A DNA stretch of 48,940 nucleotides, from positions 1 to 48,940 of the forward strand of contig CATLBO010000010.1 of assembly GCA_949879025.1 (NCBI GenBank), in the 5' to 3' direction. Every line of letters begins with the position of its first letter. Position 1 is the stretch's first letter. The translations under genes were made by a program, and so were the position numbers. Below the pieces are notes generated by a model. It saw only the letters and a program-made list of their open reading frames with translations. It searched no databases and was not told the DNA's origin. This DNA is from an uncultured Hungatella sp. (GTDB taxonomy: Bacteria; Bacillota; Clostridia; Lachnospirales; Lachnospiraceae). Below are positions 1 through 48,940 of the stretch, piece by piece.

Positions 1-656
1 GTAAAGCTCCATTCTTTGATACGGGTATAGGAAATATAGGTTATTACAGGCTTATCATCATCACTCCATGCGGCTTTTGTGGATAAAACGTACATATCCT
101 TTCCATCATAAGAGTATTGGTATCTCACGATACCGCCATCTGAATGTATCTCATAAACAACTGCCGAACCTCCGCTGCCTGCTGCGGCAGCATTTAAAAA
201 ATCTTCCAGTTTCGTATAGTTTTCCATGTTAGAATATAGTTCCGTTATTGTGACCGGGAATCCGGTGGCTTTTAATTTTCCCACCATCTGCTCCATGACA
301 TTATCTGCAATGACAACATTGGACGCACAGCCTTTATCTGCATTTTTATATAGCCCCAATATAAGCCCCATCATTTCTTTGCAACCTTCTTCCGCTTCTT
401 CTTTTTGCCTTGCGTCTATTGGAAGGTTATATCCTTTTTCCGTTTTATTGCCGTATGGCATAGAGGGATACCCGGAGGGTGTTTCTATCTGCCTGTCTGC
501 TTCCCTGCCTGTATTTTCTGCATATTCCTTCCCTCCGGCTTTTTCAGCATACTCGTTTTTCATACTTTTCCTGTTATGATTACAGGCGCATAACAAAACA
601 CTGCACATCAGCAAGGTAATCGGCAATATCCTCTTTTTCTTCACAATTGCACCCAA
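1..656 (-). CDS. Lipoprotein of unknown function (3' end outside window)
   Basis: An open frame runs from about 656 to the window edge, about 218 codons, with no ATG near its beginning. A TTG at 656 has a GAGGGGG ribosome binding site at good distance; a GTG at 644 is an alternative start. The N-terminus is basic, then hydrophobic, then reaches the lipobox LLCAC, so the product should be exported and lipid-anchored outside the membrane. The next ~60 residues are polar and probably a linker. Residues encoded by 444-484 (ETPSGYPSMPYGNK) come from a short repeat also present in the penicillin-binding protein gene. The rest has an alpha/beta look, but I do not recognise the family. It begins 31 bases after the stop of the neighbouring gene, so it is probably the last known gene of the transpeptidase operon. 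Confidence 0.75.
   Translation of the reverse strand, partial: MGAIVKKKRILPITLLMCSVLLCACNHNRKSMKNEYAEKAGGKEYAENTGREADRQIETPSGYPSMPYGNKTEKGYNLPIDARQKEEAEEGCKEMMGLILGLYKNADKGCASNVVIADNVMEQMVGKLKATGFPVTITELYSNMENYTKLEDFLNAAAAGSGGSAVVYEIHSDGGIVRYQYSYDGKDMYVLSTKAAWSDDDKPVITYISYTRIKEWSF
444..484 (-). repeat. Short interspersed repeat, copy 1 (in frame inside a gene)
   Basis: On the minus strand this reads AAACACCCTCCGGG, then TATCCCTCTATGCCATACGG, then CAATAAA. It matches both ends of the copy at 3283-3341, but is 18 bases (six codons) shorter in the middle. It is translated in frame in the lipoprotein gene as TPSGYPSMPYGNK. Confidence 0.7.
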
Positions 657-686
657 GATCTTTGCCCCCTCTGTACGCCTGGCGCA

Positions 687-1322
687 TTACCACTCTATTG
701 TGCCAAAATCCAAATCTTCAATCAGGATATATTCATCTTCTTTCCGTACAACATCTATGACAAGAGCTGTGACGATTCCATTCTCTTTTTTTATCCTGCT
801 GCGGGGAATGGAACTATCCCTTGACAATCCTGCTAAATCAAACCGCTTTTTAAATTCTTCTTCCGTAATCTTTTTCCCATTGACAAACGCCGCCTGTGGC
901 TTATATTGGTCATAAACCCCTGTTATATATTCTCCGTTATGGTAGGAAAGACAGGCATAACAGCTCCCATCCGAACCGCTATTTACAAGGATAATCGTGT
1001 TTTTCCTGTAATGCACTCCGTTCATACCGCCCCAATCCTCTGGTTCATATAAATCTGCAATCTTTTTAGCCATGCCGTCCTCATAGGTAAATATCCCTAT
1101 TGAGACATCATCCCCTATCATCAATTCAGGCACACCGTCATCATCAAAATCGTGTATCCCGATATAACCAATGCAAATATCACTGTCTGCCCGGTCAGGC
1201 TCCTGCCGGAAGATATATGGGTCTGCTAAATAGCTTTCCATGTTGCGGACAATCTCTTTATAGGCATCTTCCCATTCTGGTACGGCATACTGATTTTCCC
1301 CTTTCTTTCCGCAGGCTTCCAT
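687..1322 (-). pseudogene. Lipoprotein with an acidic DFDDDG loop, signal peptide lost
   Basis: The frame encodes 211 residues starting MEACGKKGEN. Such an ACGKK stretch is what normally follows a lipobox cysteine, but no signal peptide precedes it. In frame upstream there are only five codons before a TGA at 1343-1341, and there is no ribosome binding site at the ATG. The body has the loop DFDDDGVPELMIGDD, typical of calcium-binding VCBS/EF-hand-like loops of clostridial surface lipoproteins. I infer a gene whose 5' end was deleted or replaced, perhaps together with the repeat remnant at 1460-1494. It may still be translated, but would not be exported as a lipoprotein. It lies between the transpeptidase gene and the next lipoprotein gene, all on one strand. 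The specific function is unknown. Confidence 0.6.
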
Positions 1323-1459
1323 GTGCGATTGTTTCTGTATTCAGAAAAATTCCGGATACGGGAGTACTCCGTTTCAGGATATGCAATTTCAATCTGTCAA
1401 TAAATAGCTTTCATCTGTTATGATAATGTCCAGGCTTCCTAATGTATTGGTTTCCTCTT

Positions 1460-1494
1460 TTTTGCCGAATGGCATTCAGGTATCCTTAAGGGTT
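1460..1494 (-). repeat. Short interspersed repeat, copy 3 (degraded)
   Basis: Overlapping the stop codon of the penicillin-binding protein gene, the minus strand reads GGATACCTGAATGCCATTCG followed by GCAAAAAAG. This resembles the central and right parts of copies 1 and 2 (GGGTATCC..ATGCCATWCGGCAATAAA). It sits between the transpeptidase gene and the truncated lipoprotein gene. Confidence 0.5.
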
Positions 1495-3669
1495 CCGATT
1501 AAGCCAGCTTTCCAAAACCTGTTTGTCTTTTCCAACAACATAACCGCTTCCGCCTTTCCCTTTTACATCTTCAACCATGCTTACAATTAAAATCGGATTT
1601 TCTTCTGTTCTTTCCGCCGTAAAAATGGCAAACCATCCCAGTTCCGTACCCAAGGTGTCCTCTTTGGACACCTTGACTTCTGCAGTCCCGGTTTTCCCTG
1701 CCAGCAGAATATCTTCCCTGTGTGCCGCATATCCTGTCCCATGGAAATCATTCACTACTTTTTTCAACCCTTCTAATACGATGTCTGTATGTTCCACTGA
1801 AAAAGCATTTGGAATCCAATATTCAGTTTTGGTTCCCTGGCTATATAGAAGATGTGGCTTTATTACATTTCCCTCATTGCAAAAAGCCGTATAAATACAA
1901 GCCATGTGCAATGGGTTGATTAAAATCTGTCCCTGTCCGTACCCGCTGTCTGCCAGTTGTATTTCCGTTTCAATATTTTCTGTATTAGAATATTGGGACT
2001 TAGACATTACAATTTCAAATGGCAATTCTTCCTGGAAGCCTAAACGAAGCAGGGAGTCTTTCATTTCCTTCGAACCAATTTTTAACGCTGCCTTTGCAAA
2101 GTAAATATTATCGGAATAAATTAGTGCGTTTTCTAAAACAACCGGGTTATAGGCGTGGAGGGTTGTCACATGATACGAGCCCCATGAAGCGTCTTTCTGC
2201 CAGCTTAACCCTACATTTCCATAATCTTCATTAGGGTCAATTGCCCCTGACTCTAAACCGATTGCCGCAGTAATCGGTTTAAAGGTGGAACCCGGACACC
2301 ATACCTGCCGGAAACGGTTATACATTGGTTTGTTTTCATCCCCATTCAATGCCGCCCATTTTTCGCTGGACAATCCCATAATAAAATCATTGCTATCATA
2401 AGAGGGCGTGCTTACCAATGCCAGCACTTCCCCTGTGTACGGATTCATCGCTGCCGAACAGCTTTTATCTCTCTGAAATTGTTCATAGAAAGCCTTTTGG
2501 AGTTCTGAATCTATTGTCAATTTTATGTCTTTCCCATTTTCTACGATACGGCAGGCAAGCTCTTCTTTTTCGTTCCCATCCGAATCCACAATATATATGC
2601 GGCACCCGTTCTGCCCCTTTAGTTCTTTCTCAAACAATCCTTCTGCTCCGCTTCTTCCAATCACACTACTTGCCGTATAACCTTCCCCTGCGTGTTTTTC
2701 CAAATCCTCCGCTGTCACATTCTGAACATAACCAACCAGATGCGCCGCCGCATCTTTTAAGGGATATGACCTCACTTCCGTATCAGAAATCATAACCCCT
2801 GGTATCTCCAGCAGCCGTTGTTGCCTTTCATACTCTTTTAGCACTTCTTCATCCGGCTCTAATGACATCAATTCTATTTCTTCCACTTTCCGCAAGGTTT
2901 TGGCCGGGACAAAGGAATCTTCCTTTACCCATTTTGCCGATAATTTCTTCCCTATCTCTTCTGGATTCATGTCCAACAGATTTGCTATCTGCTTCAAAGA
3001 ATCATCCTGGTTTTCTAACCTCCCCGGCACAATCCCAACAGAAGACGCAGCGCCTTCCCCTGCAAGGACACTTCCATTCCTGTCTAATATTTCTCCCCTC
3101 TTTGCCTGCGTAACTGACACCCGTACTTTATCCGTTTTCGATAACCTTGGATAAATCAGAGAATCCATCCATACCAGTTTGTAGGTATCGTCGGTTTTTC
3201 GAAAAAACGCTTCATTCTCAAAACTAATCTCTCCAGCCACAGTATCAAAATCTGTCTGGTACTTCACTATATTTTTTGCTTCTTTATTGCCGAATGGCAC
3301 ATGTGGCCCAGAGGGTATATAGGCATACCCGGAGGGTGTTTCCACGTCGCAGGAAATAATTGTAACAGTCATATTTTGTGCGTCTATCCCCTCATAAATG
3401 GCAGAATTACGCTTTACAAAATCTTCTTCGCTGATTTGCCCGGAGGCTTCCACATCAATCAATTGATACATCGCTGTATAATTCTGTTCCTGAATATAAC
3501 CCATATATTTCAGCAAAACTTCTTCCGGCGTTGTCCTGTCTTGTCTTTTTCCAATGGATATAGCTGCACATATGGTTATTGCACTAATTCCCATACATAC
3601 CATAAGTGCCCATAAGATTTTATTTTTTCTTCCTCTATGCTTACTTTTCCTTTTCACATGAACCTCCAT
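1486..3669 (-). CDS. Penicillin-binding protein, MecA_N-type transpeptidase
   Basis: This 727-residue class B penicillin-binding protein cross-links peptidoglycan outside the cell membrane. A basic N-terminus precedes one membrane anchor (about 18-40). A MecA_N/NTF2-like domain (about 45-175) follows, then the dimerisation domain (about 185-370) and a transpeptidase domain (about 385-725). Active-site motifs are visible: STFK at 461-464, SDN at 519-521 and KTGT at 659-662. The layout is that of MecA/PBP2a and PbpC-like enzymes, which are often low-affinity for beta-lactams; resistance here is inference. Residues 111-129 are an in-frame repeat insertion inside the MecA_N domain. Two BlaI-like palindromes lie 30-75 bases upstream of the ATG, suggesting beta-lactam-inducible control, though no blaI/blaR1 is in the window. 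It is first in an operon with two lipoprotein genes. Confidence 0.93.
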   Translation of the reverse strand: MEVHVKRKSKHRGRKNKILWALMVCMGISAITICAAISIGKRQDRTTPEEVLLKYMGYIQEQNYTAMYQLIDVEASGQISEEDFVKRNSAIYEGIDAQNMTVTIISCDVETPSGYAYIPSGPHVPFGNKEAKNIVKYQTDFDTVAGEISFENEAFFRKTDDTYKLVWMDSLIYPRLSKTDKVRVSVTQAKRGEILDRNGSVLAGEGAASSVGIVPGRLENQDDSLKQIANLLDMNPEEIGKKLSAKWVKEDSFVPAKTLRKVEEIELMSLEPDEEVLKEYERQQRLLEIPGVMISDTEVRSYPLKDAAAHLVGYVQNVTAEDLEKHAGEGYTASSVIGRSGAEGLFEKELKGQNGCRIYIVDSDGNEKEELACRIVENGKDIKLTIDSELQKAFYEQFQRDKSCSAAMNPYTGEVLALVSTPSYDSNDFIMGLSSEKWAALNGDENKPMYNRFRQVWCPGSTFKPITAAIGLESGAIDPNEDYGNVGLSWQKDASWGSYHVTTLHAYNPVVLENALIYSDNIYFAKAALKIGSKEMKDSLLRLGFQEELPFEIVMSKSQYSNTENIETEIQLADSGYGQGQILINPLHMACIYTAFCNEGNVIKPHLLYSQGTKTEYWIPNAFSVEHTDIVLEGLKKVVNDFHGTGYAAHREDILLAGKTGTAEVKVSKEDTLGTELGWFAIFTAERTEENPILIVSMVEDVKGKGGSGYVVGKDKQVLESWLNRNP
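3283..3341 (-). repeat. Short interspersed repeat, copy 2 (in frame inside PBP gene)
   Basis: This is the longest copy, about 59 bases. On the minus strand it begins AAACACCCTCCGGGTATGCC and ends GTGCCATTCGGCAATAAAG, with partial internal symmetry (CCCTCCGGG and CCCTCTGGG units; central CACATGTG). It is translated as TPSGYAYIPSGPHVPFGN within the transpeptidase's MecA_N domain without breaking the frame. Confidence 0.75.
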
Positions 3670-3702
3670 TTACTCTCTTTCTTATCTTCATTGTTCCTAA
3701 TT

Positions 3703-3742
3703 CTTACACTGGTAAGATTTGATTTAAATATTACAACGGTAA
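3703..3742. promoter_or_regulatory. Two BlaI/MecI-like operator palindromes
   Basis: CTTAC-ACTG-GTAAG (3703-3716) and TTAC-AACG-GTAA (3731-3742) are two dyads 28 bases apart, each followed by ATTT. BlaI/MecI repressors bind TACA-NN-TGTA dyads in front of penicillinase or mecA genes. These sites resemble that pattern and stand directly upstream of a MecA_N-type penicillin-binding protein gene. The assignment to BlaI is inference. Confidence 0.55.
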
Positions 3743-4135
3743 GATTTAAAAGTCAAGCAGATTATGTGCTGATTATGATAATCTCACTACTTTCATAATC
3801 AATAGTTGATTCCGTTTCGATTTTGGCTATTCACAAAACATACCGACTGCCCCCTATTTACCATAGCCCTGATATGTGTTCCAAACAGATTGCCTAGGCA
3901 ACCGGAACACCGACCCACCTTCCGGGAGTGTTGTGGGTAAAATAGCAAGCGTTGCCCATGTCCGGACACATGGGCGGAATCCCCCATGCTTCCCTACCGT
4001 CTGTATGATGAAATTTCCATAGGAAAGTATCCTTAACCCCCTTTTAGGGCGTACAGAGCCGCCAAAAAGTGCACAGGAACGCCAGGTCGGGTAATAACCC
4101 CTCCTGGTAATTCCCTGCCGGGAAAGGGCTTATAT
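3743..4135. other. Intergenic region without a convincing gene
   Basis: Several short frames of 60-70 codons exist here, but none has a good ribosome binding site or a recognisable product. A small inverted repeat (GCCCATGT..ACATGGGC) lies near 3955-3976. The region separates the transpeptidase operon from IS remnants and is probably decayed mobile DNA. Confidence 0.4.
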
Positions 4136-4350
4136 TCAAGAAAGCATCGTGGAAATATGCATAACTCCCCATTCCTTCCTGTATGAAAAAGAATAGGGAA
4201 TTTTTGCACAGAAAAGAGCCTCAATATTTTTGTCAAGGCTCTGGTAAATCTTTCTATAATCCAGCTTTTTATAGGTGGAATGCCTGCCAGCTAAATACTT
4301 AGATTTATGGAGTGCTTTTCCGAGCCTCACATCCTTTCGAATCCTTTCAC
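4136..4350 (-). pseudogene. Remnant following IS3-type orfA (possible orfB start)
   Basis: Directly after the orfA fragment, the minus strand continues in another frame: a GTG-initiated stretch with MRLGKALHKSKYLAGRHST and about 45 further residues, then a stop. The junction contains an A7 run, the kind of sequence used for frameshifting between orfA and orfB in IS3 elements. The integrase (DDE) domain of orfB is missing, so only the first residues could be orfB and the rest is an unrelated fusion or decayed sequence. I did not recognise the last part. Confidence 0.4.
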
Positions 4351-4355
4351 TTTTT

Positions 4356-4832
4356 TTACAGTTCCATAGCCATATCCTTTTCTTCCAATTGACGCTTCAA
4401 ACGTAGGTTTTCGCTTTTTAAACGTTCCAGCTCATCCACTTCGTCATCTGTTTTATGATAGTCCCTTTTGTCCGTTAAGCCAGCTTCCCCAGCCGCATCA
4501 TACTTCTTGGCCCGTGAATAAACCTGGCGGTAGGAAACATCAAATTTTTTCGTTGCATCTTTATAACTGCGGCTATGGCTTATAAAATAACTGACAATCC
4601 CTTTGCGTTCCTCAAACGTTGTTTTTCTACGTGCTTCTGCCATATAGCCTCCTGTTTCGGATTGTAATCCTTAAGTTCTCTTATTGGCATTATTACCTAT
4701 AATCCATCGTCTTAAAATAGGACGGCTGGATATTCCATATCTGGCAATGATATTATCAACGGTGCCTTCCCCGTCAATATATTCCTGTGATACCACTGCT
4801 CTAAATCCAGGAAAGTGTTTTGAGCTTGGCAT
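4356..4832 (-). pseudogene. IS3-family transposase orfA, broken
   Basis: IS3-type orfA proteins bind the element's ends with helix-turn-helix domains. The first one reads from ATG 4832 (MPSSKHFPGF...) and stops at 4671. The second helix-turn-helix (RKTTFEERKG...SYRQVYSRAKKYD), ending in a leucine-zipper-like stretch (LERLKSENLRLKRQLEEKD), runs from 4643 to 4356. The link between them is readable only in a different frame (ELKDYNPKQE), so at least two compensating frameshifts have occurred. A likely terminal inverted repeat, with GATACCTCTAAGGT, lies just upstream at about 4875-4900. The integrase part is absent, so this is a dead fragment. Confidence 0.7.
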
Positions 4833-4949
4833 GAAAAATACCTCAAATGTAACAGATTTTTATATTTTATCTGTCGACCTTAGAGGTATCATATCATTTT
4901 GAGGTGGTTTGTTTTTGCTTTCATTTTTTGTAGAAAAAGAAACATAACT

Positions 4950-6150
4950 TTATATGGGCTGCAATACCTCTTTTACCCTGGCATAGTATATGTGCAAGAA
5001 TTTGTTTAGACCTGCAATTTTGGCTAATTTCTTTGGCTTTCCTTCAAGTTCTTTCTGAATAATATAATCATAAACGGCAGTGTCATGTTTTGGGCGTGAA
5101 GTTTTGAGGTTACGCATTACTTCGTAACCGATTTTAAGCAAATGTTTATCCCCCCTCTTGCTGATATGGCGGTTATTTGCTTGGAACTGCCCTGACTGAT
5201 ACGGAGGGGCGTCTATTCCGCAGTATGCAATTAAGCACCTGGCATTTCGAAAGCGTGTCACATCGCCTGTTTCAGCAATCAGGCGGGACCTGGTTTTAGG
5301 ACCAACGCCGCTCATGTCAGATACAGTCTGGTATTCCGGCAGGGTCTTTGCCAGTCTATCCATTTCTGTTATAATGGCATTGGTTGCCTGGATAGACTGT
5401 CTGAGCAACTGTGCACAGTTTGTTGCAGCAAGCTGTGTAATAGGGTTGTTTGGGCGCAGGGTCACTATTTGTGGGGCGGCTTCGTATATTGCTTCCCCAA
5501 TTTTTCTGCCGACTCTGTGTCCATTCTTTTTTGCCAGCGCTTCTATATCATTGATGAATGCTTCCCTGTCAGTTGTAAGGACTGTTTCAACATGCCAATA
5601 TTTCTCATAAATATCAAGCAGGAGGGCAAACCGGTTTTCTGCGTTTACCAGTGATTTTAACCCGGCAAAAGGTTTTATCAATCAGGTCGCTTAACTGGAT
5701 TTTCAACCTGGATTGTACTTGGACGTTTTTGCTGTACTTTCTTGATAAGAACAGCAAGTCATTGCGTGTGCTTTCCTGTGGTTGGAATTCCAACAGCCGG
5801 TTCCACTTTTCACAACAGAACATGGCTAATTTGACAGAATCCTTTTTGTCGTTCTTTGCCCTCCTTAAGTCCTCGTCACAAAATTTTTTAACAGAAAGGG
5901 CATTGGCAACGCAGACAAAGAAGCCGGCTTCCTGGAGAGGGAAGAGTAAAGAAAAGTGGTAGTGACTGGTTGCTTCCATGACAATTCGTGTTTCTTCTTT
6001 AGGGTAGTTGCAAAGGTGCTCCAGCAGCAATTGGACGCCGCATTGATTGTGCTGTACGTTAAATACTTTTTCCTGAAGTTTTTCTGTGTCGTCGATTATT
6101 GCGACAGTGCTTTTCCCTTTGGAAACATCAATACCAACAGAATAATTCAT
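4950..6150 (-). pseudogene. IS110-family transposase, one frameshift
   Basis: IS110 transposases are DEDD recombinases guided by a bridge RNA. The N-terminal RuvC-like half runs from ATG 6150 (ribosome binding site AGGAGGA) and shows GIDVSKG, an IVMEATSHYH motif and NDKKDSVKLA, which carry the acidic residues. The C-terminal transposase_20 half, with SGVGPKTRSRL, YCGIDAPPYQSG and SKRGDKHLLK, is in the other frame and ends at 4950. The frames join near DKTF/AGLKS. Dropping one T from the run of four at 5667-5670 restores a protein of about 400 residues, the usual family length. This is either an inactivating insertion or a sequencing error in a homopolymer; a programmed frameshift is less likely. 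Confidence 0.85.
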
Positions 6151-6345
6151 TATAAAATCCTCCTATTAAAACATAGATTGGTTCCATCTCTTAATCATAT
6201 ATTCATCCTGGCTGTTTACACGAACGCTCAAAGTATGAGGGACAACTTGCTTAACCGAATACATTATGACAAGGATGGTTAACTGTCCTCCCTTGCGAAC
6301 GCGAAGCTCAAGTGTGGTGCACGTTAACCAATCCTTTACATAATA
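6151..6345 (-). ncRNA. Possible IS110 bridge-RNA region
   Basis: About 190 bases upstream of the IS110 transposase have no frame of note. In IS110-group elements, the non-coding end before the transposase gene encodes the bridge RNA that specifies target and donor. Position and length fit that role. The RNA itself is not proven by anything visible here, and the element's left boundary is not defined. Confidence 0.35.
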
Positions 6346-6398
6346 AAGAAAAAGAGTATAAGATTCAAATCTGAAAGATTTAATTCTTATGGAGAAAA

Positions 6399-6429
6399 GC
6401 AGAGGACAAATCCTCTGCCTTTTCTTTAC
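6399..6429. terminator. Hairpin terminator
   Basis: GCAGAGGA-CAAA-TCCTCTGC, followed by CTTTTCTTT on the plus strand and preceded by A-rich sequence, so it could stop transcription in either direction. It separates the IS110 region from the recombinase block. Confidence 0.6.
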
Positions 6430-6523
6430 CTTATCTGGTACACATACTTATTATCCTTTTTATGGAAGTCTGCAAGTATGCCCCCAGCATACAAAAACCA
6501 CATTCACTAGCATTTCTCTCTTT

Positions 6524-6554
6524 TTCAGTTGTTCGGAAATTCCGAACAACTGAA
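6524..6554. repeat. 31-base near-continuous palindrome
   Basis: Arms of 15 bases (TTCAGTTGTTCGGAA and its exact complement) are separated by a single base. It lies 70 bases beyond the stop of the small gene that follows the serine recombinase. It may be a terminator or, given the lack of loop, a protein-binding site near the element's end. Confidence 0.6.
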
Positions 6555-6626
6555 ATTCCATCCCAAATAATTCATTAAACAGGTTCTTTTGTATCTCCAC
6601 ACCACACATCAACCACCGCAGAAACC

Positions 6627-6902
6627 TCAAAATACTTCTTTCTCCATCCTCTTTTTCCGCTTCCCTTCCTCATCCTCTACAAACACAAAATGCCTGTAAA
6701 ACTGCCTGAAACAAAGGATTTCTAGATATGTTTCCTTTGTATTCCCACCACACATTCTGTGTGTGTCGTTACGCAAAGATGAACACATTTCTTCCGTGTC
6801 GTTTTGTATATAAGAACACATTTCAGCGTCCAAATCCCCTGCCCCATCTGTTACAACTCCATCATCCACTGCATTATCCAAAAAGTCATTCTGAGTGTTC
6901 AT
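6627..6902 (-). CDS. Small acidic protein with MCS..NDT repeats
   Basis: Ninety-one residues, starting at ATG 6902 (MNTQNDFLDN), 35 bases after the recombinase stop and preceded by AAAGGGTAAG; an upstream GTG-type start at 6944 would overlap the recombinase and has no better site. Residues 28-52 hold an imperfect repeat: EMCSYIQNDTE, EMCSSLRNDTH, RMCGG. The C-terminus is strongly basic/acidic (EDEEGKRKKRMEKE). I recognise no family. Its position behind an integrase suggests an accessory protein of the mobile element, but this is only context. Confidence 0.45.
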   Translation of the reverse strand: MNTQNDFLDNAVDDGVVTDGAGDLDAEMCSYIQNDTEEMCSSLRNDTHRMCGGNTKETYLEILCFRQFYRHFVFVEDEEGKRKKRMEKEVF

Positions 6903-6936
6903 TTTTCTTACCCTTTCTACTTTTTGAAATGCTATG

Positions 6937-8625
6937 CTAACCAACTTTCTTATTCAAATTTTTATATCGGTTTTTCGCATCCGGAATGGTTCTGTCATCC
7001 ATACCTTTCAGCACAAATGTCAGCTTATATGGATCGACTATTCCATCCTCATTCATATCACCAACAATCACCTTTTCAACAATGCTCTCGAAAACTGCTC
7101 TGTCGAATTTATCAAGCATATCCGCCTCTGTAATACAGGCACGAATCTCTTTCATTCTCTGGCTGACATGCTTTTGTGCCTCTACATTTGAAGAATACAA
7201 CGAGCGTTCCCCTTTTGTCTGGTTAATCTTTCGTGTCAATTCATTATACTTTGCATCGTATGCCTCTTTCGTAATCTTATCATCTAACAGCATATCGGTC
7301 AATTTCTTTCTCTTTGATTCCAGCAAGTCAAGAGTTTTATTTACCTTTTGCAACTTAATGGCACTTTCATCATTCGATAATGTCTCCTCAACAGAATGGA
7401 TAACCAAATCCAGAACATCATCAAAGTTGTCTGCAAGTAGATGAAACATTTCAATGAAGGCATTTTCAATGATTGCCTCGTCGATTGACTTGCTGTGCGG
7501 ACAGTTCTCAATGCCAAAATTGGTAGCAGTCCTGCATTTCCATACCGGCTTTGTCTGTGTTGTTGTCTGATTATGGGCACGTCTCGTTAGATACTTTCCA
7601 CAAAATCCACATTCACACATACTGCTGAAAGCAAATTTCCTACTGTACTTCTTTCTTGTTCCCACAATGGACATTGCATTTTTGCGGTAGCGGCTCTTTT
7701 TAATCTCCTGTGCTGCATCCCATATTTCGGGTGAAACGATAGGCTCATGGTGTTCTTTGATATAATACTGTTCTTCTTCGCCCATATTTTCAAGCCTGCG
7801 CTTTGAAATCGGATCAACTGTAAAGGTTTTTCCCAGCCGGAGGTCTCCCTTATACTTTTCATTATTGATAATCGTCCTTATCCCGCTTTCTGTCCATTTC
7901 ACTTCCCCTTTCTTGTTCTTTCTTCCAAGCCTGGTCAGTTCCTTTGCTATTGTCGGCGCACCATACCCTCTTAAATACATATCGAATATTTCACGAACAA
8001 TCTCTGCCTCCCCCGGATTTACAGTAATACTCTTATCCTCTGGATGGTAATCATAACCGAGGCAGCCATTGAACCCCATCATTTCGCCACGTTTCATTTT
8101 CATTTTGATTCCCATTTTTACATTTGCAGATAACGATTCCACTTCATTCTGAGCAAGGGTGGAAAGCAATGCCAATGCCATCTCACTTTCCATTGAAAGC
8201 GTGTTAATATTCTCTTTTTCAAAAATAACCGCTATCCCCTTTTCTTTGAGCATACGGACATATTGAAGGGTATCTACCAGATTACGAGAAAATCTGGATA
8301 TGGATTTTGTGAGGATAACATCAATCATGCCTGCCATGCAGTCGTTAATCATTTTCAGGAAACCGTCTCTCTTGACTGTCTTAGTTCCTGTAATCGCTTC
8401 ATCCGCATAGATGCCAACCATTACCCACTCTTTTTCTTTGGAAATCTTCTCTTGATAATATGTTTTCTGTGACTGAAAGCTCTGTAACTGTTCTTCGCCG
8501 TCGGTACTCACCCGCACATATGCCGCCACTCTTTTTCTTTCAATCGAAAGGCCATTGCCAACCATATTCCTGCGTCTGATTCCGTTTCCTTCTACCGCTT
8601 TGATGACTTCCACTTCTCCTGCCAT
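6937..8625 (-). CDS. Large serine recombinase (site-specific integrase)
   Basis: This 562-residue serine integrase cuts and rejoins DNA at attachment sites to insert or excise mobile elements. The start at ATG 8625 has AAGGAGG nine bases upstream; longer reading would cross a hairpin leader. The resolvase domain (about 30-185) has YVRVS with the nucleophile Ser40 and ITGTKTVKRDGFLKM. A recombinase domain (about 200-310) follows, then a zinc-ribbon region with CECGFCGKYL and a downstream Cys pair, and a coiled-coil C-terminus (LLESKRKKLTDMLLDDKITK). Length and order fit TnpX/ICE integrases. It is the best candidate for the integrase of the conjugative element to the right, about 15 kb away. 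Its leader carries a 61-base inverted repeat. Confidence 0.95.
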   Translation of the reverse strand: MAGEVEVIKAVEGNGIRRRNMVGNGLSIERKRVAAYVRVSTDGEEQLQSFQSQKTYYQEKISKEKEWVMVGIYADEAITGTKTVKRDGFLKMINDCMAGMIDVILTKSISRFSRNLVDTLQYVRMLKEKGIAVIFEKENINTLSMESEMALALLSTLAQNEVESLSANVKMGIKMKMKRGEMMGFNGCLGYDYHPEDKSITVNPGEAEIVREIFDMYLRGYGAPTIAKELTRLGRKNKKGEVKWTESGIRTIINNEKYKGDLRLGKTFTVDPISKRRLENMGEEEQYYIKEHHEPIVSPEIWDAAQEIKKSRYRKNAMSIVGTRKKYSRKFAFSSMCECGFCGKYLTRRAHNQTTTQTKPVWKCRTATNFGIENCPHSKSIDEAIIENAFIEMFHLLADNFDDVLDLVIHSVEETLSNDESAIKLQKVNKTLDLLESKRKKLTDMLLDDKITKEAYDAKYNELTRKINQTKGERSLYSSNVEAQKHVSQRMKEIRACITEADMLDKFDRAVFESIVEKVIVGDMNEDGIVDPYKLTFVLKGMDDRTIPDAKNRYKNLNKKVG

Positions 8626-8642
8626 TCCTGTTCCTCCTTCCT

Positions 8643-8703
8643 TTGATATATAGTAAAACCAGAAACAAACTCTTATCTTGTTTCTGGCTTTACTATATAT
8701 CAA
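8643..8703. promoter_or_regulatory. Long inverted repeat in recombinase leader
   Basis: Arms of 26 bases (TTGATATATAGTAAA..CCAGAAACA with its complement, one mismatch) around a short loop. It ends 18 bases before the recombinase ATG. It could be an RNA hairpin that shields or attenuates recombinase expression, or a recombination/operator site. Confidence 0.6.
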
Positions 8704-8726
8704 AAAGAAAATGTTAACCAATGTGC

Positions 8727-8763
8727 GAAAGGCAGATAAAAAATTTATTTTTTCCTGCCCTTC
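8727..8763 (-). terminator. Hairpin terminator behind the SHOCT-like gene
   Basis: Minus strand GAAGGGCAGG-A6 pairs with T6-ATCTGCCTTTC. It begins 15 bases after the stop of the small gene at 8778-8912. Confidence 0.6.
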
Positions 8764-8777
8764 ACAAGATATTACAA

Positions 8778-8912
8778 TTATTCAAATGTTACTACGTTGT
8801 GTTCCTGCATAATTCTGTTTCTCGTTCTTGTATATTCATCTTCATTTAATAACCCTAACGCATATATCCTTGCAAGAACCGCTAATTTCTTTGCTAAAGT
8901 TAAAGCATCCAA
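8778..8912 (-). CDS. SHOCT-like short protein
   Basis: Forty-four residues: a helical stretch (LTLAKKLAVLARIYALGLLN) and EDEYTRTRNRIMQEHN. The pattern of a hydrophobic helix followed by GLLNEDEY resembles the SHOCT domain, a short oligomerisation segment found at protein ends. The proposed TTG start follows GTGAGGAAGTGG and lies 25 bases after the MazF-like gene's stop. Similar tiny genes next to mazF-like genes are common on clostridial ICEs (from memory). It might be a chaperone or regulator of its neighbour; that is inference. Confidence 0.55.
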   Translation of the reverse strand: MDALTLAKKLAVLARIYALGLLNEDEYTRTRNRIMQEHNVVTFE

Positions 8913-8936
8913 CCTGTCACACCCACTTCCTCACTT

Positions 8937-9302
8937 TCATGCCGCCAATCCACACTGTACCTTAACAGCATGGCCTATCTCAGCCAGCTTTCTCCCGCTT
9001 ACCCTGCCTGCCACCTCCAAAACATCCGAAAAAGCAACGGACGTAATCTGCTCGCAGAGGGCAAGGCTGTGGCATCCCAGCCCGGTATTCTTGTAACTGT
9101 TCAAAAATACATGAGTTGGCAGATACTGTTTTTTCCGTATCTTTGAAGTAAGCGGCACGACCGTGATAACCGGGCTGTGCCTGTTTGCCAAATCGTTGCT
9201 CATAACAACACAAGGCCGGATTCCCGACTGGACTGATGTTTCATGCTGTCCCAAATCCACAATGATAATGTCGCCTCTTTTAATCTCCACTGTCCCCTCC
9301 AT
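8937..9302 (-). CDS. MazF/PemK-family protein
   Basis: About 121 residues from ATG 9302; GTG 9290 is an alternative start. MazF/PemK toxins are sequence-specific endoribonucleases that cut mRNA. The fold's signature is visible: RGDIIIVDLG, then GIRPCVVMSND, SPVITVVPLTS and LALCEQI. The gene begins inside the end of the preceding gene (stop at 9280), so translation is coupled. No MazE-like antitoxin of AbrB or ribbon-helix-helix type is adjacent. The partner could be the resolvase-like protein upstream or the SHOCT-like peptide downstream. On mobile elements such proteins stabilise the element. Confidence 0.85.
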   Translation of the reverse strand: MEGTVEIKRGDIIIVDLGQHETSVQSGIRPCVVMSNDLANRHSPVITVVPLTSKIRKKQYLPTHVFLNSYKNTGLGCHSLALCEQITSVAFSDVLEVAGRVSGRKLAEIGHAVKVQCGLAA

Positions 9303-9660
9303 AAACACTGCCAACAAACTCATCCGCATCTGCCAGATACACCTGCACACCCATATCCGCCATGCTGCCCACAAATTTCTCCCAATCCGAATCATCCTCT
9401 GTCACATCATATTGGTTACGGAGCGCCAGAACCTCATAACCCCTGTTTACAACAGCATTGACGACAGACTTTATCACCGGCCTGTCCATATCCATATCTC
9501 CAATCAGGTTATGCTCCACCGCCACATCTTCCACTAGAATGTTTCTCCCCGCACACTGCATTGTTATCTGCACCGCCATCCGCTCCACATTCTCCTGACA
9601 CTTCATGCTGCTTATAAACAAAATACCTTTTACTATTTGGTTTTTTTCGTAGCCCATCAT
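9280..9660 (-). CDS. Resolvase-like protein lacking the catalytic motif
   Basis: One hundred twenty-six residues from ATG 9660, with TTGGAGG upstream. The protein has alternating strand/helix blocks and a segment (VIKSVVNAVVNRGYEVLALRN...WEKFVGSMADMGVQVYLADA) that resembles the N-terminal domain of serine recombinases, where a conserved loop is followed by a helix and 'gv.v...d'. The YxRVS catalytic motif is absent. It overlaps the MazF-like gene by 23 bases, so the two form a unit. It could be a DNA-binding or antitoxin-like partner. Family assignment is tentative. Confidence 0.6.
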   Translation of the reverse strand: MMGYEKNQIVKGILFISSMKCQENVERMAVQITMQCAGRNILVEDVAVEHNLIGDMDMDRPVIKSVVNAVVNRGYEVLALRNQYDVTEDDSDWEKFVGSMADMGVQVYLADADEFVGSVYGGDSGD

Positions 9661-10284
9661 AAATGACCTCCAATCAAAATATCTGCTTTTTACCATACTA
9701 TAAAGGGAAAACTCTGCCGGCTATGTTATCCTCCCATATAAACGCTCCCGCCCCCATAAAGCCCTGTATTTTTATTCCTGCCGTTTCTTCTTTGGGGCAA
9801 AAGCGTTTATATCAGAGGACAACCGGCTGCATACGCAGCCAGCCATTCCTCTCATCCCCCAGCCGGGTTACACACATGGAACCTCGCCCGTTCCCACTGC
9901 ACTTCTGCCAGCCCATCCGGATTCATGTGCAGGTCGCCGCTCCCACGAAAGGATTATCTTCTGCAATCGTGGTGTCCGTATAATTCATTACCCCCAGCCG
10001 CTGCTCTGGTAGGCCGTAACCTCTGCTCCAATCCTTCACGGGCAACAGGATGCTCTCCAACTTATCCGGGAAGAAACTTTATTTCTTCCGCAAAACAACT
10101 CAGTGGGACACCATGCAGGATTATCATGGCACGAAATGGGTTCCGGCCACTCTGCCACAAGGCAAAGCGAAAATATATCGGAATGTGTGCTTGTCCTATT
10201 CAGTTCGTAATGCCATTGTATAACCTTTTCTCCCAAAAGCAGAGACCACAGTTCGGTTACTTAGTAACCGTGTGGCGGTTACCT
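9661..10284. other. Non-coding stretch between resolvase-like gene and XRE gene
   Basis: No long gene is convincing; a plus-strand frame of 205 codons across it is Cys/Pro-rich and lacks a ribosome binding site. On the minus strand, a 21-codon frame (9988-9923, MNYTDTTIAEDNPFVGAATC) has GGGGG upstream and might be a peptide or gene remnant. A hairpin at 9814-9852 (AGAGGA..CCGGCTGC / GCAGCC..TCCTCT) is also present. Confidence 0.4.
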
Positions 10285-10602
10285 CTACGAAAATTTTTTT
10301 ATGTTCTGTATCAGGCTTGCTATGGTAGCCCGGACAACCCGTTTCTGACTGTCTGTCAAACCCACGGACAGACTCGTTATGTAATCCCGTTCCTCTCCAA
10401 ATACCAGATAATCAAGGGAAATATGGTAATAATCTGCTACCATTATCAGACTGTCTATACTTCCCCCATTCTGTGCCTGCTCCAGCTTACGGTATCCGCT
10501 GAGGGAAAATCCCATCCTCTCTGCCGCCTCGCTCTGGGTTAAATTGCTGCCTGTCCTTAAATCCCTTATCCTTTCTGCGCTTTTCTGCACATCATAATAC
10601 AT
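10285..10602 (-). CDS. XRE-family transcriptional regulator
   Basis: One hundred five residues from ATG 10602, with AGGAGG seven bases upstream. An HTH_3 domain (about 9-65) is clear: IRDLRTGSNLTQSEAAERMGFSLSGYRKLEQ, followed by DSLIMVADYYHISLDYLVFG. The C-terminal tail (TDSQKRVVRATIASLIQNIK) is probably for dimerisation. Such Cro/CI-like repressors usually control integrase or transfer genes of the element that carries them. Its own leader contains a strong 52-base hairpin. Confidence 0.9.
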   Translation of the reverse strand: MYYDVQKSAERIRDLRTGSNLTQSEAAERMGFSLSGYRKLEQAQNGGSIDSLIMVADYYHISLDYLVFGEERDYITSLSVGLTDSQKRVVRATIASLIQNIKKFS

Positions 10603-10694
10603 ATTCTGACCTCCTGATTTTCTTACTTTCCTGTTCTTTTCCGAGTAAAAAATCAGGAGGCTGTCGGAGAACGGCACCGTACAATCCGATTTGC

Positions 10695-10746
10695 CCAATA
10701 CAAAAAAACCACAGTCCGGAATGGGACTATGGTCTTTCTGTATTGG
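10695..10746 (-). terminator. 52-base hairpin with T7, upstream of XRE gene
   Basis: On the minus strand CCAATACAGAAAGACCATAG..CC pairs with GGACTGTGG-T7-GTATTGG. The inner stem plus T7 is a typical intrinsic terminator; the outer stem (CCAATACA/TGTATTGG) encloses the T run. It lies about 95 bases before the XRE start, so it may attenuate that gene or end a short RNA starting near 10.87 kb. Confidence 0.6.
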
Positions 10747-11064
10747 TTCTTATTCTGTTTCGGCCGATATAACCCTATCCCTCTCTCAATAACTATCCCC
10801 TCATTTTGCAGGAACAGACAAGCACATTTTGCTGCCATATTCCTTCATAGTTCACAGCCGAAAGGTATACTGTATAAAACTAAGGATTGAGTGGGACTTT
10901 TAATGATTTTGGGTGAGATTACCACAATGTTTGGCAAAGCAGCCTAACGCCAGGCCAGGCTGTCTAAGCAGATTCTATAGGTTTAATTCATAAACATTGG
11001 AACTGGACAGACTTAGAAAAAATGTCCCAGAATGAAGATGCAAAATGAGAAAAACATTTTACAT
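10747..11064. other. AT-rich intergenic stretch
   Basis: I see no gene here. One minus-strand frame of 61 codons runs through the terminator hairpin and is unlikely to be real. Confidence 0.4.
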
Positions 11065-11196
11065 TTAGAATGTTCTGCCTGAATTACGCTCCGATTTTTC
11101 TTTTCTGTCAGGATTCAGACATTTTGCACACATAATCGCATATCCCCAAAGTAAGGTTAAGTTCCATGTCCAATATTCTTCATAACTCGTCATCAT
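11065..11196 (-). CDS. Possible 43-residue protein
   Basis: MMTSYEEYWTWNLTLLWGYA followed by IMCAKCLNPDRKEKSE and a basic end. The start has GAAAGAGGA seven bases upstream. A hydrophobic middle segment is followed by a CAKC motif and a charged tail. It has no recognised family and is below the usual annotation size. Confidence 0.35.
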   Translation of the reverse strand: MMTSYEEYWTWNLTLLWGYAIMCAKCLNPDRKEKSERNSGRTF

Positions 11197-11376
11197 TTTC
11201 ATTCCTCTTTCTGCAATACTTAATCATATACAACTATCTTCCTGCCAGATACCATTATAGTATTTTGATTTTTAGATGTCTATAAAGAGCAAAATTCCAT
11301 GCTTTCATAACAGGTTCAATACAACGTAAAAAGAACCATGACAAGTCCTATTCCGTTACAATAAAGCAATATAAAA

Positions 11377-11401
11377 AGGAATTGACAAACTGCCAATTCC
11401 T
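11377..11401 (-). terminator. Hairpin terminator
   Basis: AGGAATTG / CAATTCCT around a nine-base loop. On the minus strand it is followed by TTTTTATAT. It lies 36 bases after the stop of the 11437-11781 gene. Confidence 0.65.
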
Positions 11402-11436
11402 CTTTTTCCTAAATTATTATACAAATAAACCACTTT

Positions 11437-11781
11437 TTATCCATCATTCCTAAGCTTAGCCAAATCCTCAACAATAGAATTATCGGCACGTTCTAAAATT
11501 TCCGATAAATATTTGTCAGCTTCCTCCTCTGTAAAAGCTCCTAAATCCCTCATATTTAATACTCCGAGGGCAAGAGACATCAATTCCGGATTCTTTTTTG
11601 CCCACAGCTCTATGAGCGTTTCATCCGCTGTCACAGGACTAACAGTGACAATAAACCTTTCCCCATCAACAGATTTGATAAATATAGTGTCCGTTTCATC
11701 ATCCAGTGACAGGTCGGAAAACAACTCTCCATTCCCCTCTAGCATTTCAAACAATAAATTTTTTAATTCATCCACGTCCAT
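11437..11781 (-). CDS. Protein of unknown function, paralogue of 13307-13894
   Basis: One hundred fourteen acidic residues (MDVDELKNLLFEMLEGNGEL). The pattern FSDLSLDDETDTIFIKS, then DGERFIVTVSPV, LIELWAKKNPELMSLALGVL and LSEILERADNS is shared along its length with the C-terminal half of the plus-strand gene at 13307-13894. The fold looks like a small alpha/beta domain. The family is not recognised. The gene faces away from the first mini-XRE regulator across a shared promoter region holding a palindrome, which suggests that the regulator controls it. Confidence 0.75.
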   Translation of the reverse strand: MDVDELKNLLFEMLEGNGELFSDLSLDDETDTIFIKSVDGERFIVTVSPVTADETLIELWAKKNPELMSLALGVLNMRDLGAFTEEEADKYLSEILERADNSIVEDLAKLRNDG

Positions 11782-11814
11782 AACGATTCGTTTTCCCTTT
11801 CCAGTATTTTATAG

Positions 11815-11870
11815 AGATATTTTTGTTAATATCTAAATCCATTATAGACAAATATTTGTTAATATGCAAG
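11815..11870. promoter_or_regulatory. Divergent promoter region with palindrome, copy A
   Basis: ACAAATATTTGT (11848-11859) is a perfect 12-base palindrome; TTTGTTAATAT occurs twice around it. It lies between the divergent 11437-11781 gene and the first mini-XRE gene and recurs in front of the second copy, so it is a likely operator. Confidence 0.55.
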
Positions 11871-11918
11871 CACTTTCATTTGAATGATAATAAAATAAAA
11901 AGCAGAAAGAGAAATGTT

Positions 11919-12125
11919 ATGATTTCATATGAACCACTATGGAAAACAATGCAGGAGCGAAACGTCACAACGTATACCCTTATATACAAGCACAATTTCA
12001 GTCCATATACCATTACCAACTTGAAACGCAATAAGTCAATCACCATGAATACACTTGAAAAATTATGCAGAATTTTAAACTGCACAGCAGATAATATAGT
12101 TGAATTTATAGACGATGGTTGTTAA
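11919..12125 (+). CDS. Mini XRE-type regulator, copy A
   Basis: Sixty-eight residues from ATG 11919, preceded by AGAAAGAGAAA. The whole protein is one helix-turn-helix domain of the HTH_26/YozG kind: WKTMQERNVTTYTLIYKHNF, then SPYTITNLKRNKSITMNTLE and LCRILNCTADNIVEFI. It should bind DNA as a dimer and repress or tune nearby genes, most simply at the palindromes that precede each copy. It differs from copy B at only a handful of positions. Confidence 0.9.
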   Translation: MISYEPLWKTMQERNVTTYTLIYKHNFSPYTITNLKRNKSITMNTLEKLCRILNCTADNIVEFIDDGC

Positions 12126-12128
12126 TCA

Positions 12129-12165
12129 AGAGAAAGAGCCGGAAAGCATCTTTCTCTGTTTTTAT
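12129..12165 (+). terminator. Terminator of mini-XRE copy A
   Basis: AGAGAAAGA / TCTTTCTCT around an 11-base loop, followed by GTTTTTATAT, four bases after the stop codon. Confidence 0.8.
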
Positions 12166-12222
12166 ATATTTATACTCATTTTCACTACGGAAATCCCTGG
12201 TATACGGAATCCTTTGTTGTAG

Positions 12223-12234
12223 ACAAATATTTGT
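12223..12234. promoter_or_regulatory. Operator-like palindrome, copy B
   Basis: The same perfect palindrome ACAAATATTTGT as at 11848-11859, 72 bases before the second mini-XRE gene. Confidence 0.55.
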
Positions 12235-12294
12235 TAATATACAAGTGCTTTCGTTTGAATGATAATAAAATAAAAAACAGAAAGAGAAAATGTT

Positions 12295-12501
12295 ATGATT
12301 TCGTATGAACCATTATGGAAAACCATGCAGGAACGTCATGTTACGACATACAGCCTTATACATAAGCACAATTTCAGCCCATACACAATTACAAATTTAA
12401 AACGTAATAAATCAATCACCATGAATACGCTTGAAAAATTATGCAGGATTTTAGAATGTACGGCAGATAATGTAGTTGAGTTTATAGATGATGATTGTTA
12501 G
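12295..12501 (+). CDS. Mini XRE-type regulator, copy B
   Basis: Sixty-eight residues. Relative to copy A it has, among others, H for N in QERHV, S/H in TYSLIHKHN and E for N in ILECTADNVVEFIDDDC. The recognition helix region (SPYTITNLKRN) is unchanged, so both copies probably bind the same site. It has its own leader and terminator. Confidence 0.9.
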   Translation: MISYEPLWKTMQERHVTTYSLIHKHNFSPYTITNLKRNKSITMNTLEKLCRILECTADNVVEFIDDDC

Positions 12502-12504
12502 ATA

Positions 12505-12540
12505 AGAGAAAGCGCCTCAAAGCATCTTTCTCTATTTTTA
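12505..12540 (+). terminator. Terminator of mini-XRE copy B
   Basis: AGAGAAAG / CTTTCTCT followed by ATTTTTATG. Confidence 0.8.
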
Positions 12541-12635
12541 TGCACCCATACTACTTCCCCACAATCTACATAAAAGACTTATATATACGGAATATTTGAT
12601 AATCAGTGTGGATTCTAAAAAATACCATGATAGAA

Positions 12636-12672
12636 AAGGGATGTTCCAACACATTTTGTTAGAATATCCCTT
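12636..12672 (-). terminator. Hairpin terminator of the RHH gene
   Basis: AAGGGATGTTCCAACA / TGTTAGAATATCCCTT with a five-base loop. It lies downstream of the minus-strand RHH gene and resembles the terminator at 15839-15881 that is followed by the group II intron. Confidence 0.65.
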
Positions 12673-12717
12673 AATTACTAATTCATTATTTCATCAAACC
12701 TTATAAATTTATTGCCT

Positions 12718-12903
12718 CTATTTTTCTTGATTATCCACGTTACGTTCCATATTTCCCAATGCATATTCAATACACTGAATAACTACTTTATTAAATGACA
12801 TTTGATTTTCATTTGCCAATGCCTGCACCTTTTCTATTAAATCTTTCGGTAATCTTAATGATTTGTTCTCATATTCTGTATATTCCCTTTTTAGCTTAAA
12901 CAT
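12718..12903 (-). CDS. Ribbon-helix-helix DNA-binding protein, copy 1
   Basis: Sixty-one residues. The start at ATG 12903 has AAGAGGTG seven bases upstream; the GTG at 12912 belongs to that site. The core ENKSLRLPKDLIEKVQALAN, then ENQMSFNKVVIQCIEYAL, is an Arc/CopG-type fold: one strand and two helices that dimerise to place the strand in the major groove. It is nearly identical to the next gene, with a different C-terminal tail (GNMERNVDNQEK). It may repress its own promoter and that of its paralogue. No toxin is adjacent. Confidence 0.85.
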   Translation of the reverse strand: MFKLKREYTEYENKSLRLPKDLIEKVQALANENQMSFNKVVIQCIEYALGNMERNVDNQEK

Positions 12904-13020
12904 TTTTATCACCTCTTATTTTCTATTGTAATGTAAAATACAGTATGATAAAATGTTACTTTTATATTGTATTTCATAATATAATTTATATTATTTTTAT
13001 AACAACAAACAGATTGGAAT

Positions 13021-13194
13021 CTATCTGACATTGTTTTCACTATTTTCCAGCGCATATTCAATACAGCGGATGACAACTTTATTAAACGACATTTCATTTT
13101 CGTTTGCCAATGCTTGAACCCTTTCTATTAAAACACTAGGCAATCGCAATGATTTGTTCTCATATTCTGTATATTCCCTTTTTAGACTAAACAT
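13021..13194 (-). CDS. Ribbon-helix-helix DNA-binding protein, copy 2
   Basis: Fifty-seven residues from ATG 13194 with the same AAGAGGTGATAAAA leader as copy 1. The strand-helix-helix core differs at a few positions (SVLIERVQ for KDLIEKVQ). The gene is divergent from the 13307-13894 gene, with about 110 bases of very AT-rich DNA between them, so it may control that gene. Confidence 0.85.
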   Translation of the reverse strand: MFSLKREYTEYENKSLRLPSVLIERVQALANENEMSFNKVVIRCIEYALENSENNVR

Positions 13195-13306
13195 TTTTAT
13201 CACCTCTTATCCATTATTGTAATATATTTTATGTTGTGCTAAAATATTATAAATATATTATGTTTTATAATATCTTTTATACTATTTCAGAAAGGAACAT
13301 TCTATT

Positions 13307-13894
13307 ATGGAAAGAAACGAGACAAAAACTTTATATTATGAAGATTTAAGTGATGACGAGCAAGTCTTATTACAATGGTATAGGGGAAATCCGCATTCTG
13401 TGTATATAGAAATTGCTTTACTCAAACTATTAGATTGGGAAATTATAACAGAGGAAGAATGCCAGAAATTCCAATCCGAAACTTCCAAATATGTTCATAG
13501 TATGCCAGAAGACGGTATGAAACAAATGGAAAAGACTATGGATAAAGATGGATTGAAAAACTGGCTATTTGAAATTTTTAACAAACACAATTCACTGTTT
13601 TTTGATATATATCTCTGCAATGAAGCTGACACTTTATTTGTCAAATCCCCAGATGGTCAGAGGTTTTCTATTACAGTCAATGCCATCGCTGATAATAAAA
13701 CCTTTTTAAATTTGTGGGAAAAGAAAAATCCAGGTTTTATGCTTGTAGCCCTCGGCATACTAAATTTAAAAAATTTGGATATTCTTACCGATAAGGAATA
13801 TGAAGAATACCTTTCCGCTGTGATAGAACATTCCGATTCTTCTGGCTTGAGAGACATAAAAGAAATGCTGAAAAGCCTAAGATACGATAAATAA
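13307..13894 (+). CDS. Two-part protein of unknown function, paralogue of 11437-11781
   Basis: One hundred ninety-five residues from ATG 13307 with AAAGGAA upstream. Residues 1-80 (LYYEDLSDDEQVLLQWYRGN ... LLDWEIITEEECQKFQ) form a helical domain absent from the shorter paralogue. Residues from about 82 match the protein at 11437-11781: GLKNWLFEIFN, EADTLFVKSPDGQRFSITV, LWEKKNPGFMLVALGILNL and YLSAVIEHSDSS. Function is unknown. The gene ends just before the 3' end of the intron, which lies on the opposite strand. Confidence 0.8.
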   Translation: MERNETKTLYYEDLSDDEQVLLQWYRGNPHSVYIEIALLKLLDWEIITEEECQKFQSETSKYVHSMPEDGMKQMEKTMDKDGLKNWLFEIFNKHNSLFFDIYLCNEADTLFVKSPDGQRFSITVNAIADNKTFLNLWEKKNPGFMLVALGILNLKNLDILTDKEYEEYLSAVIEHSDSSGLRDIKEMLKSLRYDK

Positions 13895-13919
13895 TTTTTT
13901 CTCAGCTGCATTCACTTTA

Positions 13920-15833
13920 ATCGAGTAGGAGGCTAACCATTAGTTGATTAGCCGTCCTCTCACACCACCGTGCATACCGTTCGGTACACGGCGGTTCTTT
14001 AGTTTTCACAGACTACCAGATAATAGTCAAGCATGGATGTATATCCCAGCTTGGCTATTATTTTATTTGTGATTACTGAGTTGAGTACCTGTGCCGTTCT
14101 CCAGTAACCTTTCCTGCTACACGCAAGTTCTTTTGCTTTCCAATGTTCAAGTCCTAACGCTTTTAGCATTCGGTACTTTGTCTTGGTTTTCTTCCACTGT
14201 TTCCAGTAAACCGCCCTGATTCTGCGTCTTGCCCATTCATCTGTTCTTAGGAGAAGTTTCTTCATGTCTGCAAGTTTGAAGTAATTTACCCATCCCCGCA
14301 CGAATTGTTGGTATTTTTCTTCCCTTTTCGCATTGCTCATGCCATTGTTTCTGTCTGTCAGTTCTCTGATTTTATTCTTCATCTTGGTGGCTGACTTTGG
14401 GTGTACCCTAAATCTGCATCTTCCCTTGTATCTATAAAAGGTATATCCAAGGTACTTGACTTTACTGATGTGGGCTACCCCTGTTTTCTTCCGATTTACT
14501 TTAAGGAATAGTTTTCCTTCTATAAACGGGATAATGTTTTTCAAGGTTCTTTCTGCGCTTTTCCTGCTCTTGCAGAAAATCATGCAGTCATCGGCATAGC
14601 GGACAAACCTATGTCCCCTGCGCTCTAATTCCTTGTCCAGCTCGTTTAGCATGACATTGCTTAGCAACGGACTGAGCGGACCACCTTGGGGCATTCCTGT
14701 TTCTGTACGCTCAAACGTCCCGTTTGCTATAACCCCCGCATTTAGGTATTTGTGTATCAGCGAAATAACCCTGCCATCCTTGATGGTTCTTGACAACACC
14801 TCTATCAGTTTACTCTGGCTTACCGTGTCGAAAAACTTTTCCAAGTCCATGTCAACCACATATACATAGCCATCATTTACATTCCTTTGGCATTGCCTGA
14901 GGGCGTCATGCGCTCCCCGGTTCGGGCGGAAACCAAAACTGTTTTCTGAGAATTGCTCCTCATAGATTGGTGTGAGTCCCTGCGTGATTGCCTGTTGGAT
15001 TACCCGGTCAACTACCGTGGGAACTCCAAGCTTGCGAAACTCGCCTTTTGTTTCTTTGGGTATCTCTACCCTCCGGACGGGGTTGGGTTTATATTTGCCA
15101 TCCCTTATCTCTTGGATTAAGTTCATCTGGTTTTCTCTTAGGTAGGGCAGGAGTTCATCCACCTGCATTCCGTCAATTCCACCACTTCCCTTGTTTGACT
15201 TTACCTGCTTATACGCCTTGTTAAGGTTTTCCTTCCGCAGAATCAAATCCAAAAGATTGTCCGTCCAATAGTCTGTGATGACACCGCTCTTTTCAGTAAT
15301 CTTAGAGTAGTCGAACACTTCTGCATACTCTCTCTGTTCCGCAGATGCCATTTGCAGATAGTCTTCCATATGAAGTTGTCTGTTCTTAAATCCACTTTCA
15401 GTTACATTCATTGCTCGTGTCTCCTAAAGTTCAGTCCTTCCCATGACGTTTGCAACCGTCTTGGTACTATGACCTCTGCTGACTTCTCGCCATTCGTTGT
15501 TACTCACGGATTTCATACTCTGTTTCCGTCCGCTGGCGAGACCTCCCTTGGTACCACACGTTTCTTTCTCTCCACATATCTGCCACATTTACCATAGTTA
15601 ATTCCGAGTAGTTATTGGACTTTAGTTTGTTCGGCAACCTTATCCTTAACTATAGCCTGATGTGATTTCTGTTCGTCAGACCAGAGATTTGCCTCCACCT
15701 TCCTTCAGATTCCCCTCGCGTTAATCATAATTATTGTTATGAATAGGACACCCTTGGTCTTGGCTGTATCCTTCCCACTACTAGGGCGGATTGGGGACTT
15801 TCACCCGTTAGAAACGTGCGCCGCAAGGCGCAC
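13920..15833 (-). mobile_element. Group II intron, class C
   Basis: About 1914 bases. The 5' end reads GTGCGCC on the minus strand at 15833 and continues TTGCGGCGCACGTTTC; the 3' end near 13920 follows the domain V/VI region (hairpin around GCCGTGTACCGAACGGTATG, then CCTACTCGAT). It encodes a reverse transcriptase/maturase. The 5' end lies three bases after the T run of a minus-strand terminator (15839-15881), which is the known target preference of class C introns. Length fits that class. Confidence 0.85.
13999..15411 (-). CDS. ltrA: Group II intron-encoded reverse transcriptase/maturase
   Basis: Four hundred seventy residues from ATG 15411 with GGAG upstream. It helps splice the intron and copies it into DNA at new sites. 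The reverse transcriptase domain (about 60-330) shows GSGGIDGMQVDEL, FGFRPNRGAHDAL, VDMDLEKFFDTV, GMPQGGPLSPLLSN and the catalytic YADD. The maturase X domain follows (KYQQFVRGWVNYFKLADMKK). It ends without an HNH endonuclease, as usual for class C enzymes. The gene appears intact, so the intron could be active. Confidence 0.95.
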   Translation of the reverse strand: MNVTESGFKNRQLHMEDYLQMASAEQREYAEVFDYSKITEKSGVITDYWTDNLLDLILRKENLNKAYKQVKSNKGSGGIDGMQVDELLPYLRENQMNLIQEIRDGKYKPNPVRRVEIPKETKGEFRKLGVPTVVDRVIQQAITQGLTPIYEEQFSENSFGFRPNRGAHDALRQCQRNVNDGYVYVVDMDLEKFFDTVSQSKLIEVLSRTIKDGRVISLIHKYLNAGVIANGTFERTETGMPQGGPLSPLLSNVMLNELDKELERRGHRFVRYADDCMIFCKSRKSAERTLKNIIPFIEGKLFLKVNRKKTGVAHISKVKYLGYTFYRYKGRCRFRVHPKSATKMKNKIRELTDRNNGMSNAKREEKYQQFVRGWVNYFKLADMKKLLLRTDEWARRRIRAVYWKQWKKTKTKYRMLKALGLEHWKAKELACSRKGYWRTAQVLNSVITNKIIAKLGYTSMLDYYLVVCEN

Positions 15834-15838
15834 CGATA

Positions 15839-15881
15839 AAAAGGGATATTCCAATGCAACATTATTTGGAATATCCCTTTT
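15839..15881 (-). terminator. Terminator that serves as intron target
   Basis: Minus strand AAAAGGGATATTCCAA pairs with TTGGAATATCCCTTTT, then a short T run and the intron's first base. It ends transcription of the gene at 15925-16977. Confidence 0.85.
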
Positions 15882-15924
15882 ATTCATTCTGGCTCTCTTT
15901 TATCGACCTTGTTAAAATCTGCCA

Positions 15925-16977
15925 TCAATAAAAATAATTCAAATCTATCAGATTTTCCTCTGCCACTTTACTCAATGCCTCCCCGCTGATTTCATACATT
16001 GTATAACTCCGCGGTTTTGGCTCGTTATAGCCTGTAATTACCATATAAAACTTCCCATCCGCAAAAACCAGCGTCTGCCCATGCGCATCATAATTCCTAC
16101 AGACAAGGGCTTTGATTCCCATATGGCTGCACATATACTGCACAGCATAACGGCTTGCATAACAGTCCCCTTTCCCTTTGATAAATATGTCAAACCAATT
16201 ACTGTTATATAATTCATAATCAGAAGTTATGCTGATATACCATGCCGCCTTTTCTGCTTTTTCCTTTTCTGTCATGGAGGGAGTAATATACTGTTTCTCA
16301 AAATCCGTAAATATCGTATCTATGTATATATTCAGCTCGGAATATGCCCTTACTGCCGCTGTCAGTTTTCTCCCATCCTCAAGGACAGCGGTTACCGTTG
16401 CCTTTACACACGGCTCAATGTAAGCCGGCTCCCAATCTATTCGTAGCAGCCCATACTCTGTAATGCTGAAATAATCTGCATTCTTACCGGTTATCTTCCA
16501 TTCCCTTACTTCTTTCTTTGTCCCGGACACCCGGAAACGGTATTCCCTCATATGGCTGCGGTCATAGGTTATGTAATCTTTATATTCCTCAGGAAGATAA
16601 TGCAGTGTCACATTGCTGCTGTTTAATACCGGATTGTCTGCTGCCTGCTTTTTCTTTTCCCTGACCGTAATTCTGCACTTATATTTCTTTTTCTTATATG
16701 TGGCCGTAACCACTGCCGTTCCCTTTTTCCTTGCTTTGAGGGTAACAATGTTTCCTTTTTTCTTTGCGATGGAAACCACTGATTTCTTATCAGTTTTCCA
16801 TTTCACTTTCGCTTTGCGGGACACACCTTTTAATTCCAGCCGATAAGTCTGCCCTGTTTTCATAACCTTTGTCTTTGCCGCCAATTTAGGATTTGCTTTT
16901 GCCTCTGCCGTCATGCCGGGCAGTAACAGCATAATTGCCAATGCAAAGATAATAATAACCATATGTTTTCTTCTCAT
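15925..16977 (-). CDS. Secreted Ig-like/transglutaminase-like protein
   Basis: Three hundred fifty residues from ATG 16977 (ribosome binding site GGGGGAAG). A signal peptide (1-26, cleaved near AEA) is followed by a bacterial Ig-like (BIG2) domain at about 30-105 (KTGQTYRLELKGVSRKAKVKWKT region). The C-terminal part looks like a transglutaminase/papain-like core: GDCYASRYAVQYMC with Cys272, DAHGQTLVFADGKFYMV with His299 and Asp307. Such proteins act on the cell surface as proteases or cross-linking enzymes. Its own promoter (17041-17068) and terminator make it a single-gene unit beside the other exported-protein genes. Confidence 0.8.
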   Translation of the reverse strand: MRRKHMVIIIFALAIMLLLPGMTAEAKANPKLAAKTKVMKTGQTYRLELKGVSRKAKVKWKTDKKSVVSIAKKKGNIVTLKARKKGTAVVTATYKKKKYKCRITVREKKKQAADNPVLNSSNVTLHYLPEEYKDYITYDRSHMREYRFRVSGTKKEVREWKITGKNADYFSITEYGLLRIDWEPAYIEPCVKATVTAVLEDGRKLTAAVRAYSELNIYIDTIFTDFEKQYITPSMTEKEKAEKAAWYISITSDYELYNSNWFDIFIKGKGDCYASRYAVQYMCSHMGIKALVCRNYDAHGQTLVFADGKFYMVITGYNEPKPRSYTMYEISGEALSKVAEENLIDLNYFY

Positions 16978-17040
16978 AGCATCTTCCCCCTTATGAATCA
17001 ATGATATGATAAAAATATCATGCTCTCTTTATTTGCTTTA

Positions 17041-17068
17041 ATTATACCGCACCCCTTTTCATAAGTCA
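17041..17068 (-). promoter_or_regulatory. Sigma-A-like promoter
   Basis: Minus strand TGACTT - 16 bases - TATAAT, about 65 bases upstream of the transglutaminase-like gene. A small dyad (TGATA..TATCA) lies in the leader. Confidence 0.5.
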
Positions 17069-17166
17069 GCCTGCTATTTGAAAATGATACATATAAAATA
17101 CTTCTTCTAAATTTTCATGGCTGGTTTTCCAAGATTGAACGAGAGAAAACTGATAAACAAATTGAT

Positions 17167-18207
17167 TTACGGTTTTCCAAAAAAATCTGCCAACTGATTC
17201 CTATATTTAAATTCTTCCCCTTCTTCCGGCGCTAATTCTACTTCATAAGTAGAATCCCCGATTACCAATGCGCCACAGCTATCCGATGCATAATAAATAT
17301 CTACTGTTTCACCATCATGCAAAGTTGCTTTTAACTTATATTCGAAAGGACACCCACCGGAATAATTCTTTATCTTTTCCACCTTTTCTTTGATGATAAA
17401 TTGGAACAGCTCTTTTTTTTCTTCATCAAGCGGCTGCCATACATTATCTATAAATGCCTCTAATTTTTCAATTCCTTCAGATTTGTTTATATCTATGCTT
17501 TTTAATCCTGCCATCGTCTTTACCATGTCCAACAGAGATTCTGATTTTGCAGATGCATAAATAACTTCCTGATTTTCCTGATGAATATCAAAATAATGCA
17601 TACCGTCACTAAAACTTCTAATGTGTATTCTTATGTAATTGCTATGCCCATTTACCATGATACTGTCCGCCTCAAATACACAGTCTGCATTTAACGGCAA
17701 AGTATCCACATATTCTTTTTCCTTCTGAAACTCTAATTTTTGGATTTCCCCGAAGAAATCCTTAATTTCTTCGGGGGAACCTTCATACAAAACAATGTCA
17801 TTATAAAGAGTATTGAAAAGGATTGAAAGTACATTGCATTCCGGTATTTCTATCCGGTTTTCCTCCGTAATGGCAACATATTCCATATTGTCCGCATTTG
17901 GGATTCTTATCTTTTTTGAATATGTTCCAAATTCAAAGTAGTTTTCTAAAAATTCCGGTATATCTCCCACCGGCTGTTTCTGGCTGCCTTCTTTATCTCC
18001 CTCTTTCTCTGCCAAATCTTCCTGTTTGTCTTTCCCGTCTTCTTTTTCTATTAAATCTTCCTGCCTGCCTTCCTCATTTTCTTTCGCAGGACTTATCATT
18101 TTTAAATCTTCCTGCTGCAAAGACGGATTATCCTTCCCACACGCATATATGGAAACACTCAGAATAAAAAGAACCACTAAAACCAGAGCTTTTTTTTGCA
18201 CCTTCAT
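17167..18207 (-). CDS. Lipoprotein of unknown function
   Basis: Three hundred forty-six residues from ATG 18207 with TGGAGG upstream. A signal peptide ends in a lipobox (SIYACG, Cys about 23). A charged linker of about 60 residues contains repeated EDL-EKE units (QEDLIEKEDGKDKQEDLAEK). The globular rest (about 85-346) holds only scattered cysteines and no motif that I know. The gene begins 20 bases after the stop of the caspase-like gene, so the two are co-transcribed and may act together on the cell surface. Confidence 0.75.
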   Translation of the reverse strand: MKVQKKALVLVVLFILSVSIYACGKDNPSLQQEDLKMISPAKENEEGRQEDLIEKEDGKDKQEDLAEKEGDKEGSQKQPVGDIPEFLENYFEFGTYSKKIRIPNADNMEYVAITEENRIEIPECNVLSILFNTLYNDIVLYEGSPEEIKDFFGEIQKLEFQKEKEYVDTLPLNADCVFEADSIMVNGHSNYIRIHIRSFSDGMHYFDIHQENQEVIYASAKSESLLDMVKTMAGLKSIDINKSEGIEKLEAFIDNVWQPLDEEKKELFQFIIKEKVEKIKNYSGGCPFEYKLKATLHDGETVDIYYASDSCGALVIGDSTYEVELAPEEGEEFKYRNQLADFFGKP

Positions 18208-18227
18208 ATCTATCCTCCATAAATACT

Positions 18228-19709
18228 CTAATCATTACTTAAACATTCACCTGTCATGCTGTTGACCTGATAGGAACTGCCGTCTGTTAAATCAAAAATA
18301 TAGGACGGTTCAAATATTCCATCATTATCACTATCACAAAACGCAACATTAACATCCAATGCCTCTGGCATTACAGCATCCTCTGCAGCAAATGTCGATA
18401 TCCTCAATCCCCCGCTGCCTTTCACCTCATTTTCCAGCGCTTTTAACGCATCTTCTAAAGACAATTGCACTGTTCTTTGAGACGGAATAATCTCATATTC
18501 ATTATGGTTTACCATGCTTGAAACAACGCCTGTATCATCTACAATTGCACTGTAAAAATCGCCCTTTACCGGAATACCGTCAAATGTGTACTCATATGTT
18601 ACGTCATATGCCACTGTTTCTTCCACTTCATTCTGAGAATTGCCATCCAAATCCACCTCAGCCGCTACAATCTCCCGTAATTCTAAGTTACCATTATTAA
18701 AATCTGTAAAATTTACGCCTTCAAATGCCTGATTTATCCATTCAGCGGATTTATCTTCTGCCTCATCTGCTGTGATTTCCACACCCTGGTCCTTTACCTC
18801 TCCATTTAAAGTTGTTGTTCCGCCATCATCAGATAAGACCGTTACGTCCATATCTCCTTTCACACTGACATCAACATCTGTAGCCTTGATTGCATAATTC
18901 GGTATTGCAATATCTATACCATCTGTTTCTCCGCCAAGTTTTAAATTTGCTGATAAATTTCTCGGCTGTGTCACTCCATTTGGTTTTGCAGACGAAAAGC
19001 GGAGGATTGTAGTTGAACCGGCTCCAGGGCGGGAATATGTATTTCCCGGAAATCCTTCAAATCTGGAATATTGTACATTCCCTTTATGGGTTAAAACCAG
19101 ATAGTTGTTATTTCCATATTTTTTATTCGCAAGAATCCATGAACTTTTGACTGACTCGCCAGTTTTAGCATATGACATAAAATTATCTACCACTGCCCCA
19201 TCTTTATTTGTTCCCGCTCCAGGAGCTTTTTCATGGTAACCGCAAATCACTCTTACCGCTTTATTTCCTATCATGGCATTTGCATATTTCCCACGATTTT
19301 TATCTCCTGACAATTGGTAGCAGGCAGCCAAAAAAACAAATTCCAAATTTTTCCCTGACCATTTGAAATTTGCAATATCATGGATATTAAAATCCACGCC
19401 GCTTGCAGAACCCCATAACCGACCGGTTGAACTCCCATGACTTGCCCAATATTTTATTGCTTTTGTTTTTCCTTTAAAACTCTTTAGAGAAATCCCTGTT
19501 TTCTGTTTTAACGTACTTTTGTAAGAAGGAACCTGTTGCTTTATACCATTAACAAATTTTTTGCAATCAGACGTTCCTTCATAAGTATTGTTTTTAAAAG
19601 CCTCTACTGTCTTTCCAGCCGCATATGCCGGAATATTGCCTAATAACGAAAGGCAGATAACCATTGATAAAACACCTAAAAATCTTTTTTTCTTTAGTTT
19701 CATATTCAT
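18228..19709 (-). CDS. Secreted caspase-like (DUF6345-type) protein
   Basis: Four hundred ninety-three residues from ATG 19709 (AAGGAG). A signal peptide ends at AYAA (about 31). The next domain has WASHGSSTGRLWG (His91) and FVFLAACYQLSG (Cys130), the spacing of the His/Cys dyad in caspase, gingipain and related CHF peptidases; DUF6345-type proteins have this look. The C-terminal half (about 270-493) has beta-rich repeats, a PepSY-like segment (SLEDALKALENEVKGSG) and an acidic loop DSDNDGIFEP, which may bind calcium. I infer a secreted peptidase or pseudo-peptidase with an inhibitory propeptide. It is followed by a lipoprotein gene in the same transcript. Confidence 0.65.
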   Translation of the reverse strand: MNMKLKKKRFLGVLSMVICLSLLGNIPAYAAGKTVEAFKNNTYEGTSDCKKFVNGIKQQVPSYKSTLKQKTGISLKSFKGKTKAIKYWASHGSSTGRLWGSASGVDFNIHDIANFKWSGKNLEFVFLAACYQLSGDKNRGKYANAMIGNKAVRVICGYHEKAPGAGTNKDGAVVDNFMSYAKTGESVKSSWILANKKYGNNNYLVLTHKGNVQYSRFEGFPGNTYSRPGAGSTTILRFSSAKPNGVTQPRNLSANLKLGGETDGIDIAIPNYAIKATDVDVSVKGDMDVTVLSDDGGTTTLNGEVKDQGVEITADEAEDKSAEWINQAFEGVNFTDFNNGNLELREIVAAEVDLDGNSQNEVEETVAYDVTYEYTFDGIPVKGDFYSAIVDDTGVVSSMVNHNEYEIIPSQRTVQLSLEDALKALENEVKGSGGLRISTFAAEDAVMPEALDVNVAFCDSDNDGIFEPSYIFDLTDGSSYQVNSMTGECLSND

Positions 19710-19858
19710 TCATACTCCTTAAATTTAATTTTTTTAGTTGATTTTCCCATGAAAATTTATGTTCTTTTACTTACCATTTTTCCTGCTTGCGTCTGTGTAT
19801 TTTTCATTATCCACTCTTTCGGCTAACAGGCTTGTCTCCTCCTAGCAAAGTAAAGGAA

Positions 19859-19887
19859 GGGCATCCCCCAGGTTCAGAAGAATGCCC
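19859..19887 (-). terminator. Hairpin terminator before caspase-like gene
   Basis: Minus strand GGGGGCATTC..GGGGGATGCCC followed by TTCCTTTACTTT, about 40 bases after the stop of the 19925-20263 gene. The next 150 bases are an unexplained leader of the caspase-like gene. Confidence 0.55.
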
Positions 19888-19924
19888 CCTCTAAATCCTA
19901 TTACCAGCTTTTTAAATTCTTTCT

Positions 19925-20263
19925 TCAATTCAAATTTCTATCCATATCACTCTTTATAAGAGTTTTTGTCCCATATCTGTTAATGATATAAATACTCTCT
20001 GGCTGTGATTTTAATTCAGAACCATTCAGATATAAATGAGAACCTCCTACTAAATCATACTCATATACATATCGCCCACTTCCAATATCAGTATGGGGAA
20101 ACCTGGAGAAATCGTCCCATGTAATATTTTCTTTTCCTTTTACAGCAATTACAAAATCAACATACATTCTTGATGGTATTGTAATAAAAAGAATTATCAT
20201 ACCTAAAGAAAATGCTGATACTGACACTGCAATAATATGTTTTCTCTTGTTTCTTTTCTCCAT
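19925..20263 (-). CDS. Single-pass membrane protein of unknown function
   Basis: One hundred twelve residues from ATG 20263, one base after the stop of the preceding gene (ribosome binding site GGGAAAG inside it). A basic start (MEKRNKRKH) is followed by one membrane segment (about 10-30) and a short outer domain of about 75 residues (KGKENITWDDFSRFPHTDIG). No family is recognised. The one-base gap to the Cys/His secreted protein gene implies a functional pair: perhaps an anchor, inhibitor or immunity-like partner. Confidence 0.75.
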   Translation of the reverse strand: MEKRNKRKHIIAVSVSAFSLGMIILFITIPSRMYVDFVIAVKGKENITWDDFSRFPHTDIGSGRYVYEYDLVGGSHLYLNGSELKSQPESIYIINRYGTKTLIKSDMDRNLN

Positions 20264-20264
20264 A

Positions 20265-21080
20265 TTACTTTCCCGTATACTTAACGATATAATATCCACA
20301 CCATGTGGAATAATTCAGAGAACCGTAATTCCTATTACATGATTTTGGATCTTTAATTTTTTTATTACTTGCATCCAAATTAGTGGCTTTTCCAAAACCA
20401 GGCTTATGTGACCAATAACCATTCTTATTCTGTATATACCAATGATAATCCTTTTTAGGCGCAATGACTAAGGCTACTTTGTACTCATTTTTTCCGGGTT
20501 TTTCAGTACGATTTGCCGCTCTAATCGAACGACCACTTCCCAAAAAAGGTCCATCCGCTTTTACCGCAGTAATAATAGAAGTCTTTGTTAATGATTTATA
20601 TTGTTTCCCTGCCAGACTGCCAGGCTGCAATTTGCCTTCTGTTCTTTTTAGTACATCCATTGCATAAGCGTAACAATTTGCCCGACGGATATTACCATCT
20701 TTGTTCCAGTATTTGGGATTATAGGAAGGCTCATACCCACTGGTTGGAAGTAGAGATGCTGCCCTAGACATTATACCAGTAGAATCTTCTTCCTGTCCAA
20801 GGGCATCTACTGTATCTGTCGAACTTGAGCGAATCAGTAATTTGGGGGAAAATTCCAAAGGCTCATAGCTTACCATATCCTTATTTTCATCCGATAATCC
20901 CTCATACCACTCAATCCACTCAACTGTTTCTTGTGATAGTATATCTTTTTTAAAACTTCTCCCATCATAAGTTACCATGTCTGTTTCCTTGTGTGCTGCC
21001 ATTGTTGGCATAACGGATGCACTTACCGCAATAACACCACTTATAACAAACATTCCAATTCTTTTTAATATTTTATTCAT
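20265..21080 (-). CDS. Secreted Cys/His protein, possible peptidase
   Basis: Two hundred seventy-one residues from ATG 21080 (GAGAGGATG). A signal peptide is cleaved near MAAHK (about 29). An acidic pro-region follows to about residue 115. The C-terminal domain shows RRANCYAYAMD (Cys136), DYHWYIQNKNGYWSHKPG (His213, His225) and a C-terminal Trp-Cys-Gly-Tyr motif. A Cys followed about 75 residues later by 'YHWY' and 'WSHKPG' is found in a family of small secreted bacterial proteins that look like papain/NlpC-type cysteine peptidases; the enzymatic role is inferred. It is tightly linked to the downstream membrane protein gene. Confidence 0.6.
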   Translation of the reverse strand: MNKILKRIGMFVISGVIAVSASVMPTMAAHKETDMVTYDGRSFKKDILSQETVEWIEWYEGLSDENKDMVSYEPLEFSPKLLIRSSSTDTVDALGQEEDSTGIMSRAASLLPTSGYEPSYNPKYWNKDGNIRRANCYAYAMDVLKRTEGKLQPGSLAGKQYKSLTKTSIITAVKADGPFLGSGRSIRAANRTEKPGKNEYKVALVIAPKKDYHWYIQNKNGYWSHKPGFGKATNLDASNKKIKDPKSCNRNYGSLNYSTWCGYYIVKYTGK

Positions 21081-21125
21081 GACATCCTCTCTTTCATCTT
21101 ATTTCTCTACCAGAATCTATGCTTT

Positions 21126-21860
21126 TTACCTATTTACCACTTTTCCCGCTGCCGTTACTCCAAACCTAAGCATTTTTGCGTAGGCTTTTCCTGTTTTCTT
21201 ATTGACTGCCCGGCAATTCCCTACTGCATACATTCCCGATTTATAACTTGTTCTTGATGTAACTTGGTAAGTTCCAGGTGCATTATTATAGCACCTCATG
21301 CTTGTATCCTTGCAGCGGCTTGTTTTTCCATTATACTCAAATACCCCTCTTAACACCCACTGCACATATGTCGCATTATCCTTTTTTCTGTAAATCCTGA
21401 ATGTACGGCTATGTTCTACAGTGCTGACTATTGGAGCTGCTTTTTTTGAAACGGAACGTGACTCGTAGTCATTTACTTCAGCTGCAACTTCATTATCTAT
21501 GTCATAAACTTTAGAAGAAACTAACTTCATTGATTTAGTCTCTTTTAATATTAATGCCATACTGTTATCCTGCATCGCGTTCCTAGTTTCTGCTGACATC
21601 TCCTGCTCGCTTTTATCTGCCACATATCCCATCTGTTCTACTGCCACTTCATCTTCTTCCTGCATATATTCTTCTACTGCCACCTCATCTCCTTCCTCCA
21701 TATATTCTTCTACTGCCACTTCATCTTCTGCGGCACAATCTTCGCTATATTCTCTACCTGAATATTCCCCAGCGGATATATCTGCTGCATATGCAGGCAT
21801 TGCTGCTGTTCCCATCAAAGCTGCTGTTAATAAAGACAATATAATTTTTCTAAATTTCAT
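21126..21860 (-). CDS. Secreted protein with acidic DEVAVEEYM repeats
   Basis: Two hundred forty-four residues from ATG 21860 (AAGAAAGGAATGG). A signal peptide is cleaved near AYAAD (about 26). Residues 45-77 are an acidic tandem repeat (DEVAVEEYMEEG, DEVAVEEYMQEE, DEVAVEQMG). The C-terminal part (about 140-244) is a basic beta-rich domain (HSRTFRIYRKKDNATYVQWV; CKDTSMRCYNN; YAVGNCRAVNKKTGKAYAKM) with three cysteines. No family is recognised; pro-domain charge opposite to the C-terminal domain suggests that they bind each other. It is the first gene behind the predicted ECF promoter at 22131-22156. Confidence 0.75.
   Translation of the reverse strand: MKFRKIILSLLTAALMGTAAMPAYAADISAGEYSGREYSEDCAAEDEVAVEEYMEEGDEVAVEEYMQEEDEVAVEQMGYVADKSEQEMSAETRNAMQDNSMALILKETKSMKLVSSKVYDIDNEVAAEVNDYESRSVSKKAAPIVSTVEHSRTFRIYRKKDNATYVQWVLRGVFEYNGKTSRCKDTSMRCYNNAPGTYQVTSRTSYKSGMYAVGNCRAVNKKTGKAYAKMLRFGVTAAGKVVNR
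21637..21728 (-). repeat. 36-base tandem repeat inside a secreted-protein gene
   Basis: About 2.6 copies of a 12-codon unit (DEVAVEEYMEEG). Confidence 0.8.
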
Positions 21861-21889
21861 TGTTTACCATTCCTTTCTTTTCATGATTT

Positions 21890-21901
21890 TTACACCTGTA
21901 A
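21890..21901. promoter_or_regulatory. TTACACCTGTAA palindrome
   Basis: A perfect 12-base dyad, 30 bases before the first secreted-protein gene. It fits the TACA-NN-TGTA pattern of BlaI/MecI operators and resembles the sites upstream of the penicillin-binding protein gene. Its regulator is unknown. Confidence 0.4.
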
Positions 21902-22130
21902 GGTAAAATATTGTTAGATATTTTACGCGCCGAAGTGCGCATAAGTTACCATGTCACCGCGGAGCAATTCATGGTATACTAATTTTCAATGGCTGATAAT
22001 GTTTCCTCCCTCCCCTCCTTATAATGCGGTTCGGCACGCGACACCTCGTGCCACCTGCCATCTCGCCAGAAGACATTCTTTATGTGTACCGGCACGCGCC
22101 GCTTTGAAAAATTTGCCATCTATATGAATA
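21902..22130 (-). promoter_or_regulatory. Long structured leader of the secreted-protein operon
   Basis: About 230 bases lie between the ECF-like promoter and the palindrome. The stretch is richer in GC than its surroundings and contains stems such as GGCACG..CGTGCC, GGCGCGTGCCGG and CGCACTTCGGCGCG, and an orphan AAGGAGG. No gene is seen. It could be a regulatory RNA leader or a remnant of an inserted element. Confidence 0.45.
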
Positions 22131-22156
22131 ATCGTATTTTTCTTTTTTAAGTTACG
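22131..22156 (-). promoter_or_regulatory. ECF-type promoter for secreted-protein operon
   Basis: Minus strand CGTAACTT - 14 bases - CGAT. The sequence and spacing match exactly the site in front of the sigma gene (23968-23993), with AT-rich spacers. It points toward the genes at 21860 and below. Confidence 0.7.
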
Positions 22157-22206
22157 CTTTTTTTCAATTTAATTAAAAATTTCTATAATTGCCCTAAATA
22201 TAAATC

Positions 22207-22241
22207 GGCTGTCAATACACATATTTTCTGTATTGACAGCC
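22207..22241 (-). terminator. Terminator behind anti-sigma gene
   Basis: GGCTGTCAATACA / TGTATTGACAGCC, nine-base loop, about 43 bases after the anti-sigma stop; on the minus strand it is followed by GATTTATATTT. Confidence 0.65.
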
Positions 22242-22283
22242 CTAATTTCATTTTCCTATAACGGATAAACCCACAGCATTCCA

Positions 22284-23336
22284 TTACTTCATTGATATGC
22301 TGTTTTTTATTGCAACCCTGAATTTTTGTCCTACCGGCTCCATTTTCCCATTGTCCACTTGGAAAACTTCGCTTAACTGTTCACCGGTAGAATCTGAATC
22401 CCCTGTACCTTCTTCCCATTCAAAGGGCAGGGCGTACATTTGGACATCCAGCCATTCATTCCCCATAGACGGCGGCTCACCGTCATTCTGAAACGTATAT
22501 ACCCCATTCTGTATATTTACTAAATAGTAAAGGAAATCTTTTCCATCCATATCCGTAATTTTAAAATAATACTGCTTTTCTTCCAGAGGAAGTTCCCCAC
22601 ATTCAACCTGAATGCTGCCTGCCACGCTGTTTAATGACATTTCTTTGACAACAGCCTCTATATCTCCTGTCTCTATTTTCCGGTTCAGCTCCATACGCAG
22701 TGTGTTCTTCTGCAATTCTTCTTCTGATGCTGAAAATGCAAATACAAACGCCTGCCCTTCAAAATCCTCCATATGCCTGTGCAGCACAATTTCCATCTTA
22801 ATATTTACTTTCCCGGTTATCTGTAAGCTGCTGCCATAATCCCATTCGACAACATAATCGCCGCCTGTTCCTTCAATATCTTCCCTGCTGTATACTTTTG
22901 TAGAATCACATTCCTTTTCTTCCCCATTGATTTCGATGCTTTCCCCTGCGCTTATGCCTGCACCGTCATCTGCCCCCTCCACATGGACAGATGCAAGAAG
23001 GCTGTTTCCCGTCCAGATGACTTCCTTCAAAGTTATTCCTGTCCCATCCTGTCTCTGGGTTGTATTGATAATATCCGTATAGGGCGTCAGGTCATCTGAC
23101 AGCCCTAAAATCTCTCCCATCATCGTCGTAAACCTGCTTATGGCTGCATAGACCTGATTATGGAACACCATACAGAAACCAAGCAGCATAATGATGAAAA
23201 GACAGGCAACCTTTTTTCCCATGTGGTACATTACATATCTTCTCGTCTGTCCTTTCCAAGGCTGCAGCGCCTGATAAATATATTCTTCATCAATCTTCCC
23301 AAAAAGCTCCAAAAATTCAAATCCATCTTCTTTCAT
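22284..23336 (-). CDS. Anti-sigma factor, DUF4179-type membrane protein
   Basis: Three hundred fifty residues. The start at ATG 23336 overlaps the sigma stop (ATGA) with GAGGG just upstream, so the two genes are translationally coupled. An N-terminal cytoplasmic part (about 1-40, MKEDGFEFLELFGKIDEEYI) should bind the sigma factor. One membrane segment follows (about 42-64, VACLFIIMLLGFCMVF) and then a large extracellular DUF4179-like domain of beta character (LKEVIWTGNSLLASVHVEG...). It should hold the sigma factor inactive until an envelope signal arrives. Confidence 0.85.
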   Translation of the reverse strand: MKEDGFEFLELFGKIDEEYIYQALQPWKGQTRRYVMYHMGKKVACLFIIMLLGFCMVFHNQVYAAISRFTTMMGEILGLSDDLTPYTDIINTTQRQDGTGITLKEVIWTGNSLLASVHVEGADDGAGISAGESIEINGEEKECDSTKVYSREDIEGTGGDYVVEWDYGSSLQITGKVNIKMEIVLHRHMEDFEGQAFVFAFSASEEELQKNTLRMELNRKIETGDIEAVVKEMSLNSVAGSIQVECGELPLEEKQYYFKITDMDGKDFLYYLVNIQNGVYTFQNDGEPPSMGNEWLDVQMYALPFEWEEGTGDSDSTGEQLSEVFQVDNGKMEPVGQKFRVAIKNSISMK

Positions 23337-23893
23337 AAGCGTCCCTCTTTTTCCAATAATTTTCTTAATTTCTTCTTGTTGCGCAGCAGATTCTGCTTTA
23401 CCGCCCCCTCCGATACCCGATGCCTTGCCGCAATATTCTTCAATGGTTCCATTCCCCAATACCGCTGGACAAAAATATCCCTGTCCCGTTCTGACAGCCC
23501 CGCCAGAAAGCCATTTATAATCCCTATTAATTCTTCTTCCTCAATATGTTCCTCAAAGTTATGGATTACCGCCGCATTTAAATCTTCCACTTCTTCCTTT
23601 ATTTCCACAATGTGCATATCCATCCGTTTCACTGCATATTTTTTCCTCAATGTATCTATTGCAAACCCACGCGTAATCTTACCTAAAAAAGCAGCCAGCT
23701 TTGAAGGCCTCTTGGGCGGGATATGCCTCCATGCCGCAAACCATGTGTCATTCACGCATTCTTCTGAATCCTCCCGGTTTGTGAGGATTTTCCATGCAAT
23801 GGAATAACAAAAAGAGTTATACTTCTCATCCACTATCCTTATTGCATTTTCATCTCTGTTCCAAAACAAATCAATTATGTAGGCATCATTCAT
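23333..23893 (-). CDS. ECF-family RNA polymerase sigma factor
   Basis: One hundred eighty-six residues. Region 2 (about 10-85) shows DEKYNSFCYSIAWKILTNRE, DSEECVNDTWFAAWRHIPP and FLGKITRGFAIDTLRKK. Region 4 (about 130-184) shows LSERDRDIFVQRYWGMEPLK and SEGAVKQNLLRNKKKLRKLL. It redirects RNA polymerase to promoters that read CGTAACTT-N14-CGAT, one of which is its own. The coupled DUF4179 anti-sigma factor is typical of the ECF30-like group in Clostridia. Confidence 0.93.
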   Translation of the reverse strand: MNDAYIIDLFWNRDENAIRIVDEKYNSFCYSIAWKILTNREDSEECVNDTWFAAWRHIPPKRPSKLAAFLGKITRGFAIDTLRKKYAVKRMDMHIVEIKEEVEDLNAAVIHNFEEHIEEEELIGIINGFLAGLSERDRDIFVQRYWGMEPLKNIAARHRVSEGAVKQNLLRNKKKLRKLLEKEGRL

Positions 23894-23967
23894 TACTTAT
23901 TCCCCTTTTATCTATTTCTTTTGTTAAAATAATCGGCCAATCTTTTAAAACCGTTCTTAATTAATAT

Positions 23968-23993
23968 ATCGTATTTTAAATACAAAAGTTACG
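23968..23993 (-). promoter_or_regulatory. ECF-type promoter of the sigma/anti-sigma operon
   Basis: Minus strand CGTAACTT - 14 bases - CGAT, 75 bases upstream of the sigma start. Autoregulation is usual for ECF factors. Confidence 0.7.
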
Positions 23994-24180
23994 TTTTTAC
24001 ACAAACATTTTTGGATTTCCTGACCGTTATATTTCAATATGTGTTGCACTGGATATGAACCGCAGTCATAAAAGCCGTATTATCACCAAGTCTGCAAAAT
24101 CAGTGTTTCTTTCCACTATGCCGAAACCAGAGAAAGCAACAGCTATCCCCGGCTCCGGCAAATCATTTCCTAAATCTTTA

Positions 24181-24840
24181 TTATCTAGCAGGCAAACCCA
24201 TATCCGGGAAATCCTGTGTCGGCACAAACCCATCCGCCTGTGCCAATACGTTCTCCTGCACTTTTGCCACCGCCCTTTCATAAGCAGCCGTCAGCATATT
24301 ATTTACTTTCTCACGGAACTCCCCGGTAACCGGATAGCAGATGTCCCGGTATACTTCTTTGTTATTCTCACCTATCTGGTTTGTCTTGTAAGAAGGCATG
24401 GACACAAACATCCCATTTTTCCCCATAATAAGGCTGATATTGCTGACAGCAAAACATTCGTCCAGATAAATGCGGGCAAGCCCCCGGATACTGCTGTTTT
24501 CCTTTTCAAAAGGCGTGACCGCCACCGTAAAAGGCAGCTCCATGTCCTGCCCATCCCCCACAAGGTATTTCTTCTGCCCCGTCTGCTGCAGGTTCTCCAG
24601 TGAAAGCAAAATATTTGCCTCCAGCTCCCCATGAAAACTTTTTGTGGTCGGATAGCAGATGTCTTTCTTTTTCTTATCCTGGTTCTTGTAATGCGGCATG
24701 GAAATATACAGCCGGTTATTCCTGTCCGCCAGAATCGCAATATTGCTGACCTTGAAACTGTCCCCGAATACCACTGAGGCATAGCCTTTTACGCTGCTGT
24801 TCTGTGCCTGCACTTCTCCTACGGTAATCTCATACTTCAT
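24181..24840 (-). CDS. SpoVG-like protein with two SpoVG units
   Basis: Two hundred nineteen residues from ATG 24840 (TGGAGG). SpoVG is a small nucleic-acid-binding regulator. Two related blocks are visible: residues 1-85 (VKGYASVVFGDSFKVSNIAI, then YISMPHYKNQ and DICYPTT) and about 105-185 (IRGLARIYLDECFAVSNISL, then FVSMPSYKTN and DICYPVT). The double arrangement is common in ICE-encoded proteins. The gene is last in the transfer operon and follows the sortase gene. Confidence 0.85.
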   Translation of the reverse strand: MKYEITVGEVQAQNSSVKGYASVVFGDSFKVSNIAILADRNNRLYISMPHYKNQDKKKKDICYPTTKSFHGELEANILLSLENLQQTGQKKYLVGDGQDMELPFTVAVTPFEKENSSIRGLARIYLDECFAVSNISLIMGKNGMFVSMPSYKTNQIGENNKEVYRDICYPVTGEFREKVNNMLTAAYERAVAKVQENVLAQADGFVPTQDFPDMGLPAR

Positions 24841-24900
24841 AAAATCCTCCATTTCTGCATGGCCGGCTGTGCCGGCTTTTGCCCTGCTGTAATTTACTGG

Positions 24901-25515
24901 TTACTTCTGTTCGCTGCCGGCATTCTCCCTTTCATGGAAATAATCCTTAACCGGGACACATTTGCAGGCAAACCTCCTTGTGCCATGCTCTGCACAGGTG
25001 AACAGGGTAAGCACTTCCGTATCGCTTTCTGCCGTTACCCATTCCTCATAAGGGTTTACCACCCGCATTTCCTCCACTGTATAACGGTGCGTCAGCCCTG
25101 CTTTCGTTGTCAGCTTTACCTCTGCCCCCATCCTGATACTTCCGAGGCCTGTAAAAAAAGTCCCGCGCCTGCTGCCGTTATGCCCGGCAAGGACGCAGTT
25201 GCCTTTTCCACATAAAGGCTCAGTGCTTTCCATATGCCCAATCCCCTCATTTAACTGCGCTGTGCCGGTCCCCTCAAATACCGGATACCTGATGTTCAGG
25301 TCCGGTATCTCCACAATCCCGGCTGCCTCCTCCGCCAGATGTGGGGAAACCTCCTTTTTATAACTGCCGGTTTTTTCACTCTCCTCATTTCCATCCTCCT
25401 CAATCTGATTGATATACCAGCCTGCCCTCTGCTGCTCCTGCATCCGCTGAAAAAAAGGGACAGCCGCTATGGCTATCCCAACCAGGATAAATGTTATTGT
25501 TTTTTTACTTATCAA
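24901..25515 (-). CDS. Class D/B-like sortase
   Basis: Two hundred four residues, TTG start overlapping the helicase stop (TTGA) with AGGGAGGGG upstream. A single membrane anchor (about 5-22) is followed by the sortase barrel with VLAGHNGSRRGTFF (catalytic His) and LTLFTCAEHGTRRFACKC (catalytic Cys of TLxTC and the following Arg). Sortases link LPXTG-like proteins to the cell wall or to each other. It probably anchors an ICE-encoded adhesin that may lie outside the window; I see no sorting signal among the translated genes here. Confidence 0.88.
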   Translation of the reverse strand: MISKKTITFILVGIAIAAVPFFQRMQEQQRAGWYINQIEEDGNEESEKTGSYKKEVSPHLAEEAAGIVEIPDLNIRYPVFEGTGTAQLNEGIGHMESTEPLCGKGNCVLAGHNGSRRGTFFTGLGSIRMGAEVKLTTKAGLTHRYTVEEMRVVNPYEEWVTAESDTEVLTLFTCAEHGTRRFACKCVPVKDYFHERENAGSEQK

Positions 25516-28500
25516 CGGTTCCCCTCCCTTTCTTTCCCATACCCATGTGACGGTTCCGCCGCACGGCTGACTTCCGGTTCCTGTTCTTCCTCTTTGGACG
25601 CCTGGTTCTCCAAATCCAGCAGGTTATTTAGCTCAAACTGCCTTGCCAGCTTTGCTTTCAGTTCCGCCTCATATTGGAACGGCTTTTCATATTCCAGTTT
25701 CGCCTGCTCCATGTCAAGGCGGTATTTTTCCAGCTTTTCCTCAAGAAAGCCAACGGCTGCCTGCATCCCGTTAAAAAGGTTTTCAATCTTTGTCATGCAG
25801 CCTACCGGGGAAGTGGACATGTCCGCCCTGTATTCCATCCTCCCCCGCATCACCAGACAATCCTCCCCCATGAAATTCTTTTCCACAAGGACCAAAAAGC
25901 CTTTGTACTCTGCCACTTCCGTCTTCGTGCCTGCCTTGCATTTACTGGCGGCAGACAGGAAAGCAGTTCCGCCGTCCACCCTCTCCGTAAACGTGATTCC
26001 TCCCACTTTAATGGAAAAATCCGTTTCTGCCATCAGGCATTTGTCCCGCTCCCTGACATCTTCATGGACGCGTTTCAGTTTTTCCTCTGCCTCTGCAATC
26101 AGTTTCGGGAACTTTACCATAAAACCGTCCTGCATGGCATAGTGCTGGCTGTCATACGCTGCTTTCAGCATTTTCAGACGCTGCACGTCATTGTCTGTCT
26201 GCATTTTTTCTTTTATCATCGGATTCCCAGTAGCCACAGCCTTTATCTCCGCATAGGAGAGGACTGCCTCGTCAATATCCTCACAGGTCCTTGATATGGA
26301 TTTCCCTGTCATTACCTGTGAGATAAAGCGCTGCTTGTTTTCGACCAGCGCCCAACTGTATGCGTCAAAGGTCCCTTTTGTCACATAGCGGTACACGGCA
26401 ACCTCATCATTCTCATTGCCCTGTCTGAGTCCCCTGCCCTCACGCTGTTCTATGCTTGAGGGTTTCCACGGGCAGTCGCAGTGGTGCATTGCCACAAGGT
26501 GCGTCTGCACGTTGACGCCGGTGCCGCATTTGTCCGTAGAGCCAAACAGCACCTTTTTTATGCCGGAACGCATTTCACGGAACAGGACGTCCCTCTGTGC
26601 GTCTGTTTTGGAATCGTGTATGAATGCGATTTCCTCCGCCGGAATGCCCTGCTTTACCAGTTCCGTCTTGATATAATTATAAACATCAAAACTTCCTATT
26701 TCATGCCACGGTGTGTTTAACATATCCCGGCTCCATGAACGTTTCGGCGTGCCAATATCCGAAAAGATAAGCTGTGTGCCTACTTTCCCCTCACTTTCTG
26801 CCTTACGGTATTCATACAGCACATTTTCCACCACTTTATTTAACTTGCCATCCACGCTCCCCGGTGCGTCCGGGGTTAAAAGCCTTGCATCTGTGCCTAA
26901 CAGCCTTGCCTCATGGGTGATTTTAAGGAAATTGTCTACTTTCGGATCGACACCGCCGTCACGGATTGCCTCCGCCCGCCGGACAAAAGTTTCCATGACC
27001 TGCCTCACATACCAGTCCGGCTCGCTCTCCACGATGATATATTTCCCGCCCCGCAGTTCCGGGGCGTCAAGGTCCAGCATGTCCCTTGTCTGGATGTCCG
27101 CTGCCTCCCGGAAAATGTTCATCAGCTCCGGCAGGTTGGTAAATTTATTAAACCTTGTCTTGAACCGGAACCCGCTGCCCTCAACAGTAAGTTCCAGAGC
27201 CGTTGTCTGCTCCCCGAAATTAGCCGCCCAGCTGTCAAAATGGTAAATCCCAAGCTGCTCTAATGTGTCTTTCTGCAGAAACTGCTGCATGACGTACATC
27301 TCACACATTGTATTGCTGACCGGCGTCCCCGTGGCAAAGACAATCCCCCTCCCATTGTTTATCTCATTGACATACTGGCATTTGAGGTACATGTCCATTG
27401 CCCTCTGGCTGCCGCTGCCGGTTATCCCCGACACGTTCATTTTTGAAAATACGGCGAGATTCTTAAACGCGTGTGCCTCGTCCACCATGATGGAGTCAAT
27501 GCCGAGTTCCTCAAAGGTAATGAGGTCATCCTTCCGCTCCTCATCCGCCATTTCCCGCAGCTGCTCCTCCATCCGCGTTCTCTGTGCCTCCATCTGCTTG
27601 ACGGTCCACCGCTCCCGGTTGCGCTCCTTCATTTCCGCAATGGCAAAGCTGATGTCGTCAATCTGGCGGTTTAACAGCATTTCCCTCCTTTCCTTTGATA
27701 CCGGGATTTTCTCAAACTGCGAGTGCGACATGATGATGCAGTCATAGTCCCCAGTGGCAATGCGGGAGATAAACTGCTTTCTCCTGTGTTTCTCAAAATC
27801 CCTCTCGGCAGCCACCAGAATGTTTGCAGAGGGATAAAGGCGCAGGAACTCACTGGCAGTCTGCCCGATCAGCGGCTTTGGCACTACCATGACCGTTTTG
27901 TTAGAAAGCCCCAGACGTTTCTGTTCCATACACGCCGCCATCATCTCAAAACTCTTGCCTGCACCCACGCAGTGGGCAAGCAGGGTGTTCCCTCCCATCA
28001 GAATCCTTGCAATGGCATTCCTCTGGTGCGGCTTTAGCCGGATATCCGGGTTCATGCCGGGAAACTGTAAATGGCTGCCGTCATACTCCCGCAGCCTTAC
28101 ATTGTTAAAGGTCTCATTATAATAACCGACATATTTATTCCTCCGCTTTGGCTCTGCAAATATCCAGTCCCGGAACGCCTCTTTTAACTGGTTCTGTTTT
28201 TCCCTTGCCAGCATGGTCTCCTTCTGGTTCGTTTCATAATGGTGCTTTCCCCCACCATCTTCAATCCGATTCCGAACCGTCACGGTGCGCAGGTTCAGCG
28301 TGCTTTCAAAAATAGTATAAGCGTCCATCCTTGACGTACCGTAGGTTTTGGTTGCCGCCACTGAAGTATTGTCTAAAGGTTTATTCTCAACAAACCATTC
28401 CATCCGGAACTTATTCAGCTGCACCTGTATCCCGGAAGAACCATAGTCATGTCTCCTCGCCTGCGCCCGTTTTGGCGTGTGCAGCGTTTCATAAAGGAAT

Positions 28501-31500
28501 TTCTCATAGTCCTCCGGCTCAATCCATGTCGTGCCAATCCTCACATCTATCTCCCCGGCATCCAAATCCCGCGGCTGCACCTGTTCTAACGCTGCCACGT
28601 TATCCCCGAACAGTTCCGGGTGTTCGCCCGCTGCTGCTTTTGCCACACGCAGCTTGTCCCGGACATTGCCGGACAGGTACTCATCCGCTGTCTCCCATCC
28701 CTGGTTTTTATCATGCGTAAGGTATTTCTGCGGATTCAGGAAGATAACGCCTTTCAGCTCCTCAATCAGTTTTTCTCTCTTTAATTCTCCTCCGTCAGCC
28801 ACAGAAAGGAGAATTTCTTCCTGCATATCTTTCTGCCTTTCCCTGAGTTTTTCTGCATATCCGCTGATGTCCGGCTCATAAATCTGCAGCATATACGGAA
28901 GATTGACGCCGTTGTACTCACATATGGAAAGGTTGAGGGCCTCCACCGCTGTCTCTGCATGGTCCATTTCCCTCCTTGCCCGTATGGTCTGTTTCGTAAA
29001 CATATCCGCTTTGGTGACAGCGCCATTCTCCGCATCCACCATTTCCAGTGAACATAAAAGAGGGTAATCCTCGTCGTCCCGGAAGGCCCTCGAATTACCC
29101 TGTGAAGTGATATAACCGTATTTTTTTGTAAAGCTGTCATATATGGAATTTAATTCCCCCTGTGCTGCATTCAGTTCTTTCTCACTGCACCCGTTTAACT
29201 GGATGTCTATCAGGTGTCTGGTGCATTTCCGCAGTTTATCCATTCCCCTTATGCGTCCAAACACGGTATTTCCCACTTCCTGCCGGTGCATCCGTGAATC
29301 TTTCCGGTAATACAGTGCCCCATCCACAAACGTGTAGGTGTAATTCTTTACATCCGGATCAGCCGGTATGCTCTCCTCCGGTTCCCCCTCCTGTAAGATT
29401 TCATAATCCGGCATCTGCACCAAAAGGCGGCTTACCGCCTGCTGCAATGCCCCATACAGGTCAAAATCTTCCCTGTCATTGACACATACTGTATATCCCG
29501 CATCACTGCCATACCTGCCGGTATCATACTCCATGCGGCCTAACATCATCTCCGGGTGTTCCACGAAATACGAATTGACAGGCACTCCATTTTCCGTCAT
29601 GCCGAGGTGAACCCAGCCCGGCTCCGCCGATATTTTCCGTTCCCTTTTCTGGAAAAACAAAATATCACTGGTGACTTCCGTCCCTGCCTCTGCCTTGAAA
29701 GCGCTGTTCGGCAGCCTGACCGCCCCGGCAAGTTCCGCACGCTGCGCCAGATATTTACGGACACTGCTGTTTTTCTTATCCATTGTCCCTTTCGTGGTAA
29801 TCACGGCAACAATGCCGCCCGGACGTACTTTGTCTATGGACTTTGCCACAAAGTAGTCGTGGATTTTGAAATTCTCTGCATTGTACTTCCTGTCGTAGAC
29901 CTTAAAATCCCCGAATGGGACATTCCCCACCACAACGTCAAAAAAGTTGTCCGGGAAGTCTGTTTCCTCAAACCCTTTTATCTGTATATCTGCCCCCGGG
30001 TACAGAAGTTTTGCAATCCTGCCGCTGATGCTGTCTTTCTCCACGCCAAAAAGTCTGCTGCCCCATAGCTGCTCCGGCATGGTCCCAAAGAAATGCCCTG
30101 TCCCTACAGAGGGCTCCAGCACATTTCCTCCGGCAAAGCCAAACTGCACCAGCGCCTCTCCAACGGCAGCAGCTACCGCAGGCGGTGTGTAGAAAGCAGT
30201 CGTGACCGTTGCCCTTGCCTCCCGGTATTCCTCTGGGGTAAGGAGTTCCTTCAACTCCGCATATTCTTTCCGCCAGCTTTCGCTTTTTTCATCAAATGCC
30301 TGTGACGTGCCGCCCCACCCGGCATACCTGGCAAGGATTTCCTGCTCCTCCGGCGTGGCGTGCCCGTTTTCTGTCTCTATCTGCTTTAATGTTTTTATGG
30401 CATCCACGTTCCACTTATAGCGTGCCTTTTCCCCGCCGGTCTCCTGTTTGTGAATGTCAATGACATAATTATGGGGCTGTGGCAGCATTATATTTTCAGT
30501 TTCTGCTGCCGGAACCTGTTCTTTTTCTCTGGTGTCAGCAGACTCCGAAACTGGTTCTTTTTTCTCTTTTCCCTCCGAATCTTCATAAGCGACATGATAG
30601 TTATTTATTTTTTGCCGTTGCTCAAAACGCACGGCATCCGGCACTCCCATTTGGTCTGCCTCGTCAGGAATCGCATAGCTGTCAATCCCTGTTTCTTTAT
30701 AATCAAAAAGAGAAGCCTGTCTGAAAACGGCCTCCCTTTCCGTACCAAATGAATTTAAGTCATCCTGCTCCCTGTCTAATTCTTCCTGCGTTTCTAATGA
30801 AATTGGTTTATCAGGTCGTGACGGATAATCTCCTCTGCCTCCATCATCCCCTGTTTCCGGATGCGTAACATCTCCATTGTGGATTCCGGATTCTCCGGCC
30901 TGTGGCTTTCCAGATACTTCTCCATGAGACTTTCCAACATCCGGCCTGCCTCCTCCTCCACTTCTTTCAGTTTTGGGTAGAGGTTGCCGAACCGTATCAG
31001 GCTCCGGTATCTCTGCGGGTAATTTTCCTCCAAATATTCCATCGCCATGATTCCGAACTTCCCTAACGTCCCTGTTTCCGTCTGTTCCGCTGCTTTGATG
31101 TCCGGGTACAGCATCCCGTCTGTCCCCTCGTGGTAACTGATTGCTAGTGCCATTCCTGCCTCCTTTTCCGGAAAGATTCTGCTGCAGATATGCAGCCCGC
31201 TTTCTTCCCTGTTCAATACCCATTATTTCACGGCCAATATTCCGAAGAACGGTACAGGATACGTCACTTACCAGAGTACCAAGTACGCTAATGCTGCCCT
31301 CATCTTTCACATTAACTATTGCACCTAAGTCCTGTTCTTCGCTGCTTAAGTCAAATCCGCATCTTGTCCCCACCGCATAGAAAATGCTGTTAAAAATCAA
31401 TTTCTGTGCGGTAAGCTCTGGCGTTTCATTCTCTCCGCCAGTTATCTCACGTCCTGCAAGCATGGCGGCCTCGGCAAGCTGCTTACCGAAGTCCTCTTTT

Positions 31501-31958
31501 AGAATACCGCACACTTCTTGCTTTGTAAAGGCTTTCAGCTGCTTTAGCCAGCTTTTCCTGTCTGTTCCTAATACTTCCGCAATTTCTCCCCGTTTCCGGA
31601 GTGCCGACAGCAAATCCGGCAGGTTTTCCCCCTCCAAATCCCACGCCAGCTTTACGTTTTTCCCTCCGGTATCGCCAATGTCAAACACATAACGCATCCC
31701 CGGCTTTAATATCCTCGATGGAAAGATGGCAATTCCTTTACTGTCCCGTTTCACATGGCGGCGTACCTTTTTCCATGTATCATAATCCGCAACCAGCGTG
31801 GCAGACGGCCTCTGTGCATACACCATAAGCACATTGTCAAACTCATACCGATATATCCGCCCTGCCAGACGGCAGACTGCCTTCCAGTCCGCCTCAGTCT
31901 GCGTCACCCTGGAAACCACATCCTGATATATCTGGCGAGCCATATATTCTACTCCCAT
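25512..31958 (-). CDS. Giant N6-DNA-methylase/SNF2-type helicase fusion
   Basis: A 2148-residue ICE protein, probably acting on transferred DNA and protecting it. Residues 1-270 form the ArdC-like N-terminal region (ADWKAVCRLAGRIYRYEFDN). From about 270 to 400 is a Gly/Asp-rich linker overprinted by another gene (30794-31153). The methylase domain (about 590-800) has EPSVGTGHFFGTMPE (SAM-binding) and NVPFGDFKVYD, a variant of the NPPY motif. The helicase part (about 1310-1900) has AHCVGAGKSFEM (Walker A), VDEAHAFKNL and REGRGLRQGNE (motif VI). Starts at 31958 or 31943 are possible. It overlaps the sortase gene by four bases. Confidence 0.9.
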   Translation of the reverse strand: MGVEYMARQIYQDVVSRVTQTEADWKAVCRLAGRIYRYEFDNVLMVYAQRPSATLVADYDTWKKVRRHVKRDSKGIAIFPSRILKPGMRYVFDIGDTGGKNVKLAWDLEGENLPDLLSALRKRGEIAEVLGTDRKSWLKQLKAFTKQEVCGILKEDFGKQLAEAAMLAGREITGGENETPELTAQKLIFNSIFYAVGTRCGFDLSSEEQDLGAIVNVKDEGSISVLGTLVSDVSCTVLRNIGREIMGIEQGRKRAAYLQQNLSGKGGRNGTSNQLPRGDRRDAVPGHQSSGTDGNRDVREVRNHGDGIFGGKLPAEIPEPDTVRQPLPKTERSGGGGRPDVGKSHGEVSGKPQAGESGIHNGDVTHPETGDDGGRGDYPSRPDKPISLETQEELDREQDDLNSFGTEREAVFRQASLFDYKETGIDSYAIPDEADQMGVPDAVRFEQRQKINNYHVAYEDSEGKEKKEPVSESADTREKEQVPAAETENIMLPQPHNYVIDIHKQETGGEKARYKWNVDAIKTLKQIETENGHATPEEQEILARYAGWGGTSQAFDEKSESWRKEYAELKELLTPEEYREARATVTTAFYTPPAVAAAVGEALVQFGFAGGNVLEPSVGTGHFFGTMPEQLWGSRLFGVEKDSISGRIAKLLYPGADIQIKGFEETDFPDNFFDVVVGNVPFGDFKVYDRKYNAENFKIHDYFVAKSIDKVRPGGIVAVITTKGTMDKKNSSVRKYLAQRAELAGAVRLPNSAFKAEAGTEVTSDILFFQKRERKISAEPGWVHLGMTENGVPVNSYFVEHPEMMLGRMEYDTGRYGSDAGYTVCVNDREDFDLYGALQQAVSRLLVQMPDYEILQEGEPEESIPADPDVKNYTYTFVDGALYYRKDSRMHRQEVGNTVFGRIRGMDKLRKCTRHLIDIQLNGCSEKELNAAQGELNSIYDSFTKKYGYITSQGNSRAFRDDEDYPLLCSLEMVDAENGAVTKADMFTKQTIRARREMDHAETAVEALNLSICEYNGVNLPYMLQIYEPDISGYAEKLRERQKDMQEEILLSVADGGELKREKLIEELKGVIFLNPQKYLTHDKNQGWETADEYLSGNVRDKLRVAKAAAGEHPELFGDNVAALEQVQPRDLDAGEIDVRIGTTWIEPEDYEKFLYETLHTPKRAQARRHDYGSSGIQVQLNKFRMEWFVENKPLDNTSVAATKTYGTSRMDAYTIFESTLNLRTVTVRNRIEDGGGKHHYETNQKETMLAREKQNQLKEAFRDWIFAEPKRRNKYVGYYNETFNNVRLREYDGSHLQFPGMNPDIRLKPHQRNAIARILMGGNTLLAHCVGAGKSFEMMAACMEQKRLGLSNKTVMVVPKPLIGQTASEFLRLYPSANILVAAERDFEKHRRKQFISRIATGDYDCIIMSHSQFEKIPVSKERREMLLNRQIDDISFAIAEMKERNRERWTVKQMEAQRTRMEEQLREMADEERKDDLITFEELGIDSIMVDEAHAFKNLAVFSKMNVSGITGSGSQRAMDMYLKCQYVNEINNGRGIVFATGTPVSNTMCEMYVMQQFLQKDTLEQLGIYHFDSWAANFGEQTTALELTVEGSGFRFKTRFNKFTNLPELMNIFREAADIQTRDMLDLDAPELRGGKYIIVESEPDWYVRQVMETFVRRAEAIRDGGVDPKVDNFLKITHEARLLGTDARLLTPDAPGSVDGKLNKVVENVLYEYRKAESEGKVGTQLIFSDIGTPKRSWSRDMLNTPWHEIGSFDVYNYIKTELVKQGIPAEEIAFIHDSKTDAQRDVLFREMRSGIKKVLFGSTDKCGTGVNVQTHLVAMHHCDCPWKPSSIEQREGRGLRQGNENDEVAVYRYVTKGTFDAYSWALVENKQRFISQVMTGKSISRTCEDIDEAVLSYAEIKAVATGNPMIKEKMQTDNDVQRLKMLKAAYDSQHYAMQDGFMVKFPKLIAEAEEKLKRVHEDVRERDKCLMAETDFSIKVGGITFTERVDGGTAFLSAASKCKAGTKTEVAEYKGFLVLVEKNFMGEDCLVMRGRMEYRADMSTSPVGCMTKIENLFNGMQAAVGFLEEKLEKYRLDMEQAKLEYEKPFQYEAELKAKLARQFELNNLLDLENQASKEEEQEPEVSRAAEPSHGYGKEREGNR
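30794..31153 (-). CDS. TnpV-like protein embedded out of frame in the helicase gene
   Basis: One hundred nineteen residues from ATG 31153, with AAAGGAGG six bases upstream. The sequence reads like TnpV of transposons: a short strand region with MLYPDI, then GTLGKFGIMAMEYLEENYPQ, RYRSLIRFGNLYPKLKEVEE, a helical segment MLESLMEKYLESHRPE and EEIIRHDLINQFH. The helicase frame at the same bases is low-complexity (Gly, Asp, Pro, Arg), as expected if this frame is the constrained one. TnpV's function is not established. This is a nested gene on the same strand, and its product was presumably captured with the linker. Confidence 0.7.
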   Translation of the reverse strand: MALAISYHEGTDGMLYPDIKAAEQTETGTLGKFGIMAMEYLEENYPQRYRSLIRFGNLYPKLKEVEEEAGRMLESLMEKYLESHRPENPESTMEMLRIRKQGMMEAEEIIRHDLINQFH

Positions 31959-31967
31959 ATACGCCCC

Positions 31968-32837
31968 CTATCTGCCCCCTGCTTTTGCCGGAAGATAAGA
32001 AACATCCTTAAAATCCTCTGCATCAAGGACTACCTCTGAATTTTTATAAAGCTCCATTGCCTTGTCAATGGCATCCCCAAGCGTTTCCGCCTCAATGTTT
32101 TCCACCCTCGACAATACCTCGCGGATTTCTATTGGAAAGCTGTCCCCTTTCTGATGGTACGGCTCACAATATTCTGACCTAAGCCCCACAAAGTCAATTT
32201 CCGACGGCGTGGCAGAAAGGTATACCCCATGCCCCCACTCAATGCCGGTCTCTGCGTTTTCCTTTGTATACTCCCCGGCATAAGGATAACGTGAATAACA
32301 CTGCACGCCAACCGCCACCAGAAACTGCCCTGATGCCATATTCATCATCAGGAGGTTATTTTTGCTGTAGCGCTCCATCACTTTATAATCCGTTCCATTG
32401 AAGTTATGCAGGACTTCCCCCTGCTTAAACTCATGTTCTTCCTGTTCATAATGGAACATACAGCCCTTCATTCCACCGTTTACATCAAGGTTATATTCCT
32501 CCAATGCCCTCATGCACTCCTGGCTGCTTTCTTCCCTGTCAAACTGGAACTCCTTATCGTCATTGTAACTTCCGCAGAGAAAACACTGCAGTTCATCACT
32601 GCCGCTGCAGAACTTCGCATAAAAGCTTTTGTTTGCGGTAATATAATGCTCCGCCCAGCCTTCTCCTGGTGCTGATAACTTTGTGTCAAACAGCTCCTTT
32701 AACGTCTGTGCCGACTCCTCCCTTGATAAAGCAGGCACAAAAAGGTACTCCTCCTTATATTCTTTCAGTGTCATCAGCATATTTTTTTCGCTGCCCTTGA
32801 TATTCGCTATCACAAGAACCATATCCTGTATTCTCAT
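31968..32837 (-). CDS. PcfM/DpnD-domain protein
   Basis: Two hundred eighty-nine residues from ATG 32837 with AAAGGAGAGG. The C-terminal 55 residues (FPIEIREVLSRVENIEAETL, then AIDKAMELYKNSEVVLDAED) match the DpnD/PcfM-type domain of conjugative elements. The rest (about 30-230), including YSRYPYAGEYTKENAETGIE, is an ICE-specific region I know only from similar elements. The exact role in transfer is unknown. It lies between the NlpC/P60 gene and the methylase-helicase gene. Confidence 0.75.
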   Translation of the reverse strand: MRIQDMVLVIANIKGSEKNMLMTLKEYKEEYLFVPALSREESAQTLKELFDTKLSAPGEGWAEHYITANKSFYAKFCSGSDELQCFLCGSYNDDKEFQFDREESSQECMRALEEYNLDVNGGMKGCMFHYEQEEHEFKQGEVLHNFNGTDYKVMERYSKNNLLMMNMASGQFLVAVGVQCYSRYPYAGEYTKENAETGIEWGHGVYLSATPSEIDFVGLRSEYCEPYHQKGDSFPIEIREVLSRVENIEAETLGDAIDKAMELYKNSEVVLDAEDFKDVSYLPAKAGGR

Positions 32838-32868
32838 TTACCTCTCCTTTCCCAAAACGTCGGACCTG

Positions 32869-34779
32869 CTAATACGGCCTGGCATAAAATACAACTTTAT
32901 TTGTTCGTAACGGATCAAGCGCAACGCCCCTGGACGGACTGGCTGCATGGACCATCTTCCCATCCCCCACATAAATCGCCACATGGGAGATATTACGAAA
33001 CTCCCCATTCTCCTCATAGGAATAAAATATCAAGTCCCCCGGCTCCAGCTCCTTTTTATTGATTATCATGGCATTGACATAACAATATTTCCCCTGCTCT
33101 GCCGCTGTCGCCGGAAGGTCGATGCCGGCCTCCTTATATAATCTCTGCACAAGGGAGCTGCAGTCGTAATACTCCTCCTGGTACCGCTTGTCCTGGCTGT
33201 ACTGGCAGCCTATCTTTGTCACGGCAAGTTCAGCGACCGTCTGTCCCCCTGCGCCTGCCGGAAAGCTGTCCTGCATTTCATCATCCATCATGGATTCCAG
33301 CCAGCCCTTTTGTTCCTCCGTTAATTTACCCAATGCAAGGTAATCTTCATAAGCCAGGTTGTGTACCAGCGTGCCGGACACCGTAACTTCCACGGTATTC
33401 TCGTTCCCCTCTGCCAGAAACGCCTCCACTTTCCGCCTTCCCCATGCCAAAGCCGCTGCATGGCTGTCAAAATAAATGTCAAAATCTGTGCCATCCCGGG
33501 CAAAGTTCCCTGTATCTTCCACCTTGTAAGTCTTTCCATTCATTACAATTTCTGTCCCCATCGGCACTTTGGGGCTGTGTGCATCCACCGCCAGCGTATG
33601 GCCTGCCTTTGGCACAGTGCCGGAGGCGGTATGCCCGCCTGCCCATTTCCCACAGCAGAGGGAACAGTTGCAGTAGCCCGTCGTCACCACCTGCCCCAAT
33701 GACGCACCTGCCGGAATCTGCGTTTTGCTGCTGGAACTGTCACAGTAATTCATCTCGTCAAAAACTTCTTTCAGATGTTTCTTCCCCTCGTCATCCATGA
33801 CATAAGCCGCCTGCCCGGTTCCGTACTTTACCATATATACCATGAGGGTATCGTTAAAATTCGATATGGGAACGCCATCCTCACTGTTCCGGTAAGTGAT
33901 AACATAGCCCTGCTCCTCCAGTGAGGCAACCTGGCTGTTAAAATCCCGGTAATACTCGCTTAACACGGTCCGGGGATTGTCATACCCGGTGTCCGGCAGC
34001 GGACAAAAGATAGCAATCGGTGAATTATAAATTGCCGCCAGTATGGCAGCCACAATAATTCCCACAACGGCAGCCACAAAAGACACGGCAAGAAGTAATG
34101 GTGTAAGTGCCGCCGCTGCCTGTTTTGCAAGCAGCAGGACAGCTGCCTTTGCCGCTGACTTTGTACAAGTTATCAAATCTTTCTGCTCCTGCCTCTCTGT
34201 CCGGAAGGCATCCAGAAATGTGTCAATCATACGTCCTTTGACAGCGCCATTGACCGAAGAACCTTTCCCAGTTTTCTTCTTTGCACTGTCTTTTTTTCCA
34301 CTGTGCTTTCTCCCATTTCTGTCTTTTCCTTTACTGCCCCTTTCTCTGGCATGGTTGGAAAGCCCTGCCTCACTTCTGTCCGTGCGGACACGTTTTTTCT
34401 CCTCTTTCTTCTCATTTTTAGTTTTTTTTCTGCGGTACAGCTTTCCCGCCCCGGAAGTGATACCCATTGCCGGGGCTGCTGCTGTCGCCGCCAAATCAAG
34501 GCTTTCCTTTATCTCCTCGCCGCCTTCAACCTGTCCTGCCCCTGCCCTTGCCCCTGCTGCCGCCATAATTTTCAAACTCTGGTTACGGACTTTGACCGAC
34601 CTCCCGGACTCCGTATATTTATCCCTAATGCCAATATGCGGCTTTCTTCCTTTTACGGCGGCAGAAGTGCTTTCCGCCTTTTTTCTGGTTACTGCCTTTT
34701 TACCTGTTTGCAGGTGCAGACGGGGCTTTCGCTTTGTGTGGATAACCATCAGTTTGTCATCCACTTTCCTGATTTTCAA
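32869..34779 (-). CDS. Membrane-bound cell-wall hydrolase (3D + NlpC/P60)
   Basis: Six hundred thirty-six residues from TTG 34779, with AAAGGAGG ten bases upstream (KIRKVDDKLMVIHTK follows). A long basic N-terminal part (1-215) is followed by one or two membrane segments (about 225-260). Outside come a 3D/RlpA-like domain (about 365-450: GYCNCSLCCGKW, VDAHSPKVPMGTEI, VEDTG) and a C-terminal NlpC/P60 peptidase (about 520-636: YYDCSSLVQRLY with the catalytic Cys, ISHVAIYVGDGKMVHA with His). It opens peptidoglycan for the conjugation channel, as the VirB1-like lytic component. Confidence 0.9.
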   Translation of the reverse strand: MKIRKVDDKLMVIHTKRKPRLHLQTGKKAVTRKKAESTSAAVKGRKPHIGIRDKYTESGRSVKVRNQSLKIMAAAGARAGAGQVEGGEEIKESLDLAATAAAPAMGITSGAGKLYRRKKTKNEKKEEKKRVRTDRSEAGLSNHARERGSKGKDRNGRKHSGKKDSAKKKTGKGSSVNGAVKGRMIDTFLDAFRTERQEQKDLITCTKSAAKAAVLLLAKQAAAALTPLLLAVSFVAAVVGIIVAAILAAIYNSPIAIFCPLPDTGYDNPRTVLSEYYRDFNSQVASLEEQGYVITYRNSEDGVPISNFNDTLMVYMVKYGTGQAAYVMDDEGKKHLKEVFDEMNYCDSSSSKTQIPAGASLGQVVTTGYCNCSLCCGKWAGGHTASGTVPKAGHTLAVDAHSPKVPMGTEIVMNGKTYKVEDTGNFARDGTDFDIYFDSHAAALAWGRRKVEAFLAEGNENTVEVTVSGTLVHNLAYEDYLALGKLTEEQKGWLESMMDDEMQDSFPAGAGGQTVAELAVTKIGCQYSQDKRYQEEYYDCSSLVQRLYKEAGIDLPATAAEQGKYCYVNAMIINKKELEPGDLIFYSYEENGEFRNISHVAIYVGDGKMVHAASPSRGVALDPLRTNKVVFYARPY

Positions 34780-34889
34780 TCTTACCCAACCTCCTTTCCC
34801 CAACAGGGATATGCAGAAAGAACGCTATTTCTAGCGTCCTCTCCTGTCAAAACATCCTATTTTCTGTCTGCCATTTTCTCCAGCAAAAC

Positions 34890-37550
34890 CTAACCATATA
34901 TCATCCAGTCATTACCCGCTTTTTCCGTCTTCTGCGGCCCTGAAAAAAACTGCCCGCTTTCTGTCCTGCGGTGCTTTGGCTCATATATTTTCATTGGCGC
35001 ATTATCCTCCCCAGATACATCCCTGTTGTCCGGCTGAAAGATATTTCCTGCCATTCCGATTTCCTCTGCTGCTAGTTGCAGCATATCCCATTCCAGCATA
35101 AAACCTCCTACCGGTTCTGTTTCCTGCTCTGGCATAAAGCCATCCATCGGCTCTGTTTCCGATTCCGGCATAGACAAAAAACCGGTGTTCCCATTATCCT
35201 GCAATGCCCCCTCCGCTATCTTCTCATGGAGGTTCGTGTTATACAGACGGTACAAATCCGTCTCCTTACTTATCCTGTTGTCAAAAGGAATGACAACACT
35301 GCCACACTTTAACAGTCCCGTTCCGCTTGATGAATTGCTGACAAAACGCAGCTGCGCATCCGACACGCCTATGGTCTCCGCCAGCTTTGCACTGTCCACA
35401 TTGGACTGCTTTAACAGCACCACAAACTCACTGTTGGATAACAAAGTAGTGGCGATATAATTCTGTAACAAATCTGACACGTTCTGGCTGATTCCGGTAC
35501 AGAGGCCGCCCTGCTTTCTGACCTTTTTCCACAACTGCTGTAAATACTTTGCACTGTACTCACTGCCAAGCAGCACATGGCATTCGTCAATATACAGCCA
35601 CGTTGCCCTGCCCCGCTTTGCGTTGTCCAAAATCCTCTGCTGAATCGCCTCCATCATCACAAGCATTGCCACCGGCGCAAGCTGGCTCCCCAAATCCTGT
35701 ATGCCGTACACCGTAAAACGGCTGTCCACATCCACGTTCGTGTGGTGGTTGAAGATGTTAAGGGAACCCTCCACGAATAATTCAAGGGAAAGTGCCAGCT
35801 CCTGCGCCTCCATTTCTTCCTGTGCCTTGAGAATCCGATAAAAATCTGACATGACCGGAACCCTCTGCTGTTTCCATGCCGCCATATAAAGGCTGCGGAC
35901 ACAGCGGTCAATGATGGAATGGTGTTTCTGGTTCAGGACGTTGCCTAACAGCTGGTCGCAGAGGGAAAGCATAAATTCCGACTTGTCAGCAATGGCCTCC
36001 CGCAGCCCTTTCTCATTGGTGTGTGCCATATCTGTCTCCAGCGGGTTGACAAAGTTTTTCGTATATGCTGACAGGTTCACAACCGCACCGCCGTAAGTCG
36101 CCGCAATGTCAAAATATTCATTCATCGGATCTATGACTATCACGTCATCATCCGTATTTAAGAACACGCTGCCCATCTCCTGCTTTGCAAAAAAGGACTT
36201 GCCGGAGCCCGGCACGCCGAAAATGAACCCATTGCCATTTATCAGCGTCTTCCGGTTCCCCACGTTGATGTTTTTGCTAATCTGGTTAATGCCGTAATAG
36301 TTGCCCCCGGCATCGTTTAATTCCTGCACATTGAAAGGCAACAATGCCGCAAGGGACTGCGTCAGCATGGTGCGCATGGTCTCCACCTGCCTTACCCCGA
36401 TAGGAAGTGCAGTATTTAACGCCTCCCTCTGTTTCAGGTAGTGGGTGTCGATGATAACCGAATGGCGTTTCCCAATGGTCTCCACCGTCTCCGTCACGCT
36501 CTCCAGTTCCTCCCTGCTCTCTGCCACAAGAATAATGCTGACCGCCGCATAAAATAAACACTGGTCGTTTTCCCTCACGTCATCCATGATTTCCTCAATG
36601 TCTTTTTTCTCCATGCGCTTTGCATAGGAAATTTCCGAGGAAAAGTCATTGTTTTTGTTCCTTACCCGCTGCTGCCTGATAATGTCGCTCTCAATGCCGA
36701 GATATTTTTTCTGCAGTATCTTTGTCGTCAAATCTTTCGGCACCGGCACAACGTCAATGCTCACAATGGAATGGACAGGCAGTGACGTAATTTCATTAAG
36801 GAAACGGTCGGATAAGCTGCTGGGATATTTTTTAATGAACAGCGCCCTTACAAACTTACCCTCGTCTTCGATATGCTCCGGGAAGTATTTCAGCATCCCA
36901 TTGCACAAATCATTGCGGAAATCCAAGCCAACCTTTTTTGCCCGCCGGATGTCAAAGTCAAAACCGTCCTCCCTGCCGAGGTGGTAAAAATCATGCAGCA
37001 CCTTTAACCTCTCATTTCCAGAAAGCGGCTCTATCTCTGCCCCAAGTTCCCCAAAAGCCTTGTGCAGTACAGCCTCCAGCGTGGCAAACTGCGCCTTTGC
37101 CTCCTCAAAATTCTTCCTCTCAACCGTAAGCGTCAGATACCGTTCCTGCTCTATCCCCTGCCTGCCCTCACGGATTTTGCCCTCTATGATGTCATTGTAG
37201 ATTTTACGGAACCGGTCAAACCCGTCCTGGCGGTATGGCAGCAGCACCATCTCCCGCAAATTGGCCATGTCCTTATTCCTGTTGTTTATGGTAACCTTAA
37301 AATTACAGTCCAGTGAGTTGAGGAATTTGCAGTACCTCTCAAAAATGCTTTCCTGCTCCCCCTCATTGGCAGTCGTGTAATTAATGTCCATAAAACGGTA
37401 ACTCTTTGAATAACGGTTTTTTGCAACCTCAAAAATGCCGTTCTCAGCCACCGACAGTATCTCTATTGTCTCCTGTATGGATTTCGGCGTCTTATAAAGG
37501 GGCACATCTGCCTTTTTAAGCTCTTTGAATCCATCTGAAAAAATTCCCAT
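34890..37550 (-). CDS. virB4: VirB4-family conjugation ATPase
   Basis: Eight hundred eighty-six residues; the ATG at 37550 has GGAGG upstream, and a longer frame to 37658 would run into the preceding gene. VirB4 powers assembly of the type IV secretion channel at the inner membrane face. Walker A (GVPGSGKSFFAKQ, about 447) and Walker B (WLYIDECHVLLG, about 653) are present, with motifs after them (QNVSDLLQNYIATTLLSNSE). The N-terminal half matches the TraC/VirB4 alpha/beta region. The C-terminal 90 residues are acidic and repetitive (MPESETEPMDGF, MPEQETEPVGGF). Confidence 0.95.
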   Translation of the reverse strand: MGIFSDGFKELKKADVPLYKTPKSIQETIEILSVAENGIFEVAKNRYSKSYRFMDINYTTANEGEQESIFERYCKFLNSLDCNFKVTINNRNKDMANLREMVLLPYRQDGFDRFRKIYNDIIEGKIREGRQGIEQERYLTLTVERKNFEEAKAQFATLEAVLHKAFGELGAEIEPLSGNERLKVLHDFYHLGREDGFDFDIRRAKKVGLDFRNDLCNGMLKYFPEHIEDEGKFVRALFIKKYPSSLSDRFLNEITSLPVHSIVSIDVVPVPKDLTTKILQKKYLGIESDIIRQQRVRNKNNDFSSEISYAKRMEKKDIEEIMDDVRENDQCLFYAAVSIILVAESREELESVTETVETIGKRHSVIIDTHYLKQREALNTALPIGVRQVETMRTMLTQSLAALLPFNVQELNDAGGNYYGINQISKNINVGNRKTLINGNGFIFGVPGSGKSFFAKQEMGSVFLNTDDDVIVIDPMNEYFDIAATYGGAVVNLSAYTKNFVNPLETDMAHTNEKGLREAIADKSEFMLSLCDQLLGNVLNQKHHSIIDRCVRSLYMAAWKQQRVPVMSDFYRILKAQEEMEAQELALSLELFVEGSLNIFNHHTNVDVDSRFTVYGIQDLGSQLAPVAMLVMMEAIQQRILDNAKRGRATWLYIDECHVLLGSEYSAKYLQQLWKKVRKQGGLCTGISQNVSDLLQNYIATTLLSNSEFVVLLKQSNVDSAKLAETIGVSDAQLRFVSNSSSGTGLLKCGSVVIPFDNRISKETDLYRLYNTNLHEKIAEGALQDNGNTGFLSMPESETEPMDGFMPEQETEPVGGFMLEWDMLQLAAEEIGMAGNIFQPDNRDVSGEDNAPMKIYEPKHRRTESGQFFSGPQKTEKAGNDWMIYG

Positions 37551-37624
37551 GTCTGCCTCCATTCCCGTGCAATAGGGAAAGCGGCAAACTCCCTGCCGGC
37601 TCCCCATCTGCACTGTTTTCCTTT

Positions 37625-38608
37625 CTACTGTTTCTTCTCCGGACAGAAAGACCTGCACCTGCCCATCTCAATATCCGCAATACACTTCAGTATCGGATAG
37701 GCCTGCTGCGGCACCACCGCATTCCCAAGCGAAAACATACGGCTGCCCCACAGCGGGTAAGGTCTCGTAATGCGGCTTACACCCTCCGGCTCTTTTTCCC
37801 ACATCCTATGTCCGTCCATCCAACCGGGAAGCCCATCAGCCATTCCACCCACTCTGGGTTGAGTTTGTGCTGTTTCATGGAAAGTTCCGTGACTTCCGTA
37901 AAAAGCTCCCTCTGCTCCTCCGTCTCCGGTTCGTGGAACCCGGTCCCCGTCTGCTCCATTACCTCCGGGGTACAGAATACCCGCATCTGCAGGTTGGGGT
38001 TCCAGAGCGTCCCCGTCGAGTTGAGTTTCTTTAATGTTCCCGTTTTCTTCATCCTGCCAATGAGGGCAGTGGAAACATCCATCTTCCCAATGGCCGCCAC
38101 CGGCGTCGGCCAGGTGTCCGGCAATGAATACCCGTTTCCTCTCATGCCACGCGCCGACGGCGAGAGCAGGTAGTACGAAAGCCCGGACTTCATAGCCTGC
38201 TCCTTCCAAATCAGAAACCGTCTGTTCGAGCCCCATATTGAGGAACCCAGCAACATTTTCTCCAAGCACCCAAGCGGGGGAGAGCTCTTTGATGACTCTA
38301 AGCATTTCCGGCCAGAGGTAACGGTCATCCTCAAAGCCTCTGCGTCTCCCGGCAAAGGAAAACGGCTGGCAGGGGAATCCCCCTGAGATGAGTGTGACAC
38401 TTCGTTCGTTTGTCCTCGCATAAAACTCCTCCTTATTCAAATCCTTGATGTCCTTAAATCTAGGCACATCTTTCCAGTGTTTTTCCAATATCCCATTCTG
38501 AAAATCAGCCCATTCGCACTGTGCAACAGTGGTAAACCCCGCCGCCTCCGCCGCAAGGTCAAGCCCGCCAATGCCGGTAAACAGGCTGACGTGTGTTAAA
38601 TCCTGCAT
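37625..38608 (-). CDS. DNA (cytosine-5) methyltransferase
   Basis: Three hundred twenty-seven residues from ATG 38608; a start at 38629 adds seven. It methylates cytosine at C5 in a specific DNA site. Motif I ([18 protein letters not shown]), motif IV ([16 protein letters not shown], catalytic Cys80), motif VI (GENV, about 116-119), motif VIII ([10 protein letters not shown]) and motif X ([15 protein letters not shown]) are in order. The target-recognition part (about 175-270) is short and Gly/Asp-rich. A second gene is embedded in another frame (37777-38421). It is probably for protection of the element against restriction. Confidence 0.93.
37777..38421 (-). CDS. Methyltransferase-associated protein in an overlapping frame
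   Basis: Two hundred fourteen residues, entirely inside the C5 methyltransferase gene but in another frame. ATG 38421 has AAGGAGGAG at ideal distance. The protein looks like a known family encoded beside phage C5 methyltransferases: [62 protein letters not shown] and [17 protein letters not shown]. The last motif is the typical end of that family. Its role is unknown; a specificity or partner role for the methyltransferase is an inference. Both frames carry conserved motifs over the same bases. Confidence 0.7.
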
Positions 38609-38635
38609 ATATTTCTTTTCCCTTTCCATACAAAA

Positions 38636-38666
38636 AGGGCATCTCCCATACAGCGGAAAATGCCCT
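38636..38666 (-). promoter_or_regulatory. Hairpin in front of the methyltransferase gene
   Basis: AGGGCAT / ATGCCCT around a 17-base loop; on the minus strand the right arm is followed by TTTTTG. It lies between prgI and the methyltransferase gene, with GGGAG in the loop, so it may end the upstream transcript or restrict translation. Confidence 0.5.
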
Positions 38667-38684
38667 GATTGTTACTTATTCTTT

Positions 38685-39182
38685 TTACTGTCTGTACTTA
38701 TACCAGACTGCCAATACTACAAATAAAACAAAAAATAATACCATTGCAAAAAACATACGGAACATCTTTTTCCGGACTGCTGCAAAGCCGCTTCCACCAT
38801 TATCCCCTTTCTTTCCTGTACTGCTTTTCTTTCCTGCCTTATTCTTTGTTTCTTCCTCCAGCCGCAACTTCCGTACTGCCTGCTCCCCCTCCGTAGATAC
38901 ATAGGTGTAGGTGCGGTTTGCAAAGGCAAAGTGCAGCTTTAATTTCATCATTTCCATAAACGTCATCCCATGATAAGAATAAAAGCCCGTCATGGCGATT
39001 GGTGCAACCACCGGGATTGCTATATAGGCGCTGACCGTCAGCCCCACATATTGGTACAAAAGCAGCACAATCCCGCCTCCCACAGCTACAGATAAGACAG
39101 AGTACACAAGCTGTCTTGCAGTCAGTCCTAGCACCACGGACTCCTTGTAGTTGTCAATATTTTTATTAATCTCTATTACCAC
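38685..39182 (-). CDS. PrgI-family conjugation membrane protein
   Basis: One hundred sixty-five residues from GTG 39182 (GGAGA eight bases upstream), reading VVIEINKNIDNYKESVVLGL with the GTG as Met. Two membrane segments follow (about 28-65, including SVLSVAVGGGIVLLLYQYVG and YIAIPVVAPIAMTGFYSYHG), then YTYVSTEGEQ. A third membrane helix lies at the C-terminal end (FFAMVLFFVLFVVLAVWY). PrgI/VirB3-like proteins sit beside VirB4 in the inner membrane; the longer frame upstream overlaps the preceding gene and is not used. Confidence 0.85.
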   Translation of the reverse strand: MVIEINKNIDNYKESVVLGLTARQLVYSVLSVAVGGGIVLLLYQYVGLTVSAYIAIPVVAPIAMTGFYSYHGMTFMEMMKLKLHFAFANRTYTYVSTEGEQAVRKLRLEEETKNKAGKKSSTGKKGDNGGSGFAAVRKKMFRMFFAMVLFFVLFVVLAVWYKYRQ

Positions 39183-39210
39183 TGTTTTCTTCTCCTTTCC
39201 TGACGGCTTT

Positions 39211-39807
39211 TTACCTTGACTTCCCCGGTTCCTGCCGCACAGGCTCCTGTTCCCTCTCTGCGTCCCCAAACTCCCATTCATCTTTGGATGTGATATTGAC
39301 ATATTCGCCAATGATATGGAGCGCCTCATGATAACTGCCAGAAGAACAAACACGTTCTCTCAGTTCCTCTGCCTGCTCTTTCAGTCCATGCTCCCTTAAC
39401 GTACTGGCAGCAACCCCTGCCAGGTTAAAGATGTTGCTGTCCTCCCCAATCAGGGCACAGTCCGGCTTTTCCACAGGCCTGTCCGCAAAGCCGCCCAGAC
39501 GGTTCGGCACATAGTCGGACAGCCATGTGCCGCCAAAGTTCTCATACGTCTGTAACCGCCATATGGCGAATTTCCCCATATCCAGCTTTACATCCTCAAA
39601 AGGATATAAAATACAAGGCAGCCCATCATGTTCAAATGTCGACACTTCCTGAAATTCTGTCCCATCCAGTAAAATTCCTTCTTCCGTAAGCATCTGGTTG
39701 ATTCCATCCACCCACTCTTTAAGTTCCCCGCCGCAGCCTTGCAAAATAAGCCCCTCCTTATCCTCCATGCTGCGCAAGTCTTCCGATGAAATTGTATTGA
39801 TTTTCAA
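39211..39807 (-). CDS. ICE protein of unknown function (CPD/LIGEDSN type)
   Basis: One hundred ninety-eight residues from TTG 39807, with AAAGGAG eight bases upstream. It is acidic and has a block KPDCALIGEDSNIFNLAGVA with ASTLREHGLKEQAEELRERV, typical of ICE-encoded proteins with a 'LIG.DGN.F.L' motif. It lacks membrane segments and is probably cytoplasmic. It lies between two other transfer-region genes; specific role unknown. Confidence 0.7.
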   Translation of the reverse strand: MKINTISSEDLRSMEDKEGLILQGCGGELKEWVDGINQMLTEEGILLDGTEFQEVSTFEHDGLPCILYPFEDVKLDMGKFAIWRLQTYENFGGTWLSDYVPNRLGGFADRPVEKPDCALIGEDSNIFNLAGVAASTLREHGLKEQAEELRERVCSSGSYHEALHIIGEYVNITSKDEWEFGDAEREQEPVRQEPGKSR

Positions 39808-39839
39808 AATTTATTCTCCTTTCCTGCAAATACCATTAC

Positions 39840-40538
39840 TTACCTTGCTTTTCCCGGCTGTTCCTTTCCCATGCCTTTTTCCTGCACCGGTTCATAGGAA
39901 TTTCCGTTCTGTTCCATTTTCTCAGCAAACTCACAGATATGGAAAATCCAGCCGGAAACTTCCGTATGGTATTCATCCACAAACCGGCAAATTTTTTCCC
40001 TCTGCTCTCCATCCGGTTCCGTTATGATTATCCTCCCTCCATCCGGTACACGGAACAGCTCCTGATAATGCGGATCGACAAAACGGATGCCCGGGCGTGC
40101 ATTTGCCATATGCCTGTCCAGAAACTCTGAAACATAGCAGTAACAGAAAAAGGTATCTTTTTCCGGCCTCAGATTGCAGCGTATCAGAAAGGCGTGTTCC
40201 CCCTTGTCCACACGGAAACCGGCTACCGTCATGTCCCCTGCCCCGAAAATGCTTTCCGGGTGTTCACGCACATAGTCCCTCATGGAAGTGCGGCTCTGCA
40301 AAAGCCCATGCTCCCCTGAACGTAGGCCGCCAACCACTCCGTCCAGTTCTGTCTTAAACGCATCTGTTTTGTATTTCTCCCACCGGTCCGTCCATGCGGT
40401 GTAAAAATCTTTCCTGCTGCTGTCAAGCTCCCCATACATGAAACCGATAGTTCCCGTCTGCCCTTCAAGCTGCATACCCTGTGTAAAGGTATATTTCCTT
40501 TCTTCCTCTGTAAGCGGCCTTATTTTTAATTCGTTCAT
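39840..40538 (-). CDS. ICE protein of unknown function
   Basis: Two hundred thirty-two residues from ATG 40538 (AAAGGGGATAAG). It begins MNELKIRPLTEEERKYTFTQ and contains TGTIGFMYGELDSSRKDFYT, RDYVREHPESIFG and YCYVSEFLDRHMANARPGIR. It looks like a soluble conserved protein of this ICE family; no enzymatic motif is seen. The stop is 32 bases before the next gene's start. Confidence 0.7.
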   Translation of the reverse strand: MNELKIRPLTEEERKYTFTQGMQLEGQTGTIGFMYGELDSSRKDFYTAWTDRWEKYKTDAFKTELDGVVGGLRSGEHGLLQSRTSMRDYVREHPESIFGAGDMTVAGFRVDKGEHAFLIRCNLRPEKDTFFCYCYVSEFLDRHMANARPGIRFVDPHYQELFRVPDGGRIIITEPDGEQREKICRFVDEYHTEVSGWIFHICEFAEKMEQNGNSYEPVQEKGMGKEQPGKAR

Positions 40539-40551
40539 CTTATCCCCTTTC

Positions 40552-41394
40552 TTAAAGCCCCAATACCTTACCGGTAAGGCTCTGGGCTCCTTTCACACTT
40601 CCTACCGTAAGTGCAATCGTAAACGTCATCTCACACAGATAAATCAGGGTTTTTGCCCAATCCGAATAATCCCCCGTAAAAGATGGCAGCCCCGCATTGA
40701 TAAAGGCATTGCAGACGATAATTGCCAGTGCCATTGTAACTGCCTCAAATGCCACTGACAGGAAATATTTGCTGTAAGTGACCGCCGTGTGTGCCACCAT
40801 CCGGTTCCCGCTCATGGTAGCGTAAGCTATCGAACCAATCGGCACAATAACCAGCAGTTTCAGGAAACGGAAATACACCGTATAGAGCAGGAAAAAACCA
40901 CAGATTATCACAATCAGCGACAGCAGCGCCGCCAGTATCAGCATAATCAGGCTTTCCCCAAACCCTAAATTTTCAATAACCTGCGCCTGCTCCTCTGCGA
41001 TTTTCAGCTCCGTGGCATTGCCCGCACTGAGCAGCCCCACCAGACTGCCGATGGAAGTAAATGCGGCTTTCATAATCGTTACGTTGTTTGCCACCATATA
41101 CTCCGCCAGCCCAAGCCGGATTAGCATACGCAGGATTGCCTCAAACCTCATTTCCTCCCTGATGTCAATACTCTCCGAACAGAACCCTATCACGAAGAAC
41201 AGTACCACAAGGGAAGAACCGACAGCCACAAATATAGGCTCAATGCCGGCTATGACATTCCACGGCCCCCCTCCCTTAAACGCATCGGGCGACTGCCCCA
41301 ACAGGTCAAAGATAAGGGAAATCTGGTTATTCCAAAACCCAAACACTGCCTCCAAAAGTGCCAGTATCTTGTCGCCCAGCTTAAAAATGTCCAT
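40552..41394 (-). CDS. VirB6/TrbL-like membrane channel protein
   Basis: Two hundred eighty residues with about six membrane segments, e.g. IFVAVGSSLVVLFFVIGFCS, LIMLILAALLSLIVIICGFF, and LLVIVPIGSIAYATMSGN. VirB6-type proteins form part of the inner-membrane channel of type IV secretion systems. It lies between Maff2 and the following transfer genes, the usual place in Tn1549-like elements. Start at ATG 41394 with GAGGTG upstream. Confidence 0.88.
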   Translation of the reverse strand: MDIFKLGDKILALLEAVFGFWNNQISLIFDLLGQSPDAFKGGGPWNVIAGIEPIFVAVGSSLVVLFFVIGFCSESIDIREEMRFEAILRMLIRLGLAEYMVANNVTIMKAAFTSIGSLVGLLSAGNATELKIAEEQAQVIENLGFGESLIMLILAALLSLIVIICGFFLLYTVYFRFLKLLVIVPIGSIAYATMSGNRMVAHTAVTYSKYFLSVAFEAVTMALAIIVCNAFINAGLPSFTGDYSDWAKTLIYLCEMTFTIALTVGSVKGAQSLTGKVLGL

Positions 41395-41420
41395 TTCAAG
41401 TCACCTCGTTTCCACCTTTC

Positions 41421-41771
41421 CTAAAAGCCCAGGAATGTCAGCACTGAGGAAATCCCCGCCATCATTGCGCCTGCCACAATCCCTTTCAGTGCAGAGTTCA
41501 TGGTGGAAGAATCCTGCTGTTGGTATGCCTGTGCAAATTCCATCACATTTTTTGCAAGGATAATGACGCCCACCGCCCCAATCACTGCAATCACTAACGT
41601 CTTTAAATTGTCAAGCGGCTTTGTAACGGCACTGGTATCGCCTCCTGCCGCAAAAACCGTTGCTGTCATCTGCGACACGGCATATGCCGCACCAGCAAAA
41701 GACGGAACCAGAACCCTTTTGCAGAAACCGCCAATGTTGTTTTGTTTCTTCTTACTTGTGTTGTTTCTCAT
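41421..41771 (-). CDS. Maff2/VirB2-like small membrane protein
   Basis: One hundred sixteen residues from ATG 41771 with AAAGGAGAG. A basic N-terminus leads to a signal-like segment cut near FAAGG (about 42), then two membrane helices (LKTLVIAVIGAVGVIILAK; ALKGIVAGAMMAGISSVLTF). Size and topology fit the Maff2 family, a VirB2/TrbC-like pilin or channel subunit. The leader contains a long hairpin, which may set its high expression. Confidence 0.85.
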   Translation of the reverse strand: MRNNTSKKKQNNIGGFCKRVLVPSFAGAAYAVSQMTATVFAAGGDTSAVTKPLDNLKTLVIAVIGAVGVIILAKNVMEFAQAYQQQDSSTMNSALKGIVAGAMMAGISSVLTFLGF

Positions 41772-41797
41772 CTTTGCTCTCTCCTTTTCATAAAAAT

Positions 41798-41849
41798 ACG
41801 GAGATAAAAATATGGACAGACTTCTTCCATCCACGGCTTTTATCTCCGT
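41798..41849 (-). promoter_or_regulatory. Hairpin in the leader of the Maff2 gene
   Basis: ACGGAGATAAAA / TTTTATCTCCGT (12-base arms) spans most of the leader and ends 27 bases before the ATG. Confidence 0.6.
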
Positions 41850-42076
41850 CTGATGAAACAAGTCCATCCATATCTGTTCTTATATTTCATCGGGAATCCT
41901 CCCGTTATTAAAGGAAACCGGGCTTTCCCCAGTGCGTTACTGCAGCAGTCACCCCCTTTCCAATGTCACAAAAAAAGACACCAACCAAAATGAAATGGCT
42001 GATGTCAAATTTCATAACCTATTATTTTATCTGTATCAGTTTACTTTTTTCTTTTGAATTTTTCCCAATGAAAAAA

Positions 42077-42406
42077 TCATCTCTCCACAACAACTGTGAG
42101 CATCACTAAATCCTCGTCTCCTGTATTGATAATACTGTGTTCAGAACCCTTTTTGCACACATGGCAGTTTCCCATTGCAAGCAGCTCCTCCTCCCCATCA
42201 CAGACTGCTTTCCCGATGCCTGAAATAATATAATTGATGTCATCACTTGTAGGATGCCTGTGCAACCCAATAGAACCGCCTGCATGGATTTTACATGGTA
42301 TAATTTTTCCATTGCCATCCATAAACATCTTTGCAGACATTTCTCCGGTCCCGCCATTCATTCCAGGCATTTTTTTCTCCTGCTGTTTATTAAAATCTAT
42401 CAGCAT
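42077..42406 (-). CDS. Cupin-domain protein
   Basis: One hundred nine residues from ATG 42406 (GAGGGAAAAAT). A single cupin barrel with GLHRHPTSDDINYIISG and a second motif (GNCHVCKKGSEHSIINTGDE) supplies metal ligands (His48, His50, later His). The N-terminus has a Met/Gly-rich stretch (MPGMNGGTGEMSAKMF). Small cupins bind small molecules or are simple enzymes; the substrate is unknown. It is co-oriented with fluC 40 bases away, and both interrupt the transfer genes. Confidence 0.8.
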   Translation of the reverse strand: MLIDFNKQQEKKMPGMNGGTGEMSAKMFMDGNGKIIPCKIHAGGSIGLHRHPTSDDINYIISGIGKAVCDGEEELLAMGNCHVCKKGSEHSIINTGDEDLVMLTVVVER

Positions 42407-42445
42407 ATTTTTCCCTCCTCTGTACTTTTCTTGAATAAATATCCC

Positions 42446-42811
42446 TTACCGCAATAACAATGCCAGTTTTTCGCCACAGAAAACTCCCAAGATACAGCAT
42501 ACCACACTTAAAGCAGCATATAAGGTTCCCTGCATATAAAGTCTATCTTCAAATAACCTATATGCCTCCAATGAAAACGTGGAAAATGTAGTAAATCCAC
42601 CGCAAATTCCGGTTTTCCAGAACAGAACACTGTTTTGTGATATATCTTCCCGTGTGCTGACAATCCCAACCACAAACCCAATTAAAACCGCCCCTATTAT
42701 ATTTGTAACCAGTGTAAGAACCGGAAATGTGGTTTTTGAGGGAATTAAACTTATCGCGTATCTTCCCATTGCGCCAACTGCACCGCCTAATGCAACCCAT
42801 AAGAAATTCAT
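42446..42811 (-). CDS. crcB: Fluoride channel FluC/CrcB
   Basis: One hundred twenty-one residues from ATG 42811 (AGAGGAAAAAG). It exports fluoride from the cell as a dimeric channel. Four membrane helices are seen, with the motifs WVALGGAVGAMGRYAISLI, TNIIGAVLIGFVVGI and GICGGFTTFSTFSLEAYRL (TFSTFS Na+/F- site). I could not find the conserved fluoride riboswitch in the 140 bases upstream. AT-rich codons differ from the surrounding transfer genes, so it looks like acquired cargo. Confidence 0.92.
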   Translation of the reverse strand: MNFLWVALGGAVGAMGRYAISLIPSKTTFPVLTLVTNIIGAVLIGFVVGIVSTREDISQNSVLFWKTGICGGFTTFSTFSLEAYRLFEDRLYMQGTLYAALSVVCCILGVFCGEKLALLLR

Positions 42812-42949
42812 TCTTTTTCCTCTTTCTACATTCACAATCGCAAAATCCCATATTTTCTACATAAATACAGTTCATATTTTATCTGCCATTTTTCAGCTTT
42901 GACTTTATTTTAACACGCACACGAACTCATACACAACCACCAATCAAAT

Positions 42950-45118
42950 TTATTCATATTTCCTGCGTATCTCCATCATCTTCACCACCGAAGTTTCCGG
43001 GTAGAAATAAGACAGTATCACATCCTTTGGCACACGGACAGCCATTGCCCGCTTTACTTCCTCTTTCTGCTCCACGGTAAATTTCCAGTGGAACATACGG
43101 TAAGAAATGGAATCCGCTGCTCCTGTATCCCCTGCTGCAAAGGATTCCGGTATTGCCGCATCCTCCGCTGACAAATCCGGTGTATCTTCTTCCACGTCAA
43201 AGGCATATTCCAGCTGCATATCTTCATTAAGGCTCTCCCGCTGCTCCTGCCCTTCCAAATCTGTAAACCGTTTTTCCATTTCCACCTGCCCAAGCAGCAG
43301 AAATTCTTCATAAGGGATTGTGTCAATATAAACCGGCTCCCCTTTTTCTTTCAGCCCCTCATAGTAAGCAAGGGATTTCTGGTTCAGAATGGTAAATCCC
43401 GGTTCCGCACTCTCCCCCTCTGCCGCTGGCTCATGCTCATAAGGCTCCCCCTCCCCGTCTGCGGTCTGGGCAAATACCGGGTGCCCGAACGGGTTATATT
43501 TATTATCCAGTATCGGATCGAACCCACGGATAAAGATAAGGCATTTTTTATTGTCCATCTTCCTGACTTCATCGGGTGTCATAATCTCCCTGCCGAGGAC
43601 GTCATAATTCCTTGAGGAACTCCCCTGCCTTCCCCTTGTCTCACCGCTTGATTTTTTGTCAATGGTCGCTTTGCCAAGCAGCTTTGAGATGTACTCATGG
43701 GTGCTCTGCTCGTTGCCGCCGAGATAAACCAGACTGTCACAATTCCCCGGTATCGTCTCCCATGTGTCTTTGAACAATGCCTTAATCTGTGCAAGGTTCT
43801 GGATGATAATCACACTGGAAATCTCCCTGCTGCGCATGGTGGATAACAGCGAGCAGTAATCATCCGGCAGAGCCACGTTGCTGAACTCATCCAGCATAAA
43901 GGTAACATGCACCGGCAGCCTGCCCTCGCAGTTAAAATCCGCCTGATAATACAGTTCCTGAAATATCTGTGTGTAGAGCATTCCAATGATATAGTTATAG
44001 GACTTATCCGAATCCGGTATCACACAGAATAATGCCGTTTTCGTCTTTCCATCCCCATTGACGCCAATCCCCAGCTCCGCAAGGTTCAGCTCGTCCCTTG
44101 AAAGCATACGCAACACCTGTTTATTCTCCAGCGTGGCAAGCCTTGAGTTGGCGCTGATAATAATGGAACGGACGGTATCGCCCGCACCGCGCATACACTT
44201 GTTGTACTGTTTGACAGCAGGATGGTTTTCTTTCAATGGGCTTGTTGCCTCCAGGAACTTCATTCTGGTGTCCAGCATGGAAGGCTTACCCTTTTCCGTG
44301 ACTTCCGCCTCCTCCATGAGTTTCAGCACCGAGGCAAAATTCCGTTTTGGCGGCTTTTCCTCCAGCCACACATAATAGAAAAGCGCCTGCAAAAATAATC
44401 CCTCTGCTTTCTCCCAAAACGGATCTGAGGGACTCGCGCCTTTCGGGGTTGTATTGCTCATGATATTCGTTATCAGCTTTACCACATCCGTTTCCTCCCG
44501 GATATAGGCAAAGGGATTGTAACAGTCCGATTTTGCCATCTCCAAAAGATTGATGACCTTCACGTTGTAACCATTATTCTTCAGCATTTCACCCTCGCTG
44601 CGGAGCAGCTCCCCTTTCGGATCCGTTGCGATAAAAGAGGTATTTAACTGCATAAGGTTTGGCTTTACCTCATAGAATGTCTTTCCTGCACCGGAACCGC
44701 CGATAATAAGGACATTGTTATTAAGTTTGGTATGCCTTGTGTCAAGGCTCATGCGGACATTCTGGCTCAGTATGCGGTTCCTGCCCTCATCCTTATCCGC
44801 TAAAACACGGTTGACCTGCTTTGTATCCGCCAGTCTGGAAGTGCCGTATTCTTTCCCCGGCATGAAATTCCTCTGGCTTGTATAATACATGACGATGATA
44901 ACGGCATACGCCAGCAGGGCATAGCTGGTCATGCGGAAAGTAAACTCATTATAATAATCATGCAGGGGATAGGAGCATACAATGGTAAACCGTTCCAAGA
45001 ACTCATGAAACTCTATCCCATCCCTCCATGCACCCGCCACCAGATAGCCAAGAAAGGCAGAGGCAAAGGCACCAAGCACAATCATAATGATATTTGGTCT
45101 CTTTTTTGTTGTCTGCAT
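42950..45118 (-). CDS. virD4: VirD4/TraG-type coupling protein
   Basis: Seven hundred twenty-two residues from ATG 45118 (GGAGGAGGTAAAG). It brings the relaxase-DNA complex to the secretion channel. Two membrane segments lie at the N-terminus (about 10-30, 68-85). The ATPase part has Walker A (IIGGSGAGKTFYEVKPN, about 141), FMLDEFSNVALPDDYCSLLS (Walker B-like, about 409) and STMRSREISSVIIIQNLAQI. The C-terminal 120 residues are acidic and may contact the relaxosome. It directly follows the PcfB gene with two bases between stop and start. Confidence 0.95.
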   Translation of the reverse strand: MQTTKKRPNIIMIVLGAFASAFLGYLVAGAWRDGIEFHEFLERFTIVCSYPLHDYYNEFTFRMTSYALLAYAVIIVMYYTSQRNFMPGKEYGTSRLADTKQVNRVLADKDEGRNRILSQNVRMSLDTRHTKLNNNVLIIGGSGAGKTFYEVKPNLMQLNTSFIATDPKGELLRSEGEMLKNNGYNVKVINLLEMAKSDCYNPFAYIREETDVVKLITNIMSNTTPKGASPSDPFWEKAEGLFLQALFYYVWLEEKPPKRNFASVLKLMEEAEVTEKGKPSMLDTRMKFLEATSPLKENHPAVKQYNKCMRGAGDTVRSIIISANSRLATLENKQVLRMLSRDELNLAELGIGVNGDGKTKTALFCVIPDSDKSYNYIIGMLYTQIFQELYYQADFNCEGRLPVHVTFMLDEFSNVALPDDYCSLLSTMRSREISSVIIIQNLAQIKALFKDTWETIPGNCDSLVYLGGNEQSTHEYISKLLGKATIDKKSSGETRGRQGSSSRNYDVLGREIMTPDEVRKMDNKKCLIFIRGFDPILDNKYNPFGHPVFAQTADGEGEPYEHEPAAEGESAEPGFTILNQKSLAYYEGLKEKGEPVYIDTIPYEEFLLLGQVEMEKRFTDLEGQEQRESLNEDMQLEYAFDVEEDTPDLSAEDAAIPESFAAGDTGAADSISYRMFHWKFTVEQKEEVKRAMAVRVPKDVILSYFYPETSVVKMMEIRRKYE

Positions 45119-45120
45119 CT

Positions 45121-46242
45121 TTACCTCCTCCTTGTCCTCTCCACGGTTTTTGCCGGCTGTGCTTTTGCTGCCTTATACCGCTGCCTTACTGCCGCCTCCA
45201 CCCGGTCATAATGCCCGCTGTAAAGTTCCTCACCTTTGATGGTGCGGAGTACCCGGTTATCCACAGAGTAAATCTTGTATTCCTTGTTCTTATCCAGATA
45301 GGTAAGCAGCGTCTTCCCATTGTGGATTTCCATAATGTCTGCCTTGTCTATCCAGACATACCCCTCATTCTGCCCATACATCCCCGGCACCCTTGTCTTT
45401 ACGGCATGCTCATTTTCCTGTGCAATCAGCTTTTTCGAGATGGTAATGTCCAACAGCGACGTGTTCTTCGAGGCGGTTATCTGCCTCATGCGGTTATTCA
45501 GTTCCTGATACCGCCTAATCCGTCTGTCAAATGCCTCCCATTCCATCATGACACGGTAATTGCCTGCATTGTCGGCTCTGTCAAGGACACCGATTTTGGC
45601 AAGCTGCCCGATTGCCCTTTCTGCCTCGTCTGCCCCCACCTGCAGGTCTGCCTTTACCGCCTCCACGCTGACCGATTTTTTCTCCACCGCATAACGGCCT
45701 ACTTTCTGTATCAGCCCGTCAATGGCATTATCCGCCCGGACTGCCTCATCCGCATGGAGTTTCCGTGGGGACTTCCCGTTTTTTCCCCTTTTTTCGTTTT
45801 CCAGATACTGTAATAACTGTTCCAGCTTTTCCTCATTGCCGTTTTTTAAGTATTCATCCATGTTGAATACCCTGCCGTCCTGTAACTTCTGTGACATCAT
45901 CCGTATCCTCGGCGCCGCCTCGGAATGGAACATCACTTCCGTAAGCCCGTCATTCCTGTCTGCATCCGGCATTTCTGAATACAGAATCCCATATTTCTTT
46001 GCCAGTTTCCGGAACTTCTTCAAATCCTCATCCGCAAAGGAAAGCACCTGTATGTCGCCGCCTTTTGCCAGCAGCCCTTTCAGGTTCGTCCTGCCCATTT
46101 CTTTCTCATGCTCCAGCATTGCCACAATCAAATCCAGCGCTTTCTGCATGGAGCGGACCCCGGCGCTCCCCATCTTCATGGCTATTTCTATCCCGTCATA
46201 AGTGACACGGATAATCTGTACTGCATCTGCTATCTCTGACAT
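45121..46242 (-). CDS. PcfB-family protein (DUF3801)
   Basis: Three hundred seventy-three residues from ATG 46242 (AAGGAGG). It starts MSEIADAVQIIRVTYDGIEI, then MKMGSAGVRSMQKALDLIVA and LSFADEDLKKFRKLAKKYGI, as in the PcfB family that works beside the coupling protein. A winged-helix-like middle (about 185-240: VSVEAVKADLQVGADEAERA) follows, with a basic C-terminus. It is cytoplasmic and probably binds VirD4 or DNA. Confidence 0.85.
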   Translation of the reverse strand: MSEIADAVQIIRVTYDGIEIAMKMGSAGVRSMQKALDLIVAMLEHEKEMGRTNLKGLLAKGGDIQVLSFADEDLKKFRKLAKKYGILYSEMPDADRNDGLTEVMFHSEAAPRIRMMSQKLQDGRVFNMDEYLKNGNEEKLEQLLQYLENEKRGKNGKSPRKLHADEAVRADNAIDGLIQKVGRYAVEKKSVSVEAVKADLQVGADEAERAIGQLAKIGVLDRADNAGNYRVMMEWEAFDRRIRRYQELNNRMRQITASKNTSLLDITISKKLIAQENEHAVKTRVPGMYGQNEGYVWIDKADIMEIHNGKTLLTYLDKNKEYKIYSVDNRVLRTIKGEELYSGHYDRVEAAVRQRYKAAKAQPAKTVERTRRR

Positions 46243-46252
46243 ATTTGCCTCC

Positions 46253-47362
46253 TTACTGGTACGCTTTTTCCGCCACTACAATCTCAACCGCCTGTGCCAT
46301 TTCCTCCGCACTGAAACCGCTGTCAATCAGGTCACCCACTTCCTGCTCTGTAAGGCCTGCCTGTATTGCCATCCTGACCTGTTCCATCTGTGCAGGGTTC
46401 AGCCCTTTTCCGGTAAGCTGCTTTATCAGCCCGGAACCCTGCCTGCCCTTTCCGAAAATCTTTTCCGCAAACGCCCGGATTCCCTCCGGCTTTCTGCGTG
46501 ACGTCCTCTCCACCGGGACAAGGCGTGTCTCCCCATTCCTGCCCTTTATGGCAGCAACAAAATCATGATTTCCCATATCCCTGCTGCTTTTAGCTGCCTG
46601 TGCCATTTCTTTATCCTCTTTCCCTTTCAGGCTCTGTTCCAGCCCATCCTTTTCTTTCTGGACTTCCTCAAGGTCTGCAATCAGCTGCTCTTTTTCCTCA
46701 AGAAGTATCTGGTTCTGCCGGTAAATGCGGTCCCGCTCCTCTAAAATGGAACGCTTTTCACTGTCATAGCCTGCTTTCTCCTGTTCCAGTTCCCTGACCT
46801 GCTTTTCCAGGCTTTCTACCTTTGTGCGGAGCTTTGCATTTTCTGACGCCTGCTTATTATTGATTTCCTGCTGCTCCTCCAGCTCCTTTTCCCTCTGGCG
46901 GAGTTCTTCTGCCATAGAAACAGCCTGCTCCTGCGGAATTTCTGTTTCCGGGCTTTCTTTTCCCTGTGCCGTCCCTGTCTCACGGTTTGCCTGGTATACC
47001 AGTTTCAACGCCTGCTCCATGTCATAGGCAGTCAGCCCTTTGGAACCCACGTCTGCCAGCTGTGCCACCGCCACGCCTTTATCATAATAATTTGCCAGCA
47101 GCTGCATCTGGTAAGGGTTAAATCCTCCCTCTGCCAGCAGCTGCAGCAGTTCCCCATCACTGTTTGCCCGCATGATGGAGGAAAACTTCCTGCAGCGGTC
47201 CATCTGCCATCCTGCCTCTGCATACATGGCAACCAGCTCCTTTGGATAGCCAAGCTCCAAATCCTCTTTTGCAAGTTTGAGCACGTCATCCCTGCAGCCC
47301 CTGTCCTTAAGCTCCACAATGACGGATGCAACCTGCACGTTCTCTGGTCTCTTTGTTTCCAT
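46253..47362 (-). CDS. Coiled-coil ICE protein
   Basis: Three hundred sixty-nine residues from ATG 47362 (AAGAGAGGC). An N-terminal helical-repeat region of about 120 residues contains pieces such as LLAEGGFNPYQMQLLANYYD. A long coiled coil spans about 145-245 (KELEEQQEINNKQASENAKL, VESLEKQVRELEQEKAGYDS). A second helical repeat region at the end (LTGKGLNPAQMEQVRMAIQA and LTEQEVGDLIDSGFSAEEM) echoes the N-terminal repeats. No enzyme motif is seen. The gene lies between the relaxase gene and pcfB, so it may tether the relaxosome. Confidence 0.75.
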   Translation of the reverse strand: METKRPENVQVASVIVELKDRGCRDDVLKLAKEDLELGYPKELVAMYAEAGWQMDRCRKFSSIMRANSDGELLQLLAEGGFNPYQMQLLANYYDKGVAVAQLADVGSKGLTAYDMEQALKLVYQANRETGTAQGKESPETEIPQEQAVSMAEELRQREKELEEQQEINNKQASENAKLRTKVESLEKQVRELEQEKAGYDSEKRSILEERDRIYRQNQILLEEKEQLIADLEEVQKEKDGLEQSLKGKEDKEMAQAAKSSRDMGNHDFVAAIKGRNGETRLVPVERTSRRKPEGIRAFAEKIFGKGRQGSGLIKQLTGKGLNPAQMEQVRMAIQAGLTEQEVGDLIDSGFSAEEMAQAVEIVVAEKAYQ

Positions 47363-47418
47363 ATCCTGCCTCTCTTTCCTGTTTTTATAGTCACACTAAT
47401 ATTCATTTGGAGATTCTT

Positions 47419-47514
47419 CTATGGAATCTTCCCTGCCGCATGGATAAGTTTTCTGATTTCTGCCATCGCCATTGCCTCCATACATATATTTTCTAATCCC
47501 ATTTCTCCATACAT
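47419..47514 (-). CDS. Possible 31-residue protein
   Basis: MYGEMGLENICMEAMAMAEI, then RKLIHAAGKIP and stop. It lies between the structured region and the coiled-coil gene. An internal ATG (MAEIRKL...) has GGAGG eight bases upstream and may be the better start. No similarity is claimed. Confidence 0.25.
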   Translation of the reverse strand: MYGEMGLENICMEAMAMAEIRKLIHAAGKIP

Positions 47515-47520
47515 AAAAGT

Positions 47521-47653
47521 CGATTGCTCCGTGCTCCGCACTCTTGCAATCGCCACCTACATTCGCAATCCGGGCTGTCGCCCTACTTGCTCATTTTGGT
47601 GGTGCGCCAAATGTATGGGAAAACCACCATGCAAGCATGGGTTTTCCCATACA
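47521..47653 (-). ncRNA. Chain of hairpins between relaxase and coiled-coil gene
   Basis: Four stems follow each other: 47521-47552 (CGATTGC..GTGC-GGA-GCAC..GCAATCG on the minus strand), 47572-47583 (GGGC/GCCC), 47597-47611 (TTGG/CCAA) and 47612-47653 (TGTATGGGAAAACC..CATG / CATG..GGTTTTCCCATACA). Between them is GC-balanced sequence without a gene. It could be a structured RNA, a transfer-origin-like region or a terminator array. I favour an RNA or regulatory element. Confidence 0.45.
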
Positions 47654-47694
47654 CCCGGCTTTACTTTTACATAAAAATAACAGCCTGCAGTAAG

Positions 47695-48940
47695 TCATTC
47701 CCTGCTCCGGCTGTCCCCGCTTAAATCCTGTTTTGTTTTTACCGTCTGCCTGTCCCTTGCCCATTCCAGACTGTCGGTAAATTCCTCTATCATTTCCCCT
47801 GACATTTTTAACCTCCGGCTGATTTCCCTCTGCCTCTGGTAAATGCCGCTGCCCCTGTCCTTATATCTATTGCGGAGGATTTCTGTTTCTTCCAGTGAAT
47901 ATCCCTGGCTCTGCAGCTGTCCCTCCAATGCCTGATACCGCAGGTGCTCCTTTGCAAAAAAATCATCCCCTGCCTGATAGCTTTCTTCCGCCGGGGCTAA
48001 TTCCGCCATCTTATCTGCTACAGAAAACAACGGCTCCATCTGCTTTTTCTCCCTGTACAGCCTGCGCCTCTCTTTTTTGCACTCTGCCGCTTTTTCCTCA
48101 AGGTTCTCTCTGGCTGCAATTAACTCCGCAAGGGAATGGATTCCATTCTTTACAAGGAACAGGTATTTCTCATGGACTTCCTGCATTTTACGGATTTCCT
48201 CCCGGTATTCCCATGCCTTGCTGTAAGGCAGCCGTTCCAGATGGCGCAGGCGGCATACCCTTGCATAATAGGTTTTCTGTATGCCTGTCAGTTTTGTCCT
48301 GCGCAAAAATTCATCCTCCGGGGGGGCTATGGCATGGGATTCTTCCCCACACCCCCTTTTTGCATAGGTCTCAAAGCTTTCCTGCCGGATTCTCTCCCAT
48401 ATCCTGTCCTCCGTATAATTTTCTCCCATAGATTTGCACCGGCAGAACCGCTGCATCCCCTTAGGCCGGACCGCCAGATATTTATTCTGCCTGACGTCAT
48501 AGCCCTTTTCCGCCATAAAGCCAAGAAACTCCTCAAAGGATTCCGCCTGCATGACGCAGGCATCCACATCCCTCCGTATCATTTCCCGCCAGATGAATTT
48601 TCCATCCCGGAACTCATTCCAGTCCTTATACCTCTGATTGCGTTTCCTGCCATATTCCTCTATCTCTATGGTCGAAAGCCCATATTCCTCACAAAGCCGG
48701 TTTGTGATGGGCTGTATCTTTTTTGCCCAGTCTCCTTTTTCATAGCGGTATTTCCTGCCGTCCAGGTAATTCACGCTGTTGAATATGATATGCCCGTGGA
48801 CATGGGCGGTATTGTCATGGACGGCGAGAACCGCCTCGTACTCCTGCCCCAGATATTCCTCCACAAATCGCCGGATAATCTCAAAAGCAGTGTCCGGACT
48901 GACCTCACCCGCCTCAAAGGAAATGATGAGGTGGTAGCCC
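47695..48940 (-). CDS. Relaxase (MobA/VirD2-like), 5' end outside window
   Basis: The frame is open across the right window edge. It encodes at least 415 residues. Relaxases nick the transfer origin and stay bound to the strand's 5' end. HDNTAHVHGHIIFNSVN is the metal-binding HxH motif III, preceded by YHLIISFEAGEVSPDTAFEI (MobA/MobL-like motif region). Downstream is a helical region with many charged residues (KKERRRLYREKKQME; ISRRLKMSGEMIEEF). The catalytic tyrosine lies upstream of the window. It fits the first gene of the transfer operon. Confidence 0.9.
   Translation of the reverse strand, partial: GYHLIISFEAGEVSPDTAFEIIRRFVEEYLGQEYEAVLAVHDNTAHVHGHIIFNSVNYLDGRKYRYEKGDWAKKIQPITNRLCEEYGLSTIEIEEYGRKRNQRYKDWNEFRDGKFIWREMIRRDVDACVMQAESFEEFLGFMAEKGYDVRQNKYLAVRPKGMQRFCRCKSMGENYTEDRIWERIRQESFETYAKRGCGEESHAIAPPEDEFLRRTKLTGIQKTYYARVCRLRHLERLPYSKAWEYREEIRKMQEVHEKYLFLVKNGIHSLAELIAARENLEEKAAECKKERRRLYREKKQMEPLFSVADKMAELAPAEESYQAGDDFFAKEHLRYQALEGQLQSQGYSLEETEILRNRYKDRGSGIYQRQREISRRLKMSGEMIEEFTDSLEWARDRQTVKTKQDLSGDSRSRE

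What the first reader, a model, noticed from the sequence alone, without database searches (positions are those of the whole stretch)
37777..38421. Dual-coding C5 methyltransferase locus: a second conserved-looking protein in another frame
Seen: 214 codons lie fully inside the cytosine methyltransferase gene on the same strand but in another frame. This frame begins with ATG preceded by AAGGAGGAG at ideal distance. It contains motifs such as [16 protein letters not shown] and [17 protein letters not shown]. Knowledge: the last two are recurrent in a family encoded next to phage and ICE C5 methyltransferases. The outer frame is also complete, with motifs I, IV, VI, VIII and X. Two functional frames over about 640 bases would be an unusual case of overprinting. 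It may explain the short Gly/Asp-rich target-recognition region of the methyltransferase.
Basis: partly seen in the sequence, partly recalled or inferred. Interest (0 to 1): 0.75.

Follow-up and report, generated by a model that had tools for sequence, protein, structure and literature searches.

The report
DNA methylase gene hiding its partner
One stretch of DNA on a mobile element of a gut bacterium encodes two proteins at once, and together they probably form one DNA-methylating enzyme: the outer frame makes the catalytic part, the inner frame the missing part that should read the DNA.

Summary
Confirmed and real. The inner 214-codon frame (37777-38421, minus strand) is protein-coding. The window and seven distinct close relatives all keep its ATG, Shine-Dalgarno site and stop. 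Across 140 diverse relatives, synonymous variation in the outer gene is normal before the inner start (observed/expected 0.99), falls to 0.38-0.96 over the overlap and is 0.94-1.01 from codon 298 on; ordinary C5 methyltransferases show no dip.

The inner protein is most likely not a second function but the enzyme's own missing small subunit. The outer frame has motifs I-VIII and X but no motif IX, and its target-recognition stretch is predicted disordered. The inner frame ends in a motif-IX-like segment. In 80 of 80 related viral loci the inner family lies in the +1 frame and no motif IX pattern is found in the outer frame; in 30 of 30 sampled ordinary enzymes the inner family is absent and motif IX present. 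Actinophage relatives carry the same recognition/IX block in-frame between motifs VIII and X.

The architecture matches the two-polypeptide enzyme M.EcoHK31I: a new member of a known kind. Its breadth, and the apparent reciprocal division of labour between frames, are the interesting parts. Complex formation and activity are inferred.

The parts
37625..38629 (-). alpha: outer frame, 334 aa, C5-cytosine methyltransferase catalytic subunit with motifs I-VIII and X, no motif IX
37777..38421 (-). beta: nested +1-frame gene, 214 aa, proposed recognition subunit carrying motif IX
   Evidence: ATG, SD and stop kept in 8 of 8 distinct sequences, window included; phrog_1008 E 5.9e-25; family-wide synonymous constraint
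38426..38434 (-). Shine-Dalgarno sequence AAGGAGGAG for beta, inside alpha codons for K-E-E
   Evidence: read; an A/G-rich SD at the same place in 8 of 8 distinct sequences
38084..38629 (-). alpha codons 1-182: catalytic domain, motifs I-VIII
   Evidence: alignment to M.HhaI; pLDDT block means 64-97 for residues 11-180
37781..38083 (-). alpha codons 183-283: Gly/Asp-rich stretch, proposed unstructured linker to motif X; the same DNA is beta's recognition/IX part
   Evidence: pLDDT < 50 for residues 182-280; alpha-changing, beta-silent changes 181 per 1000 opportunities against 74 for the reverse
37688..37744 (-). alpha motif X ([19 protein letters not shown])
   Evidence: sequence; helix 307-321 in the model, block means 77 and 94
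37810..37863 (-). beta motif IX-like segment [18 protein letters not shown]
   Evidence: local hhalign to motif IX of 41 C5 enzymes, E 0.0061 for one comparison, score 20.6; best of 60 column shuffles 14.3; in-frame fused relatives
37864..38115 (-). beta variable (W/L)PTP-type stretch, proposed target-recognition region
   Evidence: position between conserved beta N half and the IX-like end in alignment A1; similar block between VIII and X in fused relatives; role inferred

Best explanation
The locus encodes one C5-cytosine DNA methyltransferase as two polypeptides from one stretch of DNA. The outer frame (alpha) gives the AdoMet-binding and catalytic large domain (motifs I-VIII) plus motif X, joined by a flexible low-complexity linker. 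The inner +1 frame (beta), started from its own Shine-Dalgarno site inside alpha, gives the small domain: the variable target-recognition region and motif IX, preceded by a conserved N half that may dock on alpha. The two would assemble into an active enzyme. On this integrative element it would work as a solitary modification enzyme, plausibly marking the element's DNA against restriction in new hosts. Shown here by computation: both frames are coding and constrained; alpha lacks IX; beta carries an IX-like segment; relatives carry the same block in-frame between VIII and X. Inferred: binding, activity, target sequence, biological role.
For: (1) 8 of 8 distinct sequences (window plus 7) keep beta's ATG, SD and stop; outer third-position variation is suppressed in the overlap: 26 of 112 codons (71-182) and 19 of 101 (183-283) against 50 of 109 flank codons, Fisher p 4e-4 and 3e-5; in codons 183-283 position 1 (beta's third position) varies most, 48 against 19. 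(2) 140 non-redundant relatives: synonymous obs/exp 0.99 in the 5' flank, 0.72 over codons 71-182, 0.66 over 183-268, 0.94-1.01 in windows from codon 298 on; ordinary enzymes 0.96-1.03. (3) Exclusivity: beta in +1 and no IX pattern in frame 0 in 80 of 80 alpha-selected viral loci; of the 30 best PF00145 loci none has beta and all have IX, 26 by pattern and 4 by eye. (4) hhalign pairs beta's end with motif IX. (5) Wachhund gp69, Jabberwocky gp4 and PFR1 Orf45 carry alpha I-VIII, a beta-like recognition/IX block (beta HMM E 4.5e-12, 1e-9, 1.9e-8 in a 7-sequence set) and motif X in one ORF; Koko 92/91 and Juno112 41/42 carry it split over two overlapping genes. (6) Nested, fused and split forms (116 rows) fall on one side of a branch (SH-aLRT 99) from the 51 other C5 rows. 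(7) AlphaFold2: alpha's catalytic core and motif X helix confident, residues 182-280 below 50. (8) A two-subunit C5 enzyme with only motif IX on the small polypeptide is known, M.EcoHK31I (PMC3404938 passage).
Confidence: 0.8

Rival explanations
1. Beta is a separate protein with its own job (for example a regulator or anti-restriction factor) that merely shares DNA with a self-sufficient methyltransferase.
For: Beta has its own start and SD, no detectable structure match, and a conserved N half with no counterpart recognised in ordinary C5 enzymes. A different nested family sits in C5 genes that have their own motif IX (MM1 and L147).
Against: In the loci examined alpha lacks a motif IX pattern wherever beta is present, and relatives carry a beta-like C half in-frame between motifs VIII and X.
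Confidence: 0.12
2. Ribosomal frameshifting joins the frames: alpha I-VIII, shift to +1 for recognition/IX, shift back for X, giving one chain.
For: Only the joined product would have the canonical motif order; fused relatives exist.
Against: Needs two shifts; beta has a conserved SD and ATG in 8 of 8 distinct sequences and 63 of 68 loci have at least one SD-preceded beta start; alpha's reading through the recognition region is open against expectation; split actinophage forms need no shift. No search for slippery sites was made.
Confidence: 0.05
3. The inner frame is only a shadow of conserved outer codons and is not translated.
For: Conserved outer motifs partly fix +1 residues, so tblastn hits alone prove little.
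Against: Synonymous constraint begins at beta's start and ends near its stop, absent in controls; in codons 183-283 the inner frame is the better conserved one; openness in 4-41 of 20,000 shuffles.
Confidence: 0.02

Closest known systems
M.EcoHK31I (YGGCCR), two-polypeptide C5 methyltransferase
   Same: Larger subunit with motifs I-VIII and X, motif IX on the smaller polypeptide (PMC3404938 passage). Nesting of the small gene in an alternative frame of the large one is recalled (Lee, Kam and Shaw 1995, not held; not seen).
   Different: The passage puts the predicted recognition domain on the larger subunit; here evidence points to the smaller. Sequence similarity not tested (no sequence available). 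No separate partner nuclease was recognised among the 20 window proteins scanned.
M.AquI (CYCGRG), split C5 methyltransferase
   Same: Catalytic part and recognition/IX part on two polypeptides; resembles the Koko 92/91 split form.
   Different: M.AquI's small subunit also carries motif X; here X stays on alpha.
phrog_1008 (PHROGs, labelled DNA methyltransferase)
   Same: The inner protein matches it at E 5.9e-25.
   Different: The label gives no role for the subunit; no Pfam or NCBIfam model matched.
Paenibacillus phage Shelly gp55/gp56 and Escherichia phage fKuEco01 KE1_032/KE1_033
   Same: Deposited annotations already show a nested gene in a C5 methyltransferase gene (note 'g55 internal gene'; note 'putative Mte8-like protein').
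   Different: Annotated without mechanism; the coding test and the motif-IX role are added here.
Streptococcus phage MM1 1998 orf13/orf14 (C5 methyltransferase alpha/beta subunit)
   Same: Nested +1 gene in a C5 methyltransferase gene.
   Different: MM1 alpha has its own motif IX and branches with the ordinary enzymes; its beta lacks the [13 protein letters not shown] end and belongs with L147's nested frame.

Membership tests
C5-cytosine DNA methyltransferase | PF00145 domain over the curated cut-off | tested here: met
   alpha 130.8 bits against cut-off 22
C5-cytosine DNA methyltransferase | motifs I, IV, VI, VIII and X | tested here: met
   alignment with M.HhaI for I-VIII; X by sequence and by structural alignment reaching model residue 327. 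Motif names are from general knowledge.
C5-cytosine DNA methyltransferase | motif IX and folded recognition domain in the same chain | tested here: not met
   no motif IX by eye in the window's alpha; 0 of 80 alpha-selected relatives by my pattern; residues 182-280 pLDDT < 50
M.EcoHK31I-type two-polypeptide C5 enzyme | larger chain has I-VIII and X, lacks IX | tested here: met
M.EcoHK31I-type two-polypeptide C5 enzyme | motif IX on the smaller chain | tested here: met
   hhalign E 0.0061 plus fused relatives; the direct match is short, so this rests on both
M.EcoHK31I-type two-polypeptide C5 enzyme | predicted TRD on the larger chain (as stated in PMC3404938) | tested here: inconclusive
   alpha stretch is disordered and weakly constrained; the recognition block of fused relatives is beta-like
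M.EcoHK31I-type two-polypeptide C5 enzyme | both chains needed for methylation | not testable with these tools
   needs biochemistry
M.EcoHK31I-type two-polypeptide C5 enzyme | sequence homology of both chains to M.EcoHK31I | not tested
M.AquI-type split enzyme | small chain carries IX and X | tested here: not met
   X is in alpha; beta ends 10 residues after its IX-like segment
phrog_1008 | profile match | tested here: met
   E 5.9e-25, best stretch residues 10-165

The most novel reading that the evidence does not exclude
Reciprocal overprinting: the ancestral enzyme was one chain in one frame, as in the actinophage fused forms. Its small domain (recognition region plus motif IX) moved into the +1 frame and gained an internal start. 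Each frame then consists of an old half and a new half: alpha has the old catalytic domain and a new, barely constrained linker; beta has a new N half written over the catalytic domain and the old small domain. If so, this family is a large natural data set (phages, ICEs and plasmids of several bacterial phyla) for how two proteins share one DNA stretch, and beta's variable (W/L)PTP blocks (0-6 per protein by one pattern in 71 non-redundant proteins, count rising with length, Spearman 0.60) may be interchangeable recognition modules.
Probability: 0.45. Interest if true: 0.78.

Novelty: new member of a known kind. Interest (0 to 1): 0.62.

Why it matters
Long same-strand overlaps with both frames under selection are rarely demonstrated in bacteria (general knowledge). 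Here the overlap is about 640 bases, widespread, with a sharp constraint signal, and its frames seem to divide one enzyme. Gene callers and databases handle it unevenly: in the records looked at the inner gene is missed, called hypothetical or named methyltransferase. A correct model would mend phage and ICE annotations, explain C5 methyltransferases that seem to lack motif IX, and offer naturally split methyltransferases for study.

Tried and rejected
Shadow-of-conserved-codons explanation: tested with codon shuffles, position-wise variation and a family-scale synonymous test with ordinary enzymes as control; rejected. Frameshifted single chain: considered; not favoured (two shifts needed, own SD); slippery sites were not searched for.

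Literature: ten searches of the open PMC library. Searches returned 0 papers. I saw only search listings and 'find' passages of PMC3404938, PMC3439449, PMC6456624, PMC5582158, PMC4722110 and PMC6070908. The primary EcoHK31I paper is not held, nor PMC2836561. I make no claim that the nested family is unpublished; the listings and passages I saw contained no description of it.

Rows dropped before counts: one search kept 90 of 105 loci; of the 15 others, 11 have a stop or frame break and 4 (L022, L065, L072, L109) failed only the motif or end-distance wording. One search left out 11 broken loci, L072 and 7 close relatives (L092, L093, L095-L099); broken copies among the alpha-selected loci were not screened out there. 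One search's SD count left out the broken loci, the close relatives and near-duplicates named in the script; a looser per-locus count before it gave 83 of 88. One search left out 11 broken loci and reduced redundancy to 167 rows. The motif IX pattern used is my own, from general knowledge of the motif.

Full report
What is there. On the minus strand the window holds a 334-codon C5-cytosine methyltransferase ORF (37625-38629) and, wholly inside it in the +1 frame, a 214-codon ORF (37777-38421) with ATG and a strong Shine-Dalgarno site. The outer protein matches PF00145 and phrog_363; the inner one matches phrog_1008, labelled DNA methyltransferase (E 5.9e-25), and more weakly five small PHROGs that share its C-terminal motif, nothing in Pfam or NCBIfam, and in PDB only chance-level hits.

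Is the inner frame real? Three tests agree. (a) With the outer protein fixed, reshuffled synonymous codons leave the +1 frame open in 41 or 4 of 20,000 shuffles; with the inner protein fixed, the outer frame stays open in 120 or 0 of 20,000. (b) Ten relatives were fetched from genome contigs, nine of them at 80-100% protein identity. One is identical to the window and two are alike, leaving eight distinct sequences with the window. All eight keep the inner ATG, SD and stop. In the flanks the outer third codon position varies most, as in any gene (50 of 109 codons, against 15 for position 1). Over codons 183-283 the pattern flips: outer position 1, which is the inner frame's third position, varies at 48 of 101 codons and outer position 3 at only 19. 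Over codons 71-182 outer position 3 varies at 26 of 112 (Fisher p 4e-4 against the flanks). (c) In 140 non-redundant relatives of the outer gene, observed/expected synonymous difference is 0.97-1.02 in every 12-codon window from codon 10 to 69, drops at codon 70, lies between 0.38 and 0.96 until codon 297, and is 0.94-1.01 afterwards. 29 ordinary C5 genes give 0.96-1.03, though with few usable columns (11, 27, 1 and 12). The dip runs past the window's own inner stop (286-297: 0.50; the 3' flank as first set, 286-325, averages 0.78); the likely reason is that the inner gene ends closer to the outer stop in many relatives than in the window.

Translation start. Counting per start codon near the inner N-terminus, 106 of 268 inner-frame starts carry an SD-like sequence against 14 of 90 in the other two frames, and 63 of 68 loci have at least one. 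The same locus may offer several starts, so this supports internal initiation without fixing each start.

Exclusivity. I fetched 80 viral loci with an outer-protein profile (search patterns on motif IV and motif X, not on the inner frame; the best 80 of 576). All 80 have the inner family in the +1 frame (longest +1 stretch 104-370 codons, median 249; +2 median 46) and none shows my motif IX pattern in frame 0. The 30 loci returned for PF00145 from 116 genomes of the order have no inner family (0 of 30) and all have motif IX: 26 by pattern, 4 by eye. Of 29 further profile hits from 101 genomes of the phylum, one has the inner family and 15 others show the pattern. The outer profile came from loci selected by the inner protein, so this is not a prevalence estimate. 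A complication: MM1's alpha and L147 have their own motif IX and yet carry a nested +1 frame of another family (E 1.2e-23 to each other).

Rosetta relatives. In actinophages a beta-like recognition/IX block lies in-frame between motifs VIII and X of a single ORF: Wachhund gp69, Jabberwocky gp4 and PFR1 Orf45 (inner-family HMM E 4.5e-12, 1e-9, 1.9e-8 among 7 sequences). In Koko (gp92/gp91) and Juno112 (gp41/gp42) it sits on a second overlapping gene that also carries motif X. The match covers beta's C half, not its N half. A tree of the catalytic domains puts nested (111), fused (3) and split (2) forms on one side of a branch with SH-aLRT 99 and the 51 other C5 rows on the other; it is a quick tree with long branches and an arbitrary root, and the nested rows need two label changes. 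The inner protein's C half is therefore best read as the small domain of the same enzyme, encoded in another frame.

Known precedent. PMC3404938 (passage read) states that M.EcoHK31I consists of two polypeptides, the larger with motifs I-VIII, X and the predicted recognition domain, the smaller with only motif IX, and that M.AquI is split differently. That the EcoHK31I small gene is nested in an alternative frame is my recollection of Lee, Kam and Shaw 1995, which is not held. Depositors have annotated nested genes before: Paenibacillus phage Shelly 'g55 internal gene' and Escherichia phage fKuEco01 'putative Mte8-like protein' inside a C5 methyltransferase gene.

Distribution. tblastn of the inner protein finds 67 phage records (54 of Paenibacillus) and 3 plasmids; 481 IMG/VR stretches pass, the best 80 were kept. 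An enterobacterial version finds 226 phage records and 13 plasmids. Koko gp91 finds 571 phage records, nearly all of actinobacterial hosts. In 392 genomes of the window's order 7 have the inner family, the window's own included. Single nested examples were read in a Bacteroides plasmid (one early stop in alpha), a Microcystis phage and mycobacteriophage Bipolar.

Setting. The gene lies in a conjugation module: PrgI (38685-39353) and a TraG/VirB4-like ATPase (34890-37658) flank it, with a coupling protein at 42950-45118. In 7 of 7 close relatives PrgI precedes it; the ATPase follows in 6 of 7 (none was found in L095, which has only 555 bases after the match). In 5 of 5 more distant loci (L083-L087) the ATPase gene precedes the methyltransferase instead. 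Among 20 window proteins scanned with Pfam no separate type II nuclease was recognised; a 2148-aa helicase/Eco57I-like protein lies at 25512-31958. A role in protecting transferred DNA from restriction is plausible but inferred.

Limits. No complex was modelled, beta alone models poorly, and the target sequence is unknown. 11 of 105 loci have breaks in one or both frames, as may be expected of metagenome contigs or decayed copies.

Noticed in passing
L103 (Streptococcus phage MM1 1998) 1652-2077 and L147, +1 frame of its C5 gene: A second nested +1 family, annotated C5 methyltransferase beta subunit in MM1, sits inside C5 methyltransferase genes that have their own motif IX; the two copies match at E 1.2e-23, 45% identity. 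It may be a separate case of dual coding.
   Followed up: partly
L052 1325-1375 and L055 3355-3405: Two closely alike viral contigs carry a run of 11 and of 10 G inside the overlap, which shifts both frames at once. This may be a phase-variable tract controlling both subunits, or a sequencing error.
   Followed up: partly
window 25512-31958, minus strand: A 2148-aa protein with Eco57I-type methylase and SNF2/DEAD helicase domains on the same element.
   Followed up: no
window 13999-15411, minus strand: A group II intron reverse transcriptase/maturase gene (RVT_1, GIIM) in the window.
   Followed up: no
L120 (Bacteroides finegoldii plasmid) around 1500-2700: Nested-type locus whose alpha frame has an early stop while the inner-type frame stays open through the overlap; only a fragment is annotated as methyltransferase.
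   Followed up: no
window 37625-37658: The VirB4-like ORF as listed starts inside the methyltransferase 3' end (34 nt overlap); its true start may lie further in.
   Followed up: no
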